NCBI GenBank assembly: GCA_023334545.1
Contig: JAADVB010000154.1
Span: 1 to 45,878 of the forward strand
DNA length: 45,878 bases
From: Salisapilia sapeloensis
Lineage: Eukaryota; Oomycota; Peronosporomycetes; Peronosporales; Salisapiliaceae
Direction: 5' to 3'
The stretch's first letter is position 1; each line of letters starts with the position of its first letter. Below, one piece after another: positions 1-45,878 of this stretch. Below the pieces are notes generated by a model. It saw only the letters and a program-made list of their open reading frames with translations, was not told the DNA's origin and ran no database searches. The position numbers and the translations under genes are program-made.

Positions 1-1355
1 GAAATCGAACTTCTACCTTCGGAAAAGGTTCTCTCTTTGCAGCGTAAAGTTTCTCGGATAAATCTCGGTGAAGCTGCCTCGAGCCATGCGCTGTCATGGT
101 CGCACTTGACGTGTACGAAATCGTCGGTGTGTCCACCATTGCAATGATGTACTACAGGTGCAAGCACAAGAGCTGGTAAGCGAGTAAAATGCGATGGTAG
201 GCAGTTGGAAAATTGAAAAGTGAGGTAAGATATTTAGGAAGATTGGATGGTATTCGTACTATTATTAATCACATCAGGGGCCGCAATTGATACAATCAGC
301 GCAGTATCATCATTTGGTGGTACATGAAGAATTTAAATCGACCGTCTGTTGTACCAGAGGTGCCTTCGTTATCAAACGCGTCGTATTGAAAGCATGAGAC
401 ACACAAAGTAAAGGTGTACCGCCGCGGCTGCCTGTAGTCGGGCATGCTTGCAAGATACGCTATGAAGCAAACTGTACAACGCCTGAGTGTAGACAGGAAA
501 GGTGCTAGAAATCTCTTATCATGTCAGCCAGGTGCGATTAAACTGACTGTATCTGGTGTATTACAAGCAAACAGGTCGTGGTTGCAGTCTAACCGTGGAA
601 GTTTCAAAATGAATAGTTTCTAGAGACATTTGACTGACGTGATTAAAGGCACATGATAGAGCTTAACTTACTACTACCGAATCTGGCGTGCCAGCGGACG
701 ACCATACATTTAGCATGCGAATGTTCGCAGTTTATGAAACTCAGCTTCAAGGTTTAACGATCACAAGATGCTTATCATCGCTTAATCTTCCTGCGAGATC
801 GAGAAGAGGATACGAAAAACCGTCATCGTTGAAATGATACAAATAGAACACAGTCCAGCGCTCACACATACTCGTTGTCCAGGTTTCCAGTAAAAGCAAT
901 AGCTAAGAATCGTAATCTAGCTGGGTCTTGCTGCGGCAAGATATGTATTACTCATTAAAAGCAATGGAGATTGGCATGTTCTATGAAGTGAATGTAGGAT
1001 AGAGATAATAAATCACTCTTGTGCCCTCTTCTAGCTGTGAGCTTATGCTTTGTTTCTTAAGGCGATATCATTGTTCGTAACGAACATCCTGCCTTAATGT
1101 CTATCGTTAAACGTAGCTAACTTTATGAGAGGAAATGCGTATGAATCTACTGCTTAAAAACAAAACTATGTTTCAATAGCTAGTATATAAATTATTTGCA
1201 ATCTTAATACATGTGTGAGTATTAACTATAATATCCGTCCATTTTCTCGAGTCTGATTGTCTAAAGCAAATATACTTTCGATATCTACATTCATACAGCG
1301 AGTAGGCAGTAAATCTACCACATTATCCTTCATCCCAATATATTACGTTTACTAA
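1..1355. other. Spacer with no supported gene
   Basis: No convincing coding region is visible. A short open stretch near 100-180 on the + strand encodes a hydrophobic stretch followed by a basic tail and stops at a TAA. It could be the last exon of a gene starting left of the window, but it has no recognisable motif and is too short to call. The rest is AT-rich, with stops in all frames. Confidence 0.5.
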
Positions 1356-1427
1356 ATGGCTACATCCGAACCGTTATATCGGACCAAGAACAAGATCTTG
1401 GGAATCGAATCGCCGAAGAAGAGATGA
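1356..1427 (+). promoter_or_regulatory. Upstream ORF overlapping the BAP31-like start (ATGA)
   Basis: An ATG at 1356 opens a 23-codon reading frame whose TGA stop (1425-1427) overlaps the downstream gene's ATG (1424-1426) as ATGA. A weak initiator-like TCATCCC lies at 1330-1336, so the uORF may lie inside the mRNA. If transcribed, it would make translation of the BAP31-like protein depend on leaky scanning or termination-reinitiation. The geometry is seen directly; the transcript start is inferred. Confidence 0.45.
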
Positions 1428-2374
1428 TTCTGAATACGATGATGTTTTGGCTGATGGTGGTCGAGGCGACTGTGTGCCTCATCATCAGCCTTCCATTCGG
1501 CCGAGAGCTATCACAGCGACTCATCCAGTTCGTTTCCTCCCACGTCAGTCGAGACTCGAATGCCACAACCGTTGTCACAAGCACACTCGTCCTTGTCGCT
1601 GTTCTCTTTGCTTGTACGTTCTTTTAAAATCTTGTGACCATAAAGCAGGCTTATAATCTCTTAATTAGCCGATGTGAATACGACGTACCAGCACAGTGGC
1701 ACAGATGAAGACTGGAGTGACAGCATGCGCATCCACCTATTGACTGCCCAACGCAACATGTACATCTCTGGCTTTTGTCTCTTCCTCTTCCTGTACGTCT
1801 ATCCATCCATATTATTCAAGTAGCTCTTTTATATCTCATCGATCGATACAGACTACTCAGGCTCGTCTACATTTCATTGGAAACCAATCTAAAGCTCGAA
1901 AAGAGTTTAAACGCGATGAAAAAGCAGGCGCAAAGTGCTTCCAATGGATATACGCAGCTTTTGGAAGAGAATGAAAATATTACAAAACAGCTAAAGAAAG
2001 TGAATGAACTATTGGAAGATGAAGATGAGTCGGATGGGAAATCCAACAAGGCAGCGAATGTCCTGAGTAAACTCGTGGCTGAGAATAACAAGCTCACGAG
2101 CGAGCTGAGTGCTGCTCAGGTCGAAACGAAGAACTTAGGAGTAAAGATGGAGACACTACGAAAGCAAGCGGACGGGCAGAGCTCAGCGTACATGAAGTTG
2201 GTGGATGAGAAGACGGAAGGAGATAAACGAGATGAACGTCTGGCGGTCTTAGAGAAAAAGTTGGAGGAGAAGGAAAAGGAGATGGAAGAGATCAAGAAAG
2301 ACCGAGATTCTTTGCGTAGTCAAGTGCAGGACTATGACTTTATGTTTGCGGATGCGAGGAAGAAGGCGGATTAA
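1424..2374 (+). CDS. BCAP31: BAP31-like ER membrane protein (3 exons)
   Basis: The protein is a B-cell receptor-associated protein 31 homologue of about 278 aa, known in the family as a polytopic ER sorting and quality-control factor. Exons are 1424-1613, 1669-1792 and 1852-2374, with introns of 55 and 59 nt (gtacgt donors). Splicing gives an N-terminal hydrophobic segment, a second at the end of exon 1, then the family signature LLTAQRNMYISGF leading into a third membrane span and LRLVYISLE. The C-terminal half (about residues 120-275) is a long charged coiled coil. The chain ends KKAD, which fits the KKxx dilysine ER-retrieval signal and supports the stop at 2372-2374. ATG 1424 begins directly at the first membrane span, as in the family. 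The uORF that overlaps this start is the only odd feature. Confidence 0.9.
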
Positions 2375-3445
2375 GTAGGAATACGATATCATTCGACTCG
2401 TTATGTGGTTTGAGGCATGGATTTATTCCGTTCGTTTGGTCGAATTAGTATAGTCAAACTGATTGTGCTCCTCTTTTCTACGTTCTTGTATGTTGACAGA
2501 ATGGTATCCTACGCCTATGTGTTTTGCTTGTATGTGGGTGGCTAAGATAACAAGACAAAGATGAAGCTCTGATCCATACTGTCATGATACAAGAATGCTC
2601 TCGTTATATCGATAGCGATTGAAGTTCTAGTATTTGAGATCTTACAGTTATGAATCTGTTCTGCAGAAGTCTGAAGTGCAGGACTCGTCTACCAATTTTA
2701 TCATATATAGCGTCTAACTTCTTAAATCTACAGTACCTCATGTAAACTTGAAAGGTAGATGTATCTCGCGGTAGCCTGAAGCCGATGGATATGTCTTTCG
2801 AGTGATAACAATCGCTTACATGAGTGATCTTGATATAGCTAGTTTACCTATCGAATAAGGTTACCACTTCTTATTCCATAAAGTCTCATCGTCGATTTGT
2901 ACCATTTGCTGCCTGCAAGAAGCCAAAGTTATCCACATCGCTTTATACTGTCCAAGTACACTTACGCGCTCATCATAAAAAGCATGGAGAGAACTATTTT
3001 AAACTACGTTTCTCGTCATGATAGATCGATAGCAAGGTGAGGGCGGTGTGGTAACGTCCAGCCATACATGATACAGAGGAGAATCAAGGACAGCCATCAT
3101 GCAGTTCCCAGTCGAAACGCATGGAGTTTGAGATCATGACAGGCGATGTACTCTCGATGACCTCCAACTTAAAGACCCATCGACCTTGCACCCAACCAGC
3201 ATAGAAGCCTGTCCATAGTTGTTAAGCCATTCATACCTGCTCCATCGTCCACCTTGACTACCTAGATGCAAATTGACGGAACGAACGATAGTTTTACCAA
3301 GCCGCTTCCTGTATTCTAGTACTTAGGACCTTTCCACAACTTGTGCTAGTCGATATCGTCACGATCGCTCCATTCAAAACAAAACCATGGTAGAAACGCT
3401 TTGGCCAGCTTTCAACCCATCAACTTGTTTTTCTTTGGAACGTGC
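2375..3445. other. Spacer between BAP31-like and RPL14
   Basis: This stretch of about 1.07 kb is AT-rich with frequent stops. It must hold the 3' ends of the two convergent genes on either side (BAP31-like + and RPL14 -). I see no RNA gene, repeat or coding relic in it. Confidence 0.6.
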
Positions 3446-3927
3446 TTACGCAGCAGCCTTGCGGCCAGCGGCGATCGACTTCTTGACGAGCGTCGACTTT
3501 TGCTTGCGGGCAATCATGAGCTTGAAACGGTCAAAGTCGTTCAAGTTGCGGCGAGCCTTCTTGTTGGCGAGCTTCTTGGCCCACGTGGTGCTGTTCCAAG
3601 CGTTGACCGTGTCCGCCTTCTCCAAAGCCTTCTTCAGAGTCTTTTCACGCGGCTGACGCGGGATGGCGACCGTCAAGTCCGTAAGTGCGAGACGCTTGAA
3701 AGGCATCATCTGACGGTTGACGCCAGTGACGTTGAACGGACCGTCGACGAGGGCGCGGTTCTCATCGACAACGTCGATGATGGTGGCGATCTTGCCAGCG
3801 TCCGGACCGTACTGCACGAGGACGACACGGCCCACTTCCACAAAGCGAGAGAAAGTCTAGGTAGTGGCACGTGGTTGAGTATACTAGTCATATAGAAAGA
3901 TAGGAAGCATCATGGTGGACATACCAT
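3446..3927 (-). CDS. RPL14: 60S ribosomal protein L14 (eL14)
   Basis: This is the eL14 component of the cytosolic large ribosomal subunit, 137 aa after splicing. The large exon is 3446-3856; a 68-nt intron (3857-3924) separates it from a first coding exon that is only the ATG (3925-3927). The joined start reads MTFSRFVEVGRVV, matching the conserved eL14 N-terminus (RFVEVGRVA in animals). Further matches are VDGP, MPFKRLALTD, and a basic C-terminus with DFDRFKLM. A phase-0 stop sits directly before ACT at the acceptor, so the intron must be removed. An upstream ATG near 4008 opens a frame that runs out of frame into exon 2; it would be an overlapping uORF if the mRNA starts far enough upstream. 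No other gene depends on this one locally. Confidence 0.93.
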
Positions 3928-5049
3928 ATTTAGGTAAGCTGTTCCTGGTAAATGTCTTGACCGACTGCGCTTGGTTGCGGACGCGTTTGGATGGAGCGAA
4001 AGCCATTCATCTTTTCAGCCAATCAAATTTAAAATTGTTCTGAACTATGTTGTTAGAAACAGGAGGTGGTTTCGTTGAGGTCCGAGGTTGCTATTTGGTA
4101 ACTTTTATTGACAAGTTAGATGGGACGGAAAGGTAGGAGGAAGTGTACTCATATTCAATGAGTTGATGGGAAATGCATACATCTACATAAATTATACTTC
4201 AAACGGTAAATTGAAGTCAAAAGTGATGTTTGTTTCGAGACTATGAAAGCTTGTATGTTCGAGCAATGACGGCGTGTTTGTATGGATTAAAAAGTAAAAG
4301 TAAAGTTTATTCTTGTTCATAAATTTCAACATCGATGAGGAATAGTTCTTTCTTTGTTTTGAGTACAAGATAAAAATAGTCATTCGATGTGAAACTCCTT
4401 CTTCATTCATAGTAAGAGCCATTCGGCCCATCAAACGCAGCTTCAGAGACTTGATCTCGGATGCTTGAATGCGACAACTACGAAAACTCGGAACAATAGA
4501 TCAGGTAAATGCCCCAGATACGGAAAGCTACCTTGTAGTGAATGAAAACCAGACGATCTATTCATAGCCAAGACATTGGTTAAAGCAAAATACTCCGCAT
4601 ATTTGGCATTGCAGTGTCAAATGTGACCGACTCAGTATCAGAGGGCGTATAAAATGCGATGAGAAGACTGATAAGGAAAAGGAAGGTCTATGGATCGACA
4701 CTAATGAGGGAAAATGAGCTCCATCAAGTTCCAGTTGAGTTGTTAGTGAAAACACTGCAATTGGTATGCACCTTTATGAGGTGAATGAGTCCTCTAGAGT
4801 GGTCTTGGCTATAGCTCTGATTTGATTTGGATGAAAGCTTAATTACAATCAAGGATACACACAAAGCATGAGGAAGAATGATATCCGAGTCGAGGATATC
4901 ACTCTAGTACCAGCTTTTAGTCATATATCACAATCCGGACGGATCCAATGAAATTTAATATGGATGAGTAAATTTCAAAAAGTGCTCAGAAGCAGTGTCG
5001 GTTCTGCACCTAGTTGTTGGAAATAAGTTGGTGTTAAGCAATATGGTGT
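3928..5049. other. RPL14 upstream region and spacer
   Basis: The first about 110 bases upstream of the RPL14 ATG contain a CCAAT-type element (gattggct read on the minus strand, near 4018-4025), consistent with an RPL14 promoter. The remainder is AT-rich; short open frames on the minus strand (4192-4434, 4558-4755) have no motif or composition that sets them apart from chance. Confidence 0.45.
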
Positions 5050-5340
5050 ATGCAGCTTTATAAATCTTTCAAACTGTTGCACTCTCACAAAACAAAAGAA
5101 TTCGACTTGATTACGACTTTATCTTCTGAGTGGACATTGCCATCCATAACGGCAGCTACTGAAGAGCTGCTGTCGAGGTCTCCACCATCGTCGACCAAAT
5201 TTGATTATGCTTATCTTTACATAGGTGACAATGACAATCAGTTTGGTGAAGTAATGCAAGCAATACTTGACTTCCAGACAAAAGCTCTTCGGGTCATTTA
5301 GGCTTCGCTACCACTAGACGTTGAAGCATTTGGAAGTCGT
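5050..5340 (+). pseudogene. Possible decayed coding fragment, unrecognised
   Basis: A frame opening at ATG 5050 runs 83 codons to a TAG at 5299-5301. The same frame then continues in protein-like composition for about 15 more codons before a second stop. It has mixed hydrophobic and charged residues, with an FDYAYLYIGDNDNQFG segment that looks more coding-like than the surrounding DNA. No domain is recognised. It could be a relic of a larger gene or a chance ORF. Confidence 0.2.
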
Positions 5341-5911
5341 GTCTTCGACTGAGGCTATGGGAATCCTTTTTAGATTATAACAGCTTTCGAATTCTTGCAA
5401 ACTAATTGAAGAGATCGTTCATCCGTTATTATTTTAATGACAGCATGATCCTGCTTGTCACGAGAAGAGGTAAAACCCGGCCATCTGGATAAAAAATTAG
5501 GCTATATAACTCCTTTAAAGCGTTTGGAGGTGGGGAAGAGGCTGCGACCCATCATGAGGTCAGAACAAGCAGTTTGATCTGAAGTCACAGATAGACAGAT
5601 CATTCCATTGTCTCACTTTCATGGTCCCAGTCATTACTCGAGATATAGCGGGTGCATGCTGATTGCTCGGCCACTTCTCCAGTCGATACATCGCTGACTT
5701 AGCTAGCACTGGAGAATTATGCAGTGATATGGAACTGCGTTATGATAAAGGATAGTTCATCAGGGGTACATACGGCCAATTCTTAAACATCATTCGCACC
5801 CCTCTTCTCCTCAATTAAAAGTTGTGCATATCAAATGCAAATAAAAAGGCTTGCGTTCGAGAGAGATACATTTGATTGTAGTTTAATGATGTCTATATTC
5901 CCAGCAATAAA

Positions 5912-6166
5912 TTACAGCGGGTCACATAGCGTACGTGATAATTCGCTACATGGCACTTTCAATCGATGTAGGAAAGCTGTGGGTTTCTCATCACAGTGAC
6001 TAGCCTTCGCACTAATCCACCCGCAATCGAAATTCAAATTGCCAAAGCTAGATCTGTCCTGTAGCCGATTGACAATGCAAGACTTGGATACCATGACTAG
6101 CGTGTTGGCAATGACCAATTCAAAGATATCACCAATTCGAAAAGAAATGGTTATTATGGGCATCAT
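5912..6166 (-). pseudogene. Relic copy A of an inverted duplicated sequence
   Basis: This minus-strand open frame (84 codons) is clearly related to the plus-strand frame at 6750-7025. Both end in the same order of blocks: NRLQDR / DRLQDR, then GW.SAKASH, then KP, then a LKVPCS / LRVPCS block, then LC and a stop two or three codons later. In both copies an intron-acceptor-like string (ctttgcag or ctttgcag-like) lies at the equivalent place upstream (about 6170-6180 here), so the homologous region may be the last exon of a gene family. No function is recognised, and upstream exons are not evident. Confidence 0.4.
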
Positions 6167-6749
6167 CGCGCTGCAAAGTCGGTAAAGGATTGAGATTTTT
6201 GTAGTTGGCTATATTTTGTAATGTAGCATGCGCAGTCGAATGATGTGAGTCTGGCAAAGCTGGTCATAACTCATGTCCAATCTTGTAGAATAAAATGTTC
6301 TTTTCTCCAGGGTATCAAACACCAGTAGCATGGACGTGATACTGTATCCAGGGACGTATGTCGGCCTGAATCTTTAGCAATACTTCACTCTTGTCGATGA
6401 AAAATCTTGAATGAAGGTTTCCACTTGCCAACCATTGAGATATTAGAAATCGCGTAGCCCTCGAGATGCCCAACTTTGAATCAACCAGGCTTGATCCGGT
6501 CGAAGCGCTTTAAAAGCTTATCGCTTTGACATCAAATCGAAATCATGTGGTTTTGTCGGTGGAACAGAAGTATCGACGGATTGCAACGCACCATAAATTA
6601 TTAAAGAGATCAATACTTTTAATATTTCAAGGGCTCATATCTATTTGCACTAGAAACTATTCCTTAAGCACAACGTCTTTATGCGCGTAAGTTGTCTGGT
6701 TTTAGCTACCGAAGCACTCTGGCGCAGGATTTGTAGCTATTGCTAGCGT
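6167..6749. other. Spacer between the two inverted copies
   Basis: AT-rich DNA separating the two inverted related sequences. The homology extends at least to the shared ctttgcag string and possibly to a shared tgcgc string further upstream, then fades. No open frame of note is seen here, and the ends show no clean terminal repeats that would mark a transposon. Confidence 0.4.
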
Positions 6750-7025
6750 ATGTTCACTTCGTTTGTGGCTTTGCAGAGCGCAATGTCGTCTATACTGACC
6801 ACGTCTTTCCGAAGTAGTGCTATCATTCCCAACATGCTACCCATGGTGTCCATGTATTATATTGCAGATCGGTTGCAGGATAGACCTAGACGCGGCAGTT
6901 TGGATTCCTATTACGGGTGGAATAGTGCGAAGGCTAGCCACATCCACGGCAAGCCCATATCCGTCCAACATCAATTGAGAGTACCATGTAGCAAATTCCC
7001 AGATGTGCTATGTGAATTGATGTAA
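6750..7025 (+). pseudogene. Relic copy B of an inverted duplicated sequence
   Basis: This plus-strand open frame (91 codons) is homologous to the minus-strand frame at 5912-6166. At DNA level the match is strongest around 6895-6945 (gggtggaatagtgcgaaggc and following bases) and at gtaccatgtagcaaattc. Conserved residues are spread along the length and both stop at the same place, which suggests a once-coding exon rather than a simple repeat. A gtaagttg donor-like site near 6688 and the ctttgcag acceptor-like site near 6767-6774 could bound an intron. Product unknown. Confidence 0.4.
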
Positions 7026-7905
7026 TCTTTAGTTGCGAAATTAAGGGTACTTCCTCACGAAGCAGCGAGTTGGACTTGGAGGCAGAAAGAAGATGTTGTG
7101 CCTAGTGAGCAAGCTTTAAAGCGAGCTTGGCAGGATGAATAAGCGTCGCAGTCTCAGCAGCTTCCCCGTTGTACACTAGTATTTTAGTAGATTCTGCGAT
7201 TCTTTTGCTTTCAAGCATCTCTCCACTTCTGTACATCTGCAGGTTTCTTAGTTAGTTGTGGATCTTAAGTCACTCATCTTCTCACGAGAGACAGCCAGAG
7301 TTTTTGAACACTCAAGTTTCTTGTTGCCTTAACAACCAATGAGCAACCCTTGCTAGATCTACTTCTCAAGACGTGAGGAATGGAATCTGTACAGAGCATA
7401 CACTCATCAGGGTAAGATAAGGTTTAGTAAATACCGAGGCATTGGTTCGATCATCAATCAATAATGCTCTAAAATTGAGCCTAGTTACGCGGTTCTTCGC
7501 TTGCTTCTCTTTTCAACCTATTCTTATAACTAAACGAATAAGTTTCCACGTTAATGAAATTTGCAGCAGTTGTGCGTATGTGCGAATATTTTTCACTGGA
7601 GTGTACACAATTGTTGCTGATGAGCCGAAATTCTGTCCCTTTAACCATGAATGTACTCTGATTTATTGCCCTGTGACTATCACTCGAAGACATCATCTTT
7701 ACTTATACGACGATCGCCCAACAGTGATGACTTTGCCTTGCTTTTAAGAGATAGGCACCTACTTCTGTTGAGTTAGTTGGGAAATACCATTCTTGTTGCA
7801 AGGAAGACAGCATTTTTGTTTGTATGTTTAAAATAGAGCAACTTTTCGGAGATGATGTCGCTATGACATTGTAGCTCGTGTTCGTAGTACTCACCGTCTA
7901 ACCAT
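7026..7905. other. Spacer, no supported gene
   Basis: Open frames on both strands between 7442 and 7894 overlap each other without a motif, a signal peptide or favourable composition for either strand. I see nothing here that can be called. Confidence 0.4.
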
Positions 7906-8187
7906 TCAATGCTCGAGAGCTAACTTTTCAATAGGAAACTTCATTCCAATAAAAACTTGAAGCGTATGCACTTCTAGGTTACCATATCCGTAAATTTGTC
8001 GCCAGCTTCTGTGGATATTAGCTTCCATGCGAAAGGCGAACCAATAGCTATTATCCCTTTCTCTGCCAAGAAAAAAGGCTACGGTCTGGACACTCCTCTT
8101 GCCATCCAACGCGCAGTCGATGGAAGGAAGCTCATGAAAAGGTATATACGTGCAATGTTGTCCTAATCGAATAAGATGCAGAGGATA
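7906..8187 (-). pseudogene. Possible orphan exon or relic, unrecognised
   Basis: The minus strand stays open from just after a TAG at 8188-8190 to a stop at 7906. The encoded peptide is protein-like (HELPSIDC, VAFFLGRERDN, YWFAFRMEANIH, ending in a basic and hydrophobic tail). There is no ATG near the beginning, so if real it would be an internal or last exon, or a fragment of a decayed gene. No family was recognised. Confidence 0.22.
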
Positions 8188-8550
8188 CTAAGAAACAGAC
8201 TTATGGAGTCTGCATTAAGACTTTCTAGGCGCAATATCAGTTAAATACGTATCTTGCCCTTTGTAAATGCTTTCAAGTCTTAATATTTCCAAAGTTGCTC
8301 AATATGGAAAAGATGACCGAAAGTTCCACTCCTTCAATTACATCACCACTTCAGCTTATCTACCAAGCATGCGTAATCTACCTACGGCTACCTGCCTACA
8401 ATCTCTCGTCAAGTGTCCATCGCAGCACTCGTCCAACCATCCAGCCCCTCGCACCTCCCCCGACTCTCAACTTCAACAATAACAGCATCTATTCAAACAT
8501 AACGTTAGAAACCCGTCCGATCGGTTGGCCAGGACGCTCCCTCACCTCTA

Positions 8551-8566
8551 TCACTTCTTCATTTTC
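8551..8566 (+). promoter_or_regulatory. Oomycete-type initiator before RPL5
   Basis: The sequence tcacttcttcattttc closely matches the oomycete initiator consensus (GCTCATTYYNCAWTTT). It ends 13 nt before the RPL5 ATG. It places the likely transcript start downstream of the in-frame ATG at 8525 and so supports the start at 8579. Confidence 0.55.
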
Positions 8567-8578
8567 CGTCAAGCCGCA

Positions 8579-9484
8579 ATGTTTGTCAAGGTCGTGAAAA
8601 ACAAGGCGTACTTCAAGCGCTACCAGGTCAAGTATCGTCGTCGCCGTGAAGGCAAGACGGACTACCGCGCCCGTAAGCGTTTGATTACGCAGGACAAGAA
8701 CAAGTACAACAGCCCCAAGTACCGTCTTGTCGTCCGTCTGACGAACACCAAGGTGATCTGTCAGATCGTGTACGCCGAGATCGAGGGTGACAAGATCTTG
8801 TGCCAAGCCACCTCCGCCGAGCTCCCGCGTTACGGCCTCAAGGTTGGACTCAAGAACTACGCCGCCGCGTACGCCACCGGTCTCCTTGTCGGTCGCCGTG
8901 TGCTCCAGAAGCTCGGCCTCGACGAGAGCTACGAGGGCAACACTGAGATTGACGGTGAGATCGTCAAGACCGAGCAGAACGGTCGCACGTTCTTCGTCGA
9001 CGAAGTCGATGACGAGAAGCGTCCGTTCCGTTGCTACTTGGACGCTGGTATCCGTACCACGACCACTGGCTCCCGTGTCTTCGGTGCCCTCAAGGGTGCC
9101 GCCGATGCCGGTATCGACATCCCGCACTCTGAGAAGCGTTTCCCGGGCTACGACCGTGACGCCAAGTCGTACGACGCTGAGGTCCACCGTGACCGTATTA
9201 TGGGCGTCCACGTTGGTGAGCACATGAAGGAGCTCGAGGAGGACGATCCTGAGATGCTTGCCGCCCACTACGCTTCGTACCAGAAGGAGGGCATTGACGG
9301 TGACGAGATGGAGGACTTGCTCGCCAAGGTGCACGAGGCCATCCGTGAGGACCCGTCTCCTTCGGAGAAGAAGACGCCGGTCATCGACAAGAAGTACAAG
9401 AAGCAGCAGAAGCGCTCGCGCCAGCAGCGCATGGCCCGTATCGCTCAGAAGAAGGCGTACCTCAAGGCCAAGGAGCAGCTCTAA
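8579..9484 (+). CDS. RPL5: 60S ribosomal protein L5 (uL18)
   Basis: This is the uL18 component of the large ribosomal subunit, which carries 5S rRNA into the pre-60S particle. It is an intronless gene of 301 aa. The N-terminus [16 protein letters not shown] matches the family almost exactly, followed by the basic [11 protein letters not shown] block, [16 protein letters not shown], the [13 protein letters not shown] segment and YLDAGI. The C-terminus is highly basic ([20 protein letters not shown]), as in other eukaryotes. The frame is open to an ATG at 8525, but the conserved start and the initiator-like element at 8551-8566 favour 8579. Coding DNA is markedly GC3-biased, consistent with high expression, and this bias also explains long antisense frames. 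Confidence 0.97.
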
Positions 9485-11140
9485 GTTTTTGTAATCAATA
9501 ACATTGACAGGCATTGAATGGAAATCATTTTATGTTTATAGTTTCTTGTCGTTTGTGTCATGGTAGGTAGTGGCGGTTAGTCTTATACGCTGTCACGGTG
9601 CGTCGTTGCTGCTGGTGGTGGGTTGAATCGATAGACCGTGATCGTGTCGTTTTGGGATGCCATCATGTGGCCTTGGTACTTGCGACAGAAACCTAGCTTT
9701 CGTCTCCATTGGTGACATGCTGAAAGGACAAGGATGATTTTACTGTAGAAAGGAGGGTATTGACAAGGGTTACCTTCCAGAGCTTGCATAAGCGACCATG
9801 ATATGGGAATTGAGTCATGGGAAGTGCAGGCATGATGCTTTGTCAATATTCTGACGAGACGGCAAGAAAGAGGAAGTCAAGGAACTCGTGAACGTGTCTT
9901 AACCAAACCGACTTTTAATCAAGCGTGCAGATAATGCCTGTACTTGAAAACAGGTCTGGCAGCATCTTATAAGTACCCTCGTATGAGCATGACTGTTCTG
10001 TGAAGAATCGTGAATGAAAGCGCCAACGCTTGGACGCCTTCTGAAGCTCATGTATAAACGAGTTAGGTTTATACTACTATGAACGATAGCGTCCAAATGA
10101 TTTTCTCTACCAGAGTAGATGGCCTTGTTTCAAGATATGCAATTGCTCGAGTGTGCTACTTTCACGATCGTGCCTTTTGTTGAAACAATGCTACCATCGG
10201 TCCTTTCACATGAATATTTAGTCAGAAAGTAGTCCTACATGAGTGGCCTCTTCTTATAGTATGCTTTTGAGTGTCTAATTTTAATTCAGTGCAGTTTATG
10301 CTGGTAGTTTGGAGTGTGTTACCTGCCGCTTCTGTATTCTTTGTCGAAATTAGGAGTATTTTATTATAGATTGTTCTGGTGACATCTTTGTCATGAGTAT
10401 GGTGCAACAGTGCGGGTATATATTCGATCTTATTGTCCAAAGCTACGTTGCTTAAAACCACCAATAGTAAGGTGGTCAAGTTGCTTGTTGAGACTGGTGC
10501 GAGCAATCGTAATCTCTCCATTCTATCTTTACGAGAACAGCTCATTTTAACACAGACTCATATAACGACTTCGTGTTTAGTATTTCGATAGGTTTATGGC
10601 GATTTCTTTCTGTAATCTTCACTACGTTTGAGTGTATAAAGAGTAGATTGCTGTGCGAGAACAGTTTAAGACACGATCGACTTGATAGTCCCTTGTTAAC
10701 TTCCAGACTATTAAAGCAAAACTTCTGTTGCGCTAGCTGCTACGCAATCGCGCTTGTAAGCTTGAATGGATAGTAGACACCGCTATATTAATCAGATGTG
10801 CGCCTTTGGACTGGATCGCACCAAAATACGCAAGACTCAGAGAATTTGAACACACCACCATTGATATAATAATATAGTATAGTCAATTGTGGTCTTTGTA
10901 GATATAACATGTAATATGGAGCATATCAAGCTCAATGATTTCAAGCTATAAAGCACAAGGACAGCATCAAAGACCATGACGATTGATCTATTCCGTGTAT
11001 AGTATTATCATTTCTGAGTCGAATCTCAACCATGCACACGACTTTTATTCGACGAAAGTCTGTATTTTCATCCAATCACTGGCCCCTTTCAGACACGAAA
11101 CCGAACAACAAGTACCTAAAAGCTCGACTTCGCGACCACC
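9485..11140. other. Spacer between RPL5 and NSRP1-like
   Basis: This is about 1.65 kb of AT-rich sequence. Short open frames on both strands (for example 9583-9846, 9899-10096 and 10222-10545 on the minus strand) lack motifs and look like chance. No tRNA-like cloverleaf or repeat was seen. Confidence 0.5.
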
Positions 11141-12019
11141 ATGAGCTTCTCCTTGAGTATCAGTGGCAAGAAAGGCAAGAAACAGTATGGTCTTGTGCTG
11201 CCAAAAAGTAAACAAAAGGATAGTACTACGACTTTCAATGTATTTGCTGCAGCAGCTGCTCAAAACGAAGATCAAAGCAACGAAAATAATAGTGTCGGAC
11301 GCCAAGCACTCAACAGTGTCGAGCAGAAGAAAGTAGAAGCAGCGCATTCAGCAGCATTACAAGAAGACCCTTCCGTCTTTGACTATGACGGAGTATATGA
11401 CAGTATCACGGAAGAGCGAAACAAACAGTCTGCTCGAGCGAAAGCAGCTCGAGAAAAAGACAAGAAGAGTTCTAAGTACATTGGTACGCTCAAGGAAAAA
11501 GCCAAAGTCCGAGAGATGGAGCATGAACGTATGCGTGAACGTCGTCTCTTGAAAGAACGACAGAAAGAAGATGAGCTATACGGAGATAAGGAAAAGCTCG
11601 TGTCTGCTTCCTACAAGCGCAAGTTGATGGAAATGAAGCAATGGGAGCAAGAGGACAAACGATTGGATGCTGTGGAAGAAGCCGAGGACGTGACGAAGCG
11701 AGGAGATGAAGCCATGGCATCGTTTTACTCGAATTTAATGAATAAAAACTTGGCCATGGGGGGTGATGTGAAACACGCCAAGAGTGCGTACACGACGGCA
11801 GCCACCGACAAGGCAGAGACTGAAAAGAAGGAGGTATCAGATAGCAGGAAACGAAAGAGTCCAGAGCCAGAAGCGAAGAAGCTAGTGAAAACTCCAGAGA
11901 TAGAAGATAGTAAAGTGCCATCTCAAAAGGAGGACAACACTCCATCACAAAGTAAGGAAGATGCGATTGCTGCTGCCAAAGCTCGATTCTTGGCTCGTAA
12001 GAAAGCAAAACAGACGTAA
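11141..12019 (+). CDS. NSRP1: NSRP1-like nuclear speckle splicing regulator
   Basis: This 292-aa protein resembles nuclear speckle splicing regulatory protein 1 (CCDC55, DUF2040 family), which influences alternative splice-site choice in animals. The N-terminus carries KKQYGLVLPK, equivalent to the RQYGLILPK start block of the family. About residues 80-105 give DPSVFDYDGVYDSI (family: D.TVYEYDSIYD). Residues 120-200 form the charged helical core with KYIGTLKEKAKVRE, then ERMRERRLLKERQKE and DKEKLVSASYKRKL, then LDAVEEAEDVTKRGD and SFYSNLMNKN. The tail is low-complexity Lys/Ser/Glu-rich with KRKSPEPEAKK and KKAK basic patches likely to act in nuclear import. It has no introns. It converges on the homeobox gene, with about 60 bp between stops. 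Confidence 0.85.
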   Translation: MSFSLSISGKKGKKQYGLVLPKSKQKDSTTTFNVFAAAAAQNEDQSNENNSVGRQALNSVEQKKVEAAHSAALQEDPSVFDYDGVYDSITEERNKQSARAKAAREKDKKSSKYIGTLKEKAKVREMEHERMRERRLLKERQKEDELYGDKEKLVSASYKRKLMEMKQWEQEDKRLDAVEEAEDVTKRGDEAMASFYSNLMNKNLAMGGDVKHAKSAYTTAATDKAETEKKEVSDSRKRKSPEPEAKKLVKTPEIEDSKVPSQKEDNTPSQSKEDAIAAAKARFLARKKAKQT

Positions 12020-12079
12020 ATCAACATGCGAAACTCTTTTGTATTGCAAAGTATAAATACGCAAGGTGTATAGGATCCA

Positions 12080-13135
12080 CTAGTCCAAATATTTTTGATC
12101 GTGCAGACCGACGAGAGACGTCGCTGCCATAATCTCCAACTCTTTAAACGTCTCGAACGTTGTGGCATCCGTCGGAGATGTCATGGCGTCGCTGCTATCT
12201 TCCTCTGGGTTACACTCGTCGTTGAATTTTGTAGAAATGTATGTCACTGGAGAGCTACTGCGCGTCCGTTTGACCTGGTGCATGATCACACTCTCATCGG
12301 ACTCTGCATCACTGTCGCTCGAATCGTCCGAACGATCTTCCCATACACGTTTGCGTGGAGATGGACGACTCTTCGGAGAGCTGTCGTTGGATGCGTCTGG
12401 CTGCTGCTGTAAAAGAAGCTGCCGACAGCTTTCGGGAATGTCAAGCTCAGTGCCACGAGGACCTCCACGTCCGGTTGATAGAAAGTTTTTCACGTCCACA
12501 CCGGATTGACGCAGCACTGGCTGCCAGAGACGCTTGCGAGCGTTCGTAAACCAGTTCGAGAGTTGCTTGACTTCAATCCCAGCCTTGGTGGCCAATGCTT
12601 CCTTTTCTTCCTCACTCGGGTACGGATGCGCAAAGTGCTCTGGCGAGAACATCCAAGCCTTGAGGATCGCCTTGGCTTCGTTGTTTAGTGTACCACGCCG
12701 CGTTCCCTTCTTCATTCTAGATCGATGGTTACGGCTGATGGGAGCGCTTAATGGAGACATGTCGGAGTCGCTATGCTCTGGAGCGAGTTGTGAGCTGCAG
12801 GCAGTAAGCAAATTCATCTTGTCCTCGACGATGCCACAATGGAACAAACTCGATCGTAGCGACGCTTCAGGATATGCGGTACTTGTTGTCTGTATGGGAC
12901 TGGAAATGGGTACATGGCATGTGCGTGGTGGGGTTGGATTACCACACGAGGCCGAGGATGACAGAAAGCTCGAATGTGGGTGTGCGAATTGTGAGGAAAA
13001 AGAAGGCAGTGCTCGCGGTTTTTCCCGTTGTTGTTGCGACGTTGCGTAATGGAAGACTGGTAGACCGGACATTGACGATCGATCCTGTTGGAGTCGATCG
13101 GTCGGTAGGATAGCTAAGCGAGCTAGGTCGTTCAT
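12080..13135 (-). CDS. TALE-class homeobox protein
   Basis: This is a 351-aa putative transcription factor. The homeodomain lies at about residues 141-204: a basic start (MKKGTRRGTLNNEAKAILKAW), the three-residue TALE loop extension (HPYPSEEEK), and a recognition helix with QLSNWFTNARKRLW, which holds the invariant W, N and R of DNA-contacting homeodomains. The remainder is Ser/Pro/Asp-rich and probably disordered; residues 245-285 contain a basic RKRVWEDRSDDSSDSD stretch. No MEIS, KNOX or BEL partner domain is visible, so assignment beyond TALE class is not possible. The ATG at 13135 is the first in frame; an upstream non-coding or short coding exon cannot be excluded. The 3' end faces the NSRP1-like gene. 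Confidence 0.85.
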   Translation of the reverse strand: MNDLARLAILPTDRLQQDRSSMSGLPVFHYATSQQQREKPRALPSFSSQFAHPHSSFLSSSASCGNPTPPRTCHVPISSPIQTTSTAYPEASLRSSLFHCGIVEDKMNLLTACSSQLAPEHSDSDMSPLSAPISRNHRSRMKKGTRRGTLNNEAKAILKAWMFSPEHFAHPYPSEEEKEALATKAGIEVKQLSNWFTNARKRLWQPVLRQSGVDVKNFLSTGRGGPRGTELDIPESCRQLLLQQQPDASNDSSPKSRPSPRKRVWEDRSDDSSDSDAESDESVIMHQVKRTRSSSPVTYISTKFNDECNPEEDSSDAMTSPTDATTFETFKELEIMAATSLVGLHDQKYLD

Positions 13136-15936
13136 GGTTGCTTGAACAGTAGGTTGGTATAATTCGACAATGCCCGAACAAAGATAGAGATGCTTCAGGT
13201 CTCGGATAGAAACGCTGCCTAATTACGTGGCAGTGAGGCAGTGGACTTTATCGGTAGACGAGGGTCGAGTACGAAGGTAGGCTTGGTCGTTCAGATGGAG
13301 AAGGAATAAGCTGGCTTGTGTGTTCAATGTCGAAAGAACGAGGAAAATCGCAAAGTGATGAAAACCGAGGTCTGCCCACTTTTCGATTGCAAGAGAAAGT
13401 AGATCTTTTCAAGCTTTTTGCCAAGAGGCAGAGCCACCAAATCAGACGAGCCGAGAGCGTTTCTTTCACCTTTTGCTGGTCCGTTCGTGGGGAAGCTGAC
13501 ATGACGGGACGCGACCCTATCGATCAAGAGATTAGAGTCTGTTAAACTCTGTCATTGGCACACTCCGCCTCTCAAACTTTGACTTGGCAACAGTAATGGA
13601 GAGAGAAGACTCTTGATGTGGATCATACTGCCTGGAAAAGGATGCGAGCGGGCGTGAAACGGATCCGAGATTGATCTCATATCCGAATCCATCTTTCTGA
13701 TTGAAAGCGACTTGCTTACGTGTGACAATCAATGAGAATACTATTTTCATGTCAACAAGGCATGTGCAGTTGATTCGTACGAGGTCTAGAGTGACATATA
13801 TGAAAGAAAAGCAAGATTGATGGATAAGATGAGGATATTGTCATGTAGGTTTCTATCGCTATAATTACAATTTCACATGCCTCTTGGAAGGTCGCGTCAT
13901 GTGGATTCACTAATAGACACTCTACACCTGCCACGACCCAAAAGTTTTAACTGTCTGCAGGCACTGTACTTCATCCAAAAGACGCTTGACGTCTCTCTAT
14001 CTAATGTACCAGTGGCAGCGTCGCTGTAAGCCGTTATCCTGAACGTGCTTTTAAATAAAGTATTCATTCCAGCCCTTTCACACTTGGTCAATCATCTCCC
14101 AGTCCTCCATGAAAAGACGTGGTTCTGGTAGAGAATCTAGGTATTTGGGATACTCCATCAGTTATTTGTGCGTTTCACCCAGTGTCGATGGGGATAGATG
14201 AGTAAGACACAACAACACGATCTCTTTCCACGACATATCCTTGATATGTACAAGATACGAGAGAGAGTACTTGAATGCCAATCAAGAACCTGGTCAAGTG
14301 CGTTGAACATTCCCAGAATAGAGCTGACAACGGTATTTTTAGATAAGATCCAAGAAGAATATGTTACGTATTGCTCCGTCGCAAACAGGGACACTTTGTT
14401 GCTGCATGTGTATGCATGTCCAAAAGCCACTTTCTATGCGGTCCTCTTCATGCAGTGAGAACGCATACTAAATACATCTACAGTTTGCAATGAAAACCGA
14501 ATAAAAATCGTTAGCAATGAACCATTTCCTATTATTGTCGAAACGATCTAGTTTATTTCATTTGCAACCGTGCTTCCAACTGCCTTGTGACTCACTCAAG
14601 GAAACGATTCATGAAAAGGATCCTCCATGCTCCCATTTACAAGAATTTAATCGCTTTCCCAAATGATGATACTGCCGCTAAAGTTTGATACTTGCTTGTT
14701 CGGAATGCAATTCATCACTGTGTCTTATAGATCTAAGTTGCTTATTATTTCTCGCAGCTAGCAAGGATCGTTTGAGACGCTGCTAAGGCTATAATTTATG
14801 CCCCACAAGGATACCACTCCAGCCTTTGCATATTAACAATATCAAGTGAGAGCGATACCCTGTAGCTTTAATGTCTTTCTTTGCAGATTAGGATTGTTCG
14901 ATCAAGTAAAGCACTCTATGATCGATATAGTTGCGATGATCAAAGCAGCTAAATACTCTCGTTGGTAGTATACTAGATTAAAGTAAAAGATTTTCTAAGG
15001 TAAAACTAAACTTTACCGAAATGATATTTCTATGAGATAGTAGACGAAACATTCTTCCATATCGAGGCATAGTATCAAGCAAAAATTCTCTTTGTAGTTC
15101 TCGATTAATTCCTAGATATGTCGCAATAGTTCTAAATTCAATTTTGTAGTATACTCAGCACGGATGCAGATATCTTTCGAAACACAAGTGATTGGTAACT
15201 TGGAAATGCATGTGGCTATCGCATATGTACAACAGGCTTCAAGATCTGTACGCTAGTCCTTATGACCAAAAACAAGAAATTGGATTGCTTTATTCGCCTT
15301 AACATCTTTGCAAACAGAGGATGTGTAAGGGAGATTGTTTCGTCTTCTGTTTTCCACACCACTTCCGTGCAGGCACATTGTGCTGGCATCTCTTTGATCA
15401 TTGGATGCTTCTACATGGCAAAGTAATTAGCACTCACAAATGTGTCGCTTGCGATGTAGTATGCTCTCTTGGATGTGATGCTCCTTTAATAGAGTGTCAC
15501 GAATTCATTCGGGAAGATCATATGATGTCAAATACCTGCGAATCTCTTCGGTAATACCATACTGTCTACAGCAGCCATCATTCCTTTTGCTGCGAAGCAA
15601 CTGCAAGCGATTTGTTTGTCTCATCATTGATTCTGTTAGCGACCTCAAGAAAATAAGAATATATCAAAACGACCTGCTGAGATGATTCATGTATCAAACT
15701 CCACGACGTTTAAGTAGATCTATTGATATCTTCATGAACAAATATCTTGCAGTGGTATTTTTCAACTCGCACAAGCTACCAGATAGCATGATAAAATATA
15801 AAGGAGACTTGAATCGTCCTCCAGCTTCAAACGATCGCATCCTCCTACTCTTCAAAATCTTTTTCTTTTCTTAGCTCGTCGCTCACTTTGCAAGACTGCA
15901 CACATCACAATTTTACGCACCAGGAGTTATAGCACC
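13136..15936. other. Long spacer upstream of homeobox gene and of dihydroorotase
   Basis: This 2.8 kb stretch separates two divergently transcribed genes and so must hold both promoters. Short overlapping ORFs occur (13248-13545 on both strands, 14158-14458, 15321-15554) without recognisable domains. An initiator-like TCACTTT at 15884-15890 lies 46 nt before the dihydroorotase ATG. Nothing else can be supported. Confidence 0.45.
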
Positions 15937-17076
15937 ATGGCGGAGGCAGCATTGAAGCAGATCAAGACCGATCTTCACTGGCACACTCGTCCGGACGACT
16001 TGCACGTCCACTTGCGAGATGGAGCCGCACTAGAGCTCACTGTGCCTCACGTCTCAAGACAAGTCGCCCGGTGCATCGTCATGCCCAACCTCGTGCCACC
16101 AGTCACGACGACGGAAGAGGCGCTTACCTATCGCGATCGAATCCTAAAGCACATTCCAGAAGACCGTCAGGATAAGTTTACTCCAATGATGACATTGTAC
16201 CTCACTGATAAGACGACTGCGGACGAGATCGAACGAGCTGCTGCGAATGAACACGTCTACGCCGTGAAGCTCTACCCAGGTACCTCTTCCACTCCACTTG
16301 ATATGATATTCAACATCTAGTAGACTGGCTACTAATATGTTGCTCTTATAGCTGGTGCGACGACTAACTCGGATGCTGGTGTGACCGACTTTAAGCTGCT
16401 GGAGCCTGCTTTGACAGCCATGAGCGCTGCTGGCATGCCTCTCCTCGTGCATGGTGAAGCGACGGACCAAAGTATCGACGTATTTGACCGTGAAAAGGAG
16501 TTTATCGAAACGACGCTCAAGCCTCTGGTGGCGCAATTCCCCGACTTGAAGATTGTCATGGAGCACATTACGACAGAAAGCGCCGTGGCGTTCGTCCAGA
16601 ACGCTCCAGAAAATGTTGCAGCCACCATCACGCCGCAGCACTTGCTCTACAATCGGAATGCGATATTCCAAGGTGGTGTGAATCCACATAAGTATTGTCT
16701 ACCAGTGCTGAAGCGAGAGACGCATCGTAAGGCATTGATTGAAGCAGCGACGAGTGGTTCGAATAAGTTTTTCATGGGATCTGACAGTGCTCCTCACGTC
16801 CGATCAAAGAAAGAAGCGAGCTGCGGGTGTGCCGGGATCTACTCTGCGCACGCGACGTTGGAATTGTATGCCGCTGCATTTGAGTCGGTTGGGGCACTGC
16901 CAAAGTTGGAAGCCTTTGCGTGTGAGAATGGCGCCAAGTTCTACGGTTTGACGCAGAATGCTGGAGAGACGGTGATGAAGAGGGAAGCTTGGACGGTGCC
17001 AGACACGTACGAGTATGCTGGAGAAGAGCTGGTGCCGCTAAAGGCTGGAGAGACGTTGGATTGGAAGCTACAATAG
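15937..17076 (+). CDS. pyrC: Dihydroorotase, bacterial PyrC (class II) type
   Basis: The enzyme cyclises N-carbamoyl-aspartate to dihydroorotate, step three of de novo pyrimidine synthesis. Exons are 15937-16279 and 16352-17076, with a 72-nt intron splitting an Ala codon, giving 355 aa. Zinc-binding HxH is at residues 23-25 in DLHVHLRDG, the carbamylated-lysine candidate is K111 in AVKLYP, followed by [33 protein letters not shown], and the signature FMGSDSAPH followed by KEASCGCAG. It aligns along its whole length with E. coli PyrC, and so is the stand-alone monofunctional form rather than part of a CAD multienzyme. The ATG follows an initiator-like element. A striking palindrome lies about 190 bp past the stop. 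Confidence 0.95.
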
Positions 17077-18336
17077 AAATAGAAGGAAGAGTTATGGAAT
17101 GAGCATGTCGCTTCGGGAAGAATTAAAGTTGGTTGTGTCTTGTTTGGACTTACCTACATGGTTCTATTGTACTCTACGGTAGATATGGATGCCAAAGAGC
17201 TAGGTTACTACCATTGGGATGACTTAGCTACGTTCGCAATCTAGTTAGAGCCTTTAATACATGCTTTGATGGGATCGAACGTAATACGTTCGATCCCATC
17301 AAAGCGAAGTTCCACTGGTATCAGTTACCATGGGCTCGTAAAGGCGAAGGATACATTCAAGATGGAAAGATTTGAAAGAGATAACAGGTGTATGCTACGA
17401 AAGACGACTGACAAGTGGTCCGAGTGATGTTGTTGCAGAAAGACTTAAGTATTCAAGTGTAGAGCACTTATGTGGGAGCAGGCTGATCTAAATTCCTCAA
17501 GTGAGTGATCGTGATGAATTGGCTGACTAGATATTCTAGGAACATGTTCAAGATACTACTGAACCAGTTTAGCTTGATGCTGCCACTTAATCTTGGGTTC
17601 TTGCATCAAGTGGCGTTTATGTATTACTAGAAGTAGTGGCGTCAGATTCACGCAGGTGCTCCTTCATTTCTTTGTGAGGTTTAATGGATGAGCTTGGTTG
17701 AATCTTGGCGAAGTATACCAAGAAGCAAAGTCATATCAAGAACAGCTTCTTTAGAAATTAATTACAAGTCAATCTTAAGAAAGAGGTAGTAGCTTCAAAA
17801 GCATGGACAAAGCCTATCGCTGCATTTATCCACTTGAGGAAACACACCCCATGCACTACGTCTCACCAACTTGCATGAGCAAATTATAATTTTCCTTTCA
17901 CTTTGCTCGGTAGGGATACTGCGTATTGAATTAACTTCGCGCAAACACGTTTCAAGGGCGCAGTTTTCAGACAGAGATAAGCTTCAAGCAGAGTCTATCT
18001 AAGATACTGCATCGCCAAATACAAACTCTTAGGAAGCAGATAATTCTCACATGAATTCGCATCCTTGAAAATGTGCTCTTACAATCCAAGTGGAAGCTCC
18101 AGCGCATGTCTACCAGGAAACCCTTCTCGTACTCGTTCAATGCAGCTACAACGAGAATCGAAATGGTTCTCTGAGGGATTAGTTCAGCCAGCTGGACTGC
18201 TATGAGCCATTGACGAAATTTTTTGGAATGCTGGATGTCCAAGTGGTACCTCTGCCATACTCAGGTGAAGTGTGTCTTCTTTGCAAGAGCTTACACGAGA
18301 GCGGTCATTCACAAATCGCACGCAAACTAGGACGAG
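17077..18336. other. Spacer between dihydroorotase and methyltransferase genes
   Basis: This 1.26 kb stretch has no supported gene. It contains the perfect palindrome at 17263-17305, and a looser inverted pair around 17573-17615 (cttgatgc ... gcatcaag). A TCATTCA initiator-like string at 18305-18311 precedes the next gene. Confidence 0.5.
17263..17305. repeat. Perfect inverted repeat, 21-bp arms, 1-nt loop
   Basis: The left arm (17263-17283) begins gctttgatgggatcg and the right arm (17285-17305) is its exact reverse complement, with a single A between them. There are no mismatches. Flanking bases stop matching immediately on both sides. It could form a cruciform in DNA or a long hairpin in RNA at the 3' end of the dihydroorotase transcript. 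No target-site duplication or coding content marks it as a transposon. Confidence 0.9.
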
Positions 18337-19170
18337 ATGGAAACGCTCCTTGCCACCGAATTGTCTGCCGATACCTTGGCAGCACTGAACCTGCATTTGA
18401 ATGAGCGGCAGGCGCTAGAGGACAAGATTGACGAGGACTTTGGTCTATCCCAATTGTACCCATTCTACCTACATTTTAATCTACAGACGAGGAAGACATC
18501 TCACCACTTGACAACTTTTGTTAACTGGTAGTTTCTACGACGAAAAAACCGGCCAAGCATTTGCGGATGAAGCACGCGACCTGAGTCAAAACGGAGCGAT
18601 CGCCTTCATCAGTACGCCCGCCGCCTTTTGGTACTACGACCTCGCAAAGAACGATAATGTCTATCTCTTCGAGTACGACCGGAGATTTGGAAACAAGTAC
18701 CCCAACCAATACGTCTTCTACGACTTTAATGACCCAACGAATCTGCCGGAGCGATTCCACCATTTCTTTGACTACATATTTGTCGAACCTCCCTACCTGG
18801 TATGCTCACACGTATTGAATCAAGTCAATGTAGTATATAAACGCTCGAGTCTAGAACGACGAGTGCTTGAGCAAATTCGCGACGACGATGCGATGGCTTG
18901 CAAAGGATGTTGAAGAGGATCCGGAAAACCCGGGTAAACCTCGCATCTTAACTCCATGTTGCTATAGCACCGGTACTCTACGCTTCCATTCCTTCTTGTA
19001 CATTATCATTGACTTGTGACTTCGTAGCTCGAGTCCGGAAGCACGCCATCTACAGAGAGCTCGGGTTCACCCCAACAAACTTCAGTCCAACGTTTGAATC
19101 GAAGCTTTCCAACCATCTCGTAGCATACACAAACTATGAGTCGGAACGATTTGGAACACCGAAAGACTAG
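18337..19170 (+). CDS. EEF1AKMT1: eEF1A lysine methyltransferase, EEF1AKMT1/EFM5 family (4 exons)
   Basis: This is a SAM-dependent methyltransferase that modifies an N-terminal lysine of elongation factor eEF1A in animals and yeast (formerly N6AMT2). Exons 18337-18455, 18532-18799, 18855-18972 and 19028-19170 join in frame to 215 aa, close to the human 214. Introns are 76, 55, 55 and all GT-AG. Key blocks are GLSQFFYDEKTGQAFADEA, then AFISTPAAFW, then YLFEYDRRFG, the YVFYDFNDP..LPERF block, and the catalytic-site motif as EPPYL (residues 125-129; DPPYL in the human protein). After the third exon join come NDECLSKFATT, ILTPCCYSTG and, near the end, NHLVAYTNYES. Splice sites were chosen by homology and keep frame throughout. 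Converges on the nucleotidyltransferase gene 77 bp away. Confidence 0.88.
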
Positions 19171-19247
19171 TGCACATAATAAACAACGTTCAGTGGAGGA
19201 CCTTGCCATTTGTTTCACGTCCACCTCCATAATAGATACTACTAGTG

Positions 19248-21683
19248 TCACGTCCTACTCTCCCTAGAATTCATATCAAAGACAGACGCTAAGATCCCAC
19301 ATGATGTAGGCCGCTCTTCTTCTCCATTGGAAGCTTGCGTCGCTGTCCTGCGCACACTGCCTCGGACAATGAGCGCCGTGAGCACACTTAAAAAGTCTGA
19401 AAAGTCCTTGAGCACTTGACTCACACGGTAGCACGTCTTGCCGACGTTATTTGACGTGAAGAGAGGATCATGAATCATGAGTCCACCGGTAGATACATGG
19501 TTCTGAGCGTCTGGTGGGGACGATGGACCGATGGGTGGAGATCGAATGAGTTCCTTCTCGTCCGCAGCAACATCCAGCGCTGTTAAGTCGAGGAGGGAGA
19601 CAATGTCCTGATCGTGTCGAAACTCATTGCTGTAGAAATGCAAAACATCCATCAAGAGTTTCCCCAGGACTCGTGACTCTTGCTGCTGACTTCGTTGATG
19701 ATGTGGCTGGAAGACATGCTTCACTGTTTCCTTGGTCGAACTTTCGCGATATGCATGTCGTTCGATATGTTGCTGGATGATGATGTCTGCTATCCTATTT
19801 CCCTTTTCCTTCTGAGCTCTCAGTCGATCGTTTCCATATTCGTCCACAACGTCTTCTTGGACGACAGTATCAGAGATAGGAGGCTGTAGCAACAAGACAT
19901 AGGCAATCATGAGGAAGAGACCGTACGAGGATAAACCGCCGCAGTACGGATCATTCACACCTCGCTTCACGAGCAACTGCTTTAGTACGAACGTGATCTC
20001 CTGTAGTCCACGCAAATGACCTGACAATCGCTGCACGAGTGTGGCACTCGCGACACCATTATGGGAAGTCCCATGCGGATCATCAAATGTAATATCAAAC
20101 GGAACGGAAAGAGTCGAGCCGTCTGTGTTTTGGAGGACAATGACCTTGAGAAGTGGGATGGCCGCTCGTGTGATAGCACTCACTTCGGACACTTGGATCG
20201 TATCGCTTGATGCAAAATGATCAGCCAAGGACGTGACGCAGTCTTGTGGCGACAGGTGCAGTCCATCCGCGACACCGAAGACGACAATGTCGACGTCACT
20301 AGAGCCACAGTGAAGACCAGTTACATACGATCCGTAGACTTCTACATGAGCTTGACTACCCCACATACGTTCTACCTCGTGCTTGACGCTAGCTATACTC
20401 TCTTCTCTCCACTTTTGACATCGAGATCCTTCTTTCTGCTGCTGTAAAACAAACGAACGAACTTCTTCATGCAAAACAGTCTGCACTACTGCTGTCTGCT
20501 CTTCATACAGACGCTGGAGGTGTGTCCAGGACAGTCGACCACGACCACGTCGAGTTGCCTCTGGAGACTTCCTGCTGTCCAAGTCTTCCTTCGGACCGCT
20601 CGACGTCGTTCCGTCCGACTCATCCTTCTCTTCTTCTGCTATGGCTGCGTCCTCATCCATCCGTCGCACACGCTCGGCTTCTGTTGCAAGAATGACGTTC
20701 TGTCGCCACGCCTGTCGTTCTTCATACTCCTTTTCACGTGTCATCCCGCCAACAGGGCATTCGCCCAGGTGATGTGCCAAGTTCTCTCGAGCACAAATGG
20801 CACTACATCCGAGAATAGCATTCGGACAAACGACGTCGTACGAATCAAAGTCGACGTCTTCATCAAATGCATGGGCAGGTTCAGGCGTCTCTCGATATGG
20901 GCAATGGAGCAAGTGCGCCTCGAGATCGCGCAGCATGCAAGAGTAGGCACACCCGAGCCAAGAGTATGGGCACACGACCTGGTAATCGGCATTGAAGGAC
21001 GATTTAATTGTTGACTGGAACCATTGCGTATTCGTCATGCTGTCGAGAAATAACTCGGTCTGCATCGCTCGCTGCTCTTGCTCAATGGCAGCAATGGCCC
21101 ATCGCCGTCGAGATAGCACTTCTTCCTCTTCTTCGCGCTGAAGCTGTTTTAATATGTTTAGTCGACGCGCTCTTTCTTTCTCAGCAGCAGCAATCACCCA
21201 TTGCGTCCAGTATGCTCGATCTCGAGCAGCTATCTCTAGCTCTAGTTCTTCGTCATTGCTGTCGTCGGACGAACAGGATTGATGATGAAGAGATAGAGGC
21301 AATGTGAACGAGTGAGAAAGAACATTGGATGCTGGAGATGGATGAATAGGACTGGGAGATGGAGGAGGGTCCGGAGTTCTCGTTGGTGGGTGAGAAATAG
21401 GCGTGGACAGAGGTGTTCGAGGCGGCGTGAATGGCGCCGCCGTTGCGTTCAAGTCCTTCTTTACACTACTCATGGGTGTTTCAGAAGCCGGTATGATCCA
21501 ATTGGCCCCATTCGGTGTCACGGTAGAAGCCTTCTTGCGTCGAGGACGGCGTTTGCGAGGTCCAGTGTGATTATGCTTTTTCGTTTGTCGATTCAATATA
21601 TGTAGGCCCTGGTCGTGCGTACTTTCATCGGACATTGCTGTAGGTCGTAGTGATACCTTGGATGGGAGTCGTGACTCATTCAT
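19248..21683 (-). CDS. TRAF-type zinc finger / TRF4-like nucleotidyltransferase
   Basis: This 811-aa protein combines domains not usually found together. Residues 1-140 are basic then Pro/Ser/Thr-rich (PRKRRPRRKK, PFTPPRTPLSTP), probably disordered and nuclear. Residues 150-210 are helical and charged. Two TRAF-type zinc fingers follow at about 238-263 (CPYSWLGCAYSC...HLLHCP) and 286-310 (CPNAILGCSAIC...HHLGECP). A non-canonical poly(A)/poly(U) polymerase core starts near residue 390: YGSYVTGLHCGSSDVDIVVFG supplies the GS motif and two catalytic Asp, VPFDITF the third, and residues 568-595 (FVLKQLLVKRGVNDP, GGLSSYGLFLMI) the PAP-associated helices, ending in a DPL block. It most resembles TRF4/PAPD5-7. 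The first ATG is 21681-21683; an alternative at residue 17 (MSDES) also fits. Substrate RNA unknown. Confidence 0.85.
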   Translation of the reverse strand: MNESRLPSKVSLRPTAMSDESTHDQGLHILNRQTKKHNHTGPRKRRPRRKKASTVTPNGANWIIPASETPMSSVKKDLNATAAPFTPPRTPLSTPISHPPTRTPDPPPSPSPIHPSPASNVLSHSFTLPLSLHHQSCSSDDSNDEELELEIAARDRAYWTQWVIAAAEKERARRLNILKQLQREEEEEVLSRRRWAIAAIEQEQRAMQTELFLDSMTNTQWFQSTIKSSFNADYQVVCPYSWLGCAYSCMLRDLEAHLLHCPYRETPEPAHAFDEDVDFDSYDVVCPNAILGCSAICARENLAHHLGECPVGGMTREKEYEERQAWRQNVILATEAERVRRMDEDAAIAEEEKDESDGTTSSGPKEDLDSRKSPEATRRGRGRLSWTHLQRLYEEQTAVVQTVLHEEVRSFVLQQQKEGSRCQKWREESIASVKHEVERMWGSQAHVEVYGSYVTGLHCGSSDVDIVVFGVADGLHLSPQDCVTSLADHFASSDTIQVSEVSAITRAAIPLLKVIVLQNTDGSTLSVPFDITFDDPHGTSHNGVASATLVQRLSGHLRGLQEITFVLKQLLVKRGVNDPYCGGLSSYGLFLMIAYVLLLQPPISDTVVQEDVVDEYGNDRLRAQKEKGNRIADIIIQQHIERHAYRESSTKETVKHVFQPHHQRSQQQESRVLGKLLMDVLHFYSNEFRHDQDIVSLLDLTALDVAADEKELIRSPPIGPSSPPDAQNHVSTGGLMIHDPLFTSNNVGKTCYRVSQVLKDFSDFLSVLTALIVRGSVRRTATQASNGEEERPTSCGILASVFDMNSRESRT

Positions 21684-21949
21684 AAAGGTATGTAGCAATC
21701 AACGTGGAAGAGGTAGCACTGTACCTCCCAAGGTTCTCTTTCGCATTAATTTTTAGTTCCGACGTCTGGCGCTTTTTGCATACTTAATTCAAGTCATTCT
21801 GGGTATCAGACAAATGGACACTACGAATCATGTCTGGCATTCAAGAAATTCAAGAAATTTTCTTTCGAGAGTTTAATTGCTAGTAGTAGCTATTTATACT
21901 CATGCAGACGTTGTAGGTAGATATGGACATTATTGCTAGATGTATTTGA

Positions 21950-23623
21950 TTAAGGACATCCAGAATTGAATGTTATAATGGAAAAAATCTGGTAGTTGGT
22001 GATGCCTATCAACGTAAGCATCGCGAGGATGAAAAACGTATGCCGGCGCACTTGACGGTAATCGAGTCCGTTGTAGACTTCAATAAAGCATGAGATTGTA
22101 TCTGCTACCAAGTTCATCGTTGCACTGATGAAGAGTAGCAGTGTATCGTCTGCTGTGAAGTCTACACTTGACGAACCAGCATTGGCGTCAGTCGTTAGAG
22201 CGTGCATACTAGCTGAGTCACACTTTGTCGTCTCGAGTAGCTGATGGTATGGATGCTCCAGGTAAATGTGTATGACCGACGTTACTGTAAAGAGGGCAAT
22301 GTACTCGGAGCACATATCGGCATAAAGCTCAGCAGTGTTCAGTGCTACTGATGTTCTAGTTGCAACCGTAACGGCGGCATACTCATCTATGACATGAGTC
22401 GCTCGTCTTGAGGATATTTTCTCGGGCACGACTGTTCGACGTTTTAATTTTCCTTTGCGGAATTTTGGATTTTTCAGTCGACGTACATGCAGCTTAATCC
22501 AGGCGAGTTTTGCTATCCGGACGCCTACTTTTCCTAGACTCATGACAAACGCTCCTTGAATTTGTGCTTGTGTTCCTTTTATAAAACGAAGCACGACCCG
22601 TGTTTGTGTGTCAATTATAATGGTAACTGTAGAAATAGCAGCCACCATTATCTTCAAGTCATACACCTTGAAAAAGACTAATACTTTCTTACATCCCTCT
22701 TGCATGCACAATTTAAATACAATGCTTGCAGATGCAAACAATATTGGTTTAACTTTGGTAATCACAGATGTGTGGATAATATTCACATAGATGGCAGCAA
22801 CGGTCATCGCTAGTACCCATACTGAGTTGCGAACCAAACACAGGCGCATAAGTCCCACTACTGAGCGTTTCCTTCTTGATTGAATTTCACTGTTTTTCTC
22901 TTTCTCCTCTCTTCCAATCTTCCTAGTCATGTACTCGGAAGGAATAGAGCCAACTAACAAGCACAGCATTCCTAAAAGCCACTCACCATTTACGTATGGT
23001 ATCGATTTAGCAGCATACGATTCCCATACCCACATACTTGCCACAATACATCCAAGGGTCAAGATTTGAAAAGGCAGCGCAACCCTACGTAGCAAGTAGA
23101 TATAATGAAGTGTCGCTTGTATCATGTTAACTTTCACTTCTCTCTTTTGTCGGTCCTTCGCTAAAGTATTCGCATTGATGCAGTCAAAAAGGAGAAACTG
23201 AACCATAGCACTTGTCACCAAAAGACCAGACAAGTATTCAGTATTTGACTGGTCTTGAACAGGTTTTCCACTAGTCCAATCTCCAAGCACACATACAATG
23301 TTGATGACACTTGATATGCATTGGCAGGCGATGGAAAGTAGCAGAGTATTCAGGATAATATAAAGTGTTTCAACAATGGTTTTGCTGATGACCGCAAATC
23401 GCGATGATCTCAGCGATAAAATAGAAGTTGTAGCAGGTACAACTTGGTGGTTATGTCTGAGTCTCAAGGTGCTATAGTAGCTTAAGGTGCCTGGTCGATT
23501 TATGAACTCCAAAGAAGACGTATATCGTGGTCCATCCACCGATCTTTTCGCGCAACTGTTCTTGAAGGCACCAACAACAACTATGGCATTGCTAGGGTGC
23601 TTGTCATCTTCATGACCTTCCAT
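21950..23623 (-). CDS. Polytopic membrane protein, tandem paralogue 1
   Basis: This 557-aa protein has roughly nine or ten hydrophobic segments (about residues 85-113, 130-150, 180-203, 214-230, 267-288, 295-309, 325-339, 440-456, 495-517, 528-551). The N-terminal about 80 residues are polar. It is clearly related over its length to the next gene upstream (23933-25582). Shared blocks include EYLSGLLV, KPILFASASIVFKLCMQE, MVAAISTVTIIIDTQTRVVL and LNTAELYADMCSEYIAL. A basic loop (about 375-400, with RKGKLKRR) separates the two membrane blocks. I do not recognise the family; it does not look like a known transporter, kinase or receptor, and no catalytic motif is visible. A transport or sensory role is possible but unproven. 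Confidence 0.75.
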   Translation of the reverse strand: MEGHEDDKHPSNAIVVVGAFKNSCAKRSVDGPRYTSSLEFINRPGTLSYYSTLRLRHNHQVVPATTSILSLRSSRFAVISKTIVETLYIILNTLLLSIACQCISSVINIVCVLGDWTSGKPVQDQSNTEYLSGLLVTSAMVQFLLFDCINANTLAKDRQKREVKVNMIQATLHYIYLLRRVALPFQILTLGCIVASMWVWESYAAKSIPYVNGEWLLGMLCLLVGSIPSEYMTRKIGREEKEKNSEIQSRRKRSVVGLMRLCLVRNSVWVLAMTVAAIYVNIIHTSVITKVKPILFASASIVFKLCMQEGCKKVLVFFKVYDLKIMVAAISTVTIIIDTQTRVVLRFIKGTQAQIQGAFVMSLGKVGVRIAKLAWIKLHVRRLKNPKFRKGKLKRRTVVPEKISSRRATHVIDEYAAVTVATRTSVALNTAELYADMCSEYIALFTVTSVIHIYLEHPYHQLLETTKCDSASMHALTTDANAGSSSVDFTADDTLLLFISATMNLVADTISCFIEVYNGLDYRQVRRHTFFILAMLTLIGITNYQIFSIITFNSGCP

Positions 23624-23932
23624 TTCCCGTAGTTACCAGGTATAATGATAGCTACAGCCTAAAATAGAATTTGAGACCACAATTGAATATTAGTGAATGG
23701 TAGGATATAGGCAATACTGCTTAAGATAAAAATTAAATTGCCTATTCAATAAAGCCATGAAATGCATACCTTCGTACTACCAAATTGTTGTGTTTGCCGA
23801 TAGTACAAGTCATTAAAAGCTTAGTATTGTACGCCTATGTGATGATATCTACGCAATTTTGTCTAGTTTCTGGTTCAACAACACAGTACTCTGTGCATAC
23901 GAATATATTTCATCGCCTCTGCAAGATTGCCA
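23624..23932. other. Spacer between the tandem membrane-protein genes
   Basis: About 310 bp, AT-rich, containing the 3' end of the upstream paralogue and the promoter of the downstream one. No other feature is visible. Confidence 0.5.
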
Positions 23933-25582
23933 TCATGTGCATGTTCGCTTAAGATAAACAAGAGAGTATATCTGAACATTAGCAACTGCGATGAAAATGA
24001 ATATAGACAGCATAAACATGCGATGCTTCCAAAGTGTCCGGTATTCCAAACCGAAAGAGATTTCAATGTAGCAAGAAATCATATCCACTGCAATCTCCGC
24101 AAGCATCGAATAAAATGCTGGAAGTATGATCGACTGTAGTTCATCAAAGTGATGGATATCGTGACCATCGTACATGTCTTCATTGCCAATTAGATCACAG
24201 CCAAAGCTTGTAGTCAAAATGGACTCTTGCTTTCGACTAGTATGGTTGAGCCATACGTGACAAGCAGCACAGCAGATCGCAATGTACTCGGAGCACATTT
24301 CAGCATAAATTTCTGCCGTATGTAAAGATAATATCATGTCCTTCCCTTGTACAGTGTTTAAGCAGTAGTCGTCGTCAACATTGCCGCTGGATGGCGTCAA
24401 CGACTTCTGACGGGACGTCGCTCTACTCTTTAAGTAGTGATCGTATGCTTTAATGATAGTTAGTTTGCCCATCCTTAAAAGCGTTTCTGCAGCAGACATC
24501 AACATAATGCCGGTAATCTCGATAACTGCGCCTTTGCTCCTTCGGAGTACAATCCGTGTTTGGCAGTCAATGATAATGGTCGAAATAGAAATAGCAGAGA
24601 CCATGACACGAATGTCCCTGATATTACCAGCAACGAGCAAGCGCTTGCTCAGCTCTTGCATGCATACTTTGAAAAAGATGCTGATACCAGTAAAAAGCAG
24701 CGGGTTGACATGCGACGTATAGTAAGAATGGATGGCTTGCACATATATCGTCGCTACTGAAATACTGACGATCCCAGCTAGCATCTTTGCCAGGCTACGT
24801 AAGAAGTTGTGTAGAGCGGATATGTGCGTGATGATCAAATTCGGATTTGCCTCCTTTGTTTCCAGTCGGCGAATCTTCTTCATCCTGATGTCCATTGGCA
24901 CAGAGTAAAGTAAGCTGCACAAGAAGGCCAAGTACAATTCCCCATTGGTAAAGAAGTACCGACTTGGGATCAAGCACTGCCAAGTCCAGACCAAGAGGAT
25001 AGATATAGTCAAAGCTACGACATAATAGAGAATAGTGTGGCGAAGCAATGTGCCAAAATACTGGAATGCAGCTCGCTTGATGTTAATCCGACCCGACATT
25101 CGATTTTTCCTGTCACTTGCAAGTAATGCTGAGTTCATCATGCAAAGGGCAATATACTGAAGAGTAAATGTGATCAGAAGAAGCCCAGAAATGTATTGAG
25201 CATCCGTCTGGTCCTCATCACCTTGGGCACCAAACAAGTATCCTCTTAAAGCAGCATAATTCGCTGCGAAAGATATGACCAAGCAAATAAAGGAGGGCAG
25301 TTGCGCATTTGCAACTGTAGAAATGGAAAGTTCCATAACTTGACGGAGCGATTTCCTAGTAGCTTTTCGTATAGATGCTTTGGCGAGTTTTGCGATTCTG
25401 CCCGAGCTTTGCTTCATTACCACTCTCATTGCAGAAAACTTCTGAGATGGTAGCTTAATCAGATCTTGTTTTGATTGCCTATCATGAGAAGCAGAATGCT
25501 GATTCAGCTCTTTGTTCTGTTCGGGAATTTCGTCTCGGGGCTTCTCATCTTCGCTCCTTGCAGGCACACAATGAACTCGCAT
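23933..25582 (-). CDS. Polytopic membrane protein, tandem paralogue 2
   Basis: This 549-aa protein is a diverged duplicate of the neighbouring 21950-23623 gene, in the same orientation. It keeps the same order of features: a polar basic N-terminus (about 1-90), paired membrane spans, QYISGLLLITFTLQYI, NPLLFTGISIFFKVCMQE, MVSAISISTIIIDCQTRIVLR, LHTAEIYAEMCSEYIAI, and two C-terminal spans, with DMISCYIEI..GLEYRTLWKHR matching DTISCFIEV..GLDYRQVRRH in the paralogue. The strongest conservation is in two blocks, around the IIID.QTR and AE.YA.MCSEYIA motifs, which are likely the functional core. Function unknown. It is divergent from the thioredoxin gene, with about 265 bp between starts. Confidence 0.75.
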   Translation of the reverse strand: MRVHCVPARSEDEKPRDEIPEQNKELNQHSASHDRQSKQDLIKLPSQKFSAMRVVMKQSSGRIAKLAKASIRKATRKSLRQVMELSISTVANAQLPSFICLVISFAANYAALRGYLFGAQGDEDQTDAQYISGLLLITFTLQYIALCMMNSALLASDRKNRMSGRINIKRAAFQYFGTLLRHTILYYVVALTISILLVWTWQCLIPSRYFFTNGELYLAFLCSLLYSVPMDIRMKKIRRLETKEANPNLIITHISALHNFLRSLAKMLAGIVSISVATIYVQAIHSYYTSHVNPLLFTGISIFFKVCMQELSKRLLVAGNIRDIRVMVSAISISTIIIDCQTRIVLRRSKGAVIEITGIMLMSAAETLLRMGKLTIIKAYDHYLKSRATSRQKSLTPSSGNVDDDYCLNTVQGKDMILSLHTAEIYAEMCSEYIAICCAACHVWLNHTSRKQESILTTSFGCDLIGNEDMYDGHDIHHFDELQSIILPAFYSMLAEIAVDMISCYIEISFGLEYRTLWKHRMFMLSIFIFIAVANVQIYSLVYLKRTCT

Positions 25583-25848
25583 TACAGTCTACGAGCGCTC
25601 ACACAAATAATGTGCACTAAAATGAACCGCGTTCTGTGCCTTTAAATCTTGTGTGACAGCTTCAGTCTGCTATGCTATATTAAGCAATAATGAGCGATGG
25701 TCCTGATCACATCATGCCTGCAGACTCGTCTTCTAGTTTAAGTTGGTTGAACTAGAGCTAAATATAGAAAAACGTCAGTACATTTATCTCAACGTCCGAT
25801 TCTAGTCGAGAAGGCGCCTATTCCAATTTGCTTAGCAGCCTCAAAAGT

Positions 25849-26211
25849 ATGACGGCAGTAACTCATGTTCAAGATCAAGAACAGTGGTCTCAGCTTTGCG
25901 AAGCAAGCGAAAAGATGCTTTTAGTCGTAGATATCTACAAGAACTGGTGCGGGCCTTGTAAAGTTCTAGAGCCGACGTACAAGAGGTTAACAACAGACAT
26001 TGATAATGCTGAAAGACGGGTCGCATTTGCGACGCTTGACTCGTCCATGGAGATTGAAGGAATCACTGAGAGCGAAAGCTGCAAGCCGCGCTTTGTTCTC
26101 TTCTCGAACAAACGACCAATCGCCGAAGTCTCTGGTGCGAATGCACCGCTACTAGAACAACTAGTAAAGCAACATTGCCCAGAGTTAGAGGATGAGGAAG
26201 AAGAAACTTAG
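25849..26211 (+). CDS. Thioredoxin domain protein, axonemal dynein / NME8-9 type
   Basis: This is a stand-alone thioredoxin-fold protein of 120 aa with the redox-active site WCGPCK at residues 31-36 preceded by VVDIYKN. The second half has KPRFVLF with the family's cis-Pro region, then AEVSGANAPLLEQLV. The GANAPLL block and the YK.WCGPCK context match the thioredoxin domains of NME8/NME9 and of the outer-arm dynein light chains of flagellates better than cytosolic thioredoxins. The C-terminus is acidic (ELEDEEEET). The frame is open to a TTG at 25828, but the ATG at 25849 is the first proper start. A role in the flagellar axoneme of zoospores is inferred from the family. Confidence 0.75.
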   Translation: MTAVTHVQDQEQWSQLCEASEKMLLVVDIYKNWCGPCKVLEPTYKRLTTDIDNAERRVAFATLDSSMEIEGITESESCKPRFVLFSNKRPIAEVSGANAPLLEQLVKQHCPELEDEEEET

Positions 26212-26386
26212 CATTAGTGTGATGAAGATAATCAATTTCTAATTTCTATCTCAGCATAATTTCTCTTTGACTTGATAGGTTGAATGTAATTGACGCAAGT
26301 TAAACCTTTTGTTCAGGTATGTGATTTTTTTTCATAGCTCTGAAGAAAAACCAGATCGCCTTTAATTGCAGCTTTCTTGAACAAGA

Positions 26387-29300
26387 ATGCGATCTTGCCT
26401 GCATTCTGTTTTATTTTGTGTCGCGGTCTTCGGACTATGGTCATTTGCTGAACCGGACCTCGACGATTTGCTTTCTCCGTTTCTGGACTTGAATCATCTA
26501 TCCGACGATCTCGAGCAGGTCCTCGAATTATTACCTTTAGCTTTTAAAGACGATGGCGACATCGAACAACAGAGGCTACAAAATTCTAACTACTTCGCAC
26601 AAGCTGAAATGCATGCTCTCGTTCAGTTGTATCAGGAATGCGCTACAGCTGAGTCTAATGCTTTGAAGACATGGTGTGTCGGAAATGAATCGTCATATCC
26701 TGTAGACTTGGAGAAAAGTATGTTGTGTCCACGCAAGCGTTGGACGCACCCGTGTGGAGATCAGCTGCTTAATTACACTAAAGACAGCAATACATCGGGA
26801 TTTTGGCAGGGCATTCAGTGCACTCTTCATACGGATCCAGTGACAATTACTCACATATACCTACCAAGTCAGCACTTAGAATGCAACCTGAGCAGTGTTA
26901 ACTTGGGCATGATGCAATCTTTGCAATCGTTGGATCTATCCGGCAACTCTATCACTGGAGAAATTCCAGTTTGGATTCAGGAGATGAGCTCACTTCGCAT
27001 CCTTCGCCTTAGTGGTAATTACTTAGTTGGAGACATTCCGATTGAACTGGGATCCAATCACCAACTTGAGACTTTAGATCTGTCGAACAACCAGCTACAA
27101 GCGTCATCCCTTGGTATTTTGCGAACACTCCCTCAACTTCAGATTATAGACTTAGCGAACAACCGCATCGCAGCTTCTTTTGATGGAAATGATATACTAA
27201 GCCGTCGCGTTAGCTATCTAAATTTGAGTCGCAATCGCATCACTGGATCCCTTACCAACCTTCCATCATTCAGTGAAATCGTTGTCTTTGACGTATCACA
27301 CAATGAGCTCCATGGAAACTTATCGACAAACATGAGGACGTGGGGCCTTCTCGATCCGGACGACCCAAGCTTTTATTCGTCTTTACAGATTATAAATGTG
27401 TCAGGGAATGCACTTGCAGGGCCTATTCCAGATTTGTCCCTACAAACCTCTCTACGAGTATTCGACCTCACTAGCAATTCATTTACTGGAAAAGTACCGA
27501 TGTTGCCTCATATGAACAGGAGCGAGCTTCATATCGATCATAACTTATTTACGTGCCAGGTTGAGGCAAGGAATAGACGGCTAACTCAGTCATGCATATG
27601 CACTAGTAACCATACATTTGTGCTATTGGATATGCAACAATGGACTGTTCGAAGTGTCGACACGAAGAATTGGAAAGCTGGTAGTCTCATAGTGGACGAT
27701 AGACACAAATTTCAGGCGTGCCCAACGCATCGAAATGTAACTTCATTTATAAAGGAGTATTGTGATTCGTGTCCACCAGGGTATTTCTATGATGAAAGTA
27801 GAGAACCAAGTGCCAGTCACGTTAACTACAGCTTCTGTGAACCTTGTGCGTCAGGTACCTATTCAATGACAACAGGCTTTGAATCGTGCTCGTATTGCCC
27901 TCGTGGAACTAGTACAGAAGGAATGATTGGGCAAAGGGCTTGCTTATTATGTTCTCCAGGTACATATAGCCCAATACTTGGGCAAAGTACATGCCAATTA
28001 TGTCCTCATGGATATTTTACTGGTAAGCATGGACAAGGGAAATGTCAGCCATGTTGGCCGGGTACATTTTCCGACGTTCTAGGTGCTGCAGAGTGCTTTC
28101 AATGTCCTCCTGGACAGCATCAAAATCACTCGGATGCAGATCATTGCGATTTGTGTGAGGAGGGAAGTGTAGCACCAATGGAGGGAAGTACGAAATGCAC
28201 CTCATGTCCTAGGGGTACATTTCACGACAGTGCTAAGCAAAGTTGCCTCAAGTGTCCGCAAAATAAGATCGCAGAGGAACCAGGTCAGCTAGATTGTAAG
28301 ACGTGCTTGGATGGGTATATGGCCATGGAGTATGAATATGGTTATCGCTGTGTGCCAAAGAATTTAACAACTGGAGTGGAAACTAAGCGAGGAAGCACAA
28401 CAAAGTCATTATATCAACCTTGCCGACCTGGTACCTACAATAACGGAGGCACAAAATGTCAACGCTGTCCGAAAGGTTCGTTTGCCGCTAACAGTGGATC
28501 ATTTGAGTGTCAACAATGCCCTAAGGGTACATTTGCAAACTCTCGTGGAAGTGTAGTATGCAGTGATGCACAACCAGGCTTCTATGTGAATGTTCGAGGA
28601 GCCCATTATCCGACTTTATGTCCTCAAAACACGTTCACGAATAAGAATCGATCAACTACTTGTATGCAATGCCTATATCCTAAATACCGGACGTGGCCAG
28701 GTGGAAAGAAGTGTGACATCATCAAGGATGGACAAATTATCAAGTACATCGACTGGCCACTACTCACATTCCAGGTAAAAGGCATCGACATGGACCGTGG
28801 ACTTAAAAGAACGCTTGTAGAAAACATTGTGAAAGCAGTGAAAGACATATTGGCTGGCTATACTTTTGATCAACCGATCGTTCATTTCATTTCAAACCTT
28901 CGAGACGATAATGAGATCAACGTGACACTAGCTTTGGAGCCGCAGTCTTTGAAAATGCCGGATGAACACAATATCAAGCGTCCTTTTGAAAGCATAAAGA
29001 GACTTTTCGAGCCTGATGATACGATCAAGGACGAAAGCAGCAGCCCTGAGGATTGGACTGGTACGGTGATCGCACTGCCATCCGCCACAAGTATTCCCAC
29101 CGCGCTACAATTTGTACGAACCAAGAAGTTCATCCGACTACTGATTCTTGTACTGGAAGCATACCACGATAAGAAGGTAGAACCACAACCAATAACACAG
29201 TTCACAATTCGTGTTATGTCTGAAAATGACCGCCTTAAATCACTGCAAGCTGTAGCATGTCCTGCAGGCTCCTACTATTATGTTGCTGATTCCGCAAATC

Positions 29301-29686
29301 GGTCGTCTGCAAGATGCCTTGATTGCCCGCTAGGAACGTATAACTCGGAGGAACAGTCACTCGTATGTAAATCATGTCCAAAGGATACTTTTGGAGATAA
29401 AGAAGGATTGACTACCTGCAAGAAGTGCCCTTTCGGTAGTGCTTCTCAAAATGGTGCTATAAGCTGCACTGTTTGCACATTTCTTTCTACCGAATGCCGA
29501 GACTTTTATGAAGACCTCTTTTTAACATTTCTTGCTGGGATGTTGCTACTTGTTGTCGCACTCAAGAGGTTAAGAAGGTTTGTTAATACCAATCCAAACG
29601 ATAATGATCGTACGGAGTGTGCTGCACTGATGACACAGGTTCGAAGCGTCGGACGAGTATATGCTGGAAGCGAAGAAAGTAGCTGA
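26387..29686 (+). CDS. LRR and cysteine-rich (GCC2/GCC3) single-pass surface protein
   Basis: This is a 1,099-aa likely type I membrane protein. A signal peptide (residues 1-20) precedes an acidic region and a cysteine-bearing cap (about 95-150). Plant-type leucine-rich repeats run from about 155 to 390, for example LDLSGNSITGEIP, LRLSGNYLVGDIP and LDLSNNQL, with N-glycosylation sites. Residues 455-765 hold a run of about ten cysteine-rich repeats of the GCC2/GCC3 (ephrin-receptor-like) type with the pattern C..CP.G.F or GTY. An unassigned domain of about 180 residues (780-955) is followed by two more cysteine repeats (958-1035). One membrane span (about 1045-1060) leads to a short basic tail of about 38 residues without a kinase. 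No introns. It is organised like a receptor-like protein needing a partner for signalling; ligand unknown. Confidence 0.85.
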   Translation: MRSCLHSVLFCVAVFGLWSFAEPDLDDLLSPFLDLNHLSDDLEQVLELLPLAFKDDGDIEQQRLQNSNYFAQAEMHALVQLYQECATAESNALKTWCVGNESSYPVDLEKSMLCPRKRWTHPCGDQLLNYTKDSNTSGFWQGIQCTLHTDPVTITHIYLPSQHLECNLSSVNLGMMQSLQSLDLSGNSITGEIPVWIQEMSSLRILRLSGNYLVGDIPIELGSNHQLETLDLSNNQLQASSLGILRTLPQLQIIDLANNRIAASFDGNDILSRRVSYLNLSRNRITGSLTNLPSFSEIVVFDVSHNELHGNLSTNMRTWGLLDPDDPSFYSSLQIINVSGNALAGPIPDLSLQTSLRVFDLTSNSFTGKVPMLPHMNRSELHIDHNLFTCQVEARNRRLTQSCICTSNHTFVLLDMQQWTVRSVDTKNWKAGSLIVDDRHKFQACPTHRNVTSFIKEYCDSCPPGYFYDESREPSASHVNYSFCEPCASGTYSMTTGFESCSYCPRGTSTEGMIGQRACLLCSPGTYSPILGQSTCQLCPHGYFTGKHGQGKCQPCWPGTFSDVLGAAECFQCPPGQHQNHSDADHCDLCEEGSVAPMEGSTKCTSCPRGTFHDSAKQSCLKCPQNKIAEEPGQLDCKTCLDGYMAMEYEYGYRCVPKNLTTGVETKRGSTTKSLYQPCRPGTYNNGGTKCQRCPKGSFAANSGSFECQQCPKGTFANSRGSVVCSDAQPGFYVNVRGAHYPTLCPQNTFTNKNRSTTCMQCLYPKYRTWPGGKKCDIIKDGQIIKYIDWPLLTFQVKGIDMDRGLKRTLVENIVKAVKDILAGYTFDQPIVHFISNLRDDNEINVTLALEPQSLKMPDEHNIKRPFESIKRLFEPDDTIKDESSSPEDWTGTVIALPSATSIPTALQFVRTKKFIRLLILVLEAYHDKKVEPQPITQFTIRVMSENDRLKSLQAVACPAGSYYYVADSANRSSARCLDCPLGTYNSEEQSLVCKSCPKDTFGDKEGLTTCKKCPFGSASQNGAISCTVCTFLSTECRDFYEDLFLTFLAGMLLLVVALKRLRRFVNTNPNDNDRTECAALMTQVRSVGRVYAGSEESS

Positions 29687-30310
29687 CGACTACATGGCAT
29701 TTTGAGTACCATACCATACACCAGATCTATTCGCGTGTTATGAGGAATCTAGAAAGAGACAATTGAGCACACTATGCTTTTGCTATCTATCAGTGATATG
29801 TATATACACCGATCTTTGCTTTTCCGTTCCTTATTCATGTTGCTATTGAATAATATCTTGTGCAGTGTAGTACAAACAACTCGCAGTTAATTACAATACA
29901 CCATTGATATGCAAACAGACCATAGCAAATGGAAACGACAGAGTATACAGATCGTAAAAGCCAGTTACCGTTTCGAAACGAGTTAAGTGGTAACCTGCAA
30001 ATGCCATTTAAGCACTTCTCTTGTAAAGATACGTGGACTACTACTCTCTTTCATAGTAAATTTTCTGACACAAAGCCGCTCTTGCCTCGTTCGCGTTGTC
30101 AATACCCACTGACAGCCTTCCTGATACACAAATTCAGCAGATGGATTTTAGGAACACCTTGACACATGGATGGAGCAATTCATCAGAAGCGACTACTTTT
30201 CGCTATATGAGTTTCCCGAATCAATCTCGTTTTCGTCAGTTTGTATCGATGATGGGATTTGGTGAGATGCTTATTTTCAAATTGACCGACTGGTCTGCAA
30301 GTTAGCGACA
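29687..30310. other. Spacer between LRR protein and GH43 gene
   Basis: About 620 bp with no supported gene. It must contain the LRR gene 3' end and the GH43 promoter. A short open frame at 29929-30162 has no recognisable features. Confidence 0.5.
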
Positions 30311-31349
30311 ATGGTCAACTATCTGGGTTTCCTCGCAGTAGCATCCACACTGCTGTCGACTGCACTCGCTCAATACGCAGCTCCTGGCGCATGCTCTGGC
30401 ATTTGTGTTAACACGCATGACCCATCCGTCGTGCGCCGCGAAAGTGATGGCACTTACTTCCGTTTCAGCACCGGAGGCAAGATTGCAGTTCACTCTGCTC
30501 CAGGTATGCTGGCGACATTTACACCGCCCTATTGATCACATTGCTAATCAACTTAAATATTATGTAGACATTAGTGGACCGTGGAAGTACGAAGGTGCAG
30601 CGATTCCTGACGGTTCGATCATCAACCTTAAAGGCCGAGATGACTTGTGGGCTCCGGATGTCACGCTTATTGGAGACACCTACTATCTTTACTACACTGT
30701 GAGCTCGTTTGGTTCGCAAAACTCTGCTATTGGTTACGCCACCTCTCCTACAATGGATGTTGGCTCATGGACGGATCATGGCAGCACTGGCATTCAAAGC
30801 GGAGCAGGCAAACCATACAATGCGATCGATCCAGCTTTGATTTGGGCAAACGAACAGTTCCACATGACATTTGGCAGTTTCTGGGACGGCATCTACCAAG
30901 CGTCGATGGCTAATCCGCCAACAAAGGTAACTGGATCGGCCCACCAAGTTGCTCTGGAACCAGTTACGACTGCTGTGGAAGGCCCTTACGTCTTTACCTG
31001 GGGAGACAACTTCTACCTGTTCTTCTCGGAAGGAAAATGCTGTGGCTTCGACACTGACATGCCAGCGAAAGGAAAGGAGTATAAGATCATGGTATGCCGC
31101 TCCAGAGACCCGACCAGCGGTTTCGTTGATGCGAATGGCAGGGATTGCCGAAACGGTGGTGGTACTGTGGTGCTCGAGAGTCATGACAACATCTACGGAC
31201 CTGGCGGCCAAGGTGTCACGATGGACTCCCAGTACGGCCCTATTCTCTATTATCACTACGTTGACACCAACATCGGATACGCGGACGGTGACAAACGCTT
31301 CGGATGGAACAAGCTTGACTTTTCGAGTGGATGGCCGGTGGCCTTGTAA
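30311..31349 (+). CDS. Secreted GH43 endo-1,5-alpha-L-arabinanase
   Basis: This glycoside hydrolase family 43 enzyme is predicted to cut the arabinan side chains of pectin. Exons 30311-30503 and 30568-31349 join across a 64-nt intron to 324 aa. A signal peptide ([20 protein letters not shown]) precedes the five-bladed beta-propeller. Candidate catalytic acids are in their usual contexts: D37 in NTHDPSVV (general base), D152 in NAIDPALIW (pKa modulator) and E202 in AVEGPYVF (general acid). [20 protein letters not shown] and [11 protein letters not shown] are typical of arabinanases. Near the end [19 protein letters not shown] supplies a likely calcium or structural His. It lies 650 bp upstream of, and in the same direction as, the LPMO-like/pectin lyase gene. 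Confidence 0.92.
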
Positions 31350-31999
31350 GCTTTAGAAAATGTCATTTTCACTTGGTTGAGGCATTCAAGCACATTGAGA
31401 AATACAACTTATCTTTAGTGTTGAAAAGCTTCCTTTCATTATTAGATGGCATGCAGTATTCTTCACTATCTTATTTGCTCAAGCTGTGCTGAGATACTCT
31501 TCTGTAATCTTTCCTGAAAGCTATAAATGTTCTACGCCATCTTATAAACGATCGTTGCTTTCATTTGTTATTCAGTCATCTGGTCATCATTCGGATCTTT
31601 GGTAGGTACCTGCATTGTTATCGATGTATCTGTCGTTATCTAGCTTACTTTATGTTCGCAAGCATCGTCGCCAGACTTCACATGAAGCCTGCCTTTGACC
31701 GTCTACTCCATTTGAGATGAGGTCAATTGTCAAAACGTCAAAAGTATCAGCTCGCGGTCAATCTTGTCAATCAAGATGCTTCCCAAGAAACAGCTGTGTA
31801 TAACGCAAGACCACTTGCTTGGATACGAAGATACGAGGCAGTATGATGCCAAACATCAATAATCATGATCGAAGTGCTGTTGATCGCAGCAGTGACCAAA
31901 CAACCACGTGGAAATAGAGAAGGACGTGAAAGCGCTGTTGTGACTTAACTTCTCACTTTTCATTTCGCGAGCTTCGCCGTACGCCGACTGTCACTTGGA
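31350..31999. other. Spacer between the two pectin-active genes
   Basis: About 650 bp with no ORF of note. It holds the GH43 3' region and the promoter of the next gene, with an initiator at 31951-31966. Confidence 0.5.
31951..31966 (+). promoter_or_regulatory. Oomycete-type initiator of the LPMO-pectin lyase gene
   Basis: The sequence tctcacttttcatttc matches the oomycete initiator GCTCATTYYNCAWTTT at nearly every position, about 33 nt before the ATG. It implies a short 5' leader and supports the annotated start. Confidence 0.6.
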
Positions 32000-33802
32000 A
32001 TGAAGACCGGATTTGCTACTTTCGGGGTGGCCGCTTCGGCTATTGCTGCTCTCTCATTGCTACCAGAGGTAGAAGGCCATGCCTATCTCATCTCTCCTCC
32101 GCCGAATTGGGCAGTCCCCAATCACAAGGACTGGTACAATCCACTAGCCTTCCTCGAAGGCTCTGGCGTGCAGACGTCCGATGATTTGCCTGGATTCATG
32201 CGAGCTCACGGTTACGCGACGTTGCGTGACATGTTGGACGATGAGAACCTGTACAACGTTGACCCAGGTCTCGACTGGCACTGCGGTCTCACGACCACGG
32301 ACACTCCAGTCCCGATCCCGGACACGAATTCTCTTCGCCTCACGGGCTACACGCACGACGGTCCGTGTGAAGTTTGGCTTGACGACACGCTTGTGCAGTC
32401 TGGTCAGAATTGTCACGCAGAGTTCCCAGGCAAGGGACAGGAGTTTGACTACAGCGCCTGTGGCGATGGCTGCATGCTGCGCTGGTACTGGCTCGGTATC
32501 CGTTACTTGAAGAACCAGTGGTCGTGGCAAGTGTACAAGAACTGCGTTCTGCTTGGCAACGGCAACACGGGAGGACGTGCAGCCGCTCCTGCTCCTTTCG
32601 GCCAAGAAGCGCAAGCTCTTCCGGCAGCTCCTGCACAGAAAGCTGCTGAACCTGTCGCGGATGTCATGGCTCAAGGCGCTTCGAACTACGTCATTGGAGA
32701 CGCTCCGGGCTATGCAGTAGGTACGACTGGAGGTGCTGGTGGCAAAGAAGTCACTCCCAACACGATCGAAGAGTTAAAGAACTACTTGTACGCGGATGAG
32801 CCGTTGGTCATCCTCATTACGAAGAAGTTTGACTTCACCGGTACGGAAGGCTCCAAGACTGACAAGGTGTGTGCTTCCCACTACTCTGTTCAGTGTCCCG
32901 ACCAGGCTCAGTACGTGATTATCGACGGCGACATTGGAAACACTGGTGGATGTGATGGTGACTACACCCAACAGGACTTCACGTGGGACTTGGCTGGCCA
33001 GACTGCTTTGCGTGTCAAGGGCGACAAGACTGTCCGTGGTATCGGCCAAAGCGGTGAGATCGTCGGCAAGGGACTCAAGGTCGTCGGTGACAACGTTATT
33101 ATCCAAAACGTGTACATTCACGACATCAACCCTCAATTTGTGTGGGGTGGTGATGCCATCGCCATTGACGGTGGAAACCAAAAGCCAGTGTCGAACGTGT
33201 GGATTGACCACGTCCGTATCAAGAACATTGGTCGTCAAATGATCGTTACGCACTACGGTGGAGCGAGATCGACGACTGTCTCGAACAGTGAATTCGATGG
33301 TACCACCGCATACTCTGCTTCGTGTGATGGACGTCACTACTGGACCTTCCTCATCTACGGCACGCAGACCAGCATCAGTCTCCTCGGCAACTACGTCCAC
33401 GACACTTCTGGACGATCTCCCAAGGCCCAGGGTAACGAAGGCCAGCCGACGTACGTGCATGTTGCGAACAACTACTGGGCCAACAGTGCTGGTGTCTTTG
33501 AGCTTTCGGAGGACGCTTACGTTCTTGCGGAAGGCAATGTCTTCGAGTCGGACGAGTGGTCGGACCAGTCGAAGAGCAACTTCTTCTTTGCTACGGATGG
33601 TGCGGACTGTTCGGCCCTCGGACGTGACTGTGTTGCGAACCAACTTTCCGGTTCAAGTGGCGTCCAGAATGTGAACGGTGCCGCTGTCCTGTCTGGTATT
33701 TCGTCTCAATACAGTGTCAAGAACTACTCGCCAACGAGCCCGAAGAAGCTGTCTACCGGATCGTCTTTCTTTGGTGTGAACGGCGTGGAGCCATCGCTGT
33801 AA
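32000..33802 (+). CDS. Secreted LPMO-like (AA17-like) / pectin lyase fusion
   Basis: This is an intronless 600-aa secreted protein with two predicted enzyme domains. A signal peptide (1-26, ending VEG) leaves His27 as the mature N-terminus (HAYLISPPPNW), as in lytic polysaccharide monooxygenases, whose N-terminal histidine chelates copper. Domain 1 (27-185) has YTHDGPCEVW with H119 as the likely second copper ligand, cysteine pairs, and a WQVYKNC end with Y179 as a candidate axial Tyr; it resembles the AA17 family of oomycetes, which oxidises pectin. A Pro/Ala linker (190-225) leads to a PL1 pectin lyase (about 238-600): FDFTGTEGSKT, FVWGGDAIAIDGG, VWIDHVRIKNIGRQ, GRSPKAQGN (candidate catalytic R472) and YVLAEGNVF, as in fungal pectin lyases. 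Domain order and lyase identity are secure; the AA17 assignment is by motif. Confidence 0.85.
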   Translation: MKTGFATFGVAASAIAALSLLPEVEGHAYLISPPPNWAVPNHKDWYNPLAFLEGSGVQTSDDLPGFMRAHGYATLRDMLDDENLYNVDPGLDWHCGLTTTDTPVPIPDTNSLRLTGYTHDGPCEVWLDDTLVQSGQNCHAEFPGKGQEFDYSACGDGCMLRWYWLGIRYLKNQWSWQVYKNCVLLGNGNTGGRAAAPAPFGQEAQALPAAPAQKAAEPVADVMAQGASNYVIGDAPGYAVGTTGGAGGKEVTPNTIEELKNYLYADEPLVILITKKFDFTGTEGSKTDKVCASHYSVQCPDQAQYVIIDGDIGNTGGCDGDYTQQDFTWDLAGQTALRVKGDKTVRGIGQSGEIVGKGLKVVGDNVIIQNVYIHDINPQFVWGGDAIAIDGGNQKPVSNVWIDHVRIKNIGRQMIVTHYGGARSTTVSNSEFDGTTAYSASCDGRHYWTFLIYGTQTSISLLGNYVHDTSGRSPKAQGNEGQPTYVHVANNYWANSAGVFELSEDAYVLAEGNVFESDEWSDQSKSNFFFATDGADCSALGRDCVANQLSGSSGVQNVNGAAVLSGISSQYSVKNYSPTSPKKLSTGSSFFGVNGVEPSL

Positions 33803-35071
33803 GATCGAATGCGTCTGATAAATAAGCAAAGGATGTTTTCATGATGACTTCAATACACAAATGTTAATTTGCAAGTAGTTGTTTCTTGGCCAAGATTTGA
33901 ACATGTACGCTTCATTACTGCTTATAAGATTTAAACTATCAGTAAGAATAGATCTACAAACCAGTACGCTTCATCCGTGGCTGCACTACTCGCCAAATTT
34001 TTTCAACACATCCCGGCAATGCCCATGTGTCCATGCAAAAATGTGCTCTCTGTAAATCGAATGAAGACGTTGTTACACATAGAAACCTTGACGACGTATG
34101 CTACTTGATTGGAAGCGCCAGCAGATATAGCAGCATTTCCGATACTCTAGCTTTTCCGCATTCAAATGGATTCATGTTTTGTAGGTGCGAGATGTCGAGT
34201 CGACTGGAAGTAGATTGTTCGCCTTTAATACGCAGGTAGAATTTTTCGTTTAACACTTTGGTTTGCCCATCGCCTGGTCGCGCCTGACTCTACCAACGTG
34301 GATGTCTTTTCGGTTTAACAATTCGTACGTGAGTGCAGGACAGCGTATGGGAATTCTGCAAAACTTTTCAAAAGGATTAGCTACCGACTGCGCTGTTTCT
34401 ACTCTCTATGAAAAGATCAGCTAGAGATTTCCAATAGCCTATGATAAGGCAAAGTCGGAGGCAATGCGTATGCACATTGCGCATTCGCTTTCGACTTTGT
34501 ATCGTCGAGATCAGTTGACTGCGCGAGAAGTTGCTTTCTAGTAGCTTCAAGTTCGTACATAGACCATCACTTGAATCGATCCTCCACTTTAAACGTCGGC
34601 AGATGGGAGATCATCTGGAACGAGTGTTTCGTAAGCGTGCTTAGACGACACCAAGCAGAATGCTCTCCATTTGTATCCGCATGATCTCCACTCGCTCCCA
34701 TGCCTCTAACCACCGTCGTAGACTAGACCATACCTCCATCTGCATCTTCCTCCTACCTCTTCCCCACCACAAACATGCCAACGTCGATTGCGTTTCCAAA
34801 GTGTACATGCGTTCATAAAAATGCAACTAGAGTCCAATACCTATCACCTCCCTCTTCGTTCAGATGACCGCCGAAACCAGGTGCCTGACGAGTACGCGGT
34901 GTCTGAAGCGATCCGCGTCGTACTTGAGCGAATGAAAACCTGATAATCCACAAGTATCTTGCACTTTGTATACTGGCAAGTAAAGATCTTGGAACTTGGA
35001 CGTTGGAGCTCACAACAACTTTTGCGCCGGAGGAGACAGATCCCAGCTCTGCAACTCGAGGAGGTGGAAAG
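33803..35071. other. Spacer upstream of pyruvate carboxylase
   Basis: About 1.27 kb with no supported gene. A short plus-strand frame (34027-34239) has several cysteines but no signal peptide or motif. The frame immediately upstream of the carboxylase is open to 35003 without an ATG. Confidence 0.5.
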
Positions 35072-38000
35072 ATGTTTCGATTGCGCAAGTCGGCCGCTTC
35101 GGTCCGTCGCCATAGCCTCCAGCACACGTTGGCGCCTGGTCATGTCGGTTCCATTCGACACCAAACGACTATTAAAAAACTCATGGCAGCCAACCGCGGT
35201 GAAATTGCTACGCGCATTATGCGCGCGGGCAACGAGCTGAGCATTAACACCGTCGGTATCTTTTCCAAGGAGGATCGTTTCACCCAGCATCGGTACAAGG
35301 CGGACGAATCCTTCCTGGTCGGGGAAGGCAAAACACCTGTCGCGGCGTACTTGGACATTCCGTCGATTATCAAGATCGCCAAGGAAAACAACATTGACGC
35401 GATCCACCCTGGGTACGGATTCCTGTCGGAAAACGTCGGTTTTGCCGAGGAGTGTGCCAAGCATGGCGTCAAGTTCGTCGGACCTACGCCGGATAACTTG
35501 CGGACGTTTGGTGACAAGACGTCTGCGCGAGAGATTGCCATCAAGAGTGATGTATCGGTTGTGCCAGGTTCGTACTTTTGCTTTTCACTTTATTCCCATG
35601 GCACATCCTTTGCGATGGTGCAGAGTACATATCTTTAAAGGTCGCTTGCATGTGACTTGATGGGTTGACCTGCATCGTCCGACATGCGATATATCGGTCA
35701 GTTGCTTACAAACATATTCTCAATAGGCACGGATGGACCTGTGGCAACTTTCCAGGAAGCAAAAAAGTTCATTGACTCTGGTGTTGGATACCCGGTCATC
35801 ATCAAGGCTAGTATGGGCGGTGGTGGACGCGGTATGCGTGTCGTCAACTCGGCCGACGAGCTTGAAGAGAATTTTGAGCGCGCGACGTCCGAAGCATTGG
35901 CTGCTTTTGGTGACGGCACGGTCTTCATTGAACGCTACGTTAAGAACCCGCGTCATATTGAGGTCCAGATCTTGGGAGATGGTAAGGGAGAGGTCGTGCA
36001 CCTGTACCATCGTGATTGCTCCGTCCAGCGCCGTCACCAAAAGGTTTTAGAGACAGCTCCTGCTGTGGGACTGGACCCTGTAACGGAGAAGGCGATGATC
36101 GACGATGCCGTGCGTCTCACCAAGGCCGCTAACTACTTAAATGCTGGTACGGTCGAGTTCCTTGTGGATGAGCAAGGCCGCCACTACTTTATCGAAGTGA
36201 ATCCTCGTATCCAAGTGGAGCATACGATCACGGAAGAAATCACCGGCATTGACCTCGTGCAAAGTCAGATCCGTTTGGCTGGAGGAGACAGCTTTGAAGA
36301 TCTGGGACTCTATCAGGACAAGATCAAGCCGCGTGGACATGCCATGCAGTGCCGTGTGACGACGGAAGACCCATCGAAGGACTTCCAACCGGACTCTGGC
36401 GTCATTGAAGTCTTCCGATCTCCCGGTGGAATGGGCATCCGTCTCGATGACGGTCCTGGTTTCGTCGGTGCGCACATCACGCCGCACTACGATTCCCTTT
36501 TGGTGAAGGTGACGGCTAGAGCGCTGGAACGTGAGGACGCTGCCCGCAAGCTACGCCGAGCACTGTCTGAGTTCCGCGTGCGTGGTGTGACCACAAACAA
36601 GAGCTTTTTGCAGAACGTGTTGAACCACCATGACTTTGTGCACGGTACGGTAGACACGGGCTTTATCGCAGCGAACCCTCAGTTGCTCGAGCCTTCGCGA
36701 TCGACCAACCGTGGACAGAAGCTATTGAAATACATTGGTAACACGATTGTCAACGGACCGGAGAAGGCACTTGGCGCCACTGGCGACGCACCTGCGAACG
36801 TTGACGCCACGAAGCTTATCCCGAATATCCCGGAGCCTTCGAAGAAGTCCAAGTCGTTGCGTGAAGTGTACACTTCGCAAGGCCCCGAGGCATTTGCCAA
36901 GGCTGTGCGAGAGAACAAGGGCGTCTTAATCACGGACACGACATGGCGTGATGCCCACCAGAGTCTCTTGGCGACTCGTCTGCGTACGAGAGACATGGCT
37001 GCGGTTGCGCCTGCAACTGCCAATGCTCTGCACAACGCCTTCTCGCTCGAGATGTGGGGTGGTGCGACGTTCGATGTGTCTATGCGTTTTCTTCGTGAAG
37101 ACCCGTGGGATCGTCTGACAGAATTGCGAGAAATGGTTCCGGACATTCCGTTCCAGATGCTCCTTCGTGGTGCCAACGCCGTCGGATACACGAGTTACCC
37201 GGACAATGTGGTGTACAAATTCTGTGAACAAGCACAAAAGTCTGGCATGGATGTCTTCCGTGTCTTCGATTCGCTCAACTACCTCGAGAACATGCGTCTA
37301 GGCATTGATGCAGTCGGTGCTGCTGGTGGTATCATTGAAGGTACTGTGTGCTACACGGGTGATGTGACGAACCCAGGCAAGAGCGTGTACACGCTGGACT
37401 ACTACCTCGACTTTGTGCGCCAACTAGTCGACCTCGGCATTCACACGTTGGCGATTAAAGACATGGCTGGTCTGCTCAAGCCTCAGGCCGCCAAGCTGCT
37501 TGTTTCGAGCATCCGACAGGAGTTCCCAAACCTTCCGATCCACGTCCACACGCACGACACGGCGGGTACGGGTGTGAGCTCCATGCTGGAAGCGGCGTAC
37601 GCTGGTGCCGACGCGATTGACGTCGCGACGGACGCCATGTCCGGCACGACTGCCCAGCCATCGATGGGTGCGGTCGTGTCTGCTCTGCAAGGCACCGAGT
37701 ACGACACAGGTGTCGACCCAGCGCAGATCAACTCGATCAACGACTACTGGGAGACGCTTCGTGGTGTGTACGCTCCGTTCGAGTCCGGCCAGAAGTCTGG
37801 ATCCGCCGACGTGTACATGCACGAGATGCCTGGTGGACAGTACACGAACTTGCTGTACCAGAGTTCTCAGCTCGGTCTCGAAGGCCAGTGGCCGGCGATT
37901 AAGAAGGCGTACGCGACGGCGAACAACCTTCTCGGAGACATCATCAAGGTGACACCATCGAGTAAGGTCGTGGGTGACTTTGCCCAGTTCATTGTGCAGA

Positions 38001-38815
38001 ACAACTTGACGGAAGAAGAGGTGGTGGAGCAAGCGGAGAAGCTGTCGTTCCCGAAGAGTGTCATTGAGTACTTCCAAGGCTACCTTGGTATCCCTCACCA
38101 CGGCTTCCCGGAACCTCTCCGATCCCGTGTGCTCAAGGGCAAGACGCTTCCAAATGGCAAGACCATGTTTGAAGGTCGACCTGGTGCCGAGATGGATCCG
38201 TACGACTTTGACGCGGCGGAGAGTCAGCTCAAGGAAAAGTACGGAGCAGACAAGATTCGCGACCTGGATGTCATGTCCTACGCCATGTATCCGGATGTGT
38301 ACGAAGACTTTATGCGCTTCAAGGACGAGTTCGGGTCGATGCACTACCTCGACACGCGCACGTTCCTCGCCGGTCTCGAAGTCGGCCAAGAAGCGACGTT
38401 GGAGATTGAGCACGGCAAGACGATCTTTGTCAAGCTCAAGGCGCTTGGCGAAGCGAGCAAGACGGACGGCATGCGCGACGTGATCTTTGAGCTCAACGGC
38501 CACCAGCGTGTGGTGCGTGTCAAGGATGAGGCGGCTGGTGCGACCGAGATGGCCAAGCCCAAGGCGAATCCGTCGGTGGCTGGATCGGTCGGTGCCCCAA
38601 TGCCTGGTGTCGTATTGGATGTGCGTGTGAAGCCTGGTCAGGTCGTGGAAGAAGGCGCTCCGTTGGTGGTGCTCAGCGCCATGAAGATGGAGACGGTTGT
38701 GGCTGCCCCTGTGGCTGGAAAGATCAAGCAGATCTTTACGAGCGTCGGGGACAACATGCAGGGCGGCGACTTGATTGTCGACATTGATGAGGCTGGTGAA
38801 GCGGATGAAGAGTAA
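35072..38815 (+). CDS. PYC: Pyruvate carboxylase, mitochondrial
   Basis: This biotin enzyme makes oxaloacetate from pyruvate and bicarbonate, feeding the TCA cycle and gluconeogenesis. Exons 35072-35567 and 35727-38815 (159-nt intron, Gly codon split) give 1,194 aa. The start [15 protein letters not shown] is Arg/Ser-rich and acid-free, a mitochondrial presequence. The biotin carboxylase domain follows: [23 protein letters not shown], the Gly-rich ATP loop near 195-200 ([10 protein letters not shown]), [10 protein letters not shown] and [13 protein letters not shown]. The carboxyltransferase domain starts near 568 with [14 protein letters not shown] and contains [11 protein letters not shown] and IKDMAGL. 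The C-terminal biotinyl domain has the target lysine K1152 in SAMKMET. Length and order match the single-chain alpha4 form of eukaryotes. Long antisense frames are codon-bias shadows. Confidence 0.97.
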
Positions 38816-39864
38816 ATGAAAATCGGTTTATGACTTTGGAATACATCCTTATAAGATTGCTTCCGTAGTGACTCGTAGGCAAGGGATGCATGTATCCTCG
38901 TCTAGCGTTGCTTAGTATATATCAGAGCTGCATGTCGCGTGCCTTTCTATAGGAAGCTTGGAAGGATTGATGGAGAGCGAGTAACCTTTAGTTTTCAGTC
39001 GCGTTGCATCGTTGTTTTCTGGTCGGAGGGTTTAGCTGAGATAGCGTCAACGACACACAGTATGTGGTAAGACATCGATCCGAATGCAGTGAAGGATGGT
39101 CTGCTAGAGGTGGATAGCGTGGTCATAATGACCTTGGCAGACGAGCGAGGTAGTTTGTAAATGACGACCGACGAAGTGATATACGATATGAATATTAATT
39201 AAGAAACCACGGTAGCTTCCTCGAGCAAGAGACAAAGTGCCGAGTCAGCGCGACACGAAAGAATCCAAACGCAGAGAATCATCAGATGGAAAGTAGCTAT
39301 GTGATGATGCTATGTGGGTTGTGATATCTCGTGTCGTACTCATGTCCTTCTTCTTGCGCGTACGTCATTTGCAACGGCAGTACGTCGGATTAGGATCTCT
39401 TAGATACCCAATCAATCAAGACTGGATAGACTCTTCTAGTCGACGAATATCGACAAAGTTCATACGACCACATCTACATATCGTCTCTAGTATGTTACAC
39501 ATTGTGTCCCATGGACACCTCGTGCTACATCGCGTTCTGCGGTCTAATACAGTTCACAGCGTTCCTTCGCTGTCGTGTCACGCATATCGCATCCATCTCC
39601 ATCTCTCCTTCCAGTAAAAATGTCGAAAGTGTACCTAGCACCTCGGTGTCGAAACTTGGCCGCCACGTGCGCTCGATTCGATTCCTTCCAACGCATCCTT
39701 GCCGTTGCTCTGGTCGTCCGAAGGTCCTCTGTATGGCCTGATCGTCTGCTCGCATGTCGTCGCAACAGCATTACATGCGCACGGACATTCGGTTCTCACT
39801 CCGCTTTTTCGCCTTCCTATCGCACGAGGAGCGAGCGTTTGGTATTTCGCTATTTGCTTTCATC
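38816..39864. other. Spacer between pyruvate carboxylase and myosin
   Basis: This 1.05 kb stretch has no supported gene. An initiator-like TCACTCC followed by a pyrimidine run lies at 39796-39812, 63 nt before the chosen myosin ATG. It lies downstream of the ATG at 39754, which argues against that earlier in-frame start. Confidence 0.5.
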
Positions 39865-42800
39865 ATGGCATCCAACAGTGCAGTCCAGGCCAAGATGAAC
39901 GACCTGCTCATGGTCGATTCAGCAGATGAAGCGCATATTGTCCAGGAGATCGTCCAGCGATATCGACAGGGCTATGTCTACACGTTCCTCGGCCCAGTGC
40001 TGATCGCCATGAACCCGTATCGACAGCTTACGAACAAGGACGGAACGTCCATCTACGACATGAGTCTCGTGAAAGACTTTTCAGGCAAAGAGCTCCATTT
40101 GTGCGACCCACATCCGTTCGCGATCGCCGAGGCGGCGTACACGAACCTCATGCGATTTAACAATGACCAGTCGATCCTCATCACAGGGGAATCTGGTAGT
40201 GGCAAAACAGAGACGTCCAAGCACGTCATGCAGTATCTCACGACCATCTCGACGCGCAGTCGAGCTCGCAGTGCAGTCATGGCCAATCGTCGGCTGTCGG
40301 TGGCACAGCGACAGGAGGTAGATGACCTCATCGGCAGAGTAACAGAAGTCCTGTGGGGCTCCAACCCGGTCTTGGAAGCCTTTGGCAACGCCCAGACGAT
40401 CCGAAATAACAACTCGAGTCGATTCGGCAAGTACATTGTCCTCCAGATGAACCGCATTGGACAGGTGACAGGAGGGTACATTGACAACTACTTGCTGGAG
40501 CGTTCTCGAGTCATCCAGCAATCCGAAGGCGAGCGGTCGTTCCACATTTTCTACCAACTCCTGGCTGGTGCGACGGACAAGCAGCGAGAGGAGTTTGACC
40601 TCTTGCCTGCTGACGAGTACTCGTTCCTGTCGAATGGGGATGTGACGATCGATGGCGTAGATGACGCTGCGCACTTTAAGCACACGATGGAGAAGATGTC
40701 GGCCGTAGGTGTCACCAAGGAGGAGCAGCACCAGATCTTCCAGCTCTTGGCGGCAATTCTCTGGACTGGTAACATCCAATTCACCGAGACGACGGACGAG
40801 GCGCACAATAAGATCGCCAAGCTGGATGGAGAGGATAGTCGCAAGGCTTTACAGAACGTCGCGCGTCTCCTAGGTATCGAAGAGCAGCGTCTAGAGAACA
40901 TGGTGTCGTATCGTACGCTGAACATCTACCGCTCGGACCAGCAGCTTCTCTTTGACGCTCGTCAAGCACGTAAAGTGTGCGACTCGATCGCTCGGTCTAC
41001 GTACGAAAAGCTCTTCAACTGGCTCGTCGGTCGTATCAACCAGAACGTCCACGTCGATCCGAAGCACGTGAGCAACTGCGTCGGTATCTTGGACATCTAC
41101 GGCTTTGAGATTTTTGAGGTGAACCAGTTCGAGCAGCTGTGTATCAACTATGTGAACGAGAAACTTCAGCAGCTCTTTATCTCCCAGACGCTCGAGCGAG
41201 AGCAGGAGGAGTATAAGAAGGAGGGACTCAAGTGGGATGGCGTGTCGTACTCGAACAACCAGGTCGTGTGTGACTTGATTGAGAACCAGAAGACTCATGG
41301 ACTCTTCCCGCTCCTAGATGAACAATGTGCCATCTCGCGATTGGACACGCTGGAGCTTATTGAAAGGTACAATGCGGCGCATAGTAAGAACCCGGCGTAC
41401 GTTGCGAGTCGTATCCAAGGTCCGAACTTTTCTGTCAAGCATTATGCCGGAGAAGTCGAGTATGACGTGACGCTCTTCTTTGAAGCGAATGTCGATACGT
41501 TCTTCAACGAGATGCATGAAGCCATGGCAGACTCGACCGTCCCGTTCGTCCGAGACATCTTTGTCGACGAACGGACGGACGCCGAGAAGAAGAAGCGACC
41601 GCCATCCACTTCGCAGCAGTTCCGTTCTCACGTCGCATCACTCCTTAAGAACTTGGAAGGATGTAACCCGAACTACATTCGATGCGTGAAACCGAATGAG
41701 AAGAAGCAGCCACTAGCTGTGAGTGAGAAGCTCGTGACGGAGCAAGTGCACTACCTCGGTCTCGTGGAACACCTCCACGTACGTCGTCAAGGCTTTTGCT
41801 ATAGCGAGACGTATGCCAACTTCCTCAAGCGATACAAGTTCCTGTCGCCTCGGACGTGGCCGGATTGTAAGGAGCATTCGTCTCGTAAAGCTGCCGTGGA
41901 GCTCTTGACGGATCCGAACCTTGGCATCCCAGATGTCGACTCTCCGGCTCTCATCCCGTTTGAAGAAGACTCGAACACGCTCGGATGCTTTGCACTTGGT
42001 CGCTCCAAGATCTTTTTGAAACACCCACAAGCATTGTCTGCGTTGGAGATGGCTCGAGAGAGAAACCTCCCGGTCATGGTAGCTCTCTTGGAGAACACTT
42101 GGCGTCGGTATAAGAACCGACAGGCGCTTAAGCTCTTCATGAGTGCCTCGACAGAGCTCTTTACAGCGCATGAGAAGCTCATGGGAAACTGTATTGAGCG
42201 TCGGAAGCGTCGGGTGGAAGATAAGGAGCGGAAGGCAGTCTTGTATCTCCACTGGAATGATCTGTCGTCCAAGCTCCTCAAGGACGAGAGTCGACTGTCG
42301 GCGCAGCTGCAGGAACGCGAGAAGGAGAACCTGGTTATCTTTACCCAGAGCTTTGTACGCATGCAGATCGCTCGACGACGTCTGCTCAAGATGAAGAAGG
42401 CGCAGCAGATGGTCAGTAAGGTCTATCGGGGCGTCCACACGAGGCAGCAGATGCCTCCGAAGCTGTATGAAGCCTGTAAGCAGGTGCTGCTAGGCATTCG
42501 TACGGACTTTGAGAAGTTTATGGGCGAGAAGAAACGGAGACGAGACTCGCTCGATCGACCGTGGACGCAGGATTACATTGGGATGAAGCAGCTGCCGGCG
42601 TACTCGACGCTCGTGAAGAATAAGAAGGAGAGGCATGTCAAGTTTGTGGCGCAAGTGGACAAGGTGAATGAGCGCTTTGTCCACCAGTCGCGCGTGTTGC
42701 TCGTGTCCGATCGATACTTGTTCAATCTCAAGGCCGAGCCACTGCAGAAACCAAAGGAGAGGCGTGTCGTAGACTTGACGAAGCTATCTGGCATTGTGAT

Positions 42801-43083
42801 GAGCACCCTTCCGGATGACTTTGTCCTGTTGCGCGTGAAGAATGAAAACGACTTGCTCTGTTCGTGTGCTCAGAAGACCGAGTTCGTGTCTGTATTGCGA
42901 GAACGAGTGGAGAGTCTTAGTGGAAGGCAGCTGCCGGTCGAGTTTTTGAGCGAAAGTGAGTTTTATGGGGTGAAAGGTAAGCCTCTGATGCTCAAGTTTG
43001 AGGCCCAGTCGGCTGCGCAAAAGGTCGAGTGTGTCAAGCAGGATAAGAAGACCATGGTCGTGCGCGTACCTGTGAGTCTGTGA
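39865..43083 (+). CDS. MYO1: Class I myosin heavy chain with TH1 tail
   Basis: This single-headed, membrane-binding actin motor has 1,072 aa and no introns. Motor motifs: YTFLGPVLIAMNPYR, P-loop GESGSGKT at 108-115, switch I NNNSSRFGK at 181-189, switch II DIYGFEIFE at 410-418, and the actin-binding CNPNYIRCVKPNE. The TEDS position, 16 residues before the DSIAR block (the DALAK equivalent), is Ser357, so the motor is probably activated by phosphorylation. The neck has IQ-like helices (TWRRYKNRQALKLF, SFVRMQIARRRLLKMKK, VYRGVHTRQQM). The tail (about 880-1072) fits a basic myosin-I TH1 domain for acidic lipids (DRYLFNLK, DDFVLLRV); no SH3 or acidic Arp2/3-binding tail is present, so it resembles short-tailed class I. 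ATG 39754 is in frame but would add 37 atypical residues. Confidence 0.92.
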   Translation: MASNSAVQAKMNDLLMVDSADEAHIVQEIVQRYRQGYVYTFLGPVLIAMNPYRQLTNKDGTSIYDMSLVKDFSGKELHLCDPHPFAIAEAAYTNLMRFNNDQSILITGESGSGKTETSKHVMQYLTTISTRSRARSAVMANRRLSVAQRQEVDDLIGRVTEVLWGSNPVLEAFGNAQTIRNNNSSRFGKYIVLQMNRIGQVTGGYIDNYLLERSRVIQQSEGERSFHIFYQLLAGATDKQREEFDLLPADEYSFLSNGDVTIDGVDDAAHFKHTMEKMSAVGVTKEEQHQIFQLLAAILWTGNIQFTETTDEAHNKIAKLDGEDSRKALQNVARLLGIEEQRLENMVSYRTLNIYRSDQQLLFDARQARKVCDSIARSTYEKLFNWLVGRINQNVHVDPKHVSNCVGILDIYGFEIFEVNQFEQLCINYVNEKLQQLFISQTLEREQEEYKKEGLKWDGVSYSNNQVVCDLIENQKTHGLFPLLDEQCAISRLDTLELIERYNAAHSKNPAYVASRIQGPNFSVKHYAGEVEYDVTLFFEANVDTFFNEMHEAMADSTVPFVRDIFVDERTDAEKKKRPPSTSQQFRSHVASLLKNLEGCNPNYIRCVKPNEKKQPLAVSEKLVTEQVHYLGLVEHLHVRRQGFCYSETYANFLKRYKFLSPRTWPDCKEHSSRKAAVELLTDPNLGIPDVDSPALIPFEEDSNTLGCFALGRSKIFLKHPQALSALEMARERNLPVMVALLENTWRRYKNRQALKLFMSASTELFTAHEKLMGNCIERRKRRVEDKERKAVLYLHWNDLSSKLLKDESRLSAQLQEREKENLVIFTQSFVRMQIARRRLLKMKKAQQMVSKVYRGVHTRQQMPPKLYEACKQVLLGIRTDFEKFMGEKKRRRDSLDRPWTQDYIGMKQLPAYSTLVKNKKERHVKFVAQVDKVNERFVHQSRVLLVSDRYLFNLKAEPLQKPKERRVVDLTKLSGIVMSTLPDDFVLLRVKNENDLLCSCAQKTEFVSVLRERVESLSGRQLPVEFLSESEFYGVKGKPLMLKFEAQSAAQKVECVKQDKKTMVVRVPVSL

Positions 43084-43986
43084 ATTTGATTTTTTTTTCT
43101 TGGAGAGGCCGAGAGCTCGTTGCGGTTGAAGTGACGAAGTCGAACGGCGTAAGGACAAATAAAGGGATTGAAAAGATAGTTTGACTCGTGGTGGAAGATG
43201 GTAGCTGCACGATGGCCCATAAACTTATATAGCACGGTTTCCAGTACTCGTTTCTGACTAGAATAAGGTGGTTGAAAGGAAGAAAATGGTGATTCATGCA
43301 AGTAGCAACTCTAGATCATACTGCGACTCCATAGGACAGTCTATCTGGCATCAAGAGACGGATTTGTCAAGAAGAGTTACCATTTGAATGCCTGGCGTTG
43401 CAAGACCAGAAAATGTTATTCGTTTGAAAAGTGACTTGTCTGTGGGGTGGCATGGTGGAATATATTGCTTATAGTGTAATGAACGGTTTACAGTGTCCAA
43501 GCGACTTGAAATCAACTACCTTCAAGATATAGTAACCTAGCGCTCGCAAAATAAAAGTCTTCGAGTGGATGATCTGCCATAGAGGCGAATATAGTTACAC
43601 TTGATACATTGAAACTGGTTGTGGTCGTAGCAATTGGTGCACATCATCAAGACATCACCTACACTCAATTAGCTTTGAAAAACCTCTTTCTCCGTGACAA
43701 ATGAAGCTGGTGCAAGAATGCAATGTATATGCTCCACTAGACCCAAGTAGCGCACCTGCTACGTAACGACCGAGTCGTCCATTAACCTGCATATCGCATT
43801 CAGCATTATGGTGGATGAAGTATGACATCTACTATCTCAACTACTACGTTACACCGTTGCTCGTGCTTTAAAATAACTAGTTCGTGGATGAAAGACCTTC
43901 GGACAATGCCAAGAATGGATAGTACAAATACAGAGTTGTATTTTTATTAATGTCTACTGTGCCGAGGCACACTATCGCTGAAAGCC
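43084..43986. other. Spacer between myosin and secreted protein gene
   Basis: About 900 bp with no supported gene. The right end (about 43870-43986) is the 3' flank of the minus-strand secreted protein gene and resembles the sequence at the right edge of the window, including the palindromic gtgccgaggcac at about 43959-43970. Confidence 0.5.
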
Positions 43987-44574
43987 TCAAATGTAGTCGC
44001 AGACACCGGATTTACACTTGAACCCAAGCGGACACTCCAATACGTATTTGCCAGACGATGCGTTCATGCATTTTTTGCTCGAGCTGTCGTCACTGTTCCT
44101 GTGATCTTCATTGTCTTTGCTGTCCTTTTGATCATCTTTGTGATCGTCCTTGTCCTTGTGATCTTCTTTGGTTTCGTGGTCGTTCTTGTCCTTGTGGCTA
44201 TCACTTTCCTTGTAACTATCGCTATCCTTGTTGCTACTACCGTCCTCGTGGCTACTATTGTCCTTGTGGGCTTTCTTGTCCAAATAGGCAGCGTAGTCTT
44301 TGTTGCCTAGTTGGCACGAATTCGAGTTCTTTTCACAATAGAAACCGACATCACAAGACTCGACAAACTCGGCAGTCATAACATTCCAGCATGAGCCTTT
44401 TGGCGGAGAACGGCACTTGTTCGTCCCTTTAGGACAATGCATTCCTTCATCGCAGCTCAAGTAGCAAATATCGTCGCCGTTGGTGGAAACGCGGAGGTGG
44501 ACGGAAGCCTCTTGTTCAGCGTTTACAGAGAGAGCCATGGCAAAGACGGCGGCGAGGATGGCAAAGACTTTCAT
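43987..44574 (-). CDS. Secreted cysteine-rich protein with Lys/Asp/His/Ser hexapeptide repeats
   Basis: This 195-aa secreted protein has unknown function. The signal peptide MKVFAILAAVFAMALSVNA is followed by EQEASVHLRVSTNGDD, then a cysteine-rich domain (about residues 36-95, seven or more Cys in CYLSC, MHCPKGTNKC, SCWNV, ESCDVGFYC and NSC). A hydrophilic spacer of about 60 residues is built of degenerate six-residue units of the SDSHKD or KDDHKD type. A short C-terminal block has four more cysteines (KKC, LECPLGFKCKSGVC). The cysteine spacing in both blocks (CP.G..C) suggests one split domain. The VHLR string after the signal peptide recalls variant RxLR motifs but lacks a downstream EER. 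The start was chosen at 44574 because the signal peptide begins there. Extracellular matrix, adhesion and effector roles are all open. Confidence 0.8.
   Translation of the reverse strand: MKVFAILAAVFAMALSVNAEQEASVHLRVSTNGDDICYLSCDEGMHCPKGTNKCRSPPKGSCWNVMTAEFVESCDVGFYCEKNSNSCQLGNKDYAAYLDKKAHKDNSSHEDGSSNKDSDSYKESDSHKDKNDHETKEDHKDKDDHKDDQKDSKDNEDHRNSDDSSSKKCMNASSGKYVLECPLGFKCKSGVCDYI
44105..44285 (-). repeat. Degenerate 18-bp tandem repeat inside the secreted gene
   Basis: The spacer of the secreted protein is encoded by about seven to nine imperfect 18-bp units (plus-strand forms such as ctatccttgttgctacta and ccgtcctcgtggctacta), each giving six residues rich in S, D, H and K. Such coding minisatellites often change in copy number between strains. 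Confidence 0.7.
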
Positions 44575-44597
44575 CGCTTGTGGTTTTGATAGAAAAA

Positions 44598-44613
44598 TAT
44601 AAAATGGGAATGA
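44598..44613 (-). promoter_or_regulatory. Oomycete-type initiator of the secreted gene
   Basis: Read on the minus strand, the sequence contains tcattcccattttat, matching the core of the oomycete initiator with one base less between its halves. It lies 24-40 nt upstream of the ATG at 44574 and downstream of the in-frame upstream codon at 44658, so it supports the later start. Confidence 0.6.
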
Positions 44614-45878
44614 GACGAAGATGGAGCGTAATGGAAACGAATGGATAATAGTTTGCAACGATTAAGTCGCACCCATCTAGCGCGTACTGCTGCTGCTGCT
44701 GAGATCGTGAATGGTGAACTTATGCCGTGGGAGAAATAGATGGTTTATATTGGCACGTAAATATCGCAATGGTGTGAAAGCATGGTACTATGGTTCAGAG
44801 GGGATAAATCATGCCGGAGGAAGGTACTCTTGGAGTCGACGGAGTATCTAGTTTTAGAGGAGTTGAGGTTGTGTTCGTTGAGAGCAGAATCGGGTATAAT
44901 GCAAGGCATACTAGGGATTAAGAAAGCGAACATGTGAAAACTGTAATAGAAATCAATGCCTACGTCTTTGGTGGTTCGTCCTAATCGTGGCTCGCTATCT
45001 ACCTTTCCATTTCTATCCGCGTACATCGTCCATTCCTTTGTCATTTTTGGCGGGAATCGTGTCGAGCGTATCGTGTTTGATCGTCGAAAGCCATTCAGGT
45101 TGAAGTTCCATTCGATTTACTTGCGCTAGTGAGCTCATCGTCATTTTATTGGGATGGTGTACTGTGTGAGTCGCAAATACTGCCCAATTATTCCGTCTAC
45201 TACTGTACTACGCCTGTTCCGAAATAAAAGCGAACAGCTCGCTAGTACAAGTAAAGCGAAGAGCTCACCAAACCTTTCGCGCGCTTTTTCAAACGTGCAC
45301 ATCTCGAGTACCAGGCGTGAGTGGAAATCTTCTCGAAGATCTTTTCCTCATGATTTCTGTAAAGATGAAGACAAAGGTGTACTAAAATCAAGCAAGGATA
45401 TGTTCATTTGTAGTAGTGAAAGTTTTATAATCGCGCACAAATTACCAGTAGTCTTTGTCCATGCTGACCTCTACAGACCTGCAGAATTATCCGACCTTTT
45501 AGATGATCGGACGAAAAATATATAAAAACTGGACGGCCGAGACATCAGTCCTCAAGACATGAACTTACAAAAGGATTATTGACAACTTTGACTCCTAATA
45601 CATGTATATACAGGACAATGTCGGCAACTTTGATACCCCCGAAATGAAATTCATATCTTCTCTATGGTTTCACAGATTTTTGTACGATATCAATCTAAGT
45701 GGTGGTTCAAGTGATGCATCATATAAAAAGATGACTGTACTCGTACCTGGGATAATAGAGACTCTGGACCGTAGCCCTCGAAACACGCACAAGAATGGCA
45801 ATTCAAAATACGGAATGGTTTTCCTTAAGAAACAAATGACCTACGTGCCGAGACACACTACCGTCGGAAACCTTAGGC
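44614..45878. other. Right-edge spacer with a possible small ORF
   Basis: Upstream of the secreted gene lies a short CTG run (44687-44701). An open frame at 45154-45525 (+, 123 codons, basic and Ser-rich, ending in RPAELSDLLDDRTKNI) has no recognised domain or signal peptide and is not called as a gene. A minus-strand frame at 44745-45044 looks like chance. The last about 120 bases resemble the 3' flank of the secreted gene. Confidence 0.4.
45760..45878 (-). other. Probable 3' flank of a second copy of the secreted gene
   Basis: Read on the minus strand from the window edge, the DNA gives a TAA (45873-45875) followed by ggtttccgacggtagtgtg and tctcggcac. This parallels the TGA of the secreted gene followed by ggctttcagcgatagtgtg and cctcggcac. 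Similarity continues past a ccattcttg block for about 100 bases. The simplest reading is that a tandem duplicate, with its coding part outside the window, ends here. Confidence 0.5.

What the first reader, a model, noticed from the sequence alone, without database searches (positions are those of the whole stretch)
32000..33802. One secreted polypeptide joining an LPMO-like oxidase to a pectin lyase
The mature protein starts with a histidine in an LPMO-style context (HAYLISPPPNW), has a second His in YTHDGPCEVW and ends the domain at WQVYKNC, then a Pro/Ala linker, then a full PL1 pectin lyase. AA17 LPMOs of oomycetes act on pectin, so both halves would hit the same polymer: oxidative and eliminative cleavage in one enzyme. 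I do not recall this architecture being described. Domain order is seen directly; copper chemistry is inferred.
Basis: partly seen in the sequence, partly recalled or inferred. Interest (0 to 1): 0.85.

Follow-up and report, generated by a model that had tools for sequence, protein, structure and literature searches.

The report
LPMO–pectin lyase two-in-one enzyme
An oomycete (water mould) gene encodes one secreted protein that joins a copper-oxidase-type pectin cutter to a pectin lyase, so two different chemistries against the plant cell-wall glue pectin appear to be carried on a single chain, a combination not seen in the related proteins examined here.

The parts
32000..32077 (+). signal peptide (residues 1-26), cleavage expected before H27
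   Evidence: hydrophobic leader, max 9-residue Kyte-Doolittle mean 2.30; family-wide start of the mature domain at this His. No signal-peptide program was run.
32078..32554 (+). AA17-type LPMO domain (residues 27-185)
32078..32080 (+). H27, N-terminal brace histidine of the mature protein
   Evidence: aligned with H1 of 6z5y
32354..32356 (+). H119, second brace histidine
   Evidence: aligned with the corresponding His of 6z5y
32534..32536 (+). Y179, axial tyrosine position
   Evidence: aligned with Tyr of 6z5y
32555..32677 (+). Ala/Pro-rich linker (residues 186-226); the part without a DNA match to either parent paralogue is about 32556-32648
   Evidence: DNA match to C41 AA17 ends at 32555, to C189 PL1 begins at 32649; no Cys, 76% A/P/G/S/T/Q/E
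32678..33799 (+). PL1 pectin lyase domain (residues 227-600); stop codon 33800-33802
   Evidence: 1idk E 2.7e-63; PF00544 E 3.9e-09
33152..33154 (+). D385, equivalent of pectin lyase A D154
   Evidence: of 146 aligned PL1 stretches from 123 sequences 136 D, 10 gaps
33233..33235 (+). R412, equivalent of pectin lyase A R176
   Evidence: 139 R, 7 gaps of 146
33413..33415 (+). R472, equivalent of pectin lyase A R236 (catalytic role recalled)
   Evidence: 141 R, 5 gaps of 146
31951..31966 (+). possible oomycete Inr/FPR-like start-site element 34-49 bases before the ATG (weak)
   Evidence: 13 of 16 to a consensus that is recalled; 31 of 200 shuffles of the 2.3 kb reached 13
30311..31349 (+). neighbouring gene, not part of the polypeptide: secreted GH43 endo-1,5-alpha-arabinanase-like enzyme with a 64-nt intron (30504-30567), 650 bases upstream of the fusion
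   Evidence: PF04616 E 5e-30 and 1uv4 arabinanase E 5.1e-34, both for the unspliced frame 30405-31346; spliced frame 324 aa; only PF04616 match found in the held genome

Best explanation
The gene is a real, lineage-specific fusion of an AA17 LPMO gene with a PL1 pectin lyase gene in an oomycete. It encodes a secreted bicatalytic pectinase. After signal-peptide removal the free N-terminal H27 with H119 (and Y179 axial) would hold copper, and the reduced enzyme with O2 or H2O2 would oxidatively cut galacturonan. The C-terminal pectin lyase, tethered by a flexible linker where AA17 of P. infestans carries a disordered tail, would cut neighbouring, methyl-esterified stretches by beta-elimination. 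Tethering keeps the two cutters on the same pectin patch: each creates new access or chain ends for the other. Shown: the continuous frame, the AA17 fold (predicted), both sets of key residues, the unfused paralogues, the pairwise selection, the single junction. Inferred: copper, activity, pectin as LPMO substrate, synergy.
For: One 600-codon frame with one signal peptide. AA17 by sequence and predicted fold. Brace residues aligned with 6z5y. Of 52 columns conserved at 90% in 58 relatives the fusion keeps 48, the unfused C41 paralogue 47, so no sign of decay. Pectin lyase by sequence with D385/R412/R472, W382 and W448 kept. The closest relative of each half is a separate gene in the same genome: AA17 at C41, 72%, and PL1 at C189, 80%. 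Homology breaks on either side of the linker. Pairwise dN/dS 0.141 (AA17 half vs C41) and 0.140 (PL1 half vs C189). Junction occurs once. Precedent for such a tether: Jd1381, AA10-CBM5-GH18, more efficient than any combination of its separate domains (PMC10154629 passages). AA17 members act on pectin (PMC8393829 passages).
Against: No transcript, read or protein evidence. No second species with the fusion. 6z5y branches outside the 100-row AA17 clade that holds this domain and is about 31% identical, so function is carried over a long distance. The codon-usage score of the 31-codon linker core does not by itself favour the frame: +0.30 bits per codon in frame, +0.40 in frame +1 and +0.42 in one reverse frame. 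The AA17 half has more own changes than its C41 sister (means 9.7 and 4.6 over 58 outgroups, binomial p 0.18; end branches 0.28 and 0.09). Two tryptophans of the PelA cleft (W66, W81; numbers recalled) are not kept.
Confidence: 0.74

Rival explanations
1. The fused chain is made but is a delivery form: the linker is cut by proteases outside the cell and the two enzymes act as separate proteins, so co-secretion and not tethering is what is selected.
For: Ala/Pro-rich, Cys-free linker; both halves look complete by themselves.
Against: None direct: no processing motif was looked for. Disordered Ser/Pro/Thr-rich extensions after the catalytic domain are reported for P. infestans AA17 (PMC8615602 passage), so a flexible stretch here needs no processing to explain it.
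Confidence: 0.12
2. The AA17 half is no longer a catalyst but a pectin-binding module for the lyase, as loss of the brace has happened elsewhere in AA17.
For: AA17-like proteins that have lost both brace histidines but keep the predicted fold exist, including the copy beside the C189 pectin lyase in this genome, so non-copper roles are plausible.
Against: In the fusion itself H27, H119 and Y179 are all kept, H27 is at the expected mature N-terminus and 48 of 52 conserved columns are intact.
Confidence: 0.08
3. Assembly chimera of two separate genes.
For: No reads could be examined.
Against: The frame is kept across the joint; the held genome shows no near-identical second copy of either half or of the junction (next best 72%, 80% and 78%); the PL1 half lacks a start with a signal peptide of its own while its C189 paralogue has one.
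Confidence: 0.04
4. A variant of the main reading, on history only: the fusion is the older state. The common ancestor of the C62 and C189 PL1 genes already carried a fused or extended N-terminus, and C189 lost its AA17 part, keeping the Ser/Pro-rich stretch.
For: C62 and C189 share the stretch VAD..AQ.ASNYV just before the lyase, which the third PL1 (C26) lacks; C189 PL1 carries a long Ser/Pro-rich region after its own signal peptide.
Against: C189 PL1 has its own signal peptide and no recognisable AA17 sequence; the AA17 half's nearest relative is C41, unfused.
Confidence: 0.2

Closest known systems
AA17 LPMOs of oomycetes (P. infestans 6z5y; P. sojae 8s6s, 8s71)
   Different: About 31% identity, outside the clade of this domain; the solved chains carry no lyase. 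AA17 are reported with a disordered extension (P. infestans, PMC8615602 passage) or, in Saprolegniales, typically with cellulose-binding domains (PMC8393829 passage).
PL1 pectin lyases (Aspergillus PelA 1idk, PelB 1qcx; oomycete pectin lyases)
   Same: Sequence; D154/R176/R236 equivalents.
   Different: Here the lyase is the second catalytic domain of a chain that starts with an LPMO. W66 and W81 of PelA (numbers recalled) are not kept; at these positions the other oomycete lyases aligned are mostly not Trp either.
Jd1381 (JdLPMO10A), AA10-CBM5-GH18
   Same: N-terminal LPMO joined to a second catalytic CAZyme domain for the same polymer (PMC10154629 passages).
   Different: Bacterial, chitin, AA10 plus hydrolase plus CBM; here AA17 plus lyase, pectin (inferred), no CBM recognised by Pfam.
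AA15 LPMOs with GH9 or GH18 domains
   Same: LPMO plus a second catalytic domain (PMC8615602 passage).
   Different: Other LPMO family, hydrolase partners.

Membership tests
AA17 LPMO | sequence similarity to characterised or solved AA17 | tested here: met
   6z5y E 2.1e-21, 8s6s 3.3e-21, 8s71 8e-19. CAZy's own AA17 model was not available; Pfam and NCBIfam have no hit for this half.
AA17 LPMO | AA17 / LPMO fold | tested here: met
AA17 LPMO | histidine brace residues (His1, second His, axial Tyr) | tested here: met
   H27, H119, Y179 in the columns of 6z5y; 98 of 138 aligned domain rows, these two included, have H/H/Y. Met at residue level only: geometry and copper not measured.
AA17 LPMO | copper binding and oxidative cleavage of pectin | not testable with these tools
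   needs purified protein
PL1 pectin lyase | PL1 sequence family | tested here: met
   PF00544 36.9 bits over cut-off 24; 1idk E 2.7e-63
PL1 pectin lyase | pectin-lyase-type residues (Asp154, Arg176, Arg236 of PelA; role recalled) | tested here: met
   D385, R412, R472
PL1 pectin lyase | beta-elimination of methyl-esterified pectin | not testable with these tools
   needs assay
Bicatalytic LPMO enzyme (Jd1381 type) | LPMO and a second catalytic CAZyme domain in one secreted chain | tested here: met
   met at sequence level: one frame, one signal peptide; transcript and protein not tested
Bicatalytic LPMO enzyme (Jd1381 type) | intramolecular synergy | not testable with these tools
   needs assay of full-length against separated domains

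The most novel reading that the evidence does not exclude
This is the first LPMO naturally fused to a polysaccharide lyase: a two-chemistry pectinase in which oxidation and beta-elimination are applied by one chain to one pectin patch, giving short galacturonides that are both oxidised and unsaturated and so may escape plant recognition. AA17 and PL1 would be coupled repeatedly in this lineage: here by fusion, and at C189 by a divergent gene pair with a copper-less AA17-like partner.
Probability: 0.3. Interest if true: 0.8.

Novelty: new variant of a known kind. Interest (0 to 1): 0.62.

Why it matters
A 2023 review, read in passages, says that only one bicatalytic LPMO enzyme had been characterised, a bacterial chitin enzyme (PMC10154629). 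A natural LPMO-lyase fusion would extend the principle to pectin and to eliminative cleavage, and would offer a direct test of whether AA17 oxidation and pectin lyase action help each other when tethered. It also points to an AA17 clade without a solved member in the PDB search made here as a good target for structure and substrate work.

Tried and rejected
Curated families: Pfam and NCBIfam gave no model for the AA17 half (a piece of the linker region matched Pfam Ribosomal_60s at E 0.44, below its cut-off, taken as chance), so membership rests on PDB chains, homologues and fold.

A joint alignment of AA17-only and PL1-only proteins with the full chain (A1) put lyases on top of the AA17 half; it was dropped and the AA17 half was folded alone. 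The lyase half and the full chain were not folded; the second folding job went to the brace-less protein P0175.

Promoter scan: the Inr/FPR-like match before the ATG is reached in 31 of 200 shuffles of the 2.3 kb. Linker codon usage does not single out the frame.

Synteny: outside the AA17/PL1 matches and a repeated stretch at 44868-45355 (plus one 40-residue tblastx match at 34448-34567), no shared flank between the window and the inspected pieces of C189 (10.0 kb), C41 (9.0 kb) and C26 (8.0 kb), so the mechanism of fusion is not resolved.

Genome-wide family counts are soft: the PF00544 search of the genome found only 1 of the 3 PL1 places that the protein search found, so absence of GH28 and CE8 and the single GH43 by the same method may be misses.

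Species: not identified. The best-scoring homologues are roughly 40-54% identical and come from Pythium, Globisporangium and Phytophthora or unnamed sources. Only the best 120 of 686 PL1 hits were listed and examined; the PL1 tree used 36 of these 120, the AA17 tree 120 of 138 domain rows (those with 125 residues or more). Homologue searches need shared 5-residue words and exclude proteins outside 0.55-1.75 times the query length.

Literature: 10 of 10 searches used. None of the listed titles or abstract starts reports an LPMO-lyase fusion; one search listed 40 of 133 papers and one search listed 10 of 396. Nine papers were opened, in passages only: PMC8615602, PMC8993506, PMC13224840, PMC8393829, PMC12537922, PMC13353379, PMC10154617, PMC7073968, PMC10154629. 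The founding AA17 paper (Sabbadin 2021, Science) was seen only as cited in these; the preference of pectin lyase for methyl-esterified pectin and the PelA residue numbers and roles are recalled.

Full report
Observation. The window carries one frame from ATG 32000 to the stop at 33800-33802 on the + strand, 600 codons without interruption, with an upstream in-frame stop at 31946. The protein starts with a hydrophobic leader and the next residue is H27. A 41-residue, Cys-free linker, 76% A/P/G/S/T/Q/E, separates two parts with six cysteines each.

Second half. Residues 222-600 hit pectin lyase A and B at E 5.1e-60 or better and pectate lyases only at 3.3e-06 and 2.2e-04. PF00544 scores 36.9 bits against a cut-off of 24. 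D154, R176 and R236 of PelA (numbers and roles recalled) correspond to D385, R412 and R472. In 146 aligned stretches from 123 PL1 sequences these three positions show no other residue, only 10, 7 and 5 gaps. W382 and W448 are kept as well; the positions of PelA W66 and W81 hold H294 and G317.

Parents and joint. The held genome (G000, 19.5 Mb, 452 contigs) has 11 AA17-like places and 3 PL1 places, counts that the tool calls lower bounds. The nearest AA17 is at C41 (72%, 281 aa, no lyase) and forms a starred pair with the fusion. The nearest lyase is at C189 (80%, own signal peptide and a Ser/Pro-rich stretch, no AA17), also a starred pair. DNA similarity to C41 ends at 32555 and to C189 begins at 32649. 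dN/dS is 0.141 for the AA17 half and 0.140 for the lyase half against these paralogues, with dS 1.21 and 0.88; pairwise values average over both copies. The junction region occurs once; its only other match is the 78% lyase part at C189. The third lyase (C26) lacks the stretch before the lyase that C62 and C189 share, so some N-terminal extension predates the C62/C189 split, and loss of AA17 at C189 remains possible.

Rarity. The AA17-side searches returned 11 proteins when lengths of 330-1050 aa were admitted and 103 at about 105-333 aa; the lyase-side search returned 686, of which 120 were listed. Of these 114 and 120, none carries the other domain at E 1e-3. Three database proteins join AA17 to a sulphate-transporter or FAD/NAD domain (P0007, P0008, P0009); I suspect merged gene models, but this was not tested. 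The fusion here needs no gene model, as it is one open frame.

Surroundings. A secreted GH43 gene (30311-31349, one 64-nt intron) whose best PDB match is an endo-1,5-alpha-arabinanase (E 5.1e-34) lies 650 bases upstream on the same strand; it is the only PF04616 match in the held genome. One PL3 and no GH28 or CE8 were found. These counts are soft: the assembly may be partial, and the same kind of search with PF00544 found only 1 of the 3 lyases. The near neighbourhood thus aims at pectin and its arabinan side chains.

Mechanism. From established LPMO chemistry the copper site needs the free N-terminal His, so an LPMO in a fusion must be N-terminal, as here. The lyase sits where the P. infestans AA17 has a disordered extension (PMC8615602 passage). 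The closest functional precedent is Jd1381 (AA10-CBM5-GH18), by 2023 the only bicatalytic LPMO enzyme characterised, whose full-length form was more efficient than any combination of its domains (PMC10154629 passages); AA15 enzymes with GH9 or GH18 are also known. AA17 members act on pectin and are numerous in plant-pathogenic oomycetes (PMC8393829 passages); P. infestans has 31 AA17 genes, of which one study found 25 expressed and 13 upregulated in infection (PMC8993506 passages). I infer that the fusion cuts pectin by two chemistries from one tethered chain. Copper, activity, substrate and synergy are not shown.

Literature and novelty. Searches for LPMO or (polysaccharide, pectin) monooxygenase together with pectin lyase or polysaccharide lyase, some with fusion words, listed no such enzyme (titles and abstract starts; nine papers of all searches opened, in passages). 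The library lacks most subscription journals. I call it a new variant of a known kind: a bicatalytic LPMO with a new partner class and, probably, a new substrate.

Noticed in passing
L003/L012 (G000:C189:about 4790-5485, minus strand); proteins P0175, P0171, P0181, P0192, P0009, P0189, P0197, P0201, P0206, P0198: AA17-like proteins in which both histidine-brace residues are replaced (Gly/Leu, Gln/Phe, Gln/Leu) while the Tyr is kept: 11 of 138 aligned domain rows; nine form one starred clade, and the one folded (P0175) keeps the AA17 fold. A conserved copper-less AA17 branch.
   Followed up: partly
L012 (G000:C189:5486-5871): A brace-less AA17-like gene and a pectin lyase gene (80% identical to the fusion's lyase) are divergent neighbours 386 bases apart, a second physical link of the two families in this genome.
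   Followed up: partly
window 30311-31349: Secreted endo-arabinanase-like GH43 gene with a 64-nt intron, 650 bases upstream of the fusion; the only PF04616 match found in the held genome.
   Followed up: partly
G000 as held: Three PL1 places and one PL3 place, but no GH28 and no CE8 match: a thin pectinase set, a partial assembly, or misses of the family search, which found only 1 of the 3 PL1 places.
   Followed up: no
window 44868-45355; L013 (G000:C26) 23-395 and 4783-5250: A stretch of about 0.4-0.5 kb of the window recurs twice (70-75%) on either side of the PL1 gene on C26; nature not examined.
   Followed up: no
P0141, P0142, P0144, P0167, P0188; P0151, P0154, P0155, P0166, P0169, P0197: AA17-like proteins are named 'thioredoxin reductase' or 'RxLR effector / RxLR-like protein' in public records, probably misannotations.
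   Followed up: no
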